A stretch of DNA of 64,000 bases from Saprospiraceae bacterium. Lineage in GTDB: Bacteria; Bacteroidota; Bacteroidia; Chitinophagales; Saprospiraceae. The stretch covers positions 310,001-374,000 of the forward strand of contig JABARE010000001.1 in NCBI GenBank assembly GCA_019187365.1. The letters are read 5' to 3'. This document shows positions 1-64,000 of the stretch, in pieces (position 1 is the stretch's first letter; each line of letters begins with the position of its first letter). The position numbers were made by a program, and so were the translations under genes. Below the pieces are notes generated by a model. The model had not been told where the DNA came from and did not search any database. It saw only the letters and a program-made list of their open reading frames with translations.

Positions 1-1247
1 TAGTTTTTTGTACCGTATTCGGGGATCCAATTGCGGACAAACTTGAATTGGGGATCAAACCGCTGTTGCTGGGCATCTGGAGAAAATATCCTGAAATACG
101 GCGCTGCATCGGTACCGCAACCTGCAGCCCACTGCCAGCCTCCGTTGTTACTTGCAAGATCGTAATCAAGGAGTTTTGAGGCAAAGTAGGCTTCACCCCA
201 CCGCCAGTCAACCAACAGGTGCTTGACCAGAAAGCTCGCAGTGAGCATTCTCAGCCTGTTGTGCATAAAGCCTGTGGCGTTGAGTTGCCGCATTCCGGCA
301 TCCACCATAGGAAAACCGGTACAGCCGTTGCACCATGCCGCAAATTTGCCCGGATCGTTTTCCCATGCCATCTCTTCAAATTCCTTGCGGAAAGGATGTG
401 ACTCTACACTGGGAAATGCCTGAAGAATCATACTATAAAAATCCCGCCACAACAATTCAGAAAGCAGAACAGGGCTGAATTTTGCCGATTTGCGGGCTGC
501 AATCCGTATACTGAGGGTCCCGAAGCGCAGGTGTATCCCCATCCTGGTCGTACCATCAATCGATGGGAAGTCCCGGTTGTCTGCATAAGCTTTCATCCGG
601 GACGAGGGCATCTCCGGAACCACATCCGGACACGATTGCTCCCGAAACGCCATGGATTCCAAGGTCGGGATTGGCCTTTGCGCGGTCTTCCAAAGCATTT
701 CCAGATGTTTTTCGGAAGGAAATGAATTGATTTGCAATGGCTTATCCGGCCAGGCTGGATCGTACCCAAGCTTTTCATACGCCTTTCGCAGGTAGGGTGT
801 GAAGACCGTGTAGGGTTTTCCATCCACTTTGGTCAACTCTCCCTTTTCGAAGAGAACATGGTCCTTGAACGTGTAAACTTCAACTCCCTTGTTGAACAGG
901 ATAGCCTTTATCTGTCCGTCTCGCTGCAAAGCGTAGGATTCGTAGTCCCGGTTCCAATATACTGCTGATACCTTGTAGTTCCGGAGCAAGTACCTCCACT
1001 CCTCAACCGGATCTCCATATCTAACAAGAACATCCGAGCCAAGCTCCTTTAGTTGCTTCTTTAGGTATATCAGTCGTTTGTGAATGAAATTTAACCGTCG
1101 GTCATTGGCATCATCGAGTTTTTCGAGAATGTTCCGGTCGAAGACAAAAAAGAGAATTACCGGTTTCCCGGACCGGAGTGCATTAAAAAGGCCTGTGTTA
1201 TCCTCAAGCCGAAGGTCGCGCCTCATCCAGAATACGCAATATTCCAC
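1..1247 (-). CDS. phr: Deoxyribodipyrimidine photolyase, 3' end cut by window edge
   Basis: Light-driven FAD enzyme of the cryptochrome/photolyase family, repairing UV-induced pyrimidine dimers. About 415 residues are visible and the reading frame runs off the left edge, so roughly 30-40 C-terminal residues are probably missing. The N-terminus has the antenna-domain hallmark FWMRRDLRLEDN. The C-terminal half has the FAD/DNA-binding block NNGGWQWAAGCGTDAAPYFR preceded by a MRQL...GFMHNRLRM segment, all typical of class I photolyases. I place the start at a GTG (1247) directly after an in-frame stop, because the ATG at 1226 would remove the first beta strand. Two near-consensus -7 boxes (GAATTTTG, CAATTTTG) lie just upstream at 1279-1296. 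CPD rather than (6-4) specificity is the default assumption and is not shown by the sequence. Confidence 0.93.
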   Translation of the reverse strand, partial: MEYCVFWMRRDLRLEDNTGLFNALRSGKPVILFFVFDRNILEKLDDANDRRLNFIHKRLIYLKKQLKELGSDVLVRYGDPVEEWRYLLRNYKVSAVYWNRDYESYALQRDGQIKAILFNKGVEVYTFKDHVLFEKGELTKVDGKPYTVFTPYLRKAYEKLGYDPAWPDKPLQINSFPSEKHLEMLWKTAQRPIPTLESMAFREQSCPDVVPEMPSSRMKAYADNRDFPSIDGTTRMGIHLRFGTLSIRIAARKSAKFSPVLLSELLWRDFYSMILQAFPSVESHPFRKEFEEMAWENDPGKFAAWCNGCTGFPMVDAGMRQLNATGFMHNRLRMLTASFLVKHLLVDWRWGEAYFASKLLDYDLASNNGGWQWAAGCGTDAAPYFRIFSPDAQQQRFDPQFKFVRNWIPEYGTKN

Positions 1248-1388
1248 ACCGAGTCAACGCCTTAATGGGCCAATCGTTCAAAATTCTACAAAATTGGGCT
1301 TTCCAAGTTGCTGAAGCTTTGCAACAGGCCTTCAGCACGCCGACATGCATTCCAGGTTGTCTGCAAAGGAGCAAGCCTTCAGATGTTG

Positions 1389-1396
1389 TACCTTTG
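1389..1396 (+). promoter_or_regulatory. -7 box TACCTTTG for the lipoprotein gene at 1414
   Basis: Perfect match to the Bacteroidota -7 consensus TAnnTTTG, 18 bases before the ATG. It lies downstream of an earlier in-frame ATG at 1345, which argues against that longer start. No clear -33 element was identified. Confidence 0.6.
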
Positions 1397-1413
1397 CCGG
1401 CAAAGATCCTTAC

Positions 1414-2313
1414 ATGAAGTACCCTATCTTTTGCCTTGCTGCCTTGCTGATAGCCCTTTCCTGTAACAAGTCCGCTAAACCAGACCGCACCGCCCTCGAA
1501 GCCCTTGAGAGCGCATTTGCGACAAATCCATCGGACTCGACCTACGATCCCCTGATCACGCAATACCTTGAGATTATGCAGGAGTTCAAAGATGACGAAG
1601 CGCTCGTTGAGGAAATGCTGGTCAAAGCGGCCAGAGCCAGTAAGCAAATGGGCTTGTGCAAACAATCGGTGATTTTCCTGAACAACCTGGTCCGCAAGAA
1701 TTACTCGAGAAAGGAAACCCCTGACGATCTGGTTGAAATGATTCAGTGCATGCGGGAGCTCGGAAAAAACTATGCTGCAGATATCCTAACCATATGTTTT
1801 GCAGATGCTTTTCCAAACCATCCCTCCAAAGTAGAGCTCATGGCTGCCTTGCCGCGCCAGGAATCTGCAGTAAACTTTCTCGATCAATTGGCCAATGCGA
1901 TGTTCCCTGACACAGCCGGTTCTTTCAATAAAGACATGGCATACGAATACGTTGATGCCTGTGAAGCCTATGCGCTTGTTCTGCCCGAAGACGAAAAAAG
2001 TCCTGAGTTCCTGTTCAGTGCTGCACAAACGGCTAAATTGTTGCAGACATACGACAAATGCCTGGGTTTGTTTGACTGGATCGTTGAAAAATACCCAAAT
2101 CATTCCAAAGCGGAAAGTGCTGCTTTTATGAAGGGCTTTTTGTTCGACAACGATTTAAAGGACACCGCCCTTGCGCGTAAGTATTACCAGGAGTTTTTGG
2201 GGAAATACCCTAAAAGTCAATTCGCAGATGATGCAGAGATCCTGTTGAGAAATCTGGGTAAATCAGAAGAGGAAATTCTTCAGGAGATATTGGATAAAAA
2301 CAAAGCGCAATAA
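1414..2313 (+). CDS. Tetratricopeptide-like lipoprotein
   Basis: A 299-residue lipoprotein. It starts with a hydrophobic signal peptide and a lipobox (ALSC, Cys17), followed by Asn-Lys-Ser. The body is helical with TPR-like character. The clearest repeat is near residues 210-285, where a KYPNHSKAE...YYQEFLGKYPKSQFADDAE pattern resembles the TPRs of YbgF/BamD-type outer-membrane proteins. I chose the ATG at 1414 because it gives the signal peptide and because a -7 box lies just upstream of it. It is probably anchored in the outer membrane or on its periplasmic face as a scaffold. No specific partner can be named. Confidence 0.8.
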   Translation: MKYPIFCLAALLIALSCNKSAKPDRTALEALESAFATNPSDSTYDPLITQYLEIMQEFKDDEALVEEMLVKAARASKQMGLCKQSVIFLNNLVRKNYSRKETPDDLVEMIQCMRELGKNYAADILTICFADAFPNHPSKVELMAALPRQESAVNFLDQLANAMFPDTAGSFNKDMAYEYVDACEAYALVLPEDEKSPEFLFSAAQTAKLLQTYDKCLGLFDWIVEKYPNHSKAESAAFMKGFLFDNDLKDTALARKYYQEFLGKYPKSQFADDAEILLRNLGKSEEEILQEILDKNKAQ

Positions 2314-2318
2314 ATTGC

Positions 2319-2807
2319 TTACGCAGATACATAACGCCAAAGCCAGCTTGAGCCCAGGGGTTTGACCCATTCCCGCCTTAAGCTGCCAAGGGTATCTGCA
2401 AGGGTATCGAAGAAAGCATCCTTTTCATTTATTTCCCCATGCCGGTATTTTTCCCGCAGCGACTCGAGTGTAATGCATTGCACAAGGCCTTGGGCATCCT
2501 GGAAGTAGGCATATTGGCGACTTAGAAAGTCAACTCCTGCAAAATCAGAAAGGGCCCTCAAAAAACGGTAGCTGTCATCAAGGCTGCAACCCCCAACCGC
2601 ATTGCTGGTCTCGTCGACAACCATAACAACAAAATGCCGGTGAAGCAGGTCCCCCGTTGCCCGAAGTGGCATTTGATGGCTGTGCCAGTGTCTTATATAA
2701 TTTTTGATCTGCTCCTGTACATTGTTTTCCAGGTGACCAGGCACTTCCTGATCCGCTGCATAGATCCATACCCTGGAACCATCGGGAAAATCGGAAAAAA
2801 GCTTCAT
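2319..2807 (-). CDS. Conserved Bacteroidota protein of the family mislabelled 'ABC transporter ATPase'
   Basis: A 162-residue cytoplasmic protein without signal peptide or membrane segment. It has the recognisable pattern of a small Bacteroidota family: DGSRVWIYAADQ near the N-terminus, a central FVVMVVDETSNAVGGCSLDDS segment, and a C-terminal LGSSWLWRYV. Database entries often call this family 'ABC transporter ATPase', but there is no Walker A, signature or Walker B motif. Its ATG overlaps the stop of the upstream CCG iron-sulfur gene (ATGA, 2804-2807), so the two are translationally coupled. The genomic link suggests a role with the Fe-S oxidoreductase, perhaps assembly or regulation, but no activity can be read from the sequence. 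Confidence 0.85.
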   Translation of the reverse strand: MKLFSDFPDGSRVWIYAADQEVPGHLENNVQEQIKNYIRHWHSHQMPLRATGDLLHRHFVVMVVDETSNAVGGCSLDDSYRFLRALSDFAGVDFLSRQYAYFQDAQGLVQCITLESLREKYRHGEINEKDAFFDTLADTLGSLRREWVKPLGSSWLWRYVSA

Positions 2808-3580
2808 CGCTGCAAGTTTTGTAATACCAATTCGGCCAGGTCGTAAACCATGATGCGTTCTGCGGGATCCGCCTCTTTGAGCCCATCGCCAAGCATGGTC
2901 AGGCAGAATGGACAATTTGACACAACGGTGGTATTATTTTGTCCGGCGATTTCTTCGGCTCGCTCTAAATTGATGCGTTTTTCTCCAGTTTCTTCCTCCT
3001 TGAACATCTGGCAGCCCCCTGCCCCACAACACAGTCCGCGTTCTCGCGACCGCTCCATTTCTGTAATGTCTTTCTTTAGTGCCTGCAAGACATTTCGCGG
3101 TGCCTCGTATATGCCGTTCGCCCGTCCCAGGTAACAAGAATCGTGGTAACTGACCGTTTCCCTTTCACTTCCTGGCTTCAGACGTATCCTTCCTTCAGCA
3201 ATTAGCTGATCCAAAAAAGTTGCATGGTGAATGACTTCGTAATGGCCACCAAAATCGGGATAATCGTTTTTTAACGTATTAAAACAATGCGGGCAGGTAC
3301 AAACGATTCGTTTTACCTCGTATTGATTCAGGGTCGCTACGTTTTGTATTGCGAGGATTTGGAACAGGAATTCATTACCGGCGCGCCGGGCGGGATCTCC
3401 GGTGCATTTTTCCTCATCCCCCAGGATTGCATAGGAATAGCCGATTGCATCGAGTATGGAACAGAAAGCCCTTGTTACGCGCTGCGCACGCGCATCATAG
3501 CTTCCTGCACACCCGACCCAAAACAACACATCAGGCTTTCTGCCGCTGGCGGCAAGTTCGCTCATCAATTCGGGTTTCAT
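2804..3580 (-). CDS. CCG-domain (Fe-S)-binding oxidoreductase subunit (HdrB/EtfD C-terminal-like)
   Basis: A 258-residue soluble protein of the cysteine-rich CCG family (heterodisulfide reductase B, glycolate oxidase GlcF and lactate LldE/LutA relatives). Two cysteine-rich modules are visible. The first has WVGCAG (Cys24), EKCTGD (Cys59) and CTCPHC (94-99). The second has HDSCYLGR (Cys149), CCGAGG (184-185) and NCPFC (223-226). These would hold one or two iron-sulfur clusters. The start at 3580 removes a 22-residue extension that overlaps the upstream gene and fits the family N-terminus. It lies one base after the stop of the membrane-bound ferredoxin-like gene and overlaps the next gene by four bases, so the three form one operon. 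Confidence 0.9.
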   Translation of the reverse strand: MKPELMSELAASGRKPDVLFWVGCAGSYDARAQRVTRAFCSILDAIGYSYAILGDEEKCTGDPARRAGNEFLFQILAIQNVATLNQYEVKRIVCTCPHCFNTLKNDYPDFGGHYEVIHHATFLDQLIAEGRIRLKPGSERETVSYHDSCYLGRANGIYEAPRNVLQALKKDITEMERSRERGLCCGAGGCQMFKEEETGEKRINLERAEEIAGQNNTTVVSNCPFCLTMLGDGLKEADPAERIMVYDLAELVLQNLQR

Positions 3581-3581
3581 G

Positions 3582-4895
3582 TCAATTCGTTTGCATCCAG
3601 TCCGTGCGGGTGCCTGACATTGACCAGGCTGCCTGGCTGTTTTCAAGGCTGTTGAATAAGGAATTCCAGGAGGCGGGACCAGCCCCTTGCATCAAAATGT
3701 CCCATCGGCGCATTTCAAGGATGGTTTGAAGTGGATTGATCAATACCGGACAGGCTTCGACGCATGCGTTGCAGGTGGTACAAGCGTAGATCTCCTCACG
3801 ACTTATCCGGTCGAACAAACTTTTTCCATCAGCGATTTCCAATTCTCCATTTTCCTTGCGCTGATAACTTGAATTTTTAACCACCTCTTCGCAGCGATCC
3901 CTGATATCCATGATAATTTTGCGTGGGCTCAGACGTTTTCCGGTCTGATTTGCTGGGCATTCTGCTGTGCATCTTCCGCATTCGGTACAAGAAAATGCCT
4001 GCAACAAGGTAGTGCGGTCAAGATGATGGATGTCGGCAGCGCCAAACTGGGGTTCTGCATCCGATGGAGAACCTGGATCCATGCCGAGCATTTCTCGTAC
4101 CTCCCTCTCGACACCTGAAATTTTTTCCATTTTGCCCCTGGCATGCTGATTCCCGTAGTAACTGGCGGGAAAAGCCAGAAAAATATGCAGATGCTTGGAA
4201 TGTGGGAGATAGGCCACAAAACCCAGTATCACCAGGTAGTGCAACCACCAGAACGTTCGTTCGCACATGCCCGCATAAGAGGTCAAATGGGTTTCAAATG
4301 CAGGCTGGGTGAGCCAGGCTGAGAGGAAAAACTTCCCTCCGTCCGGATATATATCCGGTAGCGTCAGTGACAGTGCCTGGTAAGCCCCGTTCATCATCAA
4401 GATGCTGATCACGAGAACAATCTCTCCAAAAAGTATGATGTTGGCATCGCGAAAAGGCCATCCAGTCAGCTCGGGCTTATGGAACCTTCTGACTTTCAGA
4501 ATATTGCGACGTATCAGGAAGACAGCTGTGGCAACCAATGCCAAAGCCGACAGCCCTTCGACCAGATTGATCAATAAGGGATAAAGTACCCCGATCTTGC
4601 CAGCAAAAAATCGGTGTCCCCCGCTTATGCCATCGATGAATATTTCTATGGCCTCCAACTGGGTAAATAGGAAAGCGACGTATATGAACAAATGAAATAT
4701 GCCTGCAATGGGTCTGGAAAACATCTTCTTCTGCCCAAGTGCGAAAAGGGCCATATTTTTCCACCTTTGACCCACTGAGCCATTTACAGGAGCCATCCTT
4801 CCCAAGGAAATGGCCCTGGCAATATCCCGGTATTTTGGGATGGAAAAATAGGCAACTATAGAAGTGACAAAAATGAATACAAGCGCTTGAAACAT
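3582..4895 (-). CDS. Membrane-bound 4Fe-4S protein (NarI/HdrC-like, EtfD N-terminal-like)
   Basis: A 437-residue protein combining a five-helix membrane domain with a two-cluster ferredoxin domain. Membrane segments lie near 1-20, 62-85, 103-128, 152-178 and 213-231. Histidines within or next to them (68, 219, 232, 235, 237) could ligate haem as in NarI-type subunits. The ferredoxin motifs are CTECGRCTAECP (Cys303, 306, 309, 313) and CTTCNACVEACP (Cys372, 375, 378, 382). With the downstream CCG subunit it matches the two halves of mycobacterial EtfD (Rv0338c), proposed to pass electrons from ETF to menaquinone. The etfBA genes lie elsewhere in this window. The function is inference; the domain content is seen directly. 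Confidence 0.88.
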   Translation of the reverse strand: MFQALVFIFVTSIVAYFSIPKYRDIARAISLGRMAPVNGSVGQRWKNMALFALGQKKMFSRPIAGIFHLFIYVAFLFTQLEAIEIFIDGISGGHRFFAGKIGVLYPLLINLVEGLSALALVATAVFLIRRNILKVRRFHKPELTGWPFRDANIILFGEIVLVISILMMNGAYQALSLTLPDIYPDGGKFFLSAWLTQPAFETHLTSYAGMCERTFWWLHYLVILGFVAYLPHSKHLHIFLAFPASYYGNQHARGKMEKISGVEREVREMLGMDPGSPSDAEPQFGAADIHHLDRTTLLQAFSCTECGRCTAECPANQTGKRLSPRKIIMDIRDRCEEVVKNSSYQRKENGELEIADGKSLFDRISREEIYACTTCNACVEACPVLINPLQTILEMRRWDILMQGAGPASWNSLFNSLENSQAAWSMSGTRTDWMQTN

Positions 4896-4957
4896 AATGT
4901 TATGCTGTCAATTCCGCCAAATTTGAGAATTTTGCCGGTACAACGAGGCTTAAAAAT

Positions 4958-5452
4958 ATGATTATTCTCAACAAAGATCAAATCCGTCAAAAATTCAAGC
5001 GCATGGCCATCGAGATGGTTGAGCGCCATGCTGACGAAAATGAGCTGGTTCTCATTGGAATACTGGACAAGGGGACGAATGTCGCAAACCAGCTGAAGAC
5101 CGCATTGAAGGAACTGAGTTCAATTCAATGTTCCATTGGACAGATCCGGATGAATAAGAAGGACCCTGTAAGCGAATTGGTTGAGCTGAATTTTAAACCT
5201 GCGCAACTTCTGAATAAGTCCGTCATATTGGTAGACGATGTCTCGAATTCCGGCCGAACCCTGTTCTACGCTTTGGGTTGTTTGATGAATGCCAAGCCCA
5301 AATCCATAGAAACGGCGGTTTTGGTGGAACGCATGCATAAGCGATTTCCAGTCGGGATCAGCTACTATGGAATGAGGCTCGCGACCACCCTAAAGGACCA
5401 CATTGAGGTACAGACCTCCTCTGGCGAAGACTGGACGGTAGATTTGCATTAA
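4958..5452 (+). CDS. PyrR-like type I phosphoribosyltransferase
   Basis: A 164-residue cytoplasmic protein of the type I PRTase fold. The PRPP-binding loop VILVDDVSNSGRTL lies near residues 88-101, and the N-terminal region (VLIGILDKGTNVANQL) forms the flexible-loop side. It most resembles the PyrR/uracil-PRTase branch, but no pyrimidine operon is adjacent, so attenuator regulation cannot be claimed. A base-salvage PRTase is equally possible. It is divergent from the iron-sulfur operon, with 62 bases between them. A one-mismatch -7 box (GAATTTTG, 4927-4934) lies 23 bases before the ATG. The gene ends six bases before the convergent patatin gene. Confidence 0.85.
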   Translation: MIILNKDQIRQKFKRMAIEMVERHADENELVLIGILDKGTNVANQLKTALKELSSIQCSIGQIRMNKKDPVSELVELNFKPAQLLNKSVILVDDVSNSGRTLFYALGCLMNAKPKSIETAVLVERMHKRFPVGISYYGMRLATTLKDHIEVQTSSGEDWTVDLH

Positions 5453-5458
5453 GCGTGA

Positions 5459-6223
5459 TCAGGCAAGCAGCCCTGAATTCCTGATCGCGCTGGTCGCCTT
5501 TAAATATCCCATTTGGTAAAGTTGTTCGTGCTCTTTGAGGTCGAATTTGGAGATCCTTGCAATTTCCGGACTCTCGATGAGCAAATGGCAAAGCTGCTTC
5601 TGACTTTGAGAAACATTGTCTATTGAGAGTTCTAATACTCGCGTAAGGATTTTCAGACCCGAATTTAAATCTGCATCGGCAAGCGCAACGACTGGTGTCA
5701 AGTTTACCCCAATGAGAAAATCACAGCGATCGCGCAGCACCTGGGCAGGAAGATTCATGATGATCCCTCCATCCAAATAGAGTTCGCCGTCAATTTTGAT
5801 GGGTTTGAACAGCATGGGTACAGAAGCGGATGCCAGAGTAGGCCGTATGATCTCTCCGGTATTAAATATCCTGAGTATGCCGCACGACACATTGGTAGCG
5901 GTCACATAACAGGGTATCTGAAGAGCTTCAAATCGATCTTCCGGTAAGTATTGGCGCAGCACCTGTTCCATGTATTCCATACCGATCAGACCTCGGGAAG
6001 GAAGTCCTGGCTTGAGGAAGTTGAACCAACGCGTGGAAGCGGCAATCTTTTTCAGTTCATCGGCTGGCAACCCATGGGCGTAAAGCGTAGCGACTAAAGC
6101 ACCTGCGCTGGTACCGGATACGACAGTTGGACGGAGGGCATGCTCCTCTAATGCCTTCAAGACTCCAATGTGATAAATGCCCCGCGCTCCCCCGCCTGAT
6201 AGGGCCAGACCTATATTCAACAT
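5459..6223 (-). CDS. Patatin-like phospholipase
   Basis: A 254-residue serine hydrolase of the patatin family with a Ser-Asp dyad. Visible motifs are the oxyanion loop SGGGARG (residues 8-14), the nucleophile elbow GTSAG (Ser in GxSxG, about residue 39) and the catalytic DGG in YLDGGIIMN near 150. It probably cleaves acyl chains from phospholipids. There is no signal peptide, so it is likely cytoplasmic or membrane-associated. The ATG at 6223 follows the stop of the T9SS protein gene by six bases, and the two are likely co-transcribed. A TTG one codon earlier is a possible alternative start. Confidence 0.9.
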   Translation of the reverse strand: MLNIGLALSGGGARGIYHIGVLKALEEHALRPTVVSGTSAGALVATLYAHGLPADELKKIAASTRWFNFLKPGLPSRGLIGMEYMEQVLRQYLPEDRFEALQIPCYVTATNVSCGILRIFNTGEIIRPTLASASVPMLFKPIKIDGELYLDGGIIMNLPAQVLRDRCDFLIGVNLTPVVALADADLNSGLKILTRVLELSIDNVSQSQKQLCHLLIESPEIARISKFDLKEHEQLYQMGYLKATSAIRNSGLLA

Positions 6224-6229
6224 CAAGAG

Positions 6230-7906
6230 CTATTGAACGACGAGCTTAAATACCTGTGTTGTTTCCCCCGACAACCGGAGTAGGTACAGCCCTTTTGGAA
6301 GTTCAGGACGCAGCGTCGATATAAAACCGGATTGATAAACGCAGTTTCCGCTGACATCATATATTTCCAGGTAATCAAAGGGCTGCTCCGATTCAATGAA
6401 AAGGTAATCGCTGACCGGATTGGGGAAGAGTGTTGCTGATTCCAAAACGGCATCCTGGTTAGCGCTGATGCGCACTATGTCTTTCAAATACCGCGGAATA
6501 ATTTGATATTCATCAAAATAAGGGCTGGTTACATCAAACTGGGAGCCGATGCCCGTAACGTTAAATTTACCATCCGGAGCAGGAGTACCATGTATGTCGA
6601 CATCGTTGTCGATTCGCATATCGAACACCTCCGTACCATTGGTGATCTTGACAGTGAAACCCAAAGGAGAGTTGGTCCAGGTCTGAGGGTCGACCAGCTC
6701 GACGCTTTCCAACCTAACCAATCTCGATTCTGAAAATTCATCCAAGCGGATCACCCCTTCAGGAGCTATGAGTGAATTGCCTGTCGATACGCGCAAAATG
6801 CTATCGGGAAGTATTTGGGTAAGACCATTAAATTGGTTAACTACTCCCTTGATGCGAAGCATATCCCCCTCCAGAACATCATAACCCAGGTTTCCAGCAC
6901 TATTGAACACGCCAATGCCATCGCCCTGACCATCAATAACCGTGAATTGGAGCCCAGCAGGCCTGAGATTGACCCCATAGGCGACTCCTTCAATGGTGAA
7001 GCGCCTGTCGAGCGAATCCGGCACACCATTTTGGTCAGTCGATCGCAACGAGGCAATGTCGATGAGCGGATAGTTCAGATCCCGCATGCGAACTTTGATC
7101 TTGCCTAACATACCGGCTCCGGCATGGATGTCGCATTGGTAATCGTATTCGCCTGGTACGTCAAATTTGTGAATGAATGACCAGGCCAAAGCTGACGGAG
7201 CACCGCTGTAAAATGAAGCCGGATTCGCCGGGAAGGTGTTGGTTCCTCCATTCACATTGTGCGTTCCCGAAGAATTGATCCACTCGACGCGTTCACCAGC
7301 AAAAATCTCTATATCATCTGGGTCAAACCATGACGACTGCGCATAAATCGTGTATTCTGCACATTCGACCCTATTTAGGGTTCCGGGTGTACCCTTCAAT
7401 GCCTTACCGTTGACGACGGCACCGGTTTCGGCAGTCGAGGCTCGCCAGTACACAGATTGACTATTGTCTGCATTCGATCGACAGAGGGCAAGGCTTGCCC
7501 CATTACCATTGGTTTCGGATGCCCAGCTGCTGAAGTAATGCACGCTATCAACAAACTGTCCACCAGAGTCAAGCAAGGTGATGACTTCATCTGTATTCCG
7601 CAAGCCTCCGCTGCGCCACTTGAATGCCTTTGCACCCGTAATGGAATCCAATCGCGCGCTGTCAACTGCGACCACCAAAAAGCCCCCTGGCATAACCATG
7701 GTATCGGGAAAAGTAAAGACCACTGCATCCAATATGGAATAATCCAGGGCATTCAGTGGGACATTTCCAGCATTCTGAATTTCAATGTATTCCAGAAAAT
7801 CGGTTCCACTTTCCGGAGGGTTGAACATGATCTCGCTGATCACAAATTGGCTAAATACCACCGTGCTGGCGAGACAAAAGGCTGCTGAGCATATAATGTT
7901 GCGCAT
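6230..7906 (-). CDS. Secreted LTD / cupredoxin / OB-fold protein with T9SS C-terminal domain
   Basis: A 558-residue exported protein. A signal peptide ends near residue 19 (VVFSQ). Residues 20-150 form a lamin-tail (LTD) domain, including FVISEIMFNPPESGTDFLEYIEI. Residues 180-273 form a plastocyanin-like cupredoxin with a plausible copper site: His216 in SGTHNV, then Cys258, His261 and Met266 in YQCDIHAGAGM. Residues 285-480 look like an OB-fold nucleic-acid-binding-like module of the kind found beside LTD domains. Residues 490-558 are a type A T9SS sorting domain (LFPNPVSDYLFI ... GLYLLRL). It is therefore a surface or released copper protein of unknown substrate. A perfect -7 box lies 11 bases upstream. 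Confidence 0.85.
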   Translation of the reverse strand: MRNIICSAAFCLASTVVFSQFVISEIMFNPPESGTDFLEYIEIQNAGNVPLNALDYSILDAVVFTFPDTMVMPGGFLVVAVDSARLDSITGAKAFKWRSGGLRNTDEVITLLDSGGQFVDSVHYFSSWASETNGNGASLALCRSNADNSQSVYWRASTAETGAVVNGKALKGTPGTLNRVECAEYTIYAQSSWFDPDDIEIFAGERVEWINSSGTHNVNGGTNTFPANPASFYSGAPSALAWSFIHKFDVPGEYDYQCDIHAGAGMLGKIKVRMRDLNYPLIDIASLRSTDQNGVPDSLDRRFTIEGVAYGVNLRPAGLQFTVIDGQGDGIGVFNSAGNLGYDVLEGDMLRIKGVVNQFNGLTQILPDSILRVSTGNSLIAPEGVIRLDEFSESRLVRLESVELVDPQTWTNSPLGFTVKITNGTEVFDMRIDNDVDIHGTPAPDGKFNVTGIGSQFDVTSPYFDEYQIIPRYLKDIVRISANQDAVLESATLFPNPVSDYLFIESEQPFDYLEIYDVSGNCVYQSGFISTLRPELPKGLYLLRLSGETTQVFKLVVQ

Positions 7907-7916
7907 GTTTTTTTTG

Positions 7917-7924
7917 CAAAATTA
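7917..7924 (-). promoter_or_regulatory. -7 box TAATTTTG for the LTD/cupredoxin gene
   Basis: Exact TAnnTTTG on the minus strand, 10 bases before the ATG at 7906. It probably drives both this gene and the patatin downstream. Confidence 0.6.
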
Positions 7925-8049
7925 AACAATTGCTACATCCCTTGCCATCCCTCCTGGATATATCGCGAAACCTGATGTCCTGTGGCGCCATATGAGTTGC
8001 ACCCGGTCTGTGCGTGGCGCATTCAATCAAAATTCAGAATTCGCTACGC

Positions 8050-11000
8050 TTAAAAGATGTAGCGGATCCCAACCTGAGCCTGCCAAACATCTGAGCCCGA
8101 AGCACTGGAGACCAATGCGTCCCGGATCAGCGAGGTAGTTCCATTGATGTTCTGGGTGGCAAGCCTGTAGACAGGTACTCCATCAACGACCTTTCTGAAA
8201 CTTAAGGGCCTGTCGGTTATCAATGTGTTCCCAACGCCCCAGTCAGAGTTGATAAAATTGCCAACATTGAACATATCCAGCCGCAATTGCAGCGTATTTT
8301 TTCTTTCACCAATCGTAAGATAGAATTCCTGTACAAACGACAAATCGAATCTATGTAACCAGGGGTACAACAATCCATTCCTCTCAGAATATCCACCTCT
8401 TTTTTCACGCAGGTAATCGGATTGCTCAATAAATGCATCAAATGCTGCCGCCTGGTCTGTAGCCGTAAACGTCGTTTTGGTGCCATTGGATTGGGTAACG
8501 GTGTACTCCTCCCAGCTCAAATCAGATCCCTTTTGAGGTACAAACAACAAGTCGTTGTTTTGAATGCCATCGCCGTTCATATCCCCTGCGTACACGTAGG
8601 AGTATCGCGCGGATTGCGCCCCTGCATAGGATAAGTATACCTGGGTGGCACCACCCCGCTCACCCCCATATTCCAGTCGGTATCCAAGGTACCCAATGAG
8701 GCGGTGAGGAATGTCAAAATTAGACCAGGAAAGCTCTGGTTTATTATTTCCCTCGACGGTACGGAGGCCGGTAAATGATCCGGAGGCTATTGATCCGGCA
8801 GACATCAAATCTTTTGCTTCACTTCGCGTGTAGGCAAGCATGGCTGAAAGTCCCCGCCAATTGGGCAATTCAAGTTTCAAGGTCAAGGCGCGATAGAAAC
8901 CTTCGTCGGTAGTGGTCATGACCGCTGCACGGGCTACATTGTCATTTACCCTTGTGGCAGCATTTACCTGAGATCCGCTGACATAGGACCCCGGGAAACG
9001 CGATCTCGTATCGGGGCCTTTAAATTTTGCAGTGTCTGCGGCAGGTTCCAGGTTGGCATCAAAATATCGAACTGCGTTTACATTTTTGTTATACATCAAT
9101 TCGACGGTTGCGATGGCACCAAAGGGCAATCGGTAATCCAATGCCAAGTCTGATTTCCAAACTTGCGGAAATTTGTAATCGTTATCGGTGGCCGCTATGT
9201 CAAATGTACTTGGGAGCGTCGGGGTGGAAGGAATAAATTCGCTAACATTCGGTGTAAACCGGAAGGCTCTTGAATTGTCGGCTTGTATAAAACCGGTAAG
9301 GATGCCATTGTTCCCAACCTGATTGGAAACCCAGACGTAAGGCGGTTTTCCTGTAAATACTCCTGTACCTCCGCGCACCTGTATTTGATTGTCACTCCCC
9401 GTTCGGTAGTTGAAGCCTAAGCGCGGTTCCAGCAAAATTTTTGCATCAGGCAATTTTCCAGTATTGATCTTGTAGTCCCGGCTTCCCAGAGGGTCAACAT
9501 AGGTTTGCCCTGAAATAACCGTGTTTTCGAGGGCTGTCTGATCAAAAACAATGTAATTGCCGCGGATGCCTGCTGAAACGACAAAGCGGTCGTTGATTTG
9601 GTACTCGTCTTGTATGTAAGCGTCAAACCGATTGATTTGGAGTATCTGGAGCGGATCTGCGGCGCCCTCTAACGCAGAATACCTGAATTGAAATTTATTG
9701 ATGGTAACCGGTGATGTGTCAGCATCGCTGTTGGCTGCAGCATAAAAGTCTTCAAGCGAATTGAAGACATAAACGCCATTTGACCCGGGAAAAAACAGGT
9801 TGTTCGACTTGTAATGCTCGTAGTTCACCCCGAACGTAAAGTTGTGCTTGCCCCTACTATAGCTAAGGTCATTGGTTAGATGCAATGTATTGTAATTCAA
9901 GTTATTAGAAGGCGTAAATGGGTCATAACCAAAAGAGATATAGGTTTTGTTGTCTTTAAGGATGTCTACCGTCGGAAAGACATCAACATTGGTCTTTCGA
10001 TCTTCATTCTGGTAATCGTATCCAACGACCAGTTTGTTGAACAATGAATTTGTCAAAGATGAATTCCATTCTCCTACAATGGATCGGGTGTTGTCTTGAA
10101 TGGCATAACCACTGTTTTGGTATGCCATGGCATCAATCCTGGTTCTGCGGTCCCCTGCCCCCAAAGATCTTGAATCGCTGATGAGTTGATCGGATTGTGA
10201 ATCGTGATGTATATATCGCAGGGATAACTTATTCTTCAAATTGAGGTTGTAGTCCAGCCGAGCCAAAAATTTCTCTGAAGTCGTAGCGTTGTTGAAGTTT
10301 TCATAAGGACCGGTGACATAATTGTATTTTTCCTTAAGAAAGAGACTGAGATTGTCAAGATCCGCCTTCTCCACCCTCGTCGTCGTACCCGGATTTGAAG
10401 ACCCATTGGCAACATAGCTGGTGGCCGGCTCCGTTTTTTCAACCGTCTCGGCAGAAACAAAGAAAAAAAGCTTGTCTTTGATGATGGGGCCTCCTAAGCG
10501 TAGGCCCATGATAATTTCTTCAAATTGGGTACTTGCCACCCTGTTGTCGCCTGCTCTTGCGCCTTGTAAATCATTGTTCCGGAAATTGTAAAAGGCTGAT
10601 CCCTGGAAGCGGTTGGTTCCGGAACGCGTGACCGCATTGAGTCCGGAACCGACAAACCCGGATTGGCGCACATCAAAAGGGGCTACGTTTACCTGGATCT
10701 CCTGAATGGCATCGAGCGATATGGCAGTTGATCCCGTCCGCCCCCCAGCCTGTGACTCAGAACCGAGGCCGAACGCGTTGTTAAAGACCGAGCCATCGAT
10801 GGTAAAATTGTTGAGCCGACTGTCCTGAGCGCCAAAAGACTTTCCATCTCCGTTGGGATTGTATTTGGTGATGCTGGTAATGGATCGGCTTCCGGAATTG
10901 GGAAGAGCATTGACAATTTCATTGCCAAATGTTGTAGAGGCACCCGTGCGTTCACTGGAAAAAATTCCACCGCGTACCTCGGTGACAACAACCTCCTCAA

Positions 11001-11385
11001 GGCCAACATTTGACTGTAACATGCGTACGTTGTGGTTGGTTGTAACGCCGAGGTTGGTCACTAAATTCTCGGATACGTTTTCCTCAAAGCCAAGGTAAGT
11101 GACAACGATTCGGAAGGGACCACCGATCCGTACTCCCTGAATCAAAAACCTCCCGTTGTCATTGGTTATGGCGCCGTAGATCGTACCGGAAGGGACGTGG
11201 ATTGCTCTGACGGTTGCTCCCAGGAGTGGTTGCCCTTGTTCGTCGCGGACGCTGCCTCCGATTGATGAGGTTGTAACCCCCTGGGCGCTAAGAGTTGAAG
11301 TAAAGGCCAGTAGAATCCATAAAATTTTTGTTAACAATAGTTTGGATTCAAAATGACTTTTTAGGATTTGTTTGAAGTGATACAT
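8050..11385 (-). CDS. TonB-dependent outer-membrane receptor (Oar-like)
   Basis: A 1111-residue outer-membrane beta-barrel transporter. The signal peptide ends at TLSAQG (about residue 35). Residues 40-125 form a carboxypeptidase-regulatory-like domain (GSVRDEQGQPLLGATVRA ... VTYLGFEE). A TonB plug follows at about 130-260 (EEVVVTE, NAVTRSGTNRFQGSAFYNFRN). The rest is barrel, ending in an aromatic C-terminal strand VGIRYIF. The length and the 'RSGTN..GSAF' plug match the Oar/OmpA-type receptors of Bacteroidota rather than SusC. No SusD partner is adjacent, so the substrate is unknown. Upstream are a perfect -7 box and an 18-base palindrome, which suggests regulated expression. Confidence 0.93.
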   Translation of the reverse strand: MYHFKQILKSHFESKLLLTKILWILLAFTSTLSAQGVTTSSIGGSVRDEQGQPLLGATVRAIHVPSGTIYGAITNDNGRFLIQGVRIGGPFRIVVTYLGFEENVSENLVTNLGVTTNHNVRMLQSNVGLEEVVVTEVRGGIFSSERTGASTTFGNEIVNALPNSGSRSITSITKYNPNGDGKSFGAQDSRLNNFTIDGSVFNNAFGLGSESQAGGRTGSTAISLDAIQEIQVNVAPFDVRQSGFVGSGLNAVTRSGTNRFQGSAFYNFRNNDLQGARAGDNRVASTQFEEIIMGLRLGGPIIKDKLFFFVSAETVEKTEPATSYVANGSSNPGTTTRVEKADLDNLSLFLKEKYNYVTGPYENFNNATTSEKFLARLDYNLNLKNKLSLRYIHHDSQSDQLISDSRSLGAGDRRTRIDAMAYQNSGYAIQDNTRSIVGEWNSSLTNSLFNKLVVGYDYQNEDRKTNVDVFPTVDILKDNKTYISFGYDPFTPSNNLNYNTLHLTNDLSYSRGKHNFTFGVNYEHYKSNNLFFPGSNGVYVFNSLEDFYAAANSDADTSPVTINKFQFRYSALEGAADPLQILQINRFDAYIQDEYQINDRFVVSAGIRGNYIVFDQTALENTVISGQTYVDPLGSRDYKINTGKLPDAKILLEPRLGFNYRTGSDNQIQVRGGTGVFTGKPPYVWVSNQVGNNGILTGFIQADNSRAFRFTPNVSEFIPSTPTLPSTFDIAATDNDYKFPQVWKSDLALDYRLPFGAIATVELMYNKNVNAVRYFDANLEPAADTAKFKGPDTRSRFPGSYVSGSQVNAATRVNDNVARAAVMTTTDEGFYRALTLKLELPNWRGLSAMLAYTRSEAKDLMSAGSIASGSFTGLRTVEGNNKPELSWSNFDIPHRLIGYLGYRLEYGGERGGATQVYLSYAGAQSARYSYVYAGDMNGDGIQNNDLLFVPQKGSDLSWEEYTVTQSNGTKTTFTATDQAAAFDAFIEQSDYLREKRGGYSERNGLLYPWLHRFDLSFVQEFYLTIGERKNTLQLRLDMFNVGNFINSDWGVGNTLITDRPLSFRKVVDGVPVYRLATQNINGTTSLIRDALVSSASGSDVWQAQVGIRYIF

Positions 11386-11405
11386 ATTTGCTGCTTTTTC
11401 TGCGG

Positions 11406-11413
11406 CAAAATTA
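11406..11413 (-). promoter_or_regulatory. -7 box TAATTTTG for the large TonB receptor
   Basis: Exact TAnnTTTG on the minus strand, 20 bases before the ATG at 11385. The predicted transcript would have a leader of about 16 bases. Confidence 0.65.
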
Positions 11414-11424
11414 CATACCTTAAA

Positions 11425-11442
11425 TTCTTAATACATTAAGAA
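11425..11442. promoter_or_regulatory. Perfect inverted repeat at the -33 region of the TonB receptor promoter
   Basis: TTCTTAA, four bases (TACA), TTAAGAA: a perfect 7-bp dyad. Its centre is about 20 bases upstream of the -7 box, where the sigma factor's -33 contact is expected. This placement suits a repressor operator. The regulator is not identifiable from the window. Confidence 0.45.
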
Positions 11443-11471
11443 AACGTAAAGCAATTGATAAAATAGCCTAC

Positions 11472-12398
11472 TCAACCAGGAATCAGAAAGATCTCTGCAA
11501 TCATGCACCGGGCACTCCCCCCTCCGTATTTTTCAATGGTGGGTATGGCAACGGGTAGAAGGAGCGCCCTGGATTCCAGGCTATGTCTTTGGTGAGCGTT
11601 CAGTGACAGGTAAGCAGTTTCTGAAAGGACGATGATCCTTTGCTCTTTTGGGGTGCGCAGTTCGAGAATATTCCCTGCGAAGGCATTCATTTGATCGAGG
11701 TCAATCGTTATGAGTTCTTTTCTCGTGGTGTTAAACTGGTCCATCAGATTCTCCTGCTCATCAGGAGAAACTGCATCCATGCAACACACAACAAAGTCCA
11801 AACCCAAAGCCATTAGAACATTGGTGTGGTAGATGGGGGTCTTCATCGCATCAAACGCATGAATAGGGCGCATTTCCATCCCGCTCAGCAGGGAAAATTT
11901 ATGAAGGGCTTGTACATCGGTTCGTGGACTCAGGCATGCATAAGCAATTCGATTCAGTCTGTCAAGCACCATGGAACCTGTCCCTTCGAGGTATTGCCCA
12001 AGCGGTTCAAGGGCCTCCAGGCTATAGCGTTTCTGGACGTTGAAGTGGGAGGTGAGGTAATCTATAATATCGTCTCGTCGCTCAAGCCTTCGGATCGGAG
12101 CATACATGGGATAGGTAAAGACGATTCCACCCTCGTGGGTCGAGAACCAGTTATTGGGAAAAACGGCATCGGGCAATACAGGCTTTTCGAGGTCTTCAAA
12201 TACAAGGACCTTTAGGTTGTGAACCCGCATGGCCTCCACCATGGCATCAAATTCGCTTCGCGCCATGTCTGCAATCCTCAATCGCTCGTGCTCAGCAGCT
12301 GCCTGCTGAAATGTATTGCTTCCCGCCGTCTGTTCGTTAAATCCAAAGTGGCGTGGCCGGATCATCAGTACCGTATCTGTCAATTGCCTGCTAAGCAT
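11472..12398 (-). CDS. ctlX: CtlX-type citrulline/arginine hydrolase (amidinotransferase fold)
   Basis: A 308-residue cytoplasmic enzyme of the guanidino-group-modifying superfamily (arginine deiminase, DDAH). It has the CtlX landmarks: LMIRPRHFGFNEQT at the N-terminus, FPNNWFSTH (substrate aspartate region), LEGTGSMVLDR, PIYHTNVLMALG (catalytic His) and the terminal catalytic Cys298 in GGGSARCMIAEI. CtlX proteins are linked to citrulline use. Exact activity here (citrulline hydrolase or another guanidino/ureido hydrolase) is assigned by family. A -7 box lies four bases upstream of the ATG at 12398, implying a leaderless message or use of the internal ATG at 12365. The queuosine-transporter gene is upstream in the same direction. 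Confidence 0.88.
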   Translation of the reverse strand: MLSRQLTDTVLMIRPRHFGFNEQTAGSNTFQQAAAEHERLRIADMARSEFDAMVEAMRVHNLKVLVFEDLEKPVLPDAVFPNNWFSTHEGGIVFTYPMYAPIRRLERRDDIIDYLTSHFNVQKRYSLEALEPLGQYLEGTGSMVLDRLNRIAYACLSPRTDVQALHKFSLLSGMEMRPIHAFDAMKTPIYHTNVLMALGLDFVVCCMDAVSPDEQENLMDQFNTTRKELITIDLDQMNAFAGNILELRTPKEQRIIVLSETAYLSLNAHQRHSLESRALLLPVAIPTIEKYGGGSARCMIAEIFLIPG

Positions 12399-12402
12399 TG
12401 AG

Positions 12403-12410
12403 CAAAGTTA
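12403..12410 (-). promoter_or_regulatory. -7 box TAACTTTG for ctlX, nearly touching the start codon
   Basis: Exact TAnnTTTG on the minus strand, ending four bases before the ATG. The predicted transcription start is at or next to the A of the start codon. Confidence 0.5.
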
Positions 12411-12438
12411 GTGAAAGCGGGAAGACGCGGACGAGTAT

Positions 12439-13242
12439 TTAGCCCATTGCGCTGGTGCGCAATTTTGCAGACAATACCTCCCCGAGGTATTTCCGGATCA
12501 TCCAATGGATCAGGTACAAGAAAGGTGTAAGCAATATTGCCATGCTGAACTTGTAAATGTAGTTCATCGTTCCAATTGCCAATACTTTTTGAATTGGCCA
12601 GTTCGCTCCATAATAAAAGGCGATCATCAGCACGATAAAGCTGTCAAATAACTGTGAAATGAGGGTTGATCCCGTGGCCCGCAACCAGATTCCGTGCTCG
12701 CCTGTGAGAGCCTTTATTTTGCGAAAAACGACTGCATCCAGGACCTGTCCCACAAAGAAGGCCACAAGTGAGGCAAAAATAATTTTGAGTCCCTGCCCAA
12801 AAACGAGACGAAAAGCCGTATTGTAGTTGCCAACCTCGCCACGCAGTTGTTCCTGGATTAACTCATCTTCAGCAAATTCGAGGTGAGAATGTATCCAAAA
12901 ATCAGCCGGAGCCAACCGCATTGCCAGAAATACCGCAAGAAAAGCATATGCAATCATAGCGATGGCTAAATAAGACAACCGGATCACCCCCTTCCTGCCA
13001 AAATACTCATTCACTACGTCAGTGAGAATAAAAACAACCGGCCAAATTAATACTCCAGCCGTCAATTGGAAACTCAGTCCTTCCTGCCCAAATAATGTAA
13101 ATGATGCTGGTTCGAGGCCAAGAGTTCGCTCCAGGCTGAAAATTTTAACCCCTATGAACTCAGCAATCAAAGCATTTGTGAGGAAGAGAGCAGAAAGCAC
13201 AATAAAAAGCACATTCGCCTTATTTTTGCCCGCATTTTTCAT
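12439..13242 (-). CDS. yhhQ: Queuosine precursor transporter (YhhQ family)
   Basis: A 267-residue inner-membrane protein with about six hydrophobic helices. It matches the YhhQ/VUT family that imports queuosine precursors such as preQ0/preQ1. Landmarks are LTNALIAEFIGVKIF near the N-terminus, LTDVVNEYFGRK at about 75-86, and a GQVLDAVVF segment followed by LISQLFDSFIVLMIAFYYG in the C-terminal half. It is read toward ctlX, 40 bases upstream of it. It is divergent from the hscA-like gene, with 54 bases between start codons. No queuosine biosynthesis gene is nearby. Confidence 0.92.
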   Translation of the reverse strand: MKNAGKNKANVLFIVLSALFLTNALIAEFIGVKIFSLERTLGLEPASFTLFGQEGLSFQLTAGVLIWPVVFILTDVVNEYFGRKGVIRLSYLAIAMIAYAFLAVFLAMRLAPADFWIHSHLEFAEDELIQEQLRGEVGNYNTAFRLVFGQGLKIIFASLVAFFVGQVLDAVVFRKIKALTGEHGIWLRATGSTLISQLFDSFIVLMIAFYYGANWPIQKVLAIGTMNYIYKFSMAILLTPFLYLIHWMIRKYLGEVLSAKLRTSAMG

Positions 13243-13296
13243 AAAGCCTGAACAATCAGTTAAATATTAAGTTTACCCCAGTGGGATACCGGAACC

Positions 13297-15150
13297 ATGG
13301 CGCGCATTCCAATTGACATCAAGACAGGCAAGGTCACCGACCAACGGGAAATCATTGTAGGGATTGACTTGGGCACAACCAACAGCATGATCGCTTATGT
13401 CGACGGCGAACAGCCACGCATCATTCCCGTTGGGCATGCGTCCAATGGCATTTTGCCCTCCGCCATCCACTTTGACATCGGGGGCGGTATCGTCGTGGGG
13501 CATGCTGCTAAAGCCCGCCTGGTCTCGAGTCCACAATCGACCGTTTATTCTGTAAAACGGCTCATGGGAAGGACCGCTTCTGATCTGACCGAAGAACAGC
13601 GCAAACTACCCTATACCGTCATATCCCGGCCCGAAACAGGAATTCTTGACATCGTTATCGACGAGCGCGTCTATTCTCCTGTGGAATTGTCCTCCTACAT
13701 TCTCAAAGACTTAAAAGACCAGGCGTCCTTTCTGCTGCGGCAGGAAATCCGGAAAGCGGTCATTACGGTGCCTGCATACTTTTCGGACTCGCAACGCCAG
13801 GCCACACGACAGGCCGGCGAGCTAGCCGGCTTTGAGGTCTTGCGCATCATCAACGAGCCAACCGCTGCCAGCATGGCCTATGGCATAGGCTTGAGCAGAG
13901 AGGAGGCCAAAACGGTAATGGTTTACGATCTCGGAGGAGGCACTTTTGACGTATCCATTTTGCGTATTGAAGATGGCATATTTGATGTGCTGGCTTCACA
14001 AGGAGACAATTTTCTTGGTGGAGACGACATCGACCTGGCCATTTGTCGTCATTGGCTAAAGCAATATGCGATACAAGAGGACCAACAAAGCCTGGGTGAA
14101 CTTCGCGTGGCTGCCGAAAATGCTAAAATTCGCTTGAGCGAGGTTACAGAATGTGAAATTCCCTTCCGCAACCTTGTGCTCAGGCTGACGCGAACGGAAT
14201 TGGAAGAACTGGCTGAACCATTTATAGAGAAGTCCATCCAATGCTGCAAAATGGCGCTAAAGGACAGTGGGATAAATGTAAAGGAGCTGGACGAAATCGT
14301 GCTCGTCGGAGGATCCACACGGTTGCCAGTGGTCATAAAACGGTTGGTCAATGAATTTGGAATACACATCAACGATACGCTTCACCCCGAACAGGTAGTA
14401 GCATTGGGTGCCGCGGTGCAGGCAGATATCTTGTCAGGTAACCGTAGGGATTTTCTGCTCCTGGACGTTACCCCTTTGAGCATTGGCATAGAAACCATGG
14501 GGGGACTTATGGACACCATCATTCCCCGGAATTCGAAACTCCCGCTTCGTCTGGCCAAACAATACACTACCAGCCGCGACGGGCAGCGCAATATCCGCAT
14601 TTCCGTATTCCAGGGGGAGCGGGAATTGGTAAAGGACAACCTATTGCTTGGCGAGTTTATTCTTAAAGGAATTCCACCCATGCCTGCAGGTCTTCCAAGA
14701 ATTGAACTTGTCTTTTCAATTGACGTAGATGGCATCTTGTCGGCTAAAGCCAGGGAACTCCGCAGCAACCAGGAACAGGAATTAGAAATCCGGTCAGCTT
14801 TCAAACTGGATCAGGAGGAAATTATCTCCAGGTTGAAGGAGTCCGTTCAGTTCGCAGATTCCGACATGAAAAACAAGGTGCTGATTGATGCCCGCAACGA
14901 GGCGGCCTATATAGATCAAAACGCCAGGAAATTTTTGAACAACAACCAAACCCTTCTGCTCCCGGAAGAGGTACAGCTCATCTTGCAAAAATTAGCAGCA
15001 ATGGATGCCCTTGCCGGGTCGGAAGATGCAGAGGCGCTTCAACATTCAATTGATGCTTTCAATAGAGAAACCGCTGCAATTGCCCATAAGGTTATGGACA
15101 TACAAATTCAGCAGTCTCTTGGCGGAAGTCAGGTTGACCATTTAACTTAG
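13297..15150 (+). CDS. hscA: Hsp70-family chaperone, HscA-like
   Basis: A 617-residue Hsp70. The ATPase domain shows VGIDLGTTNSM (phosphate 1), INEPTAASMAYG, VYDLGGGTFDVS (phosphate 2) and VLVGGSTRLPVV (adenosine). The substrate domain starts near residue 390 (LLLDVTPLSIGIETMGG). At 617 residues it is shorter than DnaK and ends in QSLGGSQVDHLT rather than the acidic DnaK tail, which favours the HscA branch used in iron-sulfur cluster assembly. No iscU, hscB or ferredoxin gene is adjacent. It begins a tight operon, with four bases to the SUI1 gene. A one-mismatch -7 box (TAAGTTTA, 13268-13275) lies 21 bases upstream. Confidence 0.9.
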   Translation: MARIPIDIKTGKVTDQREIIVGIDLGTTNSMIAYVDGEQPRIIPVGHASNGILPSAIHFDIGGGIVVGHAAKARLVSSPQSTVYSVKRLMGRTASDLTEEQRKLPYTVISRPETGILDIVIDERVYSPVELSSYILKDLKDQASFLLRQEIRKAVITVPAYFSDSQRQATRQAGELAGFEVLRIINEPTAASMAYGIGLSREEAKTVMVYDLGGGTFDVSILRIEDGIFDVLASQGDNFLGGDDIDLAICRHWLKQYAIQEDQQSLGELRVAAENAKIRLSEVTECEIPFRNLVLRLTRTELEELAEPFIEKSIQCCKMALKDSGINVKELDEIVLVGGSTRLPVVIKRLVNEFGIHINDTLHPEQVVALGAAVQADILSGNRRDFLLLDVTPLSIGIETMGGLMDTIIPRNSKLPLRLAKQYTTSRDGQRNIRISVFQGERELVKDNLLLGEFILKGIPPMPAGLPRIELVFSIDVDGILSAKARELRSNQEQELEIRSAFKLDQEEIISRLKESVQFADSDMKNKVLIDARNEAAYIDQNARKFLNNNQTLLLPEEVQLILQKLAAMDALAGSEDAEALQHSIDAFNRETAAIAHKVMDIQIQQSLGGSQVDHLT

Positions 15151-15154
15151 CTCC

Positions 15155-15517
15155 ATGAAAAAATCCAGGCGGATTTCCTCGGAGGACTTTTCAATGGTTT
15201 ATTCGACGAACTCACTCTCAAATGAGAGCATTGGGTCGTTATTCGAAGAACCCCAGGCTTTGCACACAAAGGTGAACCCAGATCGCATTCGGGTGCATCT
15301 CTTGAGACTAAAGGGGGGGAAACTGGCAAGCATTGCCCGTGGGTTTCAATGTTCGGATGAAACACTCCAGGGTTTAGCCCGCAGTTTGAAGCAAAAATGT
15401 GGTGTCGGGGGATCCGCAAAGGAGGGTGAAATTATCCTTCAGGGCGACTGCACAGACAAACTCGTACTTTGGCTGAAAGACAATGGGTACCCTGATACCA
15501 AGCGCAGCGGTGGATAA
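15155..15517 (+). CDS. SUI1/YciH-family translation initiation factor
   Basis: A 120-residue protein. The first 40 residues are variable and likely disordered. Residues 45-115 are the SUI1 (eIF1-like) fold, shown by LRLKGGKLASIARGFQ, then LARSLKQKCGVGGSAKEGEI and LQGDCTDKLVLWLKDNGY. Bacterial YciH relatives are thought to influence start-codon selection or general translation. It sits between the hscA-like gene (four-base gap) and the propeller lipoprotein (three-base gap), so all three are probably co-transcribed. Confidence 0.93.
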   Translation: MKKSRRISSEDFSMVYSTNSLSNESIGSLFEEPQALHTKVNPDRIRVHLLRLKGGKLASIARGFQCSDETLQGLARSLKQKCGVGGSAKEGEIILQGDCTDKLVLWLKDNGYPDTKRSGG

Positions 15518-15520
15518 TCC

Positions 15521-17962
15521 ATGAGCGCGCATTATTATCCAAATTCCCGGTTGCTACCCTTTTCAGGAGCTTGGTTTTTGATTTCAATGGTTCTTTCTGC
15601 TTGTGGTCATCCTTCCGAGCCTACAGTGACCTCTTCTGCCTATCATGCTTTGGTTTACAGGTCCTGGTACGAATCTGACCCTGCGAACGACTTATTCTCC
15701 CGATGGTATGGTGTGTTAAAAAGCCACAAAAACTGGACCAAACAGCGGCATTCCGCCGGAGAATGGGAATCGCTTGGCCCTAATCAAATTGCCGGTCGGA
15801 GCCTTTGCCTTGCGATCCACCCGTCTGACACGGGTACAATCTGGATGGGTTCGGCCGGATCGGGTTTGTGGAGATCCCGAAATGGAGGTTTGGGCCAAGA
15901 TGCCTGGGAAAACATTCGCACCGGTTTCCCTGTTATGGCCATCGCCTCCATTGCCATCGACCCGGAGAACCCACACGTGATCTACGCCGGCACCGGGGAA
16001 AATTATACCTTCGAACAGGAAGGCTCCCCTCTCCTCACACGTACCCTGAGGGGAAGTCGTGGTATGGGCCTGCTCAAATCAGAAGATTCAGGGCAGAACT
16101 GGACTCTTTTACTCGACTGGAGCCATCGTCCGAACAGTTGCATCTGGAAAATTGTTGTTGATCCGCTGGATCCACGCCGCATTTACCTGGCGACCAATTA
16201 TGGGTTAATGCGCTCAGAAAACAGCGGACTGAGTTGGCAAGAATTACTCGCTCCTGGTGCGGCTACGGATTTGGCGATCGATCCCTTCCGCCCAAATATA
16301 CTCTATGCAGGTATCGGTGGAATAAGCAGTCCTCTATTTGGTTTGTACAAAACAATTGACCGGGGCCAGCATTGGGATCGCATTGCCTGCCCGGTACCCG
16401 ATGACGCCCAGGGCCGGGTCATGGTACACATCTCAAAGGTAAAACCGGGAAGGGTGGTTGCAGCATTTTCTGATGCTTTTCAATCGTTCGGAATTCTACG
16501 CACCGACGACGACTTCGAATCTACTTCCTATTATACTAAAACCAAAGATGTGTGCAGCTATCAGGGCTGGTATGTCAAGTCCCTGCTGCTTAAAGACGAT
16601 GATTCACAAAAGTTGTTAATTGGCGGTGTTGACCTTTATTTTGACTCCAGTGGTACCGGCAATAAATTGATCAACCTCGTCCATCAAAAAATCCGGATCC
16701 ACGCCGATTTTCATGACATCATATCCAATCCGCTTGACCCGGATAAAGTGTATCTGGCGACAGACGGTGGAATCTACCGCTCGATCGATTTTTGCCGGTC
16801 AGTGTTTCCCACAAACGAAGGTTATTTAAGTGCACAATTTTATTCGGGCAGCATTTCTCCTTCTGCCTTTCGCATGATAGGCGGACTGCAGGACAATAAA
16901 TCTGCACTTTTTGAAAATGGCGATTGGCGTTCAATTCACTGGGGAGACGGGACCTACAATGCCTTTGTCCCATACAACGACAGCGTTTTATTTGTTGCGA
17001 GCCAATTCCAGAATCTGTATAGAAGTGCAGACAGAGGCATTACGTGGAAGGAGCTCATCGAGCCAAATAAATTGGCCGCATTTGTGGCGCCCTTTGCACT
17101 GGGTGATTCTGAAGGGAAGCTACTGTTTTCAGGAGGGGATGTACTTTTCCGGTCTGTTGATGGTGGCGAGAATTGGTCTTTAACATCCTTGGAATCCGCC
17201 GATGAGAAAATTACGGCCCTTGCGACAGCGGCAGACTCCCCTTCTGATATTGTCGCAGCTAGTTTCAATCCCGTGCAGGGCATAGGAAAGATCTATATCA
17301 GCGACGACTACGGCCAATCGCTCCGTCCGGCAATGCTCCCCGACGAAAACTTGTTTATCCGCGACATTGCAATGTCTCCGTGGCCAGATGACCGATGTTA
17401 TGCCGCTACCAATAGGGGAATTTATTTCAGCATAAACTCAGGTCTCAACTGGTCTAAGCTGGTTGGCACTGCATTTCCGGATATTCCCTGCCATTGCATA
17501 CTCGCTGATCCTGCAAAACCGGATGTGCTCTATATTGGCACTGACCTTGGATTATTCGTCAGCTTCGATGGCGGCAGCAATTGGGAGGAAAGCAATTCAC
17601 ATCCATACGATGTCGTAGCAGTTTACGACATACTGGCTGATCCTCATTCGGATAGGTTGGTTTTATTTACCCATGGCCATGGCGCTTTTGCCTGCGATCG
17701 CCCAAAACCTGGCATTCCTTCATCAGATAGCAACGCATATACAGGAGGCGAACAAATCTCCATTTTTTCAGGTGGGATTCGGATTGGAAGCGTTTCTGGT
17801 CCTTCGGGCAGCACCCGTCTCTTGGTTTGCGATGTGGTGGGAAGATGTCAAGCTTACAGTATAAAAATGGATGCAATACACCTGGAGAGCAGCGCTCAGG
17901 GACTGTATTTCATCATGCATCCAACAGCGCGTAGCCGGGTTCAAACCATAGTTGCGCCCTGA
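15521..17962 (+). CDS. Sortilin/BNR-type beta-propeller lipoprotein with T9SS-like tail
   Basis: An 813-residue exported protein. The N-terminus carries a hydrophobic stretch ending in a lipobox (LSAC, Cys28). The body holds repeated Asp-box/BNR motifs of the Vps10/sortilin propeller type, for example SEDSGQNWTLLL, SENSGLSWQELL, RSADRGITWKEL, RSVDGGENWSLT, SINSGLNWSKLV and SFDGGSNWEESN. These usually form 7-10-bladed propellers on the cell surface. The last 65 residues (LLVCDVVGRCQAY ... AQGLYFIMHP) resemble a degenerate T9SS sorting domain, an odd pairing with a lipobox. It is the third gene of the hscA-SUI1 operon and ends one base from convergent prmC. Confidence 0.85.
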   Translation: MSAHYYPNSRLLPFSGAWFLISMVLSACGHPSEPTVTSSAYHALVYRSWYESDPANDLFSRWYGVLKSHKNWTKQRHSAGEWESLGPNQIAGRSLCLAIHPSDTGTIWMGSAGSGLWRSRNGGLGQDAWENIRTGFPVMAIASIAIDPENPHVIYAGTGENYTFEQEGSPLLTRTLRGSRGMGLLKSEDSGQNWTLLLDWSHRPNSCIWKIVVDPLDPRRIYLATNYGLMRSENSGLSWQELLAPGAATDLAIDPFRPNILYAGIGGISSPLFGLYKTIDRGQHWDRIACPVPDDAQGRVMVHISKVKPGRVVAAFSDAFQSFGILRTDDDFESTSYYTKTKDVCSYQGWYVKSLLLKDDDSQKLLIGGVDLYFDSSGTGNKLINLVHQKIRIHADFHDIISNPLDPDKVYLATDGGIYRSIDFCRSVFPTNEGYLSAQFYSGSISPSAFRMIGGLQDNKSALFENGDWRSIHWGDGTYNAFVPYNDSVLFVASQFQNLYRSADRGITWKELIEPNKLAAFVAPFALGDSEGKLLFSGGDVLFRSVDGGENWSLTSLESADEKITALATAADSPSDIVAASFNPVQGIGKIYISDDYGQSLRPAMLPDENLFIRDIAMSPWPDDRCYAATNRGIYFSINSGLNWSKLVGTAFPDIPCHCILADPAKPDVLYIGTDLGLFVSFDGGSNWEESNSHPYDVVAVYDILADPHSDRLVLFTHGHGAFACDRPKPGIPSSDSNAYTGGEQISIFSGGIRIGSVSGPSGSTRLLVCDVVGRCQAYSIKMDAIHLESSAQGLYFIMHPTARSRVQTIVAP

Positions 17963-17963
17963 A

Positions 17964-18797
17964 TTAGCAGGATATCCAAAGTATGCGAGGTCGACCCTGA
18001 AGGTCATTGAAGCAAACCGAGCTATCATAGCCTGCATCCTTGAAGACATTACGGGTTTGTTCAAGGTACGCCGGGTTGATCTCCACAAAAATTTCCCCGT
18101 CTGCCCGCAGGTGTTTGCGGCCGAATTCAGCAATGAGCCTGTAAAAATGCAAGGCATCGGCATCTGGAGCAAACAGCGCCTGGTGTGGTTCGTAGTTCAG
18201 CACCGATGAATCCATAGCGCTTGCTTCGCTTTTGCCGATGTAGGGAGGATTGCTCACAAGAACATCCCATTTACCTGATGGCTCCGGTAAAAAGTGGTTG
18301 AAATCAATGCACCTAAAATCGATGTCGAGCCCAAATTTACAGGCATTTTCCCGGGCACAACTGATTGCATTTTCGGAAATATCGATGCAGGTAAGTTTCC
18401 AACTCGGATTGCGGGATTTGAGATAAATTCCAATACAGCCGGACCCGGTCCCGACATCGATCACGTGCAACGAACGACAGGCCCTCATTTCGCTCTGGAC
18501 CCTGTAAGCCAACTCCTCTGTCTCCGGCCTCGGGATCAACACCCCAGGGCGGATTATGAGGTCAAACTCGTGAAAAGGCGCAGAACCGGAAATGTACTGG
18601 ATTGGCTCCCCTTCGATCAAACGATCTATCCATTCATCGACCCATGCCATTTTAAGGCAGCTAAGCAAATTCACATCTGTGGGCAGCTTGCGCTTGCGAC
18701 ACTCGTCTTCAAAATACCTGCTAATGCCAAAAATCTCACGCGACCCGTAGTTCCTGAAAAGACGCCTTTCCAAATAATGGCACAGTGTTTGTTCCAT
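17964..18797 (-). CDS. prmC: Peptide chain release factor glutamine N5-methyltransferase
   Basis: A 277-residue SAM-dependent methyltransferase that modifies the GGQ glutamine of RF1/RF2. The helical N-terminal domain (1-85) contains GEPIQYISGSAPFHEFDL. The Rossmann domain follows with VIDVGTGSGCIGIYL (SAM binding, 112-126) and the catalytic NPPY at 183-186. The usual partner prfA is not adjacent. Its stop is one base from the convergent propeller gene. Its start faces the secreted metalloprotease, with a 24-base palindrome between them. Confidence 0.95.
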   Translation of the reverse strand: MEQTLCHYLERRLFRNYGSREIFGISRYFEDECRKRKLPTDVNLLSCLKMAWVDEWIDRLIEGEPIQYISGSAPFHEFDLIIRPGVLIPRPETEELAYRVQSEMRACRSLHVIDVGTGSGCIGIYLKSRNPSWKLTCIDISENAISCARENACKFGLDIDFRCIDFNHFLPEPSGKWDVLVSNPPYIGKSEASAMDSSVLNYEPHQALFAPDADALHFYRLIAEFGRKHLRADGEIFVEINPAYLEQTRNVFKDAGYDSSVCFNDLQGRPRILWISC

Positions 18798-18822
18798 TCT
18801 CCTATTAAAACTTGTTGCAATA

Positions 18823-18846
18823 TGATCTGATCCGGATATCAGATCA
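18823..18846. promoter_or_regulatory. 9-bp perfect inverted repeat between prmC and the metalloprotease gene
   Basis: TGATCTGAT, six bases (CCGGAT), ATCAGATCA. It lies in the 71-base divergent intergenic region, 25 bases from the prmC ATG and 22 bases from the protease ATG. No T-run follows on either strand, so an operator is more likely than a terminator. Confidence 0.5.
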
Positions 18847-18868
18847 GAGACCCGCTAAATTACATATC

Positions 18869-21367
18869 ATGCGCTATTTGTTTCTGTTCCAGTTTGTCCT
18901 GGCTACAATTTGGTCGTTTAATGTTTCAGGTCAGTCACTCCATTGCCCGTCTGCAAAAAAACCAATCCAGACCGCTTCAATCAAGACTCACTCGTTGTTA
19001 TACCAAAAGACAACCGATGAAATCATTATAACGAATGGAAATGAAATTTCAACCAGGGTAATGCTTGATACACAAACATTTGTACACACAGCAAAGCAGG
19101 TGATAATTGGTGACCGTGTAATGCTCCAGTCCAAATCGTCAGGAGTCACAGAATATAAACCGGTTTTATGCAATTTCTTTGCGCCGGAATACAAAGTCAC
19201 TTTGGCTTCAGAAGACGGCCAGTCCATTGTGGCGCCAGACCGGGGGCAACACTTCATGGCAACCGACGGAAACGATCAGGGAGGCATTGCTGCTATCTCG
19301 CTGTTTCCAGACAACCAGGCTTATGGACTCTTCGCCATGCCGGGAGGAAAAATCATTAGCCTGGTTCCGGATACGACAGCATGCAATGGATTGCAAAAAC
19401 TGATCCTCTCCGAAGGCCAATCCGCTGCGTGGCCAACCGTGAAGGCAGCTTGCTCCACCAACGACTGGGATGACCATTTTGGATTTACCCCGGACATCGG
19501 AAAGAGGACCGATGGCAATTGCAAAACCGTGAAAATTGAAATAGACATCGACTACGATCTCTACGTGAAATTCAATAAAGACCTGCAGGCGATCAGCAAT
19601 TATGCAACGGGGCTTTTCAATGTTGTTCATATGCTGTATCAAAGAGAAAACATACGGATTTCCCTGGCAAAATTAAACATTCATACCGCAGAAGATTATT
19701 TTCGTCATAGCAGTTCTACGGCCGATCTGGAATATTTTCGCAAAAAGTATCCCAATAAGGAGAATGTTGTTCGTCTGCTTCTATGCGGCTACACAAAAAA
19801 CGGGCAAGCAGTTCTTGGGGGAAAAGCATACATCAATACGCTTTGCATGAAATCGTATGCATACGCCTACGCAAACGTTTCCGGAACCTATACACCAGGC
19901 ATGACCTACAGCTGGGATGTTTTTTCCACAAGCCATGAATTGGGACACGTGATAGGATCAAGGCATACACATGCATGTGCATGGGGGCCTCAAAAAAATA
20001 TTGCGATTGACCATTGTGCGCCCCTCGAAGGGAGTTGCGCATCCCCTGGAATTCCCTTTTCCGGTACAATGATGAGCTATTGCTATCTCAGCTCCATGCC
20101 GGGAATAGACTTCTTGAAAGGATTCGGACCGGAACCGGGAGAGTTACTTCGAACCAGCATACAACAAGCGTCCTGTCTTGAATCTCAGAGTCCTCTACAA
20201 TCGCCATATTCTGAACCTGACGATGCGATAATGGCCAATGTTTCTTGTGACGAAGGAGAAATATCCCACTACTATTTAGACCATTACAGCGCTGCTCCAA
20301 ATGACGACGTATATGTAGCTGGTATCCGGAAATTTGGTAAAGACATCGGATCACTTTCAGATGAAAGCCTCGGCATTCAGCTGATAACTACCAAATCGCT
20401 GCATTTGGGAAAGGCAATTGAGATCGATAAACAGGAGATCTTCCCTGGCAGCATTCTTCTGGCAGCCAACCGATATTGGAACATCTACGGCACAATGCCT
20501 CCTGACCAGGAAGTTCATGTCCTCATACCCGTTTCTGCCAAAGATCTGGAAGACCTTTCTGGCAATGGCACAGCATTTTCCTGGGAGCGCGCTGTTGTTT
20601 ACCAGGTGCAGGCACCAGGGTCCGCAGATCCGCGTGAAAAATTTAGTGGAGCAACTGCACAAAATATTTCCACATACACCTATGGTTCCACCGCCGACCA
20701 TTCCCATTTCAACGTCACGGAGTCTGGCGATGGCAATTACCTGCTGGAGTTCAAGACCAGGAAACTGACCCATATTGGTTTTGGCATGCTTGTGCCATCT
20801 GTCGAATTTATCCAATTCGGTGAAATTCATGCTGAAATCCACGATGGAGGAGTCAAACTTGCTTTCACTACCAACAAAGAACAGGGATGTAAACACTTCG
20901 TTGTTGAGCAGGCACTGGATGAATTAGGGTTTTCTACAATACAGACCATTCCTGCAAAAGGAAACGGCTTGCCATCGTTTCAATACATTGCTCAACTGGC
21001 AAAACCTTCAGCCGAAACCGCAAGATACCGGGTTCAGGCCATCCACGTTGGCGGAGCGTCTGTCTACTCTCCCATGGTAAAAATCGATATTCCAAAACCC
21101 CAAAATACTGTTCTGAAATTATACCCCAACCCGGTAACACAAAGCGTTCTCACCTTTGAATACTTTCATGACACGGGGACATCTGCCCGGATCACCGTCA
21201 GGATATTGGATGCAAGCGGAAAGAGTCTGCGCAGTTACTCCTATTATGCGAGGCCTGGCCAAAATACATACAACATTTACACTTCCTCATTAAAAAACGG
21301 AAGCTATTACCTGCAGTTGAGTTCGGCAACAGGTATATACCAACTTCCCTTTACCATAAACCGGTAA
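18869..21367 (+). CDS. Secreted metzincin zinc metalloprotease with T9SS sorting domain
   Basis: An 832-residue exported protease. The signal peptide ends near VSGQ (about residue 24). A long propeptide-like region follows. The metzincin site is HELGHVIGSRH (His356, Glu357, His360, His366), with a downstream Met-turn in GTMMSYC. The layout matches reprolysin-type (M12B-like) proteases of Bacteroidota. The C-terminal 75 residues are a type A T9SS sorting domain (LKLYPNPVTQSVLTF ... LKNGSYYLQLSSATG). The start at 18869 is preferred because the upstream alternative (18812) would run through the palindrome and bury the signal peptide. Substrate unknown. Confidence 0.9.
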   Translation: MRYLFLFQFVLATIWSFNVSGQSLHCPSAKKPIQTASIKTHSLLYQKTTDEIIITNGNEISTRVMLDTQTFVHTAKQVIIGDRVMLQSKSSGVTEYKPVLCNFFAPEYKVTLASEDGQSIVAPDRGQHFMATDGNDQGGIAAISLFPDNQAYGLFAMPGGKIISLVPDTTACNGLQKLILSEGQSAAWPTVKAACSTNDWDDHFGFTPDIGKRTDGNCKTVKIEIDIDYDLYVKFNKDLQAISNYATGLFNVVHMLYQRENIRISLAKLNIHTAEDYFRHSSSTADLEYFRKKYPNKENVVRLLLCGYTKNGQAVLGGKAYINTLCMKSYAYAYANVSGTYTPGMTYSWDVFSTSHELGHVIGSRHTHACAWGPQKNIAIDHCAPLEGSCASPGIPFSGTMMSYCYLSSMPGIDFLKGFGPEPGELLRTSIQQASCLESQSPLQSPYSEPDDAIMANVSCDEGEISHYYLDHYSAAPNDDVYVAGIRKFGKDIGSLSDESLGIQLITTKSLHLGKAIEIDKQEIFPGSILLAANRYWNIYGTMPPDQEVHVLIPVSAKDLEDLSGNGTAFSWERAVVYQVQAPGSADPREKFSGATAQNISTYTYGSTADHSHFNVTESGDGNYLLEFKTRKLTHIGFGMLVPSVEFIQFGEIHAEIHDGGVKLAFTTNKEQGCKHFVVEQALDELGFSTIQTIPAKGNGLPSFQYIAQLAKPSAETARYRVQAIHVGGASVYSPMVKIDIPKPQNTVLKLYPNPVTQSVLTFEYFHDTGTSARITVRILDASGKSLRSYSYYARPGQNTYNIYTSSLKNGSYYLQLSSATGIYQLPFTINR

Positions 21368-21386
21368 TATGGCGTCTGGGATTGCG

Positions 21387-22145
21387 TTAAATCCCCTTTT
21401 CCCTGGCAAAGCGCAGTGCCGCTTCATAATCAGACGGGGTATCCACTCCGGGTACGTTGCTATCGATCACTGCCGTCATGATGCGCAGTCCGTTTTCCAG
21501 CCAGCGCAGTTGCTCCAGTTGCTCACAGCGTTCTAGTGCACTGGGAACCATCGACCGCATCTCCAAGAGTGCTTGCCTTTCAAAGGCATAGATTCCGTGA
21601 TGCCTGAAGAAAATGCATCTGCTTTCACCAGAATGTTCATCACGCCGATGCGGGATTTTGGCTCTCGAAAAATAAAGAGCATTTCCAAACACATCCCGGA
21701 CGACTTTCACCACGCTTGGGCGACTAAGCAATTCTTCATCATCAAGGAAGCTGACCAATGTGGCAATAGGGGCTTTGGATTCCAGTAAGACTTCTACCAG
21801 CAGATCAACAGCGAGGGGCTCCAGAAAAGGCTCATCAGCCTGCACGTTTACCACATGCGAGTAGTTCCCATTCCGCTCAGCCACTTCCGCAACCCTGTCA
21901 GTACCACTCGGGTGATCCGCAGAGGTCATTTCTACCACGGCGCCAAAGGATTGGGCGTGTTCAAAAACCCTCTGGTGGTCTGTGGCAATAATGACCTTGT
22001 CAATTTGCTTGCACTGCAAACACTGCTCGTAAACGCGCTGCAGCATCGACTTGTCTCCAATGGGCAGAAGAACCTTGTCCGGCAGACGACTCGAAGACAG
22101 CCTGGCGGGGATCACGGCGAGGACTGTGGGCAGAATATCACTCAT
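21387..22145 (-). CDS. kdsB: 3-deoxy-manno-octulosonate cytidylyltransferase
   Basis: A 252-residue CMP-Kdo synthetase that activates Kdo for lipopolysaccharide assembly in the cytoplasm. The motif VIPARLSSSRLPDK (nucleotide binding) is at 9-22. VNVQADEPFLEP is at about 100, followed by KIPHRRD and HHGIYAFERQALLEM. The end region GVDTPSDYEAALRFA is typical. The ATG at 22145 gives the family N-terminus; 13 upstream codons in the AT-rich divergent region are probably untranslated. It diverges from the LysM protein gene, 60 bases between starts. Confidence 0.95.
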   Translation of the reverse strand: MSDILPTVLAVIPARLSSSRLPDKVLLPIGDKSMLQRVYEQCLQCKQIDKVIIATDHQRVFEHAQSFGAVVEMTSADHPSGTDRVAEVAERNGNYSHVVNVQADEPFLEPLAVDLLVEVLLESKAPIATLVSFLDDEELLSRPSVVKVVRDVFGNALYFSRAKIPHRRDEHSGESRCIFFRHHGIYAFERQALLEMRSMVPSALERCEQLEQLRWLENGLRIMTAVIDSNVPGVDTPSDYEAALRFAREKGI

Positions 22146-22162
22146 ATTAATAATATTTATAA

Positions 22163-22170
22163 TATATTTG
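22163..22170 (+). promoter_or_regulatory. -7 box TATATTTG for the LysM protein gene
   Basis: Exact TAnnTTTG within a very AT-rich divergent region between kdsB and the LysM gene, 35 bases before the ATG at 22206. Confidence 0.5.
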
Positions 22171-22205
22171 TGGCTGATATGCAAGGAACCCGTGGGATAC
22201 TCCGG

Positions 22206-23030
22206 ATGATGAAGCGGCTACACCGGTGGAGCATTTTGACGTTTGCATTGATTTTGCCCTACACCCTTGAGGCCCAAAGGCTTCAACAAGAGCTGGTGCG
22301 GTGCCCGGGCTCCGGTATTGCCCCGTGTATCGTCCACAAAGTTAGAAAATCCGAAACGCTGTATGGAATTGCCCGGAGTTACGGGGTTCCAGCTTCTTCT
22401 TTTCTCAACCAACAGGGCTTGCAAGCGGGAGTGCCTCCTGGAACCGGTGATACGGTCTTTATCCCGATCGCAGGCCGCCATTTATCTGCCGTTGAACAGC
22501 CTGCATCTGCATTGCTCTATTACCTTGTAAGGCCCAAAGACGTCGTTTATGATCTGTGCCACCGCTTGTTCAGAATACCGCCTGCCCAGCTATACGGTTT
22601 GAATACTCTGGAAGGAAGCACCCTTAGGCCGGGCGACACCCTCAGGCTTGGGTACTTCCTGCCTGGAGAAGTTTGGTCCAGGTCTGATCCTGGCATCAGA
22701 ACGGAATCCGAACCTCTCCAGACTTCCCCAGGCGAAGAGCCAGAACATCTGTTATCTGAACCTCGATTTGCCCAAATTCAGCGAAGTGTGGTCCATGTTG
22801 AAGCTTCCGGCTTCGGCGAAGGCCGGTATTTCGCCTTGCATGCAACCGCCCAAATGGATTCCCGCATTGAAGTATATAATCCTCTGAACGGCAGGAGAGT
22901 TAAAGCTAAAGTCATAGGAAGAATCCCCCCCGTTTACGAATCAGCGGTAAATGTTATTGTCTCCTCTGCCGTTGCCCGCACATTGGGGGTGCCAGACAAT
23001 CGCTTTTTCGGAATTGTCTCGTTCAACTGA
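22206..23030 (+). CDS. Exported LysM-domain protein with RlpA-like C-terminus
   Basis: A 274-residue exported protein. The signal peptide is MMKRLHRW...LEAQ. A LysM motif lies near residues 40-90 (KVRKSETLYGIARSYGVPASSFLNQQ) and a weaker second one near 105-155 (VRPKDVVYDLCHRLF ... LRPGDTLRL). The last 80 residues (YFALHATAQMDSRIEVYNP ... VARTLGVPDNRFFGIVSF) resemble the double-psi barrel tail seen in RlpA and related Bacteroidota LysM proteins. It likely binds peptidoglycan in the periplasm. The frame is open far upstream into kdsB antisense, but the signal peptide and -7 box fix the start near 22206. Confidence 0.83.
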   Translation: MMKRLHRWSILTFALILPYTLEAQRLQQELVRCPGSGIAPCIVHKVRKSETLYGIARSYGVPASSFLNQQGLQAGVPPGTGDTVFIPIAGRHLSAVEQPASALLYYLVRPKDVVYDLCHRLFRIPPAQLYGLNTLEGSTLRPGDTLRLGYFLPGEVWSRSDPGIRTESEPLQTSPGEEPEHLLSEPRFAQIQRSVVHVEASGFGEGRYFALHATAQMDSRIEVYNPLNGRRVKAKVIGRIPPVYESAVNVIVSSAVARTLGVPDNRFFGIVSFN

Positions 23031-23130
23031 CTAAGTCTGAACTCAACCATCCCTCCCCCAACTTATGCCAGCCGGATGAATATGCAGCCTGGTATGCCTA
23101 CATTCAGCCCTTAGGCTCGTCGCCTATTTG

Positions 23131-23138
23131 TAATTTTG
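23131..23138 (+). promoter_or_regulatory. -7 box TAATTTTG for cystathionine beta-synthase
   Basis: Exact TAnnTTTG, six bases before the ATG at 23145. The predicted transcription start is about three bases before the ATG, so the message may be close to leaderless. The box overlaps an in-frame TTG at 23136, which therefore cannot be the start. Confidence 0.55.
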
Positions 23139-23144
23139 CGCTTT

Positions 23145-24503
23145 ATGAAATACTTCAACAACGTTCTGGAGACCATCGGCAATACGCCCCTCATCCGTTT
23201 GCGGCGATCTGTCGAAGGTGTCCCCGCCCTTGTGTTGGCCAAGGTGGAGACCTTTAATCCCGGACACTCCATCAAGGACCGGATGGCGGTAAAGATGGTG
23301 GATGACGCCGAACGCTCGGGAAAACTGCGCCCTGGTGGCACCATCATCGAATGTACCAGTGGCAATACGGGCATGGGCCTCGCTTTGGTTGCGTGCGTAC
23401 GTGGCTACAAATCGATTTTCACGACTTCCGACAAACAGTCTAAAGAGAAGATCGACATGCTGAAGGCCATGGGCGCTGATGTTATCGTATGCCCTACGAA
23501 CGTTAGTCCGGAAGACCCACGATCCTATTATTCAGTCGCCAGGAAGCTCAGCGAAGAAATTCCGAACTCGTTTTGGTGCAATCAATACGACAATTTGTCG
23601 AATGCTCAAGCTCACTACCTTAGCACCGGTCCGGAAATCTGGCAACAAACGGATGGCCGCATTACACATCTCGTCGTTGGCGTTGGTACCGGCGGCACCA
23701 TTTCAGGGGTTGCCCGCTATCTTAAAGAGAGAAACCCAAAAATCCAGATCTGGGGGATAGATACTTACGGTTCCGTTTTCAAAAAATACAAAGAAACCGG
23801 CATCTTTGACGAGAAGGAGATTTACCCATACATTACCGAAGGCATTGGTGAAGACATTCTCCCTAAAAATGTAGATTTTTCGCTGATCGATTCTTTTGAA
23901 AAGGTAAGCGATCAAGACGGAGCGCTTGCTGCCAGGCGACTGGCCCGAGAGGAGGGATTGCTACTTGGTTATTCTGCCGGTTCTGCGCTTGCCGGCCTCC
24001 ATCAGCTTCGCGACAGGTTAAATGCGGACGACGTCGTCGTTCTGATTTTTCACGACCACGGTAGCCGCTACATTGGAAAGATCTACAACGATGATTGGAT
24101 GATGGAACGGGGATTTTTACGCAAAGACAGAACGGTGGCCGACCTCCTGCGCTCCAAAATCGACAAAACGTTTTATTCCGTTGCTCCGGGAGAACGCATT
24201 CGAAATGCCCTGGCGATGATGAAACAGCATGACATTTCGCAGATCCCCGTTCTAGCCGGCAACGAGATCATTGGCACCGTAGCTGAAAACAGTCTATTAA
24301 ACTTCATTCTTGAAGACCCCCAACAGCATCCCGAAATGCCTGTTTCAGACATCCTGTCGGAACCAATGCCCTTGGTTTCTCTTGACATGCCGATGAGTAC
24401 GCTGAATAAATATTTCACTGAAAGGTGTCCTGGTGTCATTGCACGCGACGAAACGGGCCAGTATCATGTTGTAACCAAATACGACATCATCCGCGCCCTG
24501 TAA
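23145..24503 (+). CDS. Cystathionine beta-synthase (PLP domain plus CBS pair)
   Basis: A 452-residue fold-type II PLP enzyme of the cysteine synthase/CBS family. The PLP lysine is Lys44 in NPGHSIKDRMA. The substrate loop is TSGNTGMG near 75. The glycine-rich phosphate loop is VGVGTGGTISGV near 180, and GYSAGSALAG follows near 275. Residues 330-452 hold two CBS motifs (MKQHDISQIPVLAGNEIIGTV ... KYDIIRAL), a regulatory pair. It condenses serine with homocysteine, or with sulfide as in some homologues. It stands alone, with its own -7 box. Confidence 0.92.
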   Translation: MKYFNNVLETIGNTPLIRLRRSVEGVPALVLAKVETFNPGHSIKDRMAVKMVDDAERSGKLRPGGTIIECTSGNTGMGLALVACVRGYKSIFTTSDKQSKEKIDMLKAMGADVIVCPTNVSPEDPRSYYSVARKLSEEIPNSFWCNQYDNLSNAQAHYLSTGPEIWQQTDGRITHLVVGVGTGGTISGVARYLKERNPKIQIWGIDTYGSVFKKYKETGIFDEKEIYPYITEGIGEDILPKNVDFSLIDSFEKVSDQDGALAARRLAREEGLLLGYSAGSALAGLHQLRDRLNADDVVVLIFHDHGSRYIGKIYNDDWMMERGFLRKDRTVADLLRSKIDKTFYSVAPGERIRNALAMMKQHDISQIPVLAGNEIIGTVAENSLLNFILEDPQQHPEMPVSDILSEPMPLVSLDMPMSTLNKYFTERCPGVIARDETGQYHVVTKYDIIRAL

Positions 24504-24621
24504 TAAGCTGGATTGGGTCGGGCAATGAAATCCTGCTCATTTACCAGCAACCAACCGGATTTTTCTGATCTAGCTAGCTCGTTTTCACCATGTCGATTCG
24601 GCTATAAAGATCAAAGGCACC

Positions 24622-25350
24622 TCAAATAATCAGGCGTTTTGCCAGACACAGGCGATGGCTAAATTGGTTGTGGCCAGGCATTCGTATTCCCTGATCGTTG
24701 TATATTCCAATGTGCACCAAGCCTGAAGCGTGCAGCAGATGCGACTCATCCAAGGCAATGCCGACGTGGGTGATGGTTTCACCATCGGGCTGGCTGAAGT
24801 ACAATAGGTCACCTGGCAAATAAGCTCCCATTATGACGTCTTCGCCGATAAATGCCTGATCTTTAGCATCTCTTGGCAAATTCATTCCTATCAGACGTCC
24901 ATAGAGCTGTGTAAAACCGGAACAATCAACTCCGTAGGGAGTTCGTCCACCCCAGAGGTATGGTGTCCCATCAAACACCTTTCTTAGCAGGTTGAGCGCA
25001 GCACTCTCATCCAGCTGGCTAAGGGTTGTCCCCTCGATGACAGAACACCGGTCTTTTTCGACCAGGCTGCCGAAAAGCACTTTTCTTATGGTGTTCTCCG
25101 CGCGAACCATTGCGTGAACACTGCTAATGACCGCGGTGTGTTCAAACTTAGTAAAGGGTTGCCAGCAGGCTTCGCACCAATCGACCCACCCAATATACTC
25201 ATCATGGGTTGTTGAGACCAACACCCAGTTGCCTCGTTCGTCTAATCGCTCTACCCGCTCTCCGAACAAAACCTGATTGACCATTTCCGAACGGTGAGAC
25301 GGTTGTTGGCGAAGCGGAAGGCAGGAAACCCTGCAAGTAAAAACATCCAT
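24622..25350 (-). CDS. NlpC/P60 (C40) cell-wall peptidase with SH3-like domain
   Basis: A 242-residue protein. Residues 1-65 form an SH3-like domain (LRQQPSHRSEMVNQVLFGE). A variable linker follows. Residues 120-240 are the NlpC/P60 domain with catalytic Cys143 in YGVDCSGFTQ, His195 in THVGIAL and His207 in HASG. The family cleaves D-Glu/DAP bonds in peptidoglycan stem peptides; YkfC-like members act on recycled peptides. No signal peptide is seen at this start, which suits a cytoplasmic recycling role. It is convergent with CBS across 118 bases of unremarkable DNA. Confidence 0.9.
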   Translation of the reverse strand: MDVFTCRVSCLPLRQQPSHRSEMVNQVLFGERVERLDERGNWVLVSTTHDEYIGWVDWCEACWQPFTKFEHTAVISSVHAMVRAENTIRKVLFGSLVEKDRCSVIEGTTLSQLDESAALNLLRKVFDGTPYLWGGRTPYGVDCSGFTQLYGRLIGMNLPRDAKDQAFIGEDVIMGAYLPGDLLYFSQPDGETITHVGIALDESHLLHASGLVHIGIYNDQGIRMPGHNQFSHRLCLAKRLII

Positions 25351-25369
25351 TCTTAAAATGTGGTGTTCC

Positions 25370-25385
25370 GGGTTTAACTTTACCC
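25370..25385. promoter_or_regulatory. Short GGGT/ACCC dyad overlapping the likely PorP/SprF promoter
   Basis: GGGT, TTAACTTT, ACCC. The inner bases contain TAACTTTA, one mismatch from TAnnTTTG, 24 bases before the PorP/SprF ATG. The region is shared with the divergent NlpC gene. The signal is weak. Confidence 0.3.
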
Positions 25386-25406
25386 ATAAGAACCGGAATC
25401 AAAAAT

Positions 25407-26462
25407 ATGGCATCCAGACTGACTTTTTACCTACTGCTGCAATTCATTTCGTTTGGAATCACAGGGCAGGATATTCAGTTTTCGCAGTACAATGCCATTG
25501 GTGCATATTACAATCCGGCAGCTTCCGGTTTTTTTGGAGGTAACTTCCAGGTCGGAAGCATTTACCGGAACCAGTGGGTTGGCCTGCAGGATCAGCCTTT
25601 CGTGCAGCTGGCCATTTCGGGTGAGATCAAATTCCTCAATGGTGACGGCCTAATAAACAAAGATTTCATCGGAGCAGGCGTCTATTTTGCAACAGATCGT
25701 TCTCAATTGTTCGATTGGAACAAAAATGAGATGGTGCTGCATCTCGCTTACCACAAATTGCTTGATAAAAGATCGGAAAGTTATCTATCAGGTGGTTTGT
25801 CTTTTGGGCTCGTCCAGCGTTCGGTGAATTACGACAATCTGTATTTCGAGGACCAGTTCGACGGTCTTGATGCCTATAGCCGGCCAACTGGAGAATTGCT
25901 GCCAGCCAACATACATGCGGTACCTGTTTTAAAAATCGGGTTGCGATACCAAACCTCGTTCAGCAGAAGCTGGGGTTTGGAGTTGGGGCTCTCTGCCGAC
26001 AAGCTACTGGCGGCTGATCACTCATTTTTCAATGGATACGATAACCCGGATTATACAGGGACCCGCGAAGCGCCGGCCTTCAGGAATTTTGTTGCAATCG
26101 CCAACCTCCGATATGCATATACACGCGTAGATGCGCTGTTTCCACGAATCTACTTTTTTGCACAAGGACCACACCGGCTGCTACAAACGGGCGTTCATTA
26201 CCGCAAGCTCCTCCCTCAGAAGAATGCTACGGCCATCTATGCCGGGCTTTCCGGCCGATGGAGCAATCGCGAAAGCAGCCTTGAGCCGGTAGACTTGGGA
26301 ATGTTGCTCGGATTTGAGATTAACCAGGTAACAGTAGGCCTTCAATACGACATTGGAATCCGGGATGCAAGCAAATACAATTCGCCAACGCACTCATTTG
26401 AGCTCAGCTTGAGGATTGCAGGGGACTACGATCGTCGTCGGCAAACCACAACAGCTTTTTAA
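25407..26462 (+). CDS. PorP/SprF-family type IX secretion membrane protein
   Basis: A 351-residue outer-membrane protein. The signal peptide ends near GITGQ (about residue 20). The mature N-terminus DIQFSQYNAIGAYYNPAASGFF is the hallmark of PorP/SprF. The rest is amphipathic beta barrel (SGGLSFGLVQRSV, LGLSADKLL, VGLQYDIGIRDA). These proteins assist T9SS export and gliding adhesins, often paired with one large substrate. Here it is not next to an adhesin or to porK/L/M/N, so it is an orphan paralogue. Its end is 13 bases from convergent ribB. Confidence 0.92.
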   Translation: MASRLTFYLLLQFISFGITGQDIQFSQYNAIGAYYNPAASGFFGGNFQVGSIYRNQWVGLQDQPFVQLAISGEIKFLNGDGLINKDFIGAGVYFATDRSQLFDWNKNEMVLHLAYHKLLDKRSESYLSGGLSFGLVQRSVNYDNLYFEDQFDGLDAYSRPTGELLPANIHAVPVLKIGLRYQTSFSRSWGLELGLSADKLLAADHSFFNGYDNPDYTGTREAPAFRNFVAIANLRYAYTRVDALFPRIYFFAQGPHRLLQTGVHYRKLLPQKNATAIYAGLSGRWSNRESSLEPVDLGMLLGFEINQVTVGLQYDIGIRDASKYNSPTHSFELSLRIAGDYDRRRQTTTAF

Positions 26463-26475
26463 ATCAGCCACGAGG

Positions 26476-27573
26476 TCAGTAATGTGCATAACCAACAATC
26501 TCCAGCCCATAGGCTTCCAATGAGATGTGTTTTCTCGGAAAATTGGAAAGTACGATCATCTTGCCAACGGACAAGTCCCTAAGAATTTGTGCGCCGATGC
26601 CAATTTCGCGTTGTTCGTATTCCGTGCGCTGAACCTCGGGAAGCGCTGGTTCCAGGCGCAACAATGGCTTATCAGTTCTTTCCTGGCCGCATAGCAATAC
26701 CAGTATCCCACAAGCTGACTTTTCAATAACGTCAAATGCCCGTCGCAACATACTGTTCTCTGACTGGACGAGTACATCGACCAATTCAACATAAAGATCT
26801 GCATATTGCACTCTGACTGAACACGGGACGGAAGGATCAATAGTGCCTTTAATAAAAGCCAGATGGATATCCTCCGTGTTGGTTTGCCGGAATTGAACAA
26901 TGCGATAGGAAGTACCACCGATGCTTTCCGTCATGGTACGCTCCTGCTGAATGAGTCGTTCACTTTTCAAACGGTACTCAATCAGATCGTGGATTGAGAT
27001 AATTTTCAGATCAAATTTTCCGGATTTTTCGAAAAGCTGCGGCAATCTGGCCATGCTGCCATCCTCGTTAAGAATCTCGATGAGGGCACCCGCTGGAGCC
27101 ATCCCGGCCAATCGTGCCATATCGATCACCGCCTCCGTGTGCCCAGCCCTCTGCAGCACCCCGCCAGGCTTTGCCCTCAAAGGAAAAATGTGGCCAGGAC
27201 GTGCAAAATCGTCCTTTTGGAAATGTTCATTGGCAAGAGCCTGGATGGTCAAACACCGGTCCCGGGTCGAAATTCCTGTTGTACAACCATTTCCGATCAG
27301 GTCAACCGAAACGGTAAAGGCAGTCTCATGCAAGGAGGTATTTTTCCTGACCATGAGTGGAAGTTGCAGAGCATCGGCCCTAGCTTCCTCTAAAGGCGCG
27401 CACAGCAAGCCCCTTCCATGGCTGGCCATGAAATTGACGAGCTCAGGGGTAATGGTTTCGGCTGCACAAATGAAGTCACCCTCGTTTTCGCGGTCTTCGT
27501 TGTCGACAACGATGAGGATTTTCCCTTGCCGAAAATCCTGTATGGCTTCTTCGATGGTGTTAAAAGTTGTCAT
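26476..27573 (-). CDS. ribB: 3,4-dihydroxy-2-butanone-4-phosphate synthase with degenerate GTP cyclohydrolase II domain
   Basis: A 365-residue RibBA-type protein. The N-terminal RibB half (1-200) has intact landmarks: VVDNEDRENEGDFI, the ASHGRGLLCAPL segment, TGISTRDR, RPGHIFPLRA and RAGHTEAVIDMARLAG. The C-terminal half has the cyclohydrolase II length, but where RibA has its Cys-rich zinc/GTP site (HSECLTGD...RCDCG) this protein reads VQYADLYVELVDVL with no cysteines. Only the butanone-phosphate step should be active. The ATG at 27573 follows the GT2 stop by two bases; an in-frame TTG at 27579 would overlap it. It is last in the GT4-GT2-ribB operon. Confidence 0.9.
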   Translation of the reverse strand: MTTFNTIEEAIQDFRQGKILIVVDNEDRENEGDFICAAETITPELVNFMASHGRGLLCAPLEEARADALQLPLMVRKNTSLHETAFTVSVDLIGNGCTTGISTRDRCLTIQALANEHFQKDDFARPGHIFPLRAKPGGVLQRAGHTEAVIDMARLAGMAPAGALIEILNEDGSMARLPQLFEKSGKFDLKIISIHDLIEYRLKSERLIQQERTMTESIGGTSYRIVQFRQTNTEDIHLAFIKGTIDPSVPCSVRVQYADLYVELVDVLVQSENSMLRRAFDVIEKSACGILVLLCGQERTDKPLLRLEPALPEVQRTEYEQREIGIGAQILRDLSVGKMIVLSNFPRKHISLEAYGLEIVGYAHY

Positions 27574-27575
27574 AA

Positions 27576-28778
27576 TCAAACGTTCCGGTTTGGCGGAATC
27601 CAGCTACTTTGTCTGATGCCCCGCAAATATCCCCAAAAACCAAGCAATACCGCAAAATTCATTGCCACAAAATACTTCCACGAACGCAACGGTGAGAACT
27701 GCAGGCCAAATCGCTGTAGCAAACCGTCAAGCATTGGCAACCCTATCAGGGCAAACGATAAAAACCACAAAATGGCATAGTGTAACGACGACCCCGCCAT
27801 GGCGAGAATGGCGGTACAAATGGCGAACATGATAAGGTTCAATGGCAGCAACCAGCGCAAAACCTTGTGCGATATAAAAACAAAGAGCAGTCCGGCAGGC
27901 ATGCTCAGCAGGGATGGCAGCAATTGTCGAAGATTTTGAAAGTTTCCTGACGCAATTCTTCTTTTCCTGCGAAATTCCTCCGACATTTTAGTAGGAATAT
28001 CCTCATAGCAAACCGCTTCAGGGTTGACTATACAACGGCCACCAGCCAACATGGCACGCATTGAAAGATAAAAATCGTCAACCAGCAATCCGGGTGGTAA
28101 GGGCTGATAAAAGTTTGTCCGCAAAGCGTAACACCCACCAAAAGCCCCCATGGCATAACCCCATAGCTGTCCTTCCATATACTTCAGCCGGGATTCGAAA
28201 CCCATGTAGGCCCTTTCTGAGCCGGCAATCCCTTCCAGTCGCTGAGACCGTTGAATGATCTTTGAATCGACCAGGGCAATGCAGGAATCTGAGAGCGGTG
28301 CCAAAAGTTCTGTGATTGCATTTGGCTCAAGATAAACATTTGCATCCGTAAAAATAAACACGTGATCGCCTGAAGCGGGTCGCTCCTGTAAAGCGCTTGC
28401 ACATAAATCGTTGATGATGCTGGTTTTTCCCCTTCGTTCGGCATATGCGAAGAATCGAACGTCGCTGCGTCCGGCTTCAATAGCTTGAATGATTTCAACG
28501 GACCCGTCGTTTGACCCATCCGACCCTAAATAAATGATCACTTCGCCGGATACGTATTTAGAATCAAATATCGTATCCAGCTTCTGCGCAATTACCTGTG
28601 CCTCATTGTACACCGCAATGATGATCGAAACGTCACGGTGGAATTCACCCGTCTTCTCCGGCTTCTTTGTCCTAATAGCTGAGGACAGAAATACGGCGTA
28701 TACGAACAGCGGATAGAGAATGAATGGATAGATTAGTATAAAGCCAAAGAAAACGAAAGCCGCCTCAAGAAAGTGCAT
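27576..28778 (-). CDS. Membrane glycosyltransferase, family 2
   Basis: A 400-residue inner-membrane GT2. One N-terminal membrane segment (HFLEAAFVFFGFILIYPF) is followed by the GT-A domain with VSIIIAVYNEAQVI, SDGSNDGS (UDP-sugar site), FTDANVYLEPNA (DxD-like) and VDDFYLSMRA (catalytic Asp region), then RRKRRIASGNFQN. Three or four C-terminal helices complete it. This is the processive or polyprenyl-linked GT2 layout used for polysaccharides. The start at 28778 overlaps the GT4 stop by 14 bases. A longer frame to 28964 would lie wholly inside GT4 and lacks support. Confidence 0.9.
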   Translation of the reverse strand: MHFLEAAFVFFGFILIYPFILYPLFVYAVFLSSAIRTKKPEKTGEFHRDVSIIIAVYNEAQVIAQKLDTIFDSKYVSGEVIIYLGSDGSNDGSVEIIQAIEAGRSDVRFFAYAERRGKTSIINDLCASALQERPASGDHVFIFTDANVYLEPNAITELLAPLSDSCIALVDSKIIQRSQRLEGIAGSERAYMGFESRLKYMEGQLWGYAMGAFGGCYALRTNFYQPLPPGLLVDDFYLSMRAMLAGGRCIVNPEAVCYEDIPTKMSEEFRRKRRIASGNFQNLRQLLPSLLSMPAGLLFVFISHKVLRWLLPLNLIMFAICTAILAMAGSSLHYAILWFLSFALIGLPMLDGLLQRFGLQFSPLRSWKYFVAMNFAVLLGFWGYLRGIRQSSWIPPNRNV

Positions 28779-30015
28779 CCCTTGACAATTCTTGATTGTC
28801 CCTGGCATGCGTTGAAAGCACCTTGCGATAGGTAGCCATGAGTTTTGTCCCCAGCTTGTTACTATCAAAGTGCTGTACGACAAACCGATGAGCCCGCTCT
28901 CCCATTTTTTGCATAGCCTGGGGGTTCTCTTTACAATAGCGGATGCTTTCAATGAAATCCGCAACGGAATTGGCTATAATGACCTCTTCCTTGTGGCGGG
29001 CATTTATGCCCTCTAAACCTATGCTCGTTGTGATCACTACCCTCCCAAGCGCCATGGCTTCAAGAATTTTCACCCTCATTCCGGATCCTGCAAAGATGGG
29101 CACAACCATCACCTGGTACTCCAGCATAAAAGCACGCGCATCCACCACTTCAGGATGATAATGCACTCCCGGATTGTTGAGTTGAATGAGATCTGCCGGC
29201 GCATTGCGCCCTGCAAAATGAAATTCGACATCCGACATTTCGGCATGAACTTCGGGCCAAACTTCTTGCAGAAACCATCGAACTGCCCCCGCATTGGGCA
29301 ACCAATCCAAGGACCCGATAAATGACAAGGTCAATGTGCGCTGAAAAGCGCTGTAATCGGGAAGGTACTGCTGAAAATTCAATCCAACCGGACTGGCTAC
29401 ACAGCCATTTTTGTAACCGAGCGACCTGAATTGAACCAGGTCTCGATCTGTAATGGCGACTAAAAAATCGTAATCATTTAGAATAGACAATTCGAAATTT
29501 CGCAACTTTTTACCAAGATGAGCTAAATAAAATTTCTTTGGCAAAAATTTCACCTGGTTGGCGATGCGCATCCAGATCTCGTGTTCGATGTTGTGTGCAC
29601 GCAAGACGACAAGCGCATTTGAATTTGCCTTGATTTCAGGTAGGTATGGTGCAAGGTAAGGGGTTTCTAACTGAATGATATCAAACTCCTCCCTATGCAA
29701 GGTCTCAACGAGTGCCTTCCTGAAATCCTCTGATACGAACCGCGTAACATGGTAGGATGCAGTGCTGAACAAATTGCGCAAGGCTCCGCGCCAGTGAATT
29801 CGATTGTCAACTTTAACACATCGAATGAATTGGTAATAATGCAATTCCTCCGCAATGTTTTCGCCGATGTCGACGAAATGCCGCGTGGTATTCATCGCCA
29901 GCAAACTAACCTGACAACCGGCAGCTGCCAGGGACTTGCTCATCTGCAGGATTGCAACAGATTCCCCGTCCTTTGGAGGATGTGGAAATTTCTTGCTAAC
30001 CTGCAATATCTTCAT
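28765..30015 (-). CDS. Glycosyltransferase, family 4 (GT-B)
   Basis: A 416-residue cytoplasmic or peripheral GT. The N-terminal Rossmann domain starts MKILQVSKKFPHPPKDGESV, a glycine/proline-rich acceptor loop. The donor domain has LSFIGSLDWLPNAGAVRWFL, FHFAGRNAP, and the signature VVPIFAGSGMRVKILEAMALG with the conserved Glu of the EX7E motif. Its pattern suits exopolysaccharide or surface-glycan synthesis. It overlaps the membrane GT2 downstream by 14 bases and has a perfect -7 box 34 bases upstream, making it the first gene of a GT4-GT2-ribB unit. Confidence 0.92.
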   Translation of the reverse strand: MKILQVSKKFPHPPKDGESVAILQMSKSLAAAGCQVSLLAMNTTRHFVDIGENIAEELHYYQFIRCVKVDNRIHWRGALRNLFSTASYHVTRFVSEDFRKALVETLHREEFDIIQLETPYLAPYLPEIKANSNALVVLRAHNIEHEIWMRIANQVKFLPKKFYLAHLGKKLRNFELSILNDYDFLVAITDRDLVQFRSLGYKNGCVASPVGLNFQQYLPDYSAFQRTLTLSFIGSLDWLPNAGAVRWFLQEVWPEVHAEMSDVEFHFAGRNAPADLIQLNNPGVHYHPEVVDARAFMLEYQVMVVPIFAGSGMRVKILEAMALGRVVITTSIGLEGINARHKEEVIIANSVADFIESIRYCKENPQAMQKMGERAHRFVVQHFDSNKLGTKLMATYRKVLSTHARDNQELSRDALS

Positions 30016-30049
30016 AGGGAATGCCTTGAGATGGTTTTATTGGCGCACA

Positions 30050-30057
30050 CAAATCTA
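30050..30057 (-). promoter_or_regulatory. -7 box TAGATTTG for the GT4-GT2-ribB operon
   Basis: Exact TAnnTTTG on the minus strand, 34 bases before the GT4 ATG at 30015. Confidence 0.55.
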
Positions 30058-30103
30058 CACTTTCACTGCTATATAGCCGAACGGTATCTATGCTTTAACT
30101 ACC

Positions 30104-30124
30104 CAATACAGTATTTTAGTATTG
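30104..30124. promoter_or_regulatory. CAATAC/GTATTG inverted repeat in the GT4-lolD intergenic region
   Basis: A 6-bp perfect dyad with a nine-base AT-rich centre, inside the 267-base divergent region. No TAnnTTTG is found for lolD, so this could mark its control region. The rest of the interval shows nothing I recognise. Confidence 0.25.
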
Positions 30125-30282
30125 CGATCTGTAGAAATTGCGCGGTCCACATAAGATACGGGGAAAGCATTGAATCCTCATTGGCCGAGAGATTTCCTGC
30201 CAGCCCAACCGGCAGCCTCCAAATCATCGACGTTGGCTACCTTCGCCAGAAGAATGAGTCAGTGCTCTAGCGCACCCATGAT

Positions 30283-30942
30283 ATGTATGCAATTGATTGT
30301 CAGGACATAACGAAGAGCTATCAAAAACTGCGCGTTCTGAAGGGCGTCAGCATGCAGATCCGGGAGGGCGATCTGGTCAGTATACTTGGTGCATCAGGAG
30401 CTGGAAAGAGTACCTTGCTCAACATCATCGGCTCCCTGGATTCAGCCGATGGGGGCATGGTATTGCTCTATGGACGCGATGTGGGAAAAATGAATGCAAA
30501 ACAGCTCGCCATCTTGCGAAACCAGGAAATCGGCTTTATTTTTCAGTTTCACCACCTTTTACCCGAATTCTCCGCTTTGGAAAACGTGCTTTTGCCTTCG
30601 GCAATCGGGAGGCAGTCGGAAAAAACGAGCCGGAACAGGGCAAAAGAATTACTTGACAGGCTTGGCATGGCAGAAAGGATGACCCACCGCCCGGGCGAGC
30701 TCTCCGGCGGAGAGCAACAACGGGTCGCCCTGGCACGCGCGTTGATCAACAAGCCCCGAATCTTACTTGCAGACGAACCAACAGGAAATCTTGACCAGGA
30801 AAATGCCAGGCAGGTCTTGCAGTTGATTTTTGAATTGCGGCGGGAACAGCCAATGACGACTTTACTGGTCACACATGACCCTCAGGTTGCAGCACGCGCG
30901 GATCATTCAATAATGATGAAAGATGGGAAAATTGTCGAATGA
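30283..30942 (+). CDS. lolD: ABC transporter ATP-binding protein, LolD/MacB type
   Basis: A 219-residue ATPase of the MacB/LolD/FtsE group. Walker A is GASGAGKST (about 38-46), the Q-loop FQFHHLLPEFSALENV, the signature LSGGEQQRVALARAL, Walker B ILLADEPTGNLD and the H-loop LVTHD. LolD energises release of lipoproteins from the inner membrane with LolC/E permeases, which are not adjacent here, so a macrolide or peptide exporter ATPase is also possible. It is followed by an overlapping SCO gene (20 bases), so co-transcription with the copper/cytochrome genes is likely. Confidence 0.9.
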   Translation: MYAIDCQDITKSYQKLRVLKGVSMQIREGDLVSILGASGAGKSTLLNIIGSLDSADGGMVLLYGRDVGKMNAKQLAILRNQEIGFIFQFHHLLPEFSALENVLLPSAIGRQSEKTSRNRAKELLDRLGMAERMTHRPGELSGGEQQRVALARALINKPRILLADEPTGNLDQENARQVLQLIFELRREQPMTTLLVTHDPQVAARADHSIMMKDGKIVE

Positions 30943-31552
30943 ACGTTTCCGATTCAGTATGGCATTCTCGTTTGCCTTGCTCGTAGTTCTTTATACAGGC
31001 TGCAGGGAAGACAAATTGCCGATCATCGGCTACCAGGAAATCGTCGATGGCAAACCAACGTTCGCAAAAATTCCTGAGTTTTCTTACCAAAACCAGGATG
31101 GCCAAACGATTCGTAGCGTTGATTTGAAGGGAAAAATCCACATTGCCAATTTCTTTTTCACCTCATGCCCCACCATTTGCCCCAAAACGGTTCGCAGTAT
31201 GGTTGAAATCGCAAAGTACTTTGGGAATGATCCCCGCATCCAATACATCAATTTTAGCATTGATTACCGACGCGACAGCGTTCCCAGACTAAAGGCGTAT
31301 TACGATCGCCTGGGCGTTGATCTACCAAATTTTCACTTATTGCGCATACCGGACCGGGAAGAATTGCGGCGCGTACCTCAAAAATACCTAAGCATCGCGA
31401 CAGAAAATCCGGAAGCAGCGGGCGGATTCGACCACAGCGGCTGGCTTCTTTTGGTCGACCAAGAATTGCACCTAAGAGCTTTCTGTCTTGGCACCGATGA
31501 AAAGGCTGTAAAGAAATTTATCCAGGATGGCCGGCGTCTGCTCGATGAGTAA
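30923..31552 (+). CDS. SCO1/SenC-family copper chaperone lipoprotein
   Basis: A 209-residue thioredoxin-fold protein. A short basic N-terminus and hydrophobic stretch end in a lipobox-like LYTGC (Cys27). The copper/redox site is SCPTICP (Cys82, Cys86), and His171 in GGFDHSGWLLLVD completes the ligand set. SCO proteins deliver copper to the CuA centre of cytochrome oxidases or handle its thiols. I prefer the 30923 start because the ATG at 30959 would lose the basic n-region. It overlaps lolD by 20 bases and the cytochrome c gene by 8. Confidence 0.93.
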   Translation: MGKLSNERFRFSMAFSFALLVVLYTGCREDKLPIIGYQEIVDGKPTFAKIPEFSYQNQDGQTIRSVDLKGKIHIANFFFTSCPTICPKTVRSMVEIAKYFGNDPRIQYINFSIDYRRDSVPRLKAYYDRLGVDLPNFHLLRIPDREELRRVPQKYLSIATENPEAAGGFDHSGWLLLVDQELHLRAFCLGTDEKAVKKFIQDGRRLLDE

Positions 31553-31946
31553 GTGCGTTTGTTCAGTCTTTGTAATATGCTTTTTGCTCCACGGGGGCTG
31601 TGAGCTGTCAACCAATGTTTACAAGGAAGGCAAAGGCATATACGTACAATGGTGCAGCAGCTGCCATGGCATCGATCAACAAGGCCTTGGAAGCCTCTAT
31701 CCTCCTCTGACCGATCTGAGCGCCTTCTCCACATCGATTGGCGAAATCCCCTGTCTGATCCGCCTGGGAAGCGGAGCGATAAATGGAGGCGACTCCCTGA
31801 TGCAGATGCCAGCCCTAACACATCTGACAGACGTCGAAATCTCTAATGTACTCAATTACCTCAATTCACTGCACTGGAAATTACCGGAGGTCCAATTAAA
31901 TCAGATCAGGCATTGGCTCACTCAATGCGAAGGCACTCAAAAGTGA
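31545..31946 (+). CDS. Small c-type cytochrome lipoprotein
   Basis: A 133-residue exported haem protein. The signal sequence ends in a lipobox-like HGGC (Cys19). The single haem site is CSSCH (Cys37, Cys40, His41), followed by a GLGSLYPPL loop and the sixth-ligand region SLMQMPALTHLTD. It resembles class I cytochrome c or the cytochrome c domains of terminal oxidase modules. The ATG at 31545 lies inside the SCO stop region (ATGAGTAA), so the two are translationally coupled. Its 3' end overlaps the convergent TonB receptor gene by 10 bases. Confidence 0.92.
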   Translation: MSKCVCSVFVICFLLHGGCELSTNVYKEGKGIYVQWCSSCHGIDQQGLGSLYPPLTDLSAFSTSIGEIPCLIRLGSGAINGGDSLMQMPALTHLTDVEISNVLNYLNSLHWKLPEVQLNQIRHWLTQCEGTQK

Positions 31947-34171
31947 AAAGCAGCCACCAGCGACGGAAGGACCCTTAATTGGTTGACTCGCCTGTTTTCG
32001 ATTACGTTAAAGTAAAATATGTTTTTCCTGTCGTACGCGTTGGTCACCGCAGCCGTCAGATCAAGGTGCATGTTTTTTGAAAATGTGATCTTCCTTTTGA
32101 TGGAAAAATCCAGACGGTGATAGTATGGCAGTCTGCCTGAATTGATTTTGTCGGAGTAAATGACGCCAATGGGCGCGTTCTCAGTTGGAAAGACGGTTTC
32201 CAGGCCATTCGGAATTTTGTTGTCCTCAAAAAATCCCTGAATCTTCGTGAAGGCAAATCCACTACCCATATTCCACCGGACACCGGTCTGCCAAAGTTTG
32301 CCCTTTCCAAAAGAATAATCCAAAACAAGATTGATGTTGTGTCGGCGATCGAATAAAGCGGGAAACTCCTGAACGCCATCGTCGCGATTCACAAAGCCCA
32401 GGCTGTAGCCCAGCCATACGTTCCAGTCTTTCCATGCCGACTTTAGAAGAACATCCAGCCCGTAAGCATCTCCCGTCTCCGTAGTAAAGTTAGATTCTGC
32501 AACCGTTTTCTTGCTACGGTTCAAGGCCACCAGCGGATTAAAATCTTTATAGTAGGTTTCGATGTTCAAATCCATGTGATCATTGACATCCAGTTCAAAA
32601 CCTGCAACCGCGTGGGCTGCTTCAACGAGATTGGGACTGGTGATAAAGCCTACAAATAAATTGACAATGTCGCGTTCGCTGACAGAGCTCATCAGGTTTT
32701 GGGTATACAATCCACCGGCCGCTTTGAGCCTCAGCCGGTCGGAAACATTGTATTTTAGACCAAAACGCGGTTCAAGCGCTGTCTTTTTATTCGTGGCATA
32801 GTATTGAAGGCGAAGGCTTGGATCGAGTACCCATCGCCCAAGAACCACCCTGTACTTCAGATAACCTGCCAGTTCGGTGTTGTTCTCTTCAACATCGATC
32901 GGAATCTGACGGAAATTGGTAAAATTGAATACCGTTTTGTTGGCATTGAATTCAACTCCGTATCGAACTTCTGAATTCCGGCCAAAATAACTAAAATCGA
33001 AATTGGCCTGGAGACCCTTTAGTTCACTGTAACGTGGTTCTTCATTGACTTCATTCAATTCGATGGCGTATTTGGAATAGGCGACATTTCCGCCAATGAT
33101 GAGGCTCGAGTTGGCAGGGACAAGTTTAAAATTGGAACCCATACCAAATGCATTCCAGTCAAGAGCAGCCAGGTTGCTGTAACTAACATCATCGTTAAAA
33201 CTAAACCCAAAGGCATTCAGGAAACTCCCATTCCCAGAAACGGTGCTTATCTTGGCATAGTAATCCTCAAACTGGAAAGGAAGCCGGTCTGCTCCTTCGT
33301 CCAGCGCATACTGGTAAAGTTTTTCGGAAGTCTGGTCTATAAACGACTTCTTCGCCGTAACCAGATAGGAAGTGCTCCCCTTCGATTCATCGCTAAACCG
33401 GGAAATGGGACCTTCCAGTATCGCTTTTGCCATAAACGGACTCACCGACAACATACCCGCTTGGCGGGTCTTGTTACCCTCCCGGGTTTTTATATCCACA
33501 ATCGCCGAGATTCTTCCACCATACTCTGCAGGGAATCCACCTGTAAGTACTTCCACAGAGCGGATCACCTCAGTTTCAAAAACGCTGAAAAGTCCGATGC
33601 TGTGAAAAGGATTAAAAACGGTGATCCCATCCAATAGAATCCTGTTTTGAACGGGAGATCCTCCCCGAATGTAAATTTGCCCACCCTGGTCGCCTGTCGA
33701 GATGACGCCGGGTATGATCTGAAGGTATTGAGCAATGTCTGCTTCTCCCCCTGTCGAAGGGAGGGCTTTTATTTCCTTTGGAGTTACGGTCAGTGCAGAG
33801 ACCTTAACTTCTGTTCTTGCTTGTTGCTTTTTTCCGGAAATGCTCACTTCCCCGAGCAGGGTAGAAGATTCAGACAGGTGGATCTGTTTATTGAGAATCT
33901 GCGATCCCCTGACCGATATGGATACACTAAAGGTGTCGTAGCCCAAATAAGATACGACCAGGCGGTACTCTCCAGCCGGCATGCCGGATATGGCAAAAAA
34001 ACCGAGGTCATCGGTAACGTCTCCAAAATTGGTCCCTTCCAGAAAAACGGTTGCAAAACTAAGGGGCTCCCCCGTTGCCTTATCGTAAACGTTTCCCCGA
34101 ATGCTGGCCTTTTGGGCATTAAGCCCCCCCAACAGACATATTATGAAAAAGAGTAATGTATAAATGCGCAT
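31937..34171 (-). CDS. TonB-dependent receptor with carboxypeptidase-regulatory domain
   Basis: A 744-residue outer-membrane receptor. The signal peptide ends at GGLNAQ (about residue 20). A regulatory domain follows (IRGNVYDKATGEPLSFATVF ... VVSYLGYDTFS), then a TonB plug (LPSTGGEADIAQYLQIIPGV, IYIRGGSPVQNRILLDGITVFNP, GGFPAEYGGRISAIVDI) and a 22-strand-type barrel ending LVAAFHF. The plug fits FecA/outer-membrane-receptor types rather than SusC. The start at 34171 is favoured because the -7 box overlaps the alternative ATG at 34195. It overlaps the cytochrome c gene by 10 bases at its 3' end. Substrate unknown. Confidence 0.93.
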   Translation of the reverse strand: MRIYTLLFFIICLLGGLNAQKASIRGNVYDKATGEPLSFATVFLEGTNFGDVTDDLGFFAISGMPAGEYRLVVSYLGYDTFSVSISVRGSQILNKQIHLSESSTLLGEVSISGKKQQARTEVKVSALTVTPKEIKALPSTGGEADIAQYLQIIPGVISTGDQGGQIYIRGGSPVQNRILLDGITVFNPFHSIGLFSVFETEVIRSVEVLTGGFPAEYGGRISAIVDIKTREGNKTRQAGMLSVSPFMAKAILEGPISRFSDESKGSTSYLVTAKKSFIDQTSEKLYQYALDEGADRLPFQFEDYYAKISTVSGNGSFLNAFGFSFNDDVSYSNLAALDWNAFGMGSNFKLVPANSSLIIGGNVAYSKYAIELNEVNEEPRYSELKGLQANFDFSYFGRNSEVRYGVEFNANKTVFNFTNFRQIPIDVEENNTELAGYLKYRVVLGRWVLDPSLRLQYYATNKKTALEPRFGLKYNVSDRLRLKAAGGLYTQNLMSSVSERDIVNLFVGFITSPNLVEAAHAVAGFELDVNDHMDLNIETYYKDFNPLVALNRSKKTVAESNFTTETGDAYGLDVLLKSAWKDWNVWLGYSLGFVNRDDGVQEFPALFDRRHNINLVLDYSFGKGKLWQTGVRWNMGSGFAFTKIQGFFEDNKIPNGLETVFPTENAPIGVIYSDKINSGRLPYYHRLDFSIKRKITFSKNMHLDLTAAVTNAYDRKNIFYFNVIENRRVNQLRVLPSLVAAFHF

Positions 34172-34192
34172 GAGAATTGATAAATGGAGTTG

Positions 34193-34200
34193 CAAAAGTA
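34193..34200 (-). promoter_or_regulatory. -7 box TACTTTTG for the second TonB receptor
   Basis: Exact TAnnTTTG on the minus strand, 21 bases before the ATG at 34171. It overlaps the upstream candidate start at 34195. Confidence 0.6.
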
Positions 34201-34463
34201 CGCCTTGTGCCGAACTCTTGTTAATGCTTTAACATCTGTGGGGACTGGCCCAAGCATTCGTCTTAGGAAATTTCGCGCACTTCACCCATCGACGCGGGCT
34301 GCCGGAAGAGAAGTCATCTGCACAATTAAGCCTCTCCCTCCGGACCCATGGAAAGAGCTGGGAATTAAACTCCCCGACACCCCTGTTTGCCGATCCGGCA
34401 TTGAGCTTGGCCGATCAAACCGGGTGGTTGGTCAATAAGTAACAGGCTCCATGGCAATATGGC
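34201..34463. other. Divergent intergenic region without recognisable gene
   Basis: This is the core of the 330-base gap between the TonB receptor and lepB, flanked by one -7 box for each gene. It contains a short hairpin TGCCG-ATC-CGGCA at 34388-34400. An 84-codon open frame across it (34184-34438) starts inside the opposing promoter and shows no protein signature, so I do not call it. Nothing else is seen. Confidence 0.5.
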
Positions 34464-34471
34464 TATCTTTG
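34464..34471 (+). promoter_or_regulatory. -7 box TATCTTTG for lepB
   Basis: Exact TAnnTTTG, 30 bases before the lepB ATG at 34502. Confidence 0.6.
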
Positions 34472-34501
34472 CACAACATCAAATCGCGATAAACTGTGGG
34501 A

Positions 34502-36064
34502 ATGCTTGCCTTTTTGCTCGTTGGTTACGTTTTACTTTGTTTTACCCTTGGACCGCTTTTCAAAAGGGCTGGAGAAGAGGCATCAAAGGCTTGGATTCCT
34601 GGAATCCAATTTGGCGTTTGGAGTCGCATCGTTGGGCATCATCCTTCGCATGCCTGGTGGCTGCTTTTCCCGATCGTCAATATTTTTATTTTCGCTGCCC
34701 TCTGCATCGATTTGGTGAAATCATTCGGAAAAATGAGTTTTGCAGATTCCGTACTTGCAGTGGTATACCCTCCACTGGCATTTTGGCTGATTGGCCGCAA
34801 CCCCGCGGCAAAATTCATTGAACCTGCTTACGCCAAAGAGCGCGAATACACCCGGCAGTTGCACCTGGCCAGGAAAAACCGCGACAACGCCCTGGTTGCC
34901 AAACTGCAAACGACAAACAAATACGCCAGGGGCACGCTGAGGGAGTGGACCGAGTCCATCATTTTCGCAGTGTTTGCTGCCACGTTTATCCGAATGTTTT
35001 TGATTGAGGCCTACGTCATCCCTACACCCTCCATGGAAGGCAGTCTTAAAGTGGGGGACTTTCTTTTTGTAAGCAAGGCGCATTACGGCATTCGCACACC
35101 CATGACCATTGCCATGTTGCCCTTGTTGCACAACCGAATTCCGCGGATCAACCGGGAGTCCTATTTTTCAAAACCCCAACTCCCCTATTTCCGGCTGCCT
35201 GCAATCACTGAGGTGAAACGCAACGATCCTTTTGTGTTCAACTGGCCGGTTGGAGACAGCGTTTACGTAACCCCTACCCGTTCATGGACGCATTTTCAAA
35301 CCCTGACCCAGGAGGATGCCGCACTCGAATGCCGGGGCTTGCCGCTGATCGTAAGGCCGACCGATAAGAAAGACCACTACATCAAAAGATGCGTTGGCAT
35401 TCCGGGTGACACGTTGCAGGTCATCAATCGCCAGTTGTTCGTCAATGGCCAGCCCGCAGAAAATCCGGCGCACCTTCAATACCTCTATCAGGTGCGTTCA
35501 ACGACCACCCAACTCAATAAAAAAAAGCTGGCTTCGTGGGGAATCAACATATACGATGCCTATGCTAAAAAAGGCTTTTACTTTCTCGACGAAACCCAAC
35601 TTAACCAGGTACAATCGATGGGAACCGACGTCGCTGTAGAAGCTTTCAATAATCAGGAAAACAAGGTTTTTCCCCATGACCCTGAATATTTTTCGAATTG
35701 GAGCTTCGATCAATATGGGCCAATCTGGATCCCCGGTCAAGGCATGACGGTGTCGCTGTCGCGGAAAAACATAGCCTTGTATTCCCGGATCATATCGGTT
35801 TACGAAGGCAACGACCTTCGGGTCGAAGGCAATGACATTTTGATCAATGGAGCCAAATCGGATTCCTACACCTTTAAGCAGAATTATTATTGGGCCATGG
35901 GAGACAACCGCCACAACTCCGAGGATTCCCGGGCCTGGGGCTTTGTGCCATTTGACCATGTGGTGGGTAAACCGCTTTTCATTTGGTTCAGCCTTAAAAA
36001 CGGCAGCCTCGGCAACGGAGTCAACTGGGACCGGATTTTCCGTTCCACCAACAGAATGGATTGA
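34502..36064 (+). CDS. lepB: Signal peptidase I
   Basis: A 520-residue inner-membrane protease that removes Sec signal peptides. The Bacteroidota-type N-terminal extension carries several membrane segments (1-20, 52-70, 83-100). The catalytic domain begins with a membrane helix at about 150-170. Ser177 lies in PTPSMEGSLKVGD and Lys295 in DHYIKRCVGIPGD; box E is MGDNRHNSEDSRAWGFV. The long insertion between boxes D and E (about 320-430) is usual in this phylum. A GTG two codons upstream (34496) is a possible alternative start. The stop overlaps the next gene's ATG by one base (TGATG). Confidence 0.95.
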   Translation: MLAFLLVGYVLLCFTLGPLFKRAGEEASKAWIPGIQFGVWSRIVGHHPSHAWWLLFPIVNIFIFAALCIDLVKSFGKMSFADSVLAVVYPPLAFWLIGRNPAAKFIEPAYAKEREYTRQLHLARKNRDNALVAKLQTTNKYARGTLREWTESIIFAVFAATFIRMFLIEAYVIPTPSMEGSLKVGDFLFVSKAHYGIRTPMTIAMLPLLHNRIPRINRESYFSKPQLPYFRLPAITEVKRNDPFVFNWPVGDSVYVTPTRSWTHFQTLTQEDAALECRGLPLIVRPTDKKDHYIKRCVGIPGDTLQVINRQLFVNGQPAENPAHLQYLYQVRSTTTQLNKKKLASWGINIYDAYAKKGFYFLDETQLNQVQSMGTDVAVEAFNNQENKVFPHDPEYFSNWSFDQYGPIWIPGQGMTVSLSRKNIALYSRIISVYEGNDLRVEGNDILINGAKSDSYTFKQNYYWAMGDNRHNSEDSRAWGFVPFDHVVGKPLFIWFSLKNGSLGNGVNWDRIFRSTNRMD

Positions 36065-36948
36065 TGCCTCTCAGGTACCTGGCAGCCTTGGTTCTTTTAT
36101 CGGGTGCGCTTCACGGCCAAAGGCGACTGCCCCCGAGCCAACTCTTTATCCTGCATGCCTCCTCGCTACTTGATTCCCCGTGGTATGATGTAAAGGTTTC
36201 CTATCTCACCGCCTTCAACGGAAATGGTTACAACAACCAGCCGCATTTCTTGGATGAGAATACCTTGCTCGCGACGCTGCAAACGGATCCATACAAAGCC
36301 ACCGAAATCTACTCATTCGATTTGAAGCATAAGACAAAGAGGAACTTAACGAGGAGCCTCTCAGCAGAATATTCGCCGAAGGCACTGCATGGTGGTAAGG
36401 ACAGCATCAGCTATGTCCGAGTGCCCGCGAATGACACCACGGTTCAGGATCTGGTCGCTTCACCCGTTTTCAGAGCAAGCGACTTTCGCTATCTGCTCAG
36501 GGATTTTGGCACTGTAGCCTATTACCGTCAATTATCCGGAGAACTATTTGTCTGTTACCTGCTCGATGGAAGCCATCAACTGGGTTTGTGCGACCAATCC
36601 CACGGATATAAGCGCATGTTTGCTTCTAATCCCGGACAGTGCTTTGAAGTGAATCGTGCGGGGCAGATCCTCTATGTCGACAAATCGTTGGAGGCACATT
36701 GGCTATTAAAATCATACGATCCCAACAGCCAGCGGTCGCGAACTTTAGGTACCATGCCCGCTGGAACTCAGGATTTCGCATTAGACGCCTCTGAACAGAT
36801 TTATTGTGCCTCCAAGGGCAGAATACTTCGGTTGAATGCCAACGGTTTGTGGAATGAACTGATCGACCTGAGCACCGCAGGCTTGCGCGATATACGCCGA
36901 ATCGCCATCCGGGGCAATCTATTGGCCTTTGTGAACCACCCTGAGTGA
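36064..36948 (+). CDS. Exported TolB/PD40-like propeller protein of unknown role
   Basis: A 294-residue protein with an N-terminal signal peptide (MPLRYLAALVLLSGALHGQ). The body has repeated blade-like segments typical of WD40-like/TolB propellers: YNNQPHFLDENTLLATLQ, TEIYSFDLKHKTKRNLT, SPKALHGGKDSISYVRV, and later IYCASKGRILRLN. Its ATG overlaps the lepB stop by one base, so it is translated with signal peptidase I. I do not recognise a named function. A role in the periplasm or on the outer membrane is inferred from the signal peptide alone. Confidence 0.75.
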   Translation: MPLRYLAALVLLSGALHGQRRLPPSQLFILHASSLLDSPWYDVKVSYLTAFNGNGYNNQPHFLDENTLLATLQTDPYKATEIYSFDLKHKTKRNLTRSLSAEYSPKALHGGKDSISYVRVPANDTTVQDLVASPVFRASDFRYLLRDFGTVAYYRQLSGELFVCYLLDGSHQLGLCDQSHGYKRMFASNPGQCFEVNRAGQILYVDKSLEAHWLLKSYDPNSQRSRTLGTMPAGTQDFALDASEQIYCASKGRILRLNANGLWNELIDLSTAGLRDIRRIAIRGNLLAFVNHPE

Positions 36949-37161
36949 ATGGGATGCTTTATAAGCTTAGTAGTCAAAGGCTTAGGCCTAATGCATTTTT
37001 TGATAACATTCTGCTTTCCTTTGCCGTTCCATTATGTGCCAGATTTTAGTAAGCCTCCAAGCATTGGTAGATAGCCGAATATATAATCCATTGAACATCA
37101 TACAATTGAGTGACCAATGCGTACTTTGAACCTCCGTTCCGGACTGACAATGCCGATTGCC
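36949..37161. other. Intergenic region with a weak terminator-like element
   Basis: A GCTTAGGCCTAATGC near-palindrome at 36980-36994 is followed by a run of T (36995-37001). The stem is imperfect and has a minimal loop, so it is only a possible terminator for lepB and the propeller gene. No -7 consensus was found for the subtilase gene. Confidence 0.25.
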
Positions 37162-38778
37162 ATGAGACAAAAGTTGTTCGTTTTTACCTCAGCGGCTCTT
37201 TGTTTTGCCGTCTTGAATGTCTTTGGGCAGGGAGGAAGGCTTGCCCACCAATACACCATCCAAATTTCATCTGAGGCTCGACTGAACGACCCCTTATTGG
37301 AAGCATTGCGCAGGGATGAGCAACTCGCATATTTTGAGACCATCGACCGGATTGCCGGTTTATACACCCTTCGCTTCCAGGAGAGAATGACTGCCTTAGA
37401 TGAACAGCGCTGGTTTGAAAACCGCCGTTGGATCAAAACCAGGCAGCCAGTTTACCCATTGCAAACCAGAGGGTGCAATCCAAACGACAGCGCCTATTTC
37501 GGGCAATACGGCATGGAACTTATGAAATTTGACGAAGTATGGTGCTATAAAACAGATGGTATCAGTCCGCTGGGTGACACACTCGTCGTCGGGGTGATCG
37601 ACAATGGGTTCAGTTTTGGTTTGGAAGAGTTGTATCCGAATGTGTACTGTAACCGTGCCGAAGTGCCGGACAACGGCCTCGATGACGATCAAAATGGTTA
37701 CCTGGACGATTACTATGGCTTGAACGCACGTTCCTCCAATGAGGGAGACGACCACATCCCGGATTCCCACGGTACCCAGGTCCTTTCCGTCATAGGCGCC
37801 AGGGGAAACAACCAGAAAGGCATCACGGGCACAAATCAGCACATCCGGATGCTGCTCTGCTCTGCCGGAACTTCTGACCAGTTGCTCAAATGTTATTATT
37901 ATTTCATACGGATGAAACGCGAATACCTCTCGTCTGGTGGTGATCGCGGGGCATTTATGGTCAGCAGCAATCTCTCTGCCGGTTTCGATGGTTATTTTCC
38001 AGATGACCTGCCTCTGGTATGCCAGGTGTACGATAGCCTCGGCCAGGCTGGCATCCTGAGCCCGGTTGCCACGATCAATGAAAACATGGACATTGCCGTA
38101 GCAGGCGACATTCCGGGCCTTTGTCCCAGCAACTTTATGCTGACCGTTACCAACTCAGATCGCTTCGACCAAAAGGTATTTGAAGCCGGTTACAACGCCA
38201 TACACGTTGACCTGAGCGCATGTGGCGAGGAAATCCTCATGTACAACCGATTTGGGGAGCTAAAAGAAGAGTCCGGTTGTTCCTTTTCAAGTCCACATGT
38301 CGCCGGAGCCATCGCTCAGCTTTATCAGTTCTGTCCAAAATTGACTTTACTAAACAAGCAGGATCCTTCAGCCGCTGCACTTCAGATGAGAAAATTCATC
38401 CTGGAGGGAGGGGATCCACTTCCAACCCTGGCGGGATTAACGAGTTCCGGTCGCCGGCTCAACGCATTCAAATCCCTGGCGGCTCTCAATGAATTTTGTC
38501 TGGGCAACCTGCCTGAAGACCCGCTTTTTGAACTTCTCCCCACCCTTGGCTTGGGCATTTTTCGTCTTAAGTTCGCCCCAAAATCCTTTGGCAACTACCA
38601 GGTTCGCGGATTCAATGCGGCAGGCAGCAGCATTTACTCGAAGGATCTGTCCTATGCTCCGGATGTTCCCAGTGAACTGGAGATCGATGCAAGTGACTGG
38701 CCTAGTGGAATTTATTACTTGCGTGTTGAAGGAGGAGGGCAAAGTTTTTCACGACCTTTTGCAAAATTCCACGAGTAA
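37162..38778 (+). CDS. Secreted subtilisin-like serine protease (S8) with T9SS-like tail
   Basis: A 538-residue exported protease. The signal peptide is MRQKLFVFTSAALCF...FGQ. A propeptide of about 100 residues precedes the S8 domain. The triad is Asp147 in VGVIDNG, His203 in DSHGTQV and Ser374 in GCSFSSPHVAGA. The usual GTSMAxP box is altered to GCSFSSP, but the serine is kept. The last 80 residues (GIFRLKF ... VRGFNAAG ... PSGIYYLRVEGGGQSF) resemble a T9SS sorting domain. Starts at 37117 and 37150 are also in frame; 37162 gives the cleanest signal peptide. Substrate unknown. Confidence 0.87.
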   Translation: MRQKLFVFTSAALCFAVLNVFGQGGRLAHQYTIQISSEARLNDPLLEALRRDEQLAYFETIDRIAGLYTLRFQERMTALDEQRWFENRRWIKTRQPVYPLQTRGCNPNDSAYFGQYGMELMKFDEVWCYKTDGISPLGDTLVVGVIDNGFSFGLEELYPNVYCNRAEVPDNGLDDDQNGYLDDYYGLNARSSNEGDDHIPDSHGTQVLSVIGARGNNQKGITGTNQHIRMLLCSAGTSDQLLKCYYYFIRMKREYLSSGGDRGAFMVSSNLSAGFDGYFPDDLPLVCQVYDSLGQAGILSPVATINENMDIAVAGDIPGLCPSNFMLTVTNSDRFDQKVFEAGYNAIHVDLSACGEEILMYNRFGELKEESGCSFSSPHVAGAIAQLYQFCPKLTLLNKQDPSAAALQMRKFILEGGDPLPTLAGLTSSGRRLNAFKSLAALNEFCLGNLPEDPLFELLPTLGLGIFRLKFAPKSFGNYQVRGFNAAGSSIYSKDLSYAPDVPSELEIDASDWPSGIYYLRVEGGGQSFSRPFAKFHE

Positions 38779-38797
38779 TTAGTCATAAAGTTTTTAC

Positions 38798-38805
38798 TAT
38801 CTTTG
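38798..38805 (+). promoter_or_regulatory. -7 box TATCTTTG for tRNA-Arg and perhaps rpmB-rpmG-DUF4295
   Basis: Exact TAnnTTTG, 16 bases before the tRNA 5' end. No other consensus box was found before rpmB, so read-through from this promoter may supply the ribosomal protein genes. Confidence 0.6.
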
Positions 38806-38821
38806 CCCCCTGTTTTTAACA

Positions 38822-38895
38822 GGCTCCGTAGCTCAACTGAATAGAGCACCTGACTACGGATCAGGAGGTTTAAGGTTTGAATCCTTACGGAGTCA
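38822..38895 (+). tRNA. tRNA-Arg (anticodon ACG)
   Basis: A 74-nt cloverleaf. The acceptor stem is GGCTCCG/CGGAGTC with one G-U pair, and the discriminator is A. The D stem is GCTC/GAGC. The anticodon stem is CCTGA/TCAGG with loop CTACGGA, giving anticodon ACG at 34-36. The T stem is TAAGG/CCTTA with loop TTTGAAT. CCA is not encoded. A34 is normally deaminated to inosine by TadA to read CGU/CGC/CGA. It lies 24 bases upstream of rpmB. Confidence 0.96.
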
Positions 38896-38919
38896 CAAAG
38901 CATTGCAAAACAGCACAAT

Positions 38920-39147
38920 ATGTCTAAAGTTTGCGATTTGACGGGCACGCGCCCCATGTATGGGAACCGGGTTTCCCACTCAAACAGGAAGACCCGCAGA
39001 CGGTTTAACCCAAACCTGCAGAAGAAATCCTTTTTCGTTCCGGAAACGCAGGAATGGATAGAGTTGAAGGTCACCGCCAAGGCTTTGAGGACTATAGATA
39101 AACTCGGCCTGTACGCCTACATCAAGAAACTGGCAGCTAAATCTTAA
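38920..39147 (+). CDS. rpmB: 50S ribosomal protein L28
   Basis: A 75-residue basic protein with the bL28 signature [20 protein letters not shown] followed by [13 protein letters not shown] and a lysine-rich C-terminus. It is the first gene of the rpmB-rpmG-DUF4295 cluster conserved in Bacteroidota, with four bases to rpmG. No Shine-Dalgarno is present; the upstream sequence is A-rich (AACAGCACAAT). Confidence 0.97.
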
Positions 39148-39151
39148 ACCC

Positions 39152-39340
39152 ATGGCTAAGAAAACCAAAGGCAACCGGCAACAGATCATTCTCGAATGCA
39201 CCGAGCACAAAACAAGTGGCATGCCCGGTACTTCGCGTTACATCTCGGAAAAAAACAAAAAAAATACCCCGGATCGCATTGAACTTAAAAAATACAATCC
39301 GGTGTTGAGAAAATATACCGTTCACAAAGAAATTAAGTAG
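39152..39340 (+). CDS. rpmG: 50S ribosomal protein L33
   Basis: A 62-residue protein matching bL33: [19 protein letters not shown], then [20 protein letters not shown] and the terminal [15 protein letters not shown]. The zinc-type CxxC pairs are absent (only one Cys), so this is the zinc-independent form. It lies four bases after rpmB and two bases before the DUF4295 gene. Confidence 0.97.
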
Positions 39341-39342
39341 TC

Positions 39343-39519
39343 ATGGCCAAGGTATCTAAAAACGCCCGTGTTGCTCAACGTGCTGCCAACGCTGGCTCCG
39401 GCAGGGATCACGTCAAGGTGATCAAATCCATCAAAGATCCTGTTACCGGTAAGTACACGTACAAAGAGATGATCGTGCACAAGGACAAAGTCAAAGAATT
39501 CTTTGAACAGTCCAAGTAG
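39343..39519 (+). CDS. DUF4295 small basic ribosome-associated protein
   Basis: A 58-residue basic protein starting MAKVSKNARVAQRAANAGSG and ending in VKEFFEQSK. This family is restricted to Bacteroidota and always seems to follow rpmG. From memory, the Flavobacterium johnsoniae ribosome structure described an extra large-subunit protein (bL38) that I believe corresponds to it. The synteny (rpmB, rpmG, DUF4295, ftsY) supports a translation role. It is followed by a strong terminator before ftsY. Confidence 0.9.
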   Translation: MAKVSKNARVAQRAANAGSGRDHVKVIKSIKDPVTGKYTYKEMIVHKDKVKEFFEQSK

Positions 39520-39554
39520 CGATCCTCAAAGAGATAGTGCATGCTAAAAATGGA

Positions 39555-39585
39555 GAAGCTTTCTTGGGAAAGCTTCTTTTTTATT
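39555..39585 (+). terminator. Strong Rho-independent terminator after DUF4295
   Basis: A 9-bp perfect stem GAAGCTTTC / GAAAGCTTC with loop TTGG is followed at once by a T-rich run (TTTTTTATTT). It separates the ribosomal protein cluster from ftsY. Confidence 0.88.
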
Positions 39586-39603
39586 TCTATTAGTCCGTAA
39601 CGC

Positions 39604-40566
39604 ATGGGATTTTTTGACCGCTTTTTCAACAGGGAACGGGAACAGGAGCTCAAAAAGGGCTTGGTCAAAACCCAGGAAGGTTTTTTTGGTAAGCTGGCCA
39701 AGGCCCTGGTAGGAAAAAACAAGGTCGATGAAGATTTTCTCGACGCTCTGGAAGCTGCGCTCATCAGTTCTGATGTTGGACTGGATACTACCATAAAAAT
39801 CATCCAGCGACTCGAAAAGCGAATTGAACGGGACAAGTATTTCACGGATCAGGAGGCAATCCTCATGCTTAAGGAGGAAATCGTCGCTCTGCTGGCGGAA
39901 AACGCGACGGAGGACCTCGAAAACTTTTATACTGGGAAGACCGTTCCGCATATCATCCTGGTTGTAGGCGTCAATGGTGTCGGAAAAACGACTTCCATTG
40001 GAAAGCTGGCTTATCAGTACCGACAAATGGGAAAGCAGGTCCTGATTGCGGCAGGAGATACGTTTCGGGCCGCAGCCGTCGACCAATTGAAGATCTGGGC
40101 TGAACGGGTGGGTTGTCTTTTCTTTTCCAAAGGAATGGGAGCAGACCCGTCTTCGGTTGCGTATGAGGCAGGGCAGATGGCGCTACGGGAAAACGCCGAC
40201 ATTGCCATCATCGATACCGCAGGACGCCTTCATACCAAAACCAACCTGATGGCAGAACTATCAAAGATGAGTCGCAGTCTGTCAAAATCCCTTCCCGGTG
40301 CACCCCATGAAGTGTTGTTGGTATTGGATGCCTCAACAGGCCAGAACGCCTTGGAACAGTGCCGTCAGTTTACCAAAAGCGCAGAAGTCACGGGTTTGAT
40401 CCTGACGAAGCTCGACGGAACAGCAAAGGGGGGCGTGATTCTGGGCATTTCCGATCAGTTTAAAATCCCCATCCGATACATTGGAACGGGTGAGTCTAAG
40501 GAAAACTTCCAGGTATTCAACAAAACGGCATTTGTAGAGGCCCTCTTCTCAGGCATGGGTGACTGA
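39604..40566 (+). CDS. ftsY: Signal recognition particle receptor FtsY
   Basis: A 320-residue SRP GTPase receptor. The short N-domain (1-100) lacks the long acidic A-domain of E. coli. The G-domain shows GVNGVGKTTSIGKLA (P-loop), AAGDTFRAAAVDQL, DTAGRLHTKTNLMAEL, LTKLDGTAKGG and the closing GTGESKENFQVFN. It docks ribosome-SRP complexes at the inner membrane. The start is 19 bases after the terminator T-run, so either it has its own promoter or the terminator leaks. Confidence 0.97.
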   Translation: MGFFDRFFNREREQELKKGLVKTQEGFFGKLAKALVGKNKVDEDFLDALEAALISSDVGLDTTIKIIQRLEKRIERDKYFTDQEAILMLKEEIVALLAENATEDLENFYTGKTVPHIILVVGVNGVGKTTSIGKLAYQYRQMGKQVLIAAGDTFRAAAVDQLKIWAERVGCLFFSKGMGADPSSVAYEAGQMALRENADIAIIDTAGRLHTKTNLMAELSKMSRSLSKSLPGAPHEVLLVLDASTGQNALEQCRQFTKSAEVTGLILTKLDGTAKGGVILGISDQFKIPIRYIGTGESKENFQVFNKTAFVEALFSGMGD

Positions 40567-40638
40567 ATTTGGCCGGCACCTGGCTTTCAATGTAATATAA
40601 CCTTTCCCGAATGGGTAACTTCCGAAGCCGAACCGGCA

Positions 40639-40661
40639 GAAGTGCGATTCCTTCTTTTTTG
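40639..40661 (+). terminator. Possible terminator after ftsY
   Basis: The stem AGAAG/CTTCT with an eight-base loop is followed by TTTTT. It is short and AT-rich and lies in the 150-base convergent gap between ftsY and lepA. Confidence 0.4.
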
Positions 40662-40716
40662 ACGGTACAGGGAAATTCAAATGTGAAGCAGCATGGGCTG
40701 TTTGCCGCTGCAGGAA

Positions 40717-42510
40717 TTACTCGTCCAGCTTGAGCACATCGAGAAATGCCTTTTGCGGAACGTCAATGGTGCCGATCTGGCGCATTTTCTTTTTGCCTTC
40801 CTTTTGCTTTTCCAGTAGTTTTCGCTTCCTGGAAATGTCTCCACCATAGCATTTTGCTGTGACGTCTTTTCGCATGGCGCTGATCGTTTCGCGAGCTATG
40901 ATCTTCCCACCAATGGCAGCCTGGATTGCAATGACAAACTGGTGTTTGGGTAGGATCTCTTTGAGTTTGGCACACATCCTTCGTCCAACTGATTCAGCCT
41001 TGGTGCGATGTACCAAGGCGGTCAATGCATCGACATTATCTCCGTTCAAGCGAATGTCAAGTTTTACGAGGTCTGACTTGCGATAATCGAGAGGATGATA
41101 ATCAAAGGAGGCATATCCCCTGGTCGAAGACTTAAGGCGATCGTAAAAGTCGAATACGATTTCAGCCAGCGGCATTTCAAACTGCAACTCGACGCGGTCA
41201 GTTGTCAGATAATGTTGCTTTTTGAGGATGCCCCTCTTGTCGAGGCAAAGCTTTATGATGGCGCCAATGTATTCGGGCTTGGTGATAATTTGTGCGGAAA
41301 TATAGGGCTCTTCAACGTATTGTATAAAATTGGGCTCCGGCAGGTCGTTTGGCGTATTGATCACCAAAAACTCGTCCTGCGTCGTTAGAGCATGATAGGA
41401 GACGTTGGGCACCGTGGTAATGACTTCCTGGTTGAATTCCCTTGAAAGTCGTTCCTGAATGATCTCCAGGTGCAACATACCCAAAAAGCCACACCGGAAA
41501 CCAAAACCCAGGGCCAGGGAGGTTTCCGGCTCGTAAATCAGCGAACTGTCGTTCAGTTTCAGCTTTTCCAGGCTGTCACGCAAATCTTCAAAATATTCAT
41601 TTTCAACCGGATAAATGCCGGCAAAGACCATCGGCTTCACCTCTTCAAACCCCTGAATGGCTTCAGAGCAAGGATTTTCGGCAAGGGTGATGGTATCCCC
41701 AACCTTGACGTCCTTTGCGTCTTTTATGCCCGTAATGACGTAGCCAACATCTCCGCATCCCATACTCTGCCTGGGGACGAGGTTCATCTTCAATATGCCT
41801 ATTTCCTCCGCAACATAGTCCTTTCCGGCATTGAAGAATCTGATTTTATCGCCCTTGCGCAGGGCGCCATTCAATATCCTGAAATACACAATAATGCCCC
41901 TGAAAGAATTGAATACCGAATCAAAGATCAAGGCCTGTAGTGGCCCGGTGGGATTGCCCTTGGGCGCAGGTATGCGAGCGACAATGGCAGAAAGCAGCTC
42001 TTCAACCCCCTGACCCGTCTTGCCACTGGCAAGCAGGATGGAGCTGCGGTCACAACCTATGAGGTCGATGATCTGGTCGCTTACCTGGTCGATCATGGCA
42101 CTTTCCATGTCGATCTTGTTGAGGATTGGAATAATCTCAAGGTCATGGTCAATGGCCATGTAAAGGTTAGAAATCGTTTGGGCCTGGATGCCCTGTGTCG
42201 CGTCAACCAGTAAAAGTGCCCCTTCACAGGCTGCAATTGACCTCGACACTTCGTAGCTGAAATCCACGTGCCCCGGGGTATCGATCAGGTTCAAAATGTA
42301 CTTCTTGCCGTCGAAGTGTTCGTATTCAAGTTGGATGGCATGGGCCTTGATCGTAATGCCTCGTTCGCGCTCGATGTCCATATCATCCAGGGCCTGTGCC
42401 TGCATATCCCTTGCTGAAATGGTCTTGGTATGCTCGAGCAGGCGATCTGACAGGGTGCTTTTCCCGTGATCGATGTGGGCGATAACACAAAAGTTCCGGA
42501 TGTGGTCCAT
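40717..42510 (-). CDS. lepA: Elongation factor 4 (LepA)
   Basis: A 597-residue ribosome-associated GTPase. The G-domain has [15 protein letters not shown] (P-loop), [21 protein letters not shown] and LNKIDM. LepA-specific regions include [16 protein letters not shown] and the unique C-terminal domain with [21 protein letters not shown]. LepA affects stalled elongation and 30S biogenesis. The usual partner lepB is in the window but 5 kb away. It diverges from a lipoprotein gene across 156 bases. Confidence 0.98.
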
Positions 42511-42599
42511 AGTGAAAAACTGCGCGAAAATACCTGAAATTTAGCGGTTAAGGCCAGGATTCCTCGTTTTTTGCCAGTTCCTGTCCCACACGACAAACC

Positions 42600-42629
42600 T
42601 GGGCGACGCCCAAAAGTTGCTCAGGCAAC
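42600..42629 (+). promoter_or_regulatory. Two adjacent dyads upstream of the 42667 lipoprotein gene
   Basis: TGGGCG-A-CGCCCA (42600-42612) is followed by GTTGC-TCAG-GCAAC (42616-42629), 37 bases before the ATG. The first has a one-base centre and suits a protein-binding palindrome. The second can form a small RNA hairpin. No T-run follows. Confidence 0.4.
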
Positions 42630-42666
42630 ATTCGGCTGGCTCAGTCGTTAGGCTAGTAGATAAAAA

Positions 42667-43455
42667 ATGCAAATATTCCATTGTTTTACTTTCGGCTTAA
42701 TGTGGGTGTTCTTGGGTTGTACCAAGCCCGAAGAAAACTTCATCCGCATCCCATCGGAGTTTCAGGTGTCGGTTGCCGAAGCCGTTCTTGAAGACGGTTC
42801 CCGCAGTTTGTATCTCGACCTTGCCTCCATCAGCGCAACCTATTGCCTGGGCGATTCCCTGGTATACAACACTGCATCCAACGGTTATGATTTCAATGTG
42901 AGCGTACTCGAATCCTTTAAAGCAAATGAGTGCCTTTCCAAACGTTTTTCACTTGACTGCCGCATTCAGTTAAAAGGATTTTCTGACAGCATGTTCCTGC
43001 ACATTGCTTTTGGAAAAGCTACCACTGCCCTGTTGTTGCTGACCGACAACCGGGACTTTTACAAACTGGAGTTGATCGACGGAACCGGACTGACGCTGAA
43101 AACCCCACAAACCCGGAAGATTCCTGACAAACTGTTATGGGGATATGCTTATGTGAAATCAACGGATCCGGCAAATGAGCAATTGTTGACAAAACTCGTT
43201 AAGGAGATTGAATACGACTGTACTACCCATTGGCTCCCCGAGGGTTTTTACTCATACTTTTATCTCGGTGCCGGAAATTCCATTACCTGGGTTGAAGATC
43301 CGGGGCTAGCTGGCGGCTATCGCAATTTTTATTACAGCTATTCCTGGAACGAGGTTGAGCTCGATCAATTTTTTCACAGCCTTGCTGAATCCTACGAAAG
43401 GTTGATTGGTTTCCACATCTGGACGTCAGACGGCAAGGTGTTTGTGCTTAAGTGA
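42667..43455 (+). CDS. Exported lipoprotein of unknown function
   Basis: A 262-residue protein with a hydrophobic N-terminus ending in a lipobox (VFLGC, Cys18), then TKPEEN. The mature part is rich in aromatic and beta-prone segments (YSYFYLGAGNSITWVEDPG, YRNFYYSYSWNEVELDQFF) without a motif I recognise. It stands alone between divergent lepA and the downstream threonine aldolase, with two tandem dyads in front of it. It is probably outer-membrane anchored. Confidence 0.75.
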   Translation: MQIFHCFTFGLMWVFLGCTKPEENFIRIPSEFQVSVAEAVLEDGSRSLYLDLASISATYCLGDSLVYNTASNGYDFNVSVLESFKANECLSKRFSLDCRIQLKGFSDSMFLHIAFGKATTALLLLTDNRDFYKLELIDGTGLTLKTPQTRKIPDKLLWGYAYVKSTDPANEQLLTKLVKEIEYDCTTHWLPEGFYSYFYLGAGNSITWVEDPGLAGGYRNFYYSYSWNEVELDQFFHSLAESYERLIGFHIWTSDGKVFVLK

Positions 43456-43495
43456 CACCCTCCTTTCATGCGTTAACTCTGCGGCGCACAATTTG

Positions 43496-43510
43496 AGGTA
43501 TTCAATACCT
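43496..43510. promoter_or_regulatory. Palindrome AGGTATT-C-AATACCT over the ltaE -7 box
   Basis: A perfect 7-bp inverted repeat with a single central base. Its right arm overlaps the first bases of the -7 box TACCTTTG. A protein bound here would block the promoter. Confidence 0.45.
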
Positions 43511-43513
43511 TTG
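43506..43513 (+). promoter_or_regulatory. -7 box TACCTTTG for threonine aldolase
   Basis: Exact TAnnTTTG, 46 bases before the ATG at 43560 and overlapped by the palindrome at 43496-43510. Confidence 0.55.
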
Positions 43514-43559
43514 TTGTTATGAATCTTGTACAGGTTTGCATTTCCTGCAACTCACCTTT

Positions 43560-44600
43560 ATGCTCCCAGAAATAAGGATCAACCTCATAAGCGATACAGT
43601 TACCCAACCAACGGAGGAAATGCTCGCTCAAATGATGTCTGCCAAGACCGGCGACGACGTCTTTCGCGAGGACCCCACCGTGAACGAACTCGAAGGTCGG
43701 ATGGCGGAAATTTTCAACAAGGAAGCTGGCCTTTTTTGTCCGTCGGGAACCATGACCAATCAGATTGCGATCAAAGTACATACCCAGCCACTCGACGAAA
43801 TGCTCTGCGACGTGAGCAGTCACGTTTACCAATACGAGCTTGGGGGGTATGCCTTCCACAGTGGCATTGCCGTTACGCCCATTCATTCCCCCAAAGGCAA
43901 ACTCAGTCCTGAAATGTTATCTGAGCACATCAGGCCTGCGCAGGACTGGTTCCCAAACACCCGCCTCGTTGTGGTCGAAAACACCGGTAATAGGGCCGGA
44001 GGCCTTTTTTATACTCTGGGTGAACTCAAAGAAATTTCTGCTTTTTGCAGTTCGTCCGGACTTAGCCTGCATCTCGACGGAGCCAGAATTTTTAACGCCA
44101 TGGTGGCTGGCGGTTATGGGGGAAAGGAAGTTGGTCCGTTGATGGATTCAATTTCCGTATGCCTTTCAAAAGGGTTGGGTGCGCCTGTCGGATCTGTGCT
44201 TCTTGGCACTGCAGAATTTATTGCCCGCGCCCGAAAAATTCGCAAGGTAATGGGAGGCGGAATGCGGCAGGCTGGAATACTGGCCGCAGCCGGCCTGTAC
44301 GCACTCGATCACCACATCGAACGGCTACGCGATGATCATCGGCGCGCTAGTAAACTACGGGAAAGCCTGCTAAAGTGTTCGTATGTGCATTCCGTCAAGG
44401 ATGCACCAACCAATATTCTCATCTTTGAATTGGAGGAGGCACTTGATACAGCCTCATTTCTGCAACAGCTCCGGCTGCATGGCATACAAGCTTCGGCCTT
44501 CGGCCGTCAATCAATTCGTTTTGTAACCCATCTGGACCTCTCCGATGAAATGATAGAAGAGGTGTGTCATGTTCTCGAAAACGGGATTCTGGTTCCCTGA
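43560..44600 (+). CDS. ltaE: Low-specificity L-threonine aldolase
   Basis: A 346-residue fold-type I PLP enzyme cleaving threonine to glycine and acetaldehyde. Landmarks are NLISDTVTQPTEEML at the N-terminus, GDDVFREDPTVNELE, FCPSGTMTNQIA, LHLDGARIFNA (Asp for the PLP ring) and the Schiff-base lysine in CLSKGLGAPVGSVL. The C-terminal small domain ends SIRFVTHLDLSDE. The ATG at 43560 matches the family start; an in-frame TTG at 43536 is less likely. It is convergent with the bifunctional nuclease gene, two bases apart. Confidence 0.93.
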   Translation: MLPEIRINLISDTVTQPTEEMLAQMMSAKTGDDVFREDPTVNELEGRMAEIFNKEAGLFCPSGTMTNQIAIKVHTQPLDEMLCDVSSHVYQYELGGYAFHSGIAVTPIHSPKGKLSPEMLSEHIRPAQDWFPNTRLVVVENTGNRAGGLFYTLGELKEISAFCSSSGLSLHLDGARIFNAMVAGGYGGKEVGPLMDSISVCLSKGLGAPVGSVLLGTAEFIARARKIRKVMGGGMRQAGILAAAGLYALDHHIERLRDDHRRASKLRESLLKCSYVHSVKDAPTNILIFELEEALDTASFLQQLRLHGIQASAFGRQSIRFVTHLDLSDEMIEEVCHVLENGILVP

Positions 44601-44602
44601 AC

Positions 44603-45193
44603 TTATTTGCGACGGTTAATTTCGTCGCGAATGCGTGCGGCTTTCTCGTAATTTTCTTCCTCCAACACTTTCTGAAGCATTGCTTCCAGCTCCTGAACGC
44701 TGTAGTTGCTGAATGGTTTTGCAGGCTCTTCCTTCTTTTCAACTATTTGCGCAGCCTCCTCCTCTGATTCATCTAAAACGACCCCAGCTGCTTCCATGAT
44801 AAACTCATAGGTGTAAATAGGGCAGTCAAAACGAACCGCCAACGCGAGTGCATCGGAGGTTCGGGAATCGATCTTAAGCACTTCTCCATCCTTTTCGCAA
44901 ATCAGTTGAGAATAAAAAATGCCATCGACGAGGTTGTTGATGACGATTTCTTTGATCTCGATGCCGAAAGATGACAAGGCATTTTTAAACAAGTCATGCG
45001 TGAGCGGGCGGTTTGGTGTCATGCGTTCAAGTACGACGGCAATGGCTTGAGCTTCATACCCACCGATCACTATAGGCAGCCGCCGGTTGCCTTCCAGTTC
45101 ACCCAGCACGATTGCATAGTTCTGCGACTGCGATACGCTATGCGAAAGAGCGGTTATCTCCAGTTCAACAATTTTATTTTCCTGCCCAGCCAT
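44603..45193 (-). CDS. Bifunctional nuclease-domain (DUF151) protein with UVR motif
   Basis: A 196-residue cytoplasmic protein. Residues 5-135 are the bifunctional nuclease (BFN/DUF151) fold: YAIVLGELEGNRRLPIVIG, EAQAIAVVLERM, RPLTHDLFKN, IDSRTSDALALAVRFDCPI. Residues 155-195 form a UvrB/UvrC-like helical hairpin (LEAMLQKVLEEENYEKAARI). The two-domain form is common in Bacteroidota; its physiological role is unclear. It lies six bases after etfA and is probably the third gene of etfB-etfA-bfn. Confidence 0.92.
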   Translation of the reverse strand: MAGQENKIVELEITALSHSVSQSQNYAIVLGELEGNRRLPIVIGGYEAQAIAVVLERMTPNRPLTHDLFKNALSSFGIEIKEIVINNLVDGIFYSQLICEKDGEVLKIDSRTSDALALAVRFDCPIYTYEFIMEAAGVVLDESEEEAAQIVEKKEEPAKPFSNYSVQELEAMLQKVLEEENYEKAARIRDEINRRK

Positions 45194-45199
45194 GTATGC

Positions 45200-46156
45200 T
45201 TATTGACCGTTTTGAATGGCTTGTATGAGTTTGGGGACGACCTCAAAAAGATCACCGCAGACACCATAGTCAGCCGCTTTAAAAAACGGAGCTTCCGGAT
45301 CTTTGTTGATAACAATGATCGTGCGCGAATTGTTAACACCGGCCAGATGCTGAATGGCACCTGAAATTCCAATAGCAATGTACACTTTGGGGCGAATGGC
45401 TGTTCCGGTTTGACCGACGTGTTCATGGTGAGGCCGCCACCCGGCATCCGCCACTGGTCTGGAGCAGGCCGTTCCCGCATGGAGCAATTCTGCCAGTGAT
45501 TCTACCAAACCCCAATTCGCTGGGTCCTTGAGCCCTCTGCCTCCGGAAACGACGACGTCGGCTTCAGTAAGAGGGGTTTTTCCGGAAGACATCCTATGTT
45601 CAACCACCTGCATGCGCGCATCAATGGTAAGTGGGCCCAATTCAATGTACTCCGGGGAGTTTGGGTCCTGCCCCTGCTTTACTCCGTAAGCCTTTGGAAG
45701 GATAGCCACCAGGCCGATCTCTGAATGAATAGCACACCAGGCATAGGCCTTTCCAGAAAAGACGCTTTTCTTGTAAAGCGCCTTCCCTTCTGCCCACTCA
45801 AATCCACAAACGTTTGAAACGAGTCCGGCGTTCAGACGAATAGCCAATTGGCCTCCAAGGGCCTTACCAAGACTGTTGTAACTAAAAATGATGCGTTCCG
45901 GTGTAGACTTCCCAGCCAGTGCCGTCATGGCGGCCAGGTATTCCTCGACCCTTGCATTGTCGCCCGCTGCAGGAAAAGTATACACGCTCCGGAGATTATA
46001 GGCGTGAAGCGATTTATCCTGCAATCCATCCGGCACAAGCGCTACCAGATCCTTTCCACCCTTCCGGGCAAGATCATCCGCAAAACTCAGAGCCTCCAGA
46101 CTGCTGCTGGTAAGCATTCCCGACTTGTGATCGCAAACAACTACATGCATTCCCAT
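45200..46156 (-). CDS. etfA: Electron transfer flavoprotein, alpha subunit
   Basis: A 318-residue FAD-binding subunit. The N-terminal domain pairs with EtfB. The C-terminal FAD domain has VVVSGGRGLKDPANW and the signature RPKVYIAIGISGAIQHLAG, then IIVINKDPEAPFFKAADYGV. It takes electrons from acyl-CoA dehydrogenases and passes them to a membrane quinone reductase. Its ATG overlaps the etfB stop by one base (TAATG), and the bifunctional nuclease gene follows after six bases. Confidence 0.97.
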   Translation of the reverse strand: MGMHVVVCDHKSGMLTSSSLEALSFADDLARKGGKDLVALVPDGLQDKSLHAYNLRSVYTFPAAGDNARVEEYLAAMTALAGKSTPERIIFSYNSLGKALGGQLAIRLNAGLVSNVCGFEWAEGKALYKKSVFSGKAYAWCAIHSEIGLVAILPKAYGVKQGQDPNSPEYIELGPLTIDARMQVVEHRMSSGKTPLTEADVVVSGGRGLKDPANWGLVESLAELLHAGTACSRPVADAGWRPHHEHVGQTGTAIRPKVYIAIGISGAIQHLAGVNNSRTIIVINKDPEAPFFKAADYGVCGDLFEVVPKLIQAIQNGQ

Positions 46157-46896
46157 TAGATTAACTTCAGATCGTTTTTCAATACGTTTACCAGCTCATG
46201 AATGTCGTCCGGAGCGATCATTCTGACACCCTGTTTCTCCTGGGGCAATTCGTAACGGACCACTTCTGTCAATGCAGAGATGGATGAGGCAGGCAATACC
46301 TCGAGTGGTTTTTTCTTGGCGTCGATGATGCCCTTCATATTGGGGATGCGCTGTTCAGCCAGACCCTTTGCAGCAGAAATAACCGCAGGTGGTCTCACCT
46401 CCACAATCTGAGTACCGCCTTCAATGTCCGTGCTGCAACGCAATATGCCATCGGCAAAGTCGAGCTTAGAACAAAGGGATACAAAGGGCAGATTGAGCAA
46501 TGCAGCCAGCATTGAACCCATTTCTGAACTATTGTAATCGATGGTCTCCTTTCCGGTAAAAATGATATCATATCCTCTATCTTCCGCAAACCGGGCAATC
46601 TGCTCTGCTACTGACCGGGTTTCCGGCTCCGGGTCATCGATGCGAAAGGCTGCATCGGCACCAATGGCCAGCGCCTTTCGAATCAACATTTCGGATGCTG
46701 ATGACCCAACGTGAACGACGTCGACCTGTCCGCCCAGGGCGTCGCGCAACTCAATGGCACGCACCAAAGCGTACCACTCGTCGTAAGGGTTGAGAATGAA
46801 TTGAACACCTTCTTCAGAAAATTTCACTCCTGCTGCGTCAAATGCGATGCGCGCCGTAGTATCGGCCGTTTTGCTCAGGCAGACCAACAATTTCAT
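46156..46896 (-). CDS. etfB: Electron transfer flavoprotein, beta subunit
   Basis: A 246-residue subunit. Landmarks are MKLLVCLSKTADTTARI at the start, FILNPYDEWYALVRAIEL, IIFTGKETIDYNSSEMG (AMP/adenine region) and the recognition-loop-like PPAVISAAKGLAEQRIPNMKGI. Together with EtfA it forms the soluble ETF heterodimer. The start at 46896 is set by the family N-terminus; an upstream in-frame start would include the -7 box. It diverges from a small TPR gene. Confidence 0.96.
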   Translation of the reverse strand: MKLLVCLSKTADTTARIAFDAAGVKFSEEGVQFILNPYDEWYALVRAIELRDALGGQVDVVHVGSSASEMLIRKALAIGADAAFRIDDPEPETRSVAEQIARFAEDRGYDIIFTGKETIDYNSSEMGSMLAALLNLPFVSLCSKLDFADGILRCSTDIEGGTQIVEVRPPAVISAAKGLAEQRIPNMKGIIDAKKKPLEVLPASSISALTEVVRYELPQEKQGVRMIAPDDIHELVNVLKNDLKLI

Positions 46897-46914
46897 CGAT
46901 TTCTCAATTTGCCG

Positions 46915-46922
46915 CAAAGATA
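46915..46922 (-). promoter_or_regulatory. -7 box TATCTTTG for etfB-etfA-bfn
   Basis: Exact TAnnTTTG on the minus strand, 18 bases before the etfB ATG. Immediately next to it on the plus strand is TATATTTA (46923-46930), a one-mismatch box for the TPR gene, so the two promoters are back to back. Confidence 0.6.
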
Positions 46923-46959
46923 TATATTTACCGATAAGAAGCACCAGACATCAAGCCCT

Positions 46960-47274
46960 ATGGATCGCCGGCAGGCACTGCTCAACTTATTGAAAGACAG
47001 TCCAGATGACGCCTTTCTTCTCTTCGCCCTGGCCAAGCAATGCGAGTCAGAGCACCAAATACAGGAGGCCCTGGAACTCTATGAGAAGCTATCCAAGCAC
47101 CATCCGGATTACATTGGTTTGTACTACCATTACGGTAAGCTTTTGGGCGCTTTGGAAAGGACTCCCGAAGCGGAAGGGATTTTCAGAGAAGGAATTGAAC
47201 GTGCCACAGCACAAGGAGATTTTCATGCAACTGCGGAACTAAGAGGTGCCCTAGAGGAATTGGATTGCTCATAA
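46960..47274 (+). CDS. Small TPR protein
   Basis: A 104-residue cytoplasmic protein made of two to three tetratricopeptide repeats: DDAFLLFALAKQCESEHQIQ, then ALELYEKLSKHHPDYIGLYYHYGKLL, then TPEAEGIFREGIERAT. Such proteins act as binding scaffolds; no partner can be named. The frame is open far upstream, but that part is antisense to etfB. The ATG at 46960 follows the divergent promoter region. It ends 12 bases from convergent dapF. Confidence 0.82.
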   Translation: MDRRQALLNLLKDSPDDAFLLFALAKQCESEHQIQEALELYEKLSKHHPDYIGLYYHYGKLLGALERTPEAEGIFREGIERATAQGDFHATAELRGALEELDCS

Positions 47275-47286
47275 AGAGGAGGGTAT

Positions 47287-48066
47287 TTACAAAATGTAAA
47301 ACCCTGAATAGACGCACTTTGCAGGTCCCACGAGCTCGACACCCTGTGCCATCAAATCGGAAAGTTGCATGGTCACTTCAAGCTGACCGCCTTTTGCCCT
47401 GACCGGAGTCCGGATCGTGCCCCTGATACCGCGTTCCAGGTTATCGGCAAGGGCCGTTGCAACGATGCCCGTTCCGCAGGCCAGAGTCTCCGCCTCTACG
47501 CCGCGTTCGTAAGTGGCGATGCGCAATCCCGAGTCGTCCTGATCAAAAAAATTTACGTTGACGCCTTCAATCCCGAAAAGATCTCGCAGCCTCCTACCTT
47601 CTTTAGCGAGATCAATTTCCCATGGATTTGCAGATCTGACAACGAGGTGAGGAGAGCCACTGTCGACAAAAAAGCCTTCGCTCAGGTATTTCCAGGAGTG
47701 CATATCGCACATGCTCACTCCTATTCGACCGGCAGCCACCCATCCCCGGTGCATTCCGTCGAATGCGCGAAAACTCAAGTGCTGTTTTCCTTGTTTACCA
47801 GATATATACGCAACCGCTGCCCGTGCACCATTCCCGCAGAAACTGGAAGGACGACCGTCAGAATTGAAATACAGCATTTCAAAATCCGCCTCCGGGCTGG
47901 ATCGGAGTACCAGTATGCCATCAGCCCCTGCACCGAAATGCCGGTCGCACATCCTGCTCAGCAGGGAAACGTCCTGGGTGTCGATGCCAGCGTGCTCTAA
48001 AAAATCGAGCAAAATAAAATCATTGCCCGCCGCTTCATATTTTTCAAAAGGGAGCGTGCGTTTCAT
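47287..48066 (-). CDS. dapF: Diaminopimelate epimerase
   Basis: A 259-residue cofactor-independent racemase converting LL- to meso-diaminopimelate for lysine and peptidoglycan. The two catalytic cysteines are present: Cys77 in SSFCGNGARA and Cys197 in LACGTGIVATAL. Other landmarks are KYEAAGNDFILL at the N-terminus and DSGSPHLVV in the middle. The ATG at 48066 fits the family; an in-frame upstream codon adds five residues. It diverges from htrA, with a one-mismatch -7 box (TATTCTTG) five bases upstream. Confidence 0.96.
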   Translation of the reverse strand: MKRTLPFEKYEAAGNDFILLDFLEHAGIDTQDVSLLSRMCDRHFGAGADGILVLRSSPEADFEMLYFNSDGRPSSFCGNGARAAVAYISGKQGKQHLSFRAFDGMHRGWVAAGRIGVSMCDMHSWKYLSEGFFVDSGSPHLVVRSANPWEIDLAKEGRRLRDLFGIEGVNVNFFDQDDSGLRIATYERGVEAETLACGTGIVATALADNLERGIRGTIRTPVRAKGGQLEVTMQLSDLMAQGVELVGPAKCVYSGFYIL

Positions 48067-48144
48067 ATGGCAAGAATACACATTCTTCGCTGCAAGGCAC
48101 AGTTTTTGCAGTTCCTTAATTTATTAAAATGATTAATAATACGT

Positions 48145-49596
48145 ATGTCGCTAAGAGTTAGTGTTTTAATAGCAATTTTGGCAATGCTTGTCTCGGCCGC
48201 AACCAGCTGGTTCGTGCTTAGAGCGTCGAAGGACTTCTATGGCATAGAAGGACACCGGATTGGAGGTGGGTCCTTGGTCGTGGAGACATCAGAAACCCAG
48301 TCCATGCCTTGGCCGTTGTCAGTCGGAGCCCCGGCAGCTGCGGGTCTGCCAGACTTTGTTCTGGCCGCATCGCGCTCGACCCCGGCCGTAGTATTTATTG
48401 AGAGTACTACAGAATCTGACGAAACCGTATTCTTTATGCCCAGAACGGGCGTTTCTACGGGTTCCGGGGTTCTGATCAGTCCGGATGGGCACATCGCAAC
48501 GAACAACCATGTTGTAGAAAAAAGCAAGAGATTGCGCGTTGTATTAAACGATAACCGGGAATTTGAAGCAAAGTGGATTGGTTCCGACCCTACAACGGAC
48601 CTTGCATTGCTGAAGATCGAAGGCGACCAGCTTCCCTACCTGAGATTTGGCAATTCAGATTCTGCCCAGGTTGGAGAATGGGTGCTCGCGGTCGGAAATC
48701 CGTTGAGGTTGCAATCTACGGTCACTGCAGGAATCATTTCCGCAAAAGCCCGCAACATCAACATTCTCAACCATCAAAAATACCGCATAGAATCCTTTAT
48801 TCAGACGGACGCAGCCGTCAATCCCGGTAACAGTGGCGGGGCACTGGTCAACCGGTCGGGAGAGCTCATTGGCATCAATACCGCCATTCTCAGCCAGACC
48901 GGACGTTACGAAGGATACTCCTTTTCCATTCCCTCTAACCTCGTCAAAAAGGTCATTTTTGATATCAGGGACTACGGCACGGTTCAAAGAGGTTTGTTGG
49001 GTGTTGTGATTGAGGAACTCGATGATCAGCGAGCCAAGGCGTACGGTCTGACAAAAGTCGAGGGCGTGTTGATTACCAGTACAACACCGGGAGGAGCGGC
49101 GGCTGAAGCCGGTCTCAAGGCTGAAGACATCATCCTCAACGTAGATGGGCGTGCGATCAAATCTGTGCCCGAGCTGCAGGAAATTATCGGCAGGATGCGC
49201 CCGGGTGTCAAGGTCAGGCTTGGTTATTGGCGCAACAATAAGCGAATGGACACAGATGCCGTATTGAAGAATCACGTCAATTCAGTATCGGCCATCATGA
49301 CCAGCCAGGACCCCCTGTTCCTTGAACTCGGAATGGAGGTAAGGGACCTGACTCCGGAAGAATCTTTACAATTGAAACGCAAGGGTGTGAAGGTGACCAG
49401 CATTTACTCAAACAGCATCATCGAAGCGACCAACATGGCACCAGATTACATCATCACCTCAGCAAACGGGAAACGCATTCGAACAACAGAAGAACTTTTG
49501 AAAGAATTACAGGATTCAGGGAACGAAGTGGTGCTCAACGGGTTTTACGAAAATTACGAAGGAAATTATCCATACCGATTCTACCTGAGCCGCTAA
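48145..49596 (+). CDS. HtrA/DegQ-type periplasmic serine protease
   Basis: A 483-residue envelope protease/chaperone. The N-terminus is a signal peptide or membrane anchor (4-26). The trypsin-like triad is His122 in TNNHVV, Asp152 in PTTDLALLK and Ser230 in NPGNSGGAL. Two PDZ domains follow (about 280-380 and 390-475; the first has GLLGVVIEELDDQ and PGGAAAEAGLKAED). It handles misfolded exported proteins. It is divergent from dapF across 78 AT-rich bases that contain ATTAA-aatga-TTAAT but no exact -7 box. Confidence 0.95.
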   Translation: MSLRVSVLIAILAMLVSAATSWFVLRASKDFYGIEGHRIGGGSLVVETSETQSMPWPLSVGAPAAAGLPDFVLAASRSTPAVVFIESTTESDETVFFMPRTGVSTGSGVLISPDGHIATNNHVVEKSKRLRVVLNDNREFEAKWIGSDPTTDLALLKIEGDQLPYLRFGNSDSAQVGEWVLAVGNPLRLQSTVTAGIISAKARNINILNHQKYRIESFIQTDAAVNPGNSGGALVNRSGELIGINTAILSQTGRYEGYSFSIPSNLVKKVIFDIRDYGTVQRGLLGVVIEELDDQRAKAYGLTKVEGVLITSTTPGGAAAEAGLKAEDIILNVDGRAIKSVPELQEIIGRMRPGVKVRLGYWRNNKRMDTDAVLKNHVNSVSAIMTSQDPLFLELGMEVRDLTPEESLQLKRKGVKVTSIYSNSIIEATNMAPDYIITSANGKRIRTTEELLKELQDSGNEVVLNGFYENYEGNYPYRFYLSR

Positions 49597-49881
49597 CAAA
49601 ACATACCCGAAAGAACGCATCCTGCCTGTAATTTTTTCGTTGCTGAACCCTGGTTAGCCTGAATCGGACAGCTTGCGAATGCCACTTTAGGTATACCTGT
49701 AGCGGGTAGAATGGGGTTTGAGTTGTTTCAATCTCGCTGCCATGCATTATTTTTGGCGCAATGAACCCGAACGGGAACCTAAAAACGAGAATCCGTCATT
49801 CTGAACAAGCTTTAAGATGGATTCCGAGCGCACGATATGTACCACTCAACCTTATGAAGACACCAACCAGCCTTTGAAACG
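49597..49881. other. Intergenic region between htrA and the carboxylase gene
   Basis: 285 bases with no gene I can support. It contains TATTTTTG (49748-49755), an exact TAnnTTTG that would give the carboxylase gene a leader of about 120 bases. No terminator with a clear stem was found after htrA. Confidence 0.45.
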
Positions 49882-51525
49882 ATGGCCATGCAAATGAAAG
49901 AAAACGTACAACAGAACCTAAACGAAGACCATTATAAGCTCCTGTTATCAAAATTGGGCAAGACCGTAGCTAAAATTGAAGAAGGTGGTGGCTTAAAAAA
50001 ACTGGAAGCCCAGAGAGCAGACGGCAAGTTGACCGCACGTGAGCGGCTGGAACACCTTTTTGACCATGGAAGTCCACGATTTGAAATTGGAGCACTCGCT
50101 GGTTTTGAAATGTATGAGGAGCATGGGGGATGTCCGGCAGGCGGAGTCATTGTCATGCTGGGGTTCATACGCTCAAAGCTATGCATTGCCGTTGCCAACG
50201 ATGCATCGGTAAAGGCAGGTGCCTGGTTTCCCATCACCGGCAAGAAGAATCTTCGAGCCCAGGAAATAGCTTTGGAAAACAGAATTCCCATCGTCTATCT
50301 CGTAGACAGTGCCGGCGTTTACCTTCCGCTCCAGGACGAGATCTTTCCCGATAAAGAAAATTTTGGACGGATCTTTAGGAATAACGCCATTTTGTCGTCG
50401 AGGGGGATCCCTCAAATTGCTGCCATCATGGGGAGTTGTGTAGCCGGAGGTGCTTATTTGCCCATCATGTCGGACGAAGCGTTGATTGTGGAAAAGACCG
50501 GTTCTATTTTTCTGGCTGGCCCTTACCTGGTTCGGGCGGCCATCGGGGAGCAGGTAGATGCTGAAACACTTGGAGGGGCTTCAACGCACTGCGAAATCTC
50601 AGGAGTAACCGACTACAAAATGAAAAGCGATGTTGCATGCATCGAAACCATTCGAGACCTTATCGACAAGGTCAATGTCGAACCCGTCGTGCGCTTCGAT
50701 TGGAGGGAGTCTTTGCCACCCAAACGCGAAGCGGCTTCAATGCTTAAACTCTTTCCGGTTGACGGACAGAAACCCTACAGCATGTCAGAAATCCTGGAAT
50801 GCATCGTTGACGGGTCCGAACTTTTATGGTATAAGGAACATTACGGAAAGACCCTGCTTTGCGCCTATGCACGCATCGGAGGTTATGCTGTCGGCATCGT
50901 AGCCAATGACCGGAGGATCGTAAAATCAGGTAAGGGCGAAATGCAAATGGGGGGAGTCATTTATTCAGATTCAGCAGACAAAGCTGCCCGTTTTGTTATG
51001 AACTGTAACCAAAAGCGCATACCGTTGATCTTCTTTCACGATGTCACCGGCTTTATGGTAGGCACTCGCTCCGAACACGGTGGAATCATTAAAGATGGTG
51101 CTAAAATGGTAAACGCTGTGGCGAATTCAACCGTTCCAAAATTTACCGTAATAGTCGGAAATTCCTACGGTGCTGGCAATTACGCAATGTGTGGCAAGGC
51201 TTACGACCCGAGGTTGATCCTCGCCTGGCCCAGTGCCAAAATTGCAGTCATGGGTGGCTCGCAGGCAGCAAATGTGCTTTTGCAGATCCAGCTCAGTTCG
51301 ATGAAGTCGAAGGGAAAATCCCTCACTCCCGAAGAGGAAAAAACGCTGTTTGACCAGATCAACGATAAATACAACCACCAAACAAGCCCCTACTATGCCG
51401 CAGCAAGGTTGTGGGTAGATGCGATCATCGATCCAAGGCAGACCCGTGATTGGCTTATCATGGGAATTCAGGCAAGCAGCTTCGCGGACATCTCCAAGTT
51501 CAATCCGGGTGTCATTCAAACCTGA
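49882..51525 (+). CDS. Acyl-CoA carboxylase carboxyltransferase (beta) subunit, methylcrotonyl-/propionyl-CoA type
   Basis: A 547-residue carboxyltransferase of the biotin-dependent acyl-CoA carboxylase family. The N-half has GKLTARERLEHLFDHGSPRFEIG and CPAGGVIVMLGFI. The oxyanion loops are IMGSCVAGGAYLP (N-half) and VGNSYGAGNYAMCGKAYDP (C-half). The GGASTHCEISGVTDY segment and the terminal KFNPGVIQT suit the methylcrotonyl-CoA (leucine degradation) branch. Propionyl- or geranyl-CoA cannot be excluded. The biotin carboxylase partner is not in the window. The start may be any of three close ATGs (49882, 49888, 49894). Confidence 0.9.
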   Translation: MAMQMKENVQQNLNEDHYKLLLSKLGKTVAKIEEGGGLKKLEAQRADGKLTARERLEHLFDHGSPRFEIGALAGFEMYEEHGGCPAGGVIVMLGFIRSKLCIAVANDASVKAGAWFPITGKKNLRAQEIALENRIPIVYLVDSAGVYLPLQDEIFPDKENFGRIFRNNAILSSRGIPQIAAIMGSCVAGGAYLPIMSDEALIVEKTGSIFLAGPYLVRAAIGEQVDAETLGGASTHCEISGVTDYKMKSDVACIETIRDLIDKVNVEPVVRFDWRESLPPKREAASMLKLFPVDGQKPYSMSEILECIVDGSELLWYKEHYGKTLLCAYARIGGYAVGIVANDRRIVKSGKGEMQMGGVIYSDSADKAARFVMNCNQKRIPLIFFHDVTGFMVGTRSEHGGIIKDGAKMVNAVANSTVPKFTVIVGNSYGAGNYAMCGKAYDPRLILAWPSAKIAVMGGSQAANVLLQIQLSSMKSKGKSLTPEEEKTLFDQINDKYNHQTSPYYAAARLWVDAIIDPRQTRDWLIMGIQASSFADISKFNPGVIQT

Positions 51526-51544
51526 AACGCGGTATAATTGCATC

Positions 51545-51904
51545 ATGTCAACGCTCAATTTGCGGGTACTGCTGAAGCTGACGGTTTTTGTATGTTTTAT
51601 GCTATACGCTCATGCAGGATCCGGTCAAACCATGGATTCAACTTTTAGACCTCCCTTTTACAGGTTGGCACCAGATCTTCAATACCGTGCATTGGTAACG
51701 ACCACCAATTTGCCCGGTTCTTTATTGCCTAAGCAACCAAGTCCGTTGTTTTGTCGTTTCGAGAATTGGATAAACCCGGGAAGCCGGCATACGCTTTCAT
51801 TCCGGCTTGGAAATCATACGTATGCTCATCAGCTTGAATACGGCCCGACTTCGAATGTCCATCAGGAATTATTTTTCGTTCTTCCCAGAGCAGGAAAAGA
51901 TTGA
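51545..51904 (+). CDS. Small exported protein of unknown function
   Basis: A 119-residue protein with a signal peptide (LKLTVFVCFMLYAHAGSGQ). The mature part contains LFCRFENWINPGSRHTLSFR and LGNHTYAHQLEYG, a pattern (FCR-E ... FRLG ... Y ... LE) I believe recurs in short exported Bacteroidota proteins; this is from memory. It follows the carboxylase gene by 19 bases and may be co-transcribed. Its last 43 bases overlap the convergent bshB1 gene. Confidence 0.7.
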   Translation: MSTLNLRVLLKLTVFVCFMLYAHAGSGQTMDSTFRPPFYRLAPDLQYRALVTTTNLPGSLLPKQPSPLFCRFENWINPGSRHTLSFRLGNHTYAHQLEYGPTSNVHQELFFVLPRAGKD

Positions 51905-52647
51905 AAGACATCCTGAATTCCAGCGTGTACCGGCAGCTGGAATCCCTCTCCATAAGAAAACCCACAAGGGCGTCCAACGACTTTCGCATTGGCGCGAATG
52001 GTTTCAAAAAAGTCTGCGCCTGATATTGGAGTAGCCGGTTCAGGGGACTGCTCCTGATAGAATTGGGATGCATAACATTGCAACAAATTGATTTTGTCAT
52101 CCATATACTCGCTGATATCAATGGCGATATCCGGCTCTAATTGATGGTCTTGAATGTAGTGCATAAGCATTGCAGGCCTCCATCTTTCCTGGTTCTGTCC
52201 GTGATAACCTGTAGTAACAACTTTTGACAAACCAGCGTAGAATGCTGCATCTGCAACCAGCCTGGCAGCCCTTCCATGATCGGGATGGCGGTCGCGCACC
52301 GCATTTGCCAGCACAAGACTGGGGCGGCATTCCCGGATTAAACGAATGACCGCCATCAACTCCTCCTCCCCCTGCGAAAAAAATCCGTCGCGAAGGTTGA
52401 ACTGAACTCGAAACCTGGCCCCCATGAAATTGGCGGCACTCAAAGCTTCCTCAGTGCGCAAATCGGCATTTCCACGCGTTCCCAGTTCACCACGGGTAAG
52501 GTCTGCAAGGCCAACCGAGTAACCAAGTGCAATGTGCCGCAAGAGCGTTCCACCGCAACAGAGTTCGACATCGTCGGGGTGAACGCCAAATGCAAGGATG
52601 TCGATGACATCCGGTGCATTCAGTAAAAAGTTGGTGCGAATTTCCAT
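51862..52647 (-). CDS. bshB1: Bacillithiol biosynthesis deacetylase BshB1
   Basis: A 261-residue zinc LmbE/PIG-L-fold deacetylase that removes acetate from GlcNAc-malate in bacillithiol synthesis. Landmarks are LAFGVHPDDVELCCGGTLL (zinc ligands His-Pro-Asp-Asp), LTRGELGTRGNADLR (BshB1-specific) and VRDRHPDHGRAARLV (third ligand). The C-terminus is slightly longer than usual (DVFQSFPALGRTKNNS). It lies four bases after fabH and is probably co-transcribed with it. Its 3' end overlaps the convergent small exported gene by 43 bases. Confidence 0.94.
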   Translation of the reverse strand: MEIRTNFLLNAPDVIDILAFGVHPDDVELCCGGTLLRHIALGYSVGLADLTRGELGTRGNADLRTEEALSAANFMGARFRVQFNLRDGFFSQGEEELMAVIRLIRECRPSLVLANAVRDRHPDHGRAARLVADAAFYAGLSKVVTTGYHGQNQERWRPAMLMHYIQDHQLEPDIAIDISEYMDDKINLLQCYASQFYQEQSPEPATPISGADFFETIRANAKVVGRPCGFSYGEGFQLPVHAGIQDVFQSFPALGRTKNNS

Positions 52648-52651
52648 GAGA

Positions 52652-53719
52652 TCAGATAGCCCAACGCATCAGTGCAGCGCCCCAGGTAAAACCACTTCCA
52701 AACGCTGCCAGGCAAACGAGGTCATTGCGACGGATGGCGCCAGCTTCAAACGCTTCGCAAAGTGCAATCGGAATGGAGGCTGCTGTGGTGTTTCCGTATC
52801 TCTGGATGTTGTTCCAAACTTTTTCATCAGGTAAACCAAGTTTTTTCTGAACAAATTGGCTGATGCGCAAGTTCGCCTGATGTGGTATGAGCATATCCAC
52901 ATCGCCGATACTCAAACCGGCATTGTGTAGACTCTCGCCGATCACTTCAGGAAATTTCTGTATGGCCGTTTTAAAAACCAGTTGTCCGTTCATGCTAGGA
53001 AAGATCAATTGCTCTTCCCACATTTTCTGTGTGAGGAAAAGTCCTCCGTATCCGCCTTCCGGGTAACCCAGGTCAGTCTGTTGTTGATGATATCCTCCGT
53101 GGCAGCCGGGATTGATAAAAGCAAGTTCTTCAGCATACGTTCCATCTGCGTGCAAAACAGTATTGATCACTCCGGGTTCTTCCTCTCCTGTGGGTTGCAA
53201 TACGACTGCCCCTGCCCCATCGCCAAAGATAACCGTAACATTGCGTCCCCGTGTCGTGTAGTCGAGCCCCATAGAGTGCATCTCGGCACCAACGAGCAGG
53301 ATGTTTTTATATTGACCGGTGCGAATGAACTGATCTGCTATGGAAAGGCCATATATGAAGCCGCTGCACTGATTGCGAATGTCGAGGGCTCCCACCTGGC
53401 TCCCACTTATTTTCAATTCCCGTTGGAGTAAAACGCCGCACCCCGGGAAATAATAATCCGGAGAAAGGGTAGCAAAAATGATAAAGTCAATTTCCTCAGC
53501 CTGAATCCCTGCCATCTCGATGGCATTCTTTGCTGCCCTGGCACCAATGGTGGTTGTCGTTTCAAGGTGCGGCGTACCGTATCTTCGTTCGACTATGCCC
53601 GTCCGTTCCTGGATCCAGGCATCGGTAGTATCCATCAATTTTTCAAGTTCTTTATTCGATACGACCGTCTCCGGAACATAGTACCCTAAACCAGCAATCT
53701 TAGATCTAATACTTCCCAT
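52652..53719 (-). CDS. fabH: 3-oxoacyl-ACP synthase III (FabH-type)
   Basis: A 355-residue thiolase-fold condensing enzyme starting fatty-acid chains. The catalytic triad is Cys118 in RNQCSGF, His280 in IPHQANLRI and Asn310 in RYGNTTAASIP. The N-terminus MGSIRSKIAGLGYYVPE is typical. An insertion around residues 195-235 (GCHGGYHQQQTDLGYPEGG) makes it longer than E. coli FabH (317), as in several Bacteroidota paralogues. It may therefore be a specialised KAS III (branched chain or aryl polyene) rather than the housekeeping copy. bshB1 follows by four bases. Confidence 0.9.
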   Translation of the reverse strand: MGSIRSKIAGLGYYVPETVVSNKELEKLMDTTDAWIQERTGIVERRYGTPHLETTTTIGARAAKNAIEMAGIQAEEIDFIIFATLSPDYYFPGCGVLLQRELKISGSQVGALDIRNQCSGFIYGLSIADQFIRTGQYKNILLVGAEMHSMGLDYTTRGRNVTVIFGDGAGAVVLQPTGEEEPGVINTVLHADGTYAEELAFINPGCHGGYHQQQTDLGYPEGGYGGLFLTQKMWEEQLIFPSMNGQLVFKTAIQKFPEVIGESLHNAGLSIGDVDMLIPHQANLRISQFVQKKLGLPDEKVWNNIQRYGNTTAASIPIALCEAFEAGAIRRNDLVCLAAFGSGFTWGAALMRWAI

Positions 53720-53803
53720 GATTTAATGCGCTTATCTGGGCAGGTGCCAGCGGAAACGCCCCCGGCCGGCAGGATCCAATGGCATTTCCACACCCTAGCG
53801 CTA

Positions 53804-53811
53804 CAAAATTA
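53804..53811 (-). promoter_or_regulatory. -7 box TAATTTTG for fabH-bshB1
   Basis: Exact TAnnTTTG on the minus strand within the 231-base gap upstream of fabH. It would give a leader of about 80 bases. Confidence 0.45.
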
Positions 53812-53950
53812 AGCATCACAGCGAAATAGGCAACACATTAAGGCGCTCACCCCTTGATCTTCCTGAAGGGTTCCGGAGCGCTTTCGAAATGAGGGCACCA
53901 TCGGTTGGTAGCTTCCAAATTTTGTCCGCGCCCTCCTCTTGAGGCAAATA

Positions 53951-55258
53951 TTACGTTTTTCGTTCCTTTTTCTTGGCGGCGGGAAAGAGCACGTTGTTTA
54001 AAATAAGGCGGTACCCCGGTGAATTCGGGTGCAGGTTGAGGTCGGTTGGAGGATCACCAACGAGGTGCTGGTAATCTTCAGGGTCATGTCCTGCGTAAAA
54101 AGTCCACGTACCATAGCCAAACGACCCATGCACGTAGCGGACTTCATCAGCAGCTTTATTATCCCCCAAAATGAGGACCTCCGGTTTCACCAGGTCCTTC
54201 TTGAAGGCGGTCGTTTGTCCCATAAAGCCCTTTACCGTGCGCGTATGGCACTGTGTCAACATGGTAGGTACGGGGTCCCATTTAGCCGAAAAATCGAATA
54301 GAGAAAAATAATCATTTTCCGGGATGACCTGGCGCTGGTAGGTGTTATCGATGGTGGAAAATTCGTATTCCATGGGGTTTTCAACCAGAGTGAAATTCCG
54401 GAAGGCAAAGGTGGGCTCAAAGCGTAGCCGGGAGCCGGGCTTGCTATCGGCCGGGTCACCGTCGAACACGACAGCACAAATGTCCACTCCTTCGGCCGCA
54501 AGGGCTATGTCGTAGGTATCCGTTGCCGAGCACATTGCGAACATAAACCCGCCACCTGCTACGTACTCCCTGATTTTCTTAACGACAGCCAATTTGCATT
54601 GACTCACTTTGTCGAAACCCAGCTCCCGGCTTAGGCGTTCGGCACGCTTCTGATTTTCAATGTACCAGGCTTGCGTGTGTTGACCTCTGTAAAACTTTCC
54701 GTATTGGCCTGTAAAGTCTTCGTGATGAAGGTGTAACCAATCGTATTTCGGCAATAAGCCGTTGAGGATTTCGCCGTCGTAGATCTTTTCAAAAGGGATT
54801 TCAGCATAAGTTAGCGCTAAGGTCACCGCGTCGTCCCAAGGTTGAATTCGCTCTCCCTTTTCATTAAATTCGGGCGTATAGACGGCTATTTTGGGAGGCT
54901 TTTCAAGTTTGATGACCTCTTCGTTTCGCTCTGGATCGGCAATTGTCAATTTGAGTTGCACAAATTCGCCGGCGGAGAGAATTTGATAGCTGACACCGCG
55001 GATCTTGCATTCTCTTTCGAATGAAGCGGTATTGGGAAGGACGAAGCTCCCCCCCCGGTGATTGAGGAGCCAATATGCCTCAACACCTTGATCCAGAACC
55101 CAATAAGTGATCCCGTATGCCTTTAGATGGTTGGCTTGACGGGTGTCCATGGGAATAAAGATGAAAGAAGCGGAAACCTGCCTGGTCGCAACAATAAAAA
55201 GCAATAGAACCACAACTCGCATCAGGGGCATCCCAAATCCAACTCGTATGCACATCAT
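53951..55258 (-). CDS. Conserved exported Bacteroidota protein, usually mislabelled 'asparagine synthetase B'
   Basis: A 435-residue protein with a signal peptide (from MRVVVLLLFIVATRQVSASF). Its sequence follows a strongly conserved Bacteroidota family: NHLKAYGITYWVLDQG, WLLNHRGGSFVLP, the PKIAVYTPEF block, QPWDDAVTLALTYAEIPFEK, YDWLHLHHEDFTGQYGKFY, FMFAMCSATDTYDIALAAEGVDI and DLNLHPNSPGYRLILNNVLFPAA. No asparagine-synthetase or Ntn-amidotransferase motif is present. The GGGFMFAMCSATD patch looks like a glutamine-amidotransferase-like flavodoxin fold, which is inference. Internal ATGs at 55231 and 55222 may be the true start, because a one-mismatch -7 box (TATCTTTC, 55262-55269) nearly touches 55258. 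Confidence 0.88.
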   Translation of the reverse strand: MMCIRVGFGMPLMRVVVLLLFIVATRQVSASFIFIPMDTRQANHLKAYGITYWVLDQGVEAYWLLNHRGGSFVLPNTASFERECKIRGVSYQILSAGEFVQLKLTIADPERNEEVIKLEKPPKIAVYTPEFNEKGERIQPWDDAVTLALTYAEIPFEKIYDGEILNGLLPKYDWLHLHHEDFTGQYGKFYRGQHTQAWYIENQKRAERLSRELGFDKVSQCKLAVVKKIREYVAGGGFMFAMCSATDTYDIALAAEGVDICAVVFDGDPADSKPGSRLRFEPTFAFRNFTLVENPMEYEFSTIDNTYQRQVIPENDYFSLFDFSAKWDPVPTMLTQCHTRTVKGFMGQTTAFKKDLVKPEVLILGDNKAADEVRYVHGSFGYGTWTFYAGHDPEDYQHLVGDPPTDLNLHPNSPGYRLILNNVLFPAAKKKERKT

Positions 55259-55347
55259 ATTGAAAGATACTAAATTCTAGTTAATAAATCCAACACCAAA
55301 TCACTTGCCCTCCATTTTTTGGATATTTGCACTGATTTTAACGAAAA

Positions 55348-57444
55348 ATGGAGCAAATTAGTTTTAGCTACCCGGCCTGGATGCTTGTCCCATGCTTATT
55401 GCTTGCCCTGGGTATTGCAGCCTTGGTTTACCAACGTTCGCAAGCCCTTGCAGACAAAGGCGTTGGTGCAAAATGGCTGCTATTTGCTTTGAGGGCGACG
55501 GCAGCATTTTTGCTCTTACTTCTTTTACTTAACCCGATTTTCAAACTACTCAGGGAGGAATTTCGTCGTCCCGTTTTGGTTATTGCGCAGGACGTAAGCA
55601 AATCACTTGAGACCATGCGCTCTGAAAAACGGCAGGAGTACCTGCAAGCACGGAATGCAATGGAATCTGCCCTGTCGGAAAAATACGAGTTGGTCAGACT
55701 GGAATTCGGTGAACGCGTTGAAACCACTCGTTCAGACAGTTTTGTTTCGTCATACAGCAATTTAAGTTCGGTTCTTGACCACTGTATGAACAATCTGGAC
55801 CTTCGCACATTGAACGGGGTCATTTTTGCCAGTGACGGCATTTACAATCAGGGAAAGAATCCCCTTTACCATCCCTTACTGACTCAGCTTCCCCTTTTCC
55901 CAGTCTTATTGGGAGACTCCTCTGTTTTCAGAGATCTTTCTCTGGCAAATCTGTACCACAGTGAAATCATTCATTCCGGCGATCCTTTTGCCGTGCAGGT
56001 TGACGTAAAGGCAAGAAACTGTTCAGGAGAGCCATTTACCCTGGCTGTATCTGAATATTCGGAGGGTACCTGGAAAAAAGTCGCAGTCACCCAGTTCACT
56101 ATTAACTCCACTGTCTTTTTTCAAACGGCTGAGTTTGTTCTTCAGAGCAAAGTGCCGGGCATTTATCGCTACCGGCTCGAAGCCACTCAATTGGCCGGGG
56201 AGAAAAACACTGCCAACAATTTCAGAGAATTCTTCATTGAAGTACTCGAAACTAAAGCCCGGGTGCTCATTTGGGCCCACTCACCACATCCCGATGTCGC
56301 AGCGATCCGGAATGCCCTATCCGGGACAAACCGCTATTCTGTCGATGTTCTTTACAGCTACAACAAGAATATTGAGACAGCCAATTATCAATTGGTGATC
56401 TTGCATCAGATGCCTTCGTCATCAAAAATATCATCAGCGCTAATGAATTCAATCCAGGAAGGCAAAATCCCATCTGTTTTCATTACAGGCGAAGCCACCG
56501 ATGTTACACAATTCAATGCATTCCAGGGTGTCCTTCGAATCTCCAATGGAAACCGAAGTGTGAATGAAGTAACCCCGCACACCAATCCTGACTTCAAGTC
56601 CTTTACCCAACCCGAGGGTCTTACTTCCTTTTTACAGCGTTCTGCACCGTTAAACTGCCTTTTCGGCACATATGAAACGCATCCATCGGCCACGGTTTTT
56701 TTATATCAAAAAATTGGCAAAGTAGAAACCCAATATCCTTTGTGGGTACTATCCGATATGGCTGGGCAGCGGCGCGCTTTCATACTCGGAACCGGACTTT
56801 GGAAGTGGAGGCTATCGGAATTTGGCAGCAGCAACCGAACCCAGGTTTTCGATGAACTGATTTCGAAAACTGTTCACTACGCAATTACAAAATCTGATGA
56901 CCGCAGGCTTCGGGTCAACAGCTCAAAGTCCATTTATCCTTCCGGTGAGCAGGTCTTTTTTACGGCTGAATTTTACAACGACAACCTCGAACGCATCAAT
57001 CAGCCAGACCTGCACCTTGAGATCACTGACGAAGGAAAAAGTCAGTATCCCTTTGTATTCTCAAAAACGGAAAACTATTATACGCTTGGCGCAGGATCCT
57101 TCAGTCCCGGATCATACCAATATTCGGCTAAAGTCAACTGGAACCAGAAAGAATACCGGAAGGGTGGTCGGTTTTCGGTTAGCTCATTTGATCTTGAAAG
57201 AGCTGAGACAACTGCCGATTTTGAGCTGCTTCGCAATCTGGCAGATAAATCTGGCGGACAAGCCTTTGCCGCCAGCGAACTCGAGCAGCTGACTTCGGTG
57301 CTCCTGCAGCAACCTAAAAGCAAATCGACTATGTATTTCAATATTGATTTCATTCCACTCATTGACATCAAATGGGTGTTTGTGGCAATCTTTATACTCT
57401 TTGCGACTGAATGGTTCCTGCGCCGGTTCTGGGGCAGTTATTAA
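55348..57444 (+). CDS. VWA-domain inner-membrane protein
   Basis: A 698-residue membrane protein. Two N-terminal membrane helices (10-28, 43-64) are followed by a von Willebrand A domain whose MIDAS motif DVSKS (Asp82) and later ASDGIYNQG are intact. The periplasmic part has two Ig-like stretches and an ALKN-type segment (VLIWAHSPHPDVAAIRNAL). One membrane helix lies near the C-terminus (about 670-690). The layout resembles BatA-like or glutamine-amidotransferase-like VWA proteins. A one-mismatch -7 box (GATATTTG, 55322-55329) lies 18 bases upstream. Its role is unknown; metal-dependent protein binding is the family expectation. Confidence 0.85.
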   Translation: MEQISFSYPAWMLVPCLLLALGIAALVYQRSQALADKGVGAKWLLFALRATAAFLLLLLLLNPIFKLLREEFRRPVLVIAQDVSKSLETMRSEKRQEYLQARNAMESALSEKYELVRLEFGERVETTRSDSFVSSYSNLSSVLDHCMNNLDLRTLNGVIFASDGIYNQGKNPLYHPLLTQLPLFPVLLGDSSVFRDLSLANLYHSEIIHSGDPFAVQVDVKARNCSGEPFTLAVSEYSEGTWKKVAVTQFTINSTVFFQTAEFVLQSKVPGIYRYRLEATQLAGEKNTANNFREFFIEVLETKARVLIWAHSPHPDVAAIRNALSGTNRYSVDVLYSYNKNIETANYQLVILHQMPSSSKISSALMNSIQEGKIPSVFITGEATDVTQFNAFQGVLRISNGNRSVNEVTPHTNPDFKSFTQPEGLTSFLQRSAPLNCLFGTYETHPSATVFLYQKIGKVETQYPLWVLSDMAGQRRAFILGTGLWKWRLSEFGSSNRTQVFDELISKTVHYAITKSDDRRLRVNSSKSIYPSGEQVFFTAEFYNDNLERINQPDLHLEITDEGKSQYPFVFSKTENYYTLGAGSFSPGSYQYSAKVNWNQKEYRKGGRFSVSSFDLERAETTADFELLRNLADKSGGQAFAASELEQLTSVLLQQPKSKSTMYFNIDFIPLIDIKWVFVAIFILFATEWFLRRFWGSY

Positions 57445-57470
57445 TTCCCACTTACCAGGAATGTGTTTTT
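57444..57470 (+). terminator. Possible terminator after the VWA gene
   Basis: A short stem ATTCC/GGAAT with nine-base loop is followed by GTG and five T residues. A second dyad (GGGTA ... TACCC) lies just downstream at 57472-57489. Both are weak. Confidence 0.35.
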
Positions 57471-57903
57471 AGGGTACCTCGAATTACCCACCATTGCGCC
57501 ATCCAACCCGCAAAGGCTCCCGCGCTGAATGAATTTAGCTTCACAATCCTTCGTTGCAGCTCAGTCAGTTATTGCTCCACATAGCTTCCTTCACCGCGCC
57601 TCGTCTTGTTTCCCTAAATTCCTTCTGGCATCAACAGGGAGTGAAGAGAGGCAGCCCTTTTCATTCTGGCAGCAAAACTGGGTTATTCGAGATGCTCTTA
57701 ATTCACAAGCTCCAAAGCGATTGTCCGTTGGAACACATCCACGTTTGCCATTCGGCAATTGATTCGCCACACCGACAAATTTATACTCCCCTGCTGCCAA
57801 GGCAATCAGTTAATGCCCGATGGCAATAAACCATAACGGGTAATTCAATCAATTCAAACAACTACCATACCATGGGATGATACCTTCGCAATGAAACCAT
57901 TCT
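57471..57903. other. 433-base intergenic stretch with no supported gene
   Basis: This is the longest empty interval in the window. Three short open frames (77, 91 and 69 codons) lie on both strands, but none has a signal peptide, domain motif or plausible composition. No TAnnTTTG match was found for comEC. It could be a decayed gene or an untranslated RNA; the sequence alone shows neither. Confidence 0.5.
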
Positions 57904-59760
57904 ATGGCATATATATTGGCGAGACCTTTTATCTACATTTTTTCAATGATGACTGTGGCAAATCTTTGCGTTCGGAATTCAGACCAGGCCATGTTGGGTT
58001 TACTTTGCGCCTTATGTTTAACAGCGGTTTGCATTTTGCTGGCATGGATGGCCTTGCGAAGGAAAATAAGCCTCTGGACCGTCATGCCAGCCCTTGCAGC
58101 CGCTTTCACCTTTCATTCTGCCAATCACAGCCTGAAGCAACTTGAACTAAAGCAGGAACTCCCTCCTGTTCTGAAAGGGGAATACACAATCGTCGTCGAG
58201 CGGATGCGCCAATACCCCAGTTTCGCGCTTATCTCGGGAAGCTTGATCAATGGACTTTCTGCCAGGGCAAGTATAATGACGCCGAACCAGCTGCTTACCC
58301 ATGTACTTTTCCATGGCGATACGCTAAAAGCTAAATTGAGTCTACTCAAATTGGAGCCAACCAACTCAAGGCATATTCAGGCCTTCCAGCGCTACCTCCA
58401 GCACAAAGGGTTCCAATACGAAGGACAGATGTTAGGGCTTACGGAAATAAAAACAGGGAACAATTCGTGGAGGCGATTAAGAATATCACAAATTCTGGCG
58501 ACAAAATTCAAAAGAGCATTGGAGAAATGCTCTAAAGACGAACGCACGACTCAACTCATAACCGGGCTGCTTCTGGGTGATAAATCCGGGATGGATCGTG
58601 AGATGAAAGAGGCCTTTCGGGAGGGAGGGCTGTCGCATATTCTGGCCGTTTCCGGAATGCACTTGGGCATTTTGTACGGAATGCTGAAATTGGCATTTAT
58701 CCCGCTTCGAAAACAGCCGTTTCGCTCTTTGCTAAGATTCGAGAACGCAATTCTGCTATTGCTGTTATGGGCATTTGTGTTTATTACAGGTTGCGAAGTA
58801 GCTGCCTTCAGGGCAGTTGTAATGTTAAGCCTTTTCCTGATGGCAAAGAAGACGAGAAGAAATACCTGCCCTGTCAATGTTCTGTTTGCGACTGCCTTTG
58901 CTCTGCAAGTCGGATGTCCTGACAATTTATTCGACGTAGGTTACCAGTTGTCGTGCGTGGCAGTTCTGGCAATCTTTCTCATTTACCCATCAATAAAAAG
59001 GATACTGTATCCCAAATCAAGGATGTTGCGATGGTTATGGGAAGCCTCCGCCGTATCACTCAGTGTTCAGATGCTGATCATGCCACTGTGTCTTTATCAC
59101 TTTTCCTCATTTCCAGTTCATTTTTCACTAACAAACATCTTGTGGCTGCCGTTAACTCCTGCGATCATGTTTGCAGGAATTTTGGGAGCTGGTGCGCAGT
59201 TACTGCATGCAGACGAACTCGCTGCCATTGTCATGACGGTAGCCAGTGTTGCTGTCCAGGCCGGAATTAAAGGTTTATTGGTTTTGAATGAGCTGCCATT
59301 CTCTAACCTGAAATGCATATACCTGGAAGCTGAGGATTTGTGGCTCTACTACCTGGGATACTTGTATATCGGATCTACGGTATCCCGTACAATTTGCCAC
59401 GGGCTTTTACGAGTCAGCATGGTTGCGGTGTTATTTACCATCATGTATAGCGTGCGCGAGTTGGCATTTAGCGCTGCTCCGGAAATCCTTGTCTTCGCCA
59501 AGTCCGGAAAGCTGCAATGCGAATTGTACTACCAATATCAGGCCTGGAGCACTGCTCCTGACTCAAAAGTTGCGACAGCTTATCGCCTCCGAAAACGGAC
59601 AGGATCCATTTACGCTGCGGAGCCCGATCAGATCAGGCATATTCTTGCGACCCTGACACCCTTGCAGGACCCTACCTTAAAGCTATACACCGGCGATCTT
59701 GGCAGTAAAACCATTCCGATGCCGGCTAAAATTTACAAGTTAAGCCAGGACATACATTAA
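57904..59760 (+). CDS. comEC: ComEC/Rec2-family DNA uptake channel (competence domain only)
   Basis: A 618-residue inner-membrane protein with about ten hydrophobic helices. The competence-domain hallmark GLSHILAVSGMHLGILYG lies near residues 238-255, preceded by a DUF4131-like N-terminal OB region (LKGEYTIVVERMRQ). LITGLLLGDKSGMD and FRAVVMLSLFLMA are also typical. The C-terminal metallo-beta-lactamase nuclease domain found in Bacillus ComEC is absent; the protein ends after the membrane region. It lies four bases before a gene for an HhH protein of ComEA type, so a DNA-uptake pair is likely. Confidence 0.92.
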   Translation: MAYILARPFIYIFSMMTVANLCVRNSDQAMLGLLCALCLTAVCILLAWMALRRKISLWTVMPALAAAFTFHSANHSLKQLELKQELPPVLKGEYTIVVERMRQYPSFALISGSLINGLSARASIMTPNQLLTHVLFHGDTLKAKLSLLKLEPTNSRHIQAFQRYLQHKGFQYEGQMLGLTEIKTGNNSWRRLRISQILATKFKRALEKCSKDERTTQLITGLLLGDKSGMDREMKEAFREGGLSHILAVSGMHLGILYGMLKLAFIPLRKQPFRSLLRFENAILLLLLWAFVFITGCEVAAFRAVVMLSLFLMAKKTRRNTCPVNVLFATAFALQVGCPDNLFDVGYQLSCVAVLAIFLIYPSIKRILYPKSRMLRWLWEASAVSLSVQMLIMPLCLYHFSSFPVHFSLTNILWLPLTPAIMFAGILGAGAQLLHADELAAIVMTVASVAVQAGIKGLLVLNELPFSNLKCIYLEAEDLWLYYLGYLYIGSTVSRTICHGLLRVSMVAVLFTIMYSVRELAFSAAPEILVFAKSGKLQCELYYQYQAWSTAPDSKVATAYRLRKRTGSIYAAEPDQIRHILATLTPLQDPTLKLYTGDLGSKTIPMPAKIYKLSQDIH

Positions 59761-59764
59761 AAAC

Positions 59765-60733
59765 ATGCGAGCAAAATATATAATATCGGCAGCCGAGCGA
59801 AGAGGTTTATTGCTATTGCTGATACTCTCATTTATTTATGTACTGGTACCCTATATCATTGCCTTGTTACATCCTCCGGTCAAACCTAAGGCAACTACTC
59901 TGCAACCCGCCCGGTGGAAAAGTAGTCAGGAAACAGAAATAGACACTTCATTTGTTGATTACACTCCTGAAAGCAGGAGAGCAGCACGGCCTAACCGAGT
60001 CAGCGAATATAGAAATTTTCCAGAGAGCCGACCGGATTCCTTGTTTCCCTTTGATCCAAATCAGTTATCGGCAACAGATGCCAAACGATTGGGGCTTTCT
60101 AACTTGGTATATTCAAATTTACAGAAATACCTGCAGGCGGGAGGCAAAATACGCAGCGCGGAGCAGTTCAGATCGCTGTATGGCATGACAGAAACGACAT
60201 GGAGTAACCTGGCGCCATATATTAAATTGCCTGAGGAGCACAAAAAAGTCATTTCACACCCCTATGGAAGAACCATACCGCTCAATGTTGATTTACAGAC
60301 AGCGAGTCCAAAAGAGTTAATGCGTGGATTGTCGTTGGACTATAAAATTGCCTACCGCACCGTCAATTACCGCGAACGGCTTGGTGGGTTCACACACATC
60401 AACCAATTGAGGGAGGTCTCTGGAATGACGGACAGCACGATGAATGAGCTAAGCAGCCGTGTTCAACTCACAGGTGCGGTACGCCGGCTTAATCCCAATA
60501 CAGCAAGCGCCGAGCGACTTCAGGCACATCCATACATCGGTTATAAGAAAGCGCGTTCCATCGCAGAATATCGCCTTAAAAACGGGCAGTCCTTAACACA
60601 GGACCATCTGAAAAATCTTTACGGGAACGATACCGCGTCGTTTCGCAAAGTGCTGGACTATATCGATTTCAGCACAACCGCATTCATCGATACTGCGAAA
60701 GAGCTTCACCTACCAGGGCGGCTGAACCAATGA
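59765..60733 (+). CDS. Membrane-anchored helix-hairpin-helix protein (ComEA-like)
   Basis: A 322-residue protein. One N-terminal membrane helix (13-35, GLLLLLILSFIYVLVPYII) is followed by a charged linker. Three to four helix-hairpin-helix units follow: DPNQLSATDAKRLGLSN, then LNVDLQTASPKELMRGLSL, then LNPNTASAERLQAHPYIGYK. ComEA uses one such unit to bind DNA at the cell surface; multi-HhH versions are common in Bacteroidota. It directly follows comEC. Its last 50 bases overlap the convergent fbp gene. Confidence 0.9.
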   Translation: MRAKYIISAAERRGLLLLLILSFIYVLVPYIIALLHPPVKPKATTLQPARWKSSQETEIDTSFVDYTPESRRAARPNRVSEYRNFPESRPDSLFPFDPNQLSATDAKRLGLSNLVYSNLQKYLQAGGKIRSAEQFRSLYGMTETTWSNLAPYIKLPEEHKKVISHPYGRTIPLNVDLQTASPKELMRGLSLDYKIAYRTVNYRERLGGFTHINQLREVSGMTDSTMNELSSRVQLTGAVRRLNPNTASAERLQAHPYIGYKKARSIAEYRLKNGQSLTQDHLKNLYGNDTASFRKVLDYIDFSTTAFIDTAKELHLPGRLNQ

Positions 60734-61667
60734 GTATTGTCGAACGCTGATGCAACTGCGTTATGGGGATTTCCAGAATACGCCTGCCCCGTTCATCTAC
60801 ACAGGATCCTCCGGCTTGCTCAACGACAAAGCTCAGAGGGTTGCATTCATAAAGCATGCGAAGTTTGCCGTCGGGATTTTTACTCGTTGAGGGATAAAGG
60901 AATATTCCGCCCTGGCATAAAGCACGATGAATATCGGCAACCATAGACCCGGCGTATCGAAGCACTAGCCCCATTCCGGCACATTTGTCGATAAAATTCC
61001 GCATTTCATTAGAAAATTGAGAATAGTAAGCCTGGTTTACCGCGTAGGTTTTTCCCGTTTCCGGAATCACCATCGACGGATGGCTTAAACAGAACTCCCC
61101 GATCCCGGGATCGTAGGTAAAGCCGTTGACGCCATTCCCGGTTGTGTATACCAATATGGTGGAAGTACCGTATAGAATGTACCCGGCAGCCAACAACGCC
61201 TCCCCTTTTTGGCAGAAGTCGTCGATATCCACCGGATCGTCAACTGCGGATTTCCTCTTATAAATGCCAAATATGGTCCCAACGCTGATGTTTACGTCAA
61301 TGTTGGACGATCCATCCAGGGGGTCCAGGACCACAACATACTTTCTTTGTCGATTGTGCCGGGATTCGAAACCCACATATTGCTCGAGTTCTTCGGAACC
61401 CACCCCAGCACAAACTCCTGTATTCTGAAGGTATTCTATCATCAAATCGTTGGCGTACAGGTCTAATTTCTGGACTTCGTCGCCTGTGGCGTTCAGGTTA
61501 CCTCCATTACCAAATACATCAAGCAGCCCCGCTTTATTGACGATGCGGTTGATGATCTTGCCCGCGATGCCAATGTGCCTCAGCAGGTCGCTGAATTCGC
61601 CGGCAGCATCAGGTATACTATTTTGATTTTCAATGATATACTCGTCTAACGTACGCTTAGTATGCAT
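60684..61667 (-). CDS. fbp: Class I fructose-1,6-bisphosphatase
   Basis: A 327-residue gluconeogenic phosphatase. The lithium-sensitive phosphatase signature LDPLDGSSNIDVNISVGTIF is at about 114-133, with SEEL upstream for the metals. The substrate region has YAGSMVADIHRAL and KLRMLYECNPLSFVVEQAGG. It has the usual class I length. A perfect -7 box lies 15 bases upstream and faces that of the ABC exporter. Its 3' end overlaps the HhH gene by 50 bases. Confidence 0.96.
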   Translation of the reverse strand: MHTKRTLDEYIIENQNSIPDAAGEFSDLLRHIGIAGKIINRIVNKAGLLDVFGNGGNLNATGDEVQKLDLYANDLMIEYLQNTGVCAGVGSEELEQYVGFESRHNRQRKYVVVLDPLDGSSNIDVNISVGTIFGIYKRKSAVDDPVDIDDFCQKGEALLAAGYILYGTSTILVYTTGNGVNGFTYDPGIGEFCLSHPSMVIPETGKTYAVNQAYYSQFSNEMRNFIDKCAGMGLVLRYAGSMVADIHRALCQGGIFLYPSTSKNPDGKLRMLYECNPLSFVVEQAGGSCVDERGRRILEIPITQLHQRSTILIGSAALVGEALSQYR

Positions 61668-61682
61668 GGGGAGATTTTACTG

Positions 61683-61690
61683 CAAAGGTA
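61683..61690 (-). promoter_or_regulatory. -7 box TACCTTTG for fbp
   Basis: Exact TAnnTTTG on the minus strand, 15 bases before the fbp ATG. It forms a mirror image with the plus-strand box at 61717-61724, 26 bases away. Confidence 0.65.
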
Positions 61691-61716
61691 GTAAATGACG
61701 CAGAGCCGGGAGTCGT

Positions 61717-61724
61717 TACCTTTG
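61717..61724 (+). promoter_or_regulatory. -7 box TACCTTTG for the ABC exporter
   Basis: Exact TAnnTTTG on the plus strand. It lies inside the frame of the longer candidate start (61695) and 24 bases before the GTG at 61749, which supports the GTG. Confidence 0.6.
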
Positions 61725-61748
61725 TTGCGCAAAACACTTAAAGGCCCC

Positions 61749-63506
61749 GTGCGCGAGCTATTCACACTCAACCGGTTTTTTTGGAAATACAAGTCCAAAC
61801 TGATGCTGGGCATTGCCTTTGTCGTGTTGTCGAATATCTTTCGGGCACTTCAGCCACAGGTCATAAGGAAAGCCCTGGATGAGGTACTTCTGTACCTCAA
61901 TAAGGTCCCCGGCTCAGGAACGCCTGAAGCCCTTGGGCAATCGTTGATGAAATTCGGTCTGATTCTCTTCGCCTTTGCTGCCTTGATGGGCTTATTCATG
62001 TTCATGATGCGACAAACCATTGTGGTCATGTCGAGGCTTATCGAGCGCGACATACGGGAGGAAGTATTTGCCCATTATCTCCGGCTGGATGCCGCATTTT
62101 ATAAGAGAAACAAGACCGGTGACCTGATGTCTCGCATTGTAGAAGACGTCAACAAAGTACGCATGTACCTGGGGCCTGCTATGCTCTACGGAATCAACCT
62201 CATCAGTCTGGTGATCATCGTCATTTTTACCATGTTCCAGGTGAATTCAAAGCTGGCATTTTACACATTGCTTCCGCTTCCGGCACTTTCATACATCATA
62301 TATGTAGTCAGCAATCAGATCAACATCAAAAGCGAGATCATTCAGAGACAACTTGCGGCATTGACAACCAAAAGCCAGGAATCCTTCAGCGGAATTCGCA
62401 TAATAAAGTCGTACGCATTGGAAAATTTTTGGTCGAACGATTTTGCAAGGGCGTCTGAAGACTACAAGTCACATACCCTGGCTCTTGCACGCATTGATGC
62501 CTTCTTTTTCCCCTCCATGTTGATGTTGATCGGATTGTCCACGCTGATTTCGATCTACATGGGTGGGATTCATGCCATGGACGGCAGCGTAACACCCGGG
62601 AACATCGCCGAATTTGTAATTTATGTAACGATGCTTACCTGGCCGATCTCGGCCATAGGCTGGGTTGCTTCGATCATACAACAGGCAGAAGCCTCGCAGA
62701 AAAGAGTCAACGATTTTCTACATACCCAAGCTTCCATTGTGGAAGCCCCGGAATGTTTACCCATGCCAGAGCGCCCCTCTTTTGAATTTCGGGCAGTGAC
62801 GTTTCGGTATCCGGACAGCGGGATACTTGCTGCCCATGACATTCATCTGAGCATTGCTCCCGGTCAAAAGGTGGGTATTGTCGGCCGGACAGCCTCCGGG
62901 AAGACAACCGTTGCTGACTTATTGCTCCGGATATACGAACCAGACTCCGGGACGCTCCTCGTTAACGGCGTCGATATACGCCAAATATCGCTTACACAGC
63001 TTAGGGAATCGGTTTCCTATATCCCCCAGGATGTTTTTCTTTTTTCAGATACCATCTCCGAAAACATCCGTTTTGGCAACGCCAGGCTTACTCAAAACGA
63101 AATCGTTGCAGCCGCAAAAGATGCTTGCATCCACGATGAAATTTCAGGTTTTGCAGAAGCTTATGAATCGGTGCTTGGAGAAAGGGGGGTCAATGCATCG
63201 GGCGGACAAAAGCAACGCATCAGCCTTGCCCGAGGGCTTGCAAAATCATCCGCTCTACTCATCATGGACGATTGCCTGTCGGCGGTCGACGCACAAACTG
63301 AATTGGCCTTCCTGGATCAGCTGAATTCGACGCTAAAAGGTCGCTCCCTGTTATTCATTACCCAGCGACTCCGACAGACCCGCTACCTGGATTACCTATA
63401 TGTCTTCGAACAGGGTCATATTGTCCAGGAAGGCAGCTTCCAGGAATTGGTGAGCCACCCGGGACTGTTTAAGACCCTTTACGACCTTGAAAATCAAAAT
63501 ATTTAG
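61749..63506 (+). CDS. ABC exporter, fused permease and ATPase (MsbA-like)
   Basis: A 585-residue half-transporter. Six membrane helices (about 15-310) precede the ATPase domain, which has Walker A VGRTASGKTTVADL, Q-loop YIPQDVFLFSDTISENI, signature NASGGQKQRISLARGL, Walker B LLIMDDCLSAVD and an H-loop where the usual His is Gln (FITQRLRQ). Substrate unknown (lipid or drug). I choose the GTG at 61749 because it gives the family N-terminus and lies 24 bases after a -7 box; an ATG at 61695 is upstream of that box. It is divergent from fbp. Confidence 0.88.
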   Translation: MRELFTLNRFFWKYKSKLMLGIAFVVLSNIFRALQPQVIRKALDEVLLYLNKVPGSGTPEALGQSLMKFGLILFAFAALMGLFMFMMRQTIVVMSRLIERDIREEVFAHYLRLDAAFYKRNKTGDLMSRIVEDVNKVRMYLGPAMLYGINLISLVIIVIFTMFQVNSKLAFYTLLPLPALSYIIYVVSNQINIKSEIIQRQLAALTTKSQESFSGIRIIKSYALENFWSNDFARASEDYKSHTLALARIDAFFFPSMLMLIGLSTLISIYMGGIHAMDGSVTPGNIAEFVIYVTMLTWPISAIGWVASIIQQAEASQKRVNDFLHTQASIVEAPECLPMPERPSFEFRAVTFRYPDSGILAAHDIHLSIAPGQKVGIVGRTASGKTTVADLLLRIYEPDSGTLLVNGVDIRQISLTQLRESVSYIPQDVFLFSDTISENIRFGNARLTQNEIVAAAKDACIHDEISGFAEAYESVLGERGVNASGGQKQRISLARGLAKSSALLIMDDCLSAVDAQTELAFLDQLNSTLKGRSLLFITQRLRQTRYLDYLYVFEQGHIVQEGSFQELVSHPGLFKTLYDLENQNI

Positions 63507-63556
63507 CAATTTCCGGTAATTTTAGCCTACTTTTACTAAGGAAATTAAATACAATA

Positions 63557-63895
63557 ATGGTGGAAGGCGGCAAAAACAACGACAACGTTTACTCCAAAAA
63601 GCTCAAAGCAGGCAAACGGAGAACCTACTTTTTCGACATTCGCAAAACAAAGTCGAATGATTTCTTCATTGCCATAACCGAGAGCACTAAAAAGTTCGAA
63701 GGGGACGGGTATGAGCGTCACAAGATTTTCGTTTACAAAGAAGACTTCAACCGATTCGTGGAAAATTTGCAGGAAGTTGTAAATGAGATCAAGGTCAAAT
63801 ACCTTCCCGATTTTGATTACGACGCCTTTGCACGGCGTGAAGAAGAATGGCAAAACAGTCACAACGACGAAGTGAAAGATGAACCTTCCTGGTAA
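63557..63895 (+). CDS. PUR-domain nucleic-acid-binding protein (DUF3276)
   Basis: A 112-residue protein of the bacterial PUR-alpha family (DUF3276), related to Borrelia BpuR. The PUR core is at 10-80: VYSKKLKAGKRRTYFFDIRK, then DFFIAITESTKKFEGDGYERHKIFVYKEDF. The acidic tail ends in DEPSW. Such proteins bind single-stranded DNA/RNA and act as regulators. It follows the ABC exporter by 50 bases. A one-mismatch -7 box (TACTTTTA) lies about 25 bases upstream. Confidence 0.93.
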   Translation: MVEGGKNNDNVYSKKLKAGKRRTYFFDIRKTKSNDFFIAITESTKKFEGDGYERHKIFVYKEDFNRFVENLQEVVNEIKVKYLPDFDYDAFARREEEWQNSHNDEVKDEPSW

Positions 63896-64000
63896 ACCCA
63901 GGAATCCTCAGCTTTTAAACTCGGCTTTGTAGATCCTTCACCCAGAAGGTTGAGTTATTCAATTGCGCCAAACAAAATCCGCATTCATTACGGGTGGCCT

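Follow-up and report, generated by a model that had tools for sequence, protein, structure and literature searches.

A two-gene EtfD as the predicted electron acceptor of ETF in Bacteroidota

To which protein does reduced ETF hand its electrons in a bacterium whose genome shows no ETF-QO? The question is raised by three neighbouring minus-strand genes in the window, by which we mean the whole analysed stretch of 64,000 nucleotides. A first-pass annotation had read them as the two genes of a split EtfD and a small partner, with etfA and etfB elsewhere in the same window. All three open reading frames were present as annotated, and both ETF genes were recognized by Pfam:

3582-4895, minus strand: MEM, predicted membrane/ferredoxin subunit of the split EtfD (437 aa)
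2804-3580, minus strand: CCG, subunit with two CCG domains (258 aa from its ATG; frame open to 3646)
2319-2807, minus strand: SML, small operon partner (162 aa from its ATG; frame open to 2915)
45200-46156, minus strand: etfA, ETF alpha subunit (Pfam PF00766)
46156-46944, minus strand: etfB, ETF beta subunit (Pfam PF01012)

The gap from the stop of MEM to the start of CCG is 1 bp, the CCG and SML genes share an ATGA overlap, and etfBA lies about 40 kb from the MEM/CCG pair. A promoter scan gave a count at the level of chance and a terminator scan gave 6 sites against 3.5 expected; neither was used as evidence. Based on sequence and structure comparisons, MEM and CCG are very probably the two halves of EtfD, which would assemble into one membrane complex and transfer electrons from reduced ETF to menaquinone.

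The structure of EtfD from M. smegmatis (MSMEG_0690, PDB 9ojn; PMC13083937) provided by far the top PDB chain for both proteins. In phmmer searches, MEM was aligned to residues 11-332 and 406-475 of 9ojn_A (E 7e-28) and CCG to residues 496-745 (E 2.9e-69), with the next chains at E of at least 0.004. An AF2 model of MEM (20-row alignment, pLDDT 80.9) displayed five long helices within the first 232 residues, which are presumably membrane-spanning. When this model was compared with PDB structures in Foldseek, EtfD 9ojn was the sole match under E 0.001 (E 3.7e-12, TMq 0.72), and NarI chains appeared at E 0.76 or worse. The earlier NarI-like label of the membrane domain is thus carried by the match to EtfD itself. 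The dicluster 4Fe-4S matches of MEM were above the Pfam cut-off, and the NCBIfam Hdr models listed for this protein were below theirs.

The EtfD ligands were carried over to the window proteins through the phmmer alignments to 9ojn_A. MEM contains all eight of the previously claimed 4Fe-4S cysteines, which correspond to the D3 and D4 cubanes (C303, C306, C309, C313, C372, C375, C378 and C382) and do not vary among the 15 split rows compared. The axial pair of heme b, His78 and His241 in EtfD, corresponds to H68 and H237, again in 15 of 15 split rows, and residues R137, R306, F85 and F230 of EtfD are retained in MEM and invariant in the 15 split MEM rows. R137 and R306 are heme-propionate arginines; the third, R150, aligns with E142 of MEM, and glutamate is fixed at this position in all 15 rows.

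CCG contains two CCG stretches (Pfam score 107 bits, cut-off 20.6), which confirms the cysteine-rich domain of the annotation but places two such domains, not one, on the protein. The ligands of the linear [3Fe-4S] cluster D1 (EtfD Cys503, 538, 581 and 584) correspond to C24, C59, C96 and C99, and those of the noncubane [4Fe-4S] cluster D2 (Cys637, 672, 673, 709 and 712, with His583) to C149, C184, C185, C223 and C226, with H98. All 10 of the 10 D1 and D2 ligands are thereby kept, in addition to Thr539, which corresponds to T60. Each of 140 split CCG rows (114 distinct sequences, including that of the window) retained His583 and all four D1 cysteines, and position 539 was threonine in 138 rows and serine in the remaining 2. 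Four split rows showed a gap at 709/712 because of an insert. The D1 cysteines were also found in 32 of 35 one-chain rows, the exceptions being G005, G087 and G135. Seven rows that fit neither class are outside these counts: a row with a long upstream frame, four that are fragments flanking an insert, and L227 and L228.

With all D1 to D4 ligands and both heme histidines kept, the pair is, judged by its sequence, of the full EtfD type and neither FadF/DgcB-like nor Hdr-like. FadF of Bacillus subtilis and DgcB of Pseudomonas aeruginosa are EtfD homologues in ETF-linked catabolism with a short or absent tail; according to PMC13083937 they are without the D1 cysteines, whereas the window CCG has all four. 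The pair shares all cluster ligands, the heme histidines, the five long helices and the domain order with M. smegmatis EtfD, and the window genome is likewise without ETF-QO. However, mycobacterial EtfD is the product of one gene, with a long disordered C-terminal tail and R150, whereas the split form consists of two genes, has no tail, carries glutamate in place of the arginine and is accompanied by SML. Characterised EtfD is a single polypeptide, a trait that we do not take as defining, and the pair is therefore filed as a variant, one that is real, widespread and encoded by two genes. Among the matches listed in a literature search, no title concerned an EtfD divided between two genes in Bacteroidota, and the words 'bacteroid', 'split' and 'fused' are absent from the text of PMC13083937.

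The assembly of the source genome comprises 3.66 Mb in 73 contigs, with a completeness of 100. Its closest named relatives are Saprospiraceae and further Bacteroidota, so that the source is probably a member of this phylum. No match to ETF-QO (PF05187, Fer4_ETF_QO) was obtained in the whole genome, in a search that was positive in 3 of 14 controls, which extends to the genome what had been noted for the window. Likewise, the proposed check for further CCG-domain genes returned a single CCG protein genome-wide. The one match to ETF alpha (PF00766) is the etfA of the window, and there are five acyl-CoA dehydrogenases (PF02771). MenD is absent from the genome, and two proteins belong to PF02621, the MqnA/MqnD family, whose members act in the futalosine route to menaquinone. 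The mitochondrial-type ETF-QO (ETFDH, PF05187) that is missing here is an unrelated protein (PMC13083937) with the same proposed task.

In the mechanism that we propose, acyl-CoA dehydrogenases would reduce ETF, which would then dock on CCG near D1 or D2 and hand over its electrons to one of these clusters. The electrons would follow the path D1-D2-D3-D4-heme b to menaquinone, the order proposed for single-chain EtfD in PMC13083937, and the step from D2 to D3 would cross the MEM/CCG subunit interface. The pair is the predicted route for electrons from the breakdown of fatty acids and amino acids to menaquinone, here and in many relatives, and what a knockout of the split form should do can be predicted cleanly. 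According to the same paper, the linear [3Fe-4S] cluster is not seen in other protein structures; if the enzyme has two subunits, this cluster could be studied on a separate protein of 258 aa. AlphaFold3 docks ETF on mycobacterial EtfD via the C-terminal tail (PMC13083937), which is absent in the window pair.

The distribution of EtfD was surveyed in 345 genomes of the Bacteroidota phylum. A CCG search matched 252 genomes at E 1e-5. In 209 of them the match was strong, the weakest at E 3.9e-46; the other 43, with values from 3.8e-11 to 1e-5, were weak and not counted as EtfD. The gap between the two sets is wide, although the dividing line was placed once it had been seen. ETF alpha (PF00766) was identified in 334 of the 345 genomes, in 209 of 209 with strong EtfD as compared to 125 of 136 others. 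ETF-QO was above the cut-off in 61 genomes but not in the other 284, among them G229, which has a match below the cut-off. The two acceptors occurred together in three genomes only (G005, G087 and G221), and the EtfD of G005 and G087 lacks the D1 cysteines. Among the ETF-bearing genomes, 3 had both, 55 ETF-QO only, 206 EtfD only and 70 neither (Fisher p 3.6e-24 for the exclusion of EtfD and ETF-QO, a value that ignores shared ancestry, as genome comparisons of this kind are not independent tests). Within family f17, EtfD was found in 23 genomes and ETF-QO in 50, with one genome holding both and one more ETF-QO match below the cut-off, which shows the two replacing each other inside a single family.

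Thus, the co-occurrence of EtfD with ETF that had been set as a check holds in one direction: every strong EtfD is accompanied by ETF, but neither acceptor is indispensable to ETF, as seen from the 70 genomes that lack both. EtfD, split or one-chain, offers an ETF acceptor for 209 of the 345 genomes. Rnf as the general acceptor where both are missing was rejected, as RnfC was above the cut-off in 2 of 40 sampled from the 70 genomes with neither and in 3 of 40 sampled from the 209 with EtfD.

The gene neighbourhoods of the relatives link EtfD to ETF in a minority of cases. Among 20 split loci, the direct order etfB-etfA-MEM-CCG was observed in two, both of family f18 (L069 and L071). The etfBA genes adjoin CCG in convergent orientation in L067 (f44), whereas in L081 they share its strand and lie about 4.9 kb past it. 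The other 16 split loci contained no ETF gene within about 10 kb, nor did 79 of 80 named loci, many of which are on short contigs; the sole etf-linked one, L167, is on the same contig as L069. For one-chain loci, ETF was found in the examined stretch of none of 20, and etfA is 7.1 kb from a one-chain EtfD in G180. In the four f17 genomes with both positions given, 1.5-3.4 kb separates the EtfD match from the ETF match, and the two share a strand. Several features count against the main reading: neither the window nor the majority of loci shows etfBA linked to the pair, 70 ETF-bearing genomes have neither acceptor, R150 is replaced by glutamate, and the C-terminal tail is absent.

The most serious alternative is that the pair is an EtfD-like menaquinone reductase whose main electron source is some other flavoprotein or dehydrogenase rather than ETF. 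The separation of the pair from etfBA in most loci is in line with such a feed, as are the 70 ETF-bearing genomes that manage without EtfD. However, ETF alpha is present in each genome with strong EtfD, the four genes stand in direct order in two genomes, overlap with ETF-QO is rare, and the nearest known structure is EtfD itself; we therefore consider another main electron donor improbable. The complete ligands, the direct gene order and the rare overlap all support the earlier suggestion that a two-subunit, split EtfD is the ETF acceptor.

A complex of this kind could also run mainly in reverse, with electrons from menaquinol passing to ETF and on to an enoyl-CoA reductase, as proposed for EMO in Syntrophus. 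EMO is reportedly the ETF:(methyl)menaquinone oxidoreductase of Syntrophus aciditrophicus, from a study by Agne in 2021. In PMC8805022, EMO is described in an enoyl-CoA respiration role; it shares with the pair the proposed ETF to (methyl)menaquinone role and the presence of heme b and Fe-S clusters, but is described as diheme, whereas the heme ligands identified in the split pair are those of the single heme observed in EtfD. The five acyl-CoA dehydrogenase genes of the source genome fit oxidation as well and do not settle the direction. Relatives are aerobic, which speaks against the reverse mode, and we consider predominant reverse flow very improbable.

It is still less probable that CCG belongs to a LutA/GlcF/GlpC or heterodisulfide reductase system and stands beside MEM by chance. 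The best NCBIfam models for CCG were indeed TfrB, LdhH and GlpC, but all were far below their cut-offs (119 bits against 385, 97 against 800 and 66.5 against 278, respectively, with GlcF at 21 against 333), and Hdr models were not among the NCBIfam models listed for this protein. In Hdr, an extra cysteine for the catalytic noncubane cluster occupies the position of EtfD Thr539, whereas CCG has T60 there and a histidine at 583, in addition to the strong EtfD match given above. The Hdr parts are also divided differently, with HdrE as the membrane subunit and HdrD carrying the 4Fe-4S and CCG domains together; the split point here is between the ferredoxin and CCG domains. As described in PMC13083937, HdrDE and HdrBC have a homologous soluble part, and HdrDE, too, is a membrane enzyme of two subunits.

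The reading of MEM and CCG as halves of one EtfD raises the question of how the halves came apart. Among the matches listed, CCG frames were 256-412 aa in genomes of the same class and mostly 659-781 aa in genomes outside it, and MEM and CCG were on one frame in 20 of 20 one-chain loci examined. Families f18 and f44, which are outside the same-class label, were also split. A quick tree was built from 84 CCG rows, with M. smegmatis as the root. All 46 true split rows fell into a single group in it (SH-aLRT 91), beside 21 one-chain rows (82). L227 and L228 were ruled split at first, but are proteins of about 430 aa of another kind and were left out of the 46. One split group placed beside one-chain forms suggests a single fission, the simplest reading and one with moderate support, most likely in an ancestor of the lineages carrying the split form.

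The two genes have not always remained adjacent, since MEM and CCG are 4.3 kb apart in L072, and MEM was not within the examined 10 kb in 4 of 20 split loci. One might suspect that errors of sequencing or assembly broke up a one-chain gene, since in the named loci L138 and L161 the membrane gene itself is broken into two frames. This is refuted by recurrence, as MEM and CCG occupy separate frames in dozens of genomes from several families; the distance in L072 and the single group in the tree also speak against it.

The earlier suggestion that SML may be a dedicated partner is borne out in part: the gene is conserved and linked, yet its family also occurs without EtfD. All three genes are present, for instance, in locus L196 of Chitinophaga rupis DSM 21039. 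The protein has an N-terminal ferredoxin-like alpha/beta part and a C-terminal part (residues 97-162) that may be GYF-like. It gave no Pfam or NCBIfam match at E 0.001 and no match to PDB structures under E 0.001 in Foldseek, and its 94-row profile gave no match to PDB sequences up to E 1. A linked SML copy is missing from the three split pairs that adjoin etfBA. We conclude that SML is a frequent operon partner that is not essential to the design, and perhaps an assembly or docking factor. A bolder reading, which we consider unlikely, is that EtfD was cut once in this Bacteroidota branch into a MEM wire and a detachable CCG entry subunit with the linear [3Fe-4S] cluster; SML would stand in for the absent ETF-binding tail and dock either ETF or CCG on MEM, and the entry module would be soluble, regulated and perhaps shared.

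The SML family was identified in 124 genomes, of which 26 were without strong EtfD, and a role as strict EtfD partner was rejected on this count; seven of the 26 were also without ETF alpha. When these 26 were joined with 19 other genomes without strong EtfD, 28 of the 45 carried some CCG protein, with frames mostly of about 240-350 aa or of 850-1220 aa. Among 17 SML loci from other lineages, three of them in genomes that do carry one-chain EtfD, 11 had a TrkA-type ion-channel gene within 1.5 kb.

Among the 334 genomes with ETF alpha in the 345-genome phylum survey, 70 encode neither ETF-QO nor a strong EtfD (CCG match with an E-value of 3.9e-46 or better), as exemplified by genomes G003, G026 and G230. 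Of these 70 genomes, 40 were examined for RnfC, which exceeded the cut-off in just 2.

Variation was observed among the EtfD proteins with the membrane and CCG parts on one chain. A cysteine at the position of Thr539 in M. smegmatis EtfD, as in Hdr, is present in 4 of the 35 one-chain proteins (loci L219–L222 in genomes G209, G221, G020 and G153, respectively). The four proteins all belong to family f17 and are the ones that have etfA nearby. The D1 cysteines, ligands of the linear [3Fe-4S] cluster, are missing from the one-chain proteins of L223, L224 and L225 (G005, G087 and G135), and two of these three genomes also contain ETF-QO.

Other CCG proteins were also observed. Those of G072 and G166 (L209 and L210) carry an insert of approximately 22–29 amino acids directly ahead of the last CxxC motif, and weak CCG matches were obtained on frames of about 1000 amino acids in genomes without EtfD (G096, G085, G239 and others).

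In other lineages, members of the SML family, to which the small third gene of the operon belongs, are found near a gene for a TrkA-type ion channel at 11 loci (L106, L107, L110–L114, L116–L118 and L120), often also with a YkuD L,D-transpeptidase gene nearby. A strong EtfD match is missing in 10 of these 11 genomes, the exception being G215 (L120).

Three other genes were identified in the window:
4958-5452, divergent to the membrane-subunit gene MEM, phosphoribosyltransferase
44603-45193, same strand as etfA and 6 bp after it, bifunctional-nuclease-domain protein
49882-51525, acyl-CoA carboxylase-type carboxyl transferase subunit

A relative of the phosphoribosyltransferase is present in 29 of 80 named loci. 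The carboxyl transferase subunit would be consistent with branched-chain or propionate catabolism.
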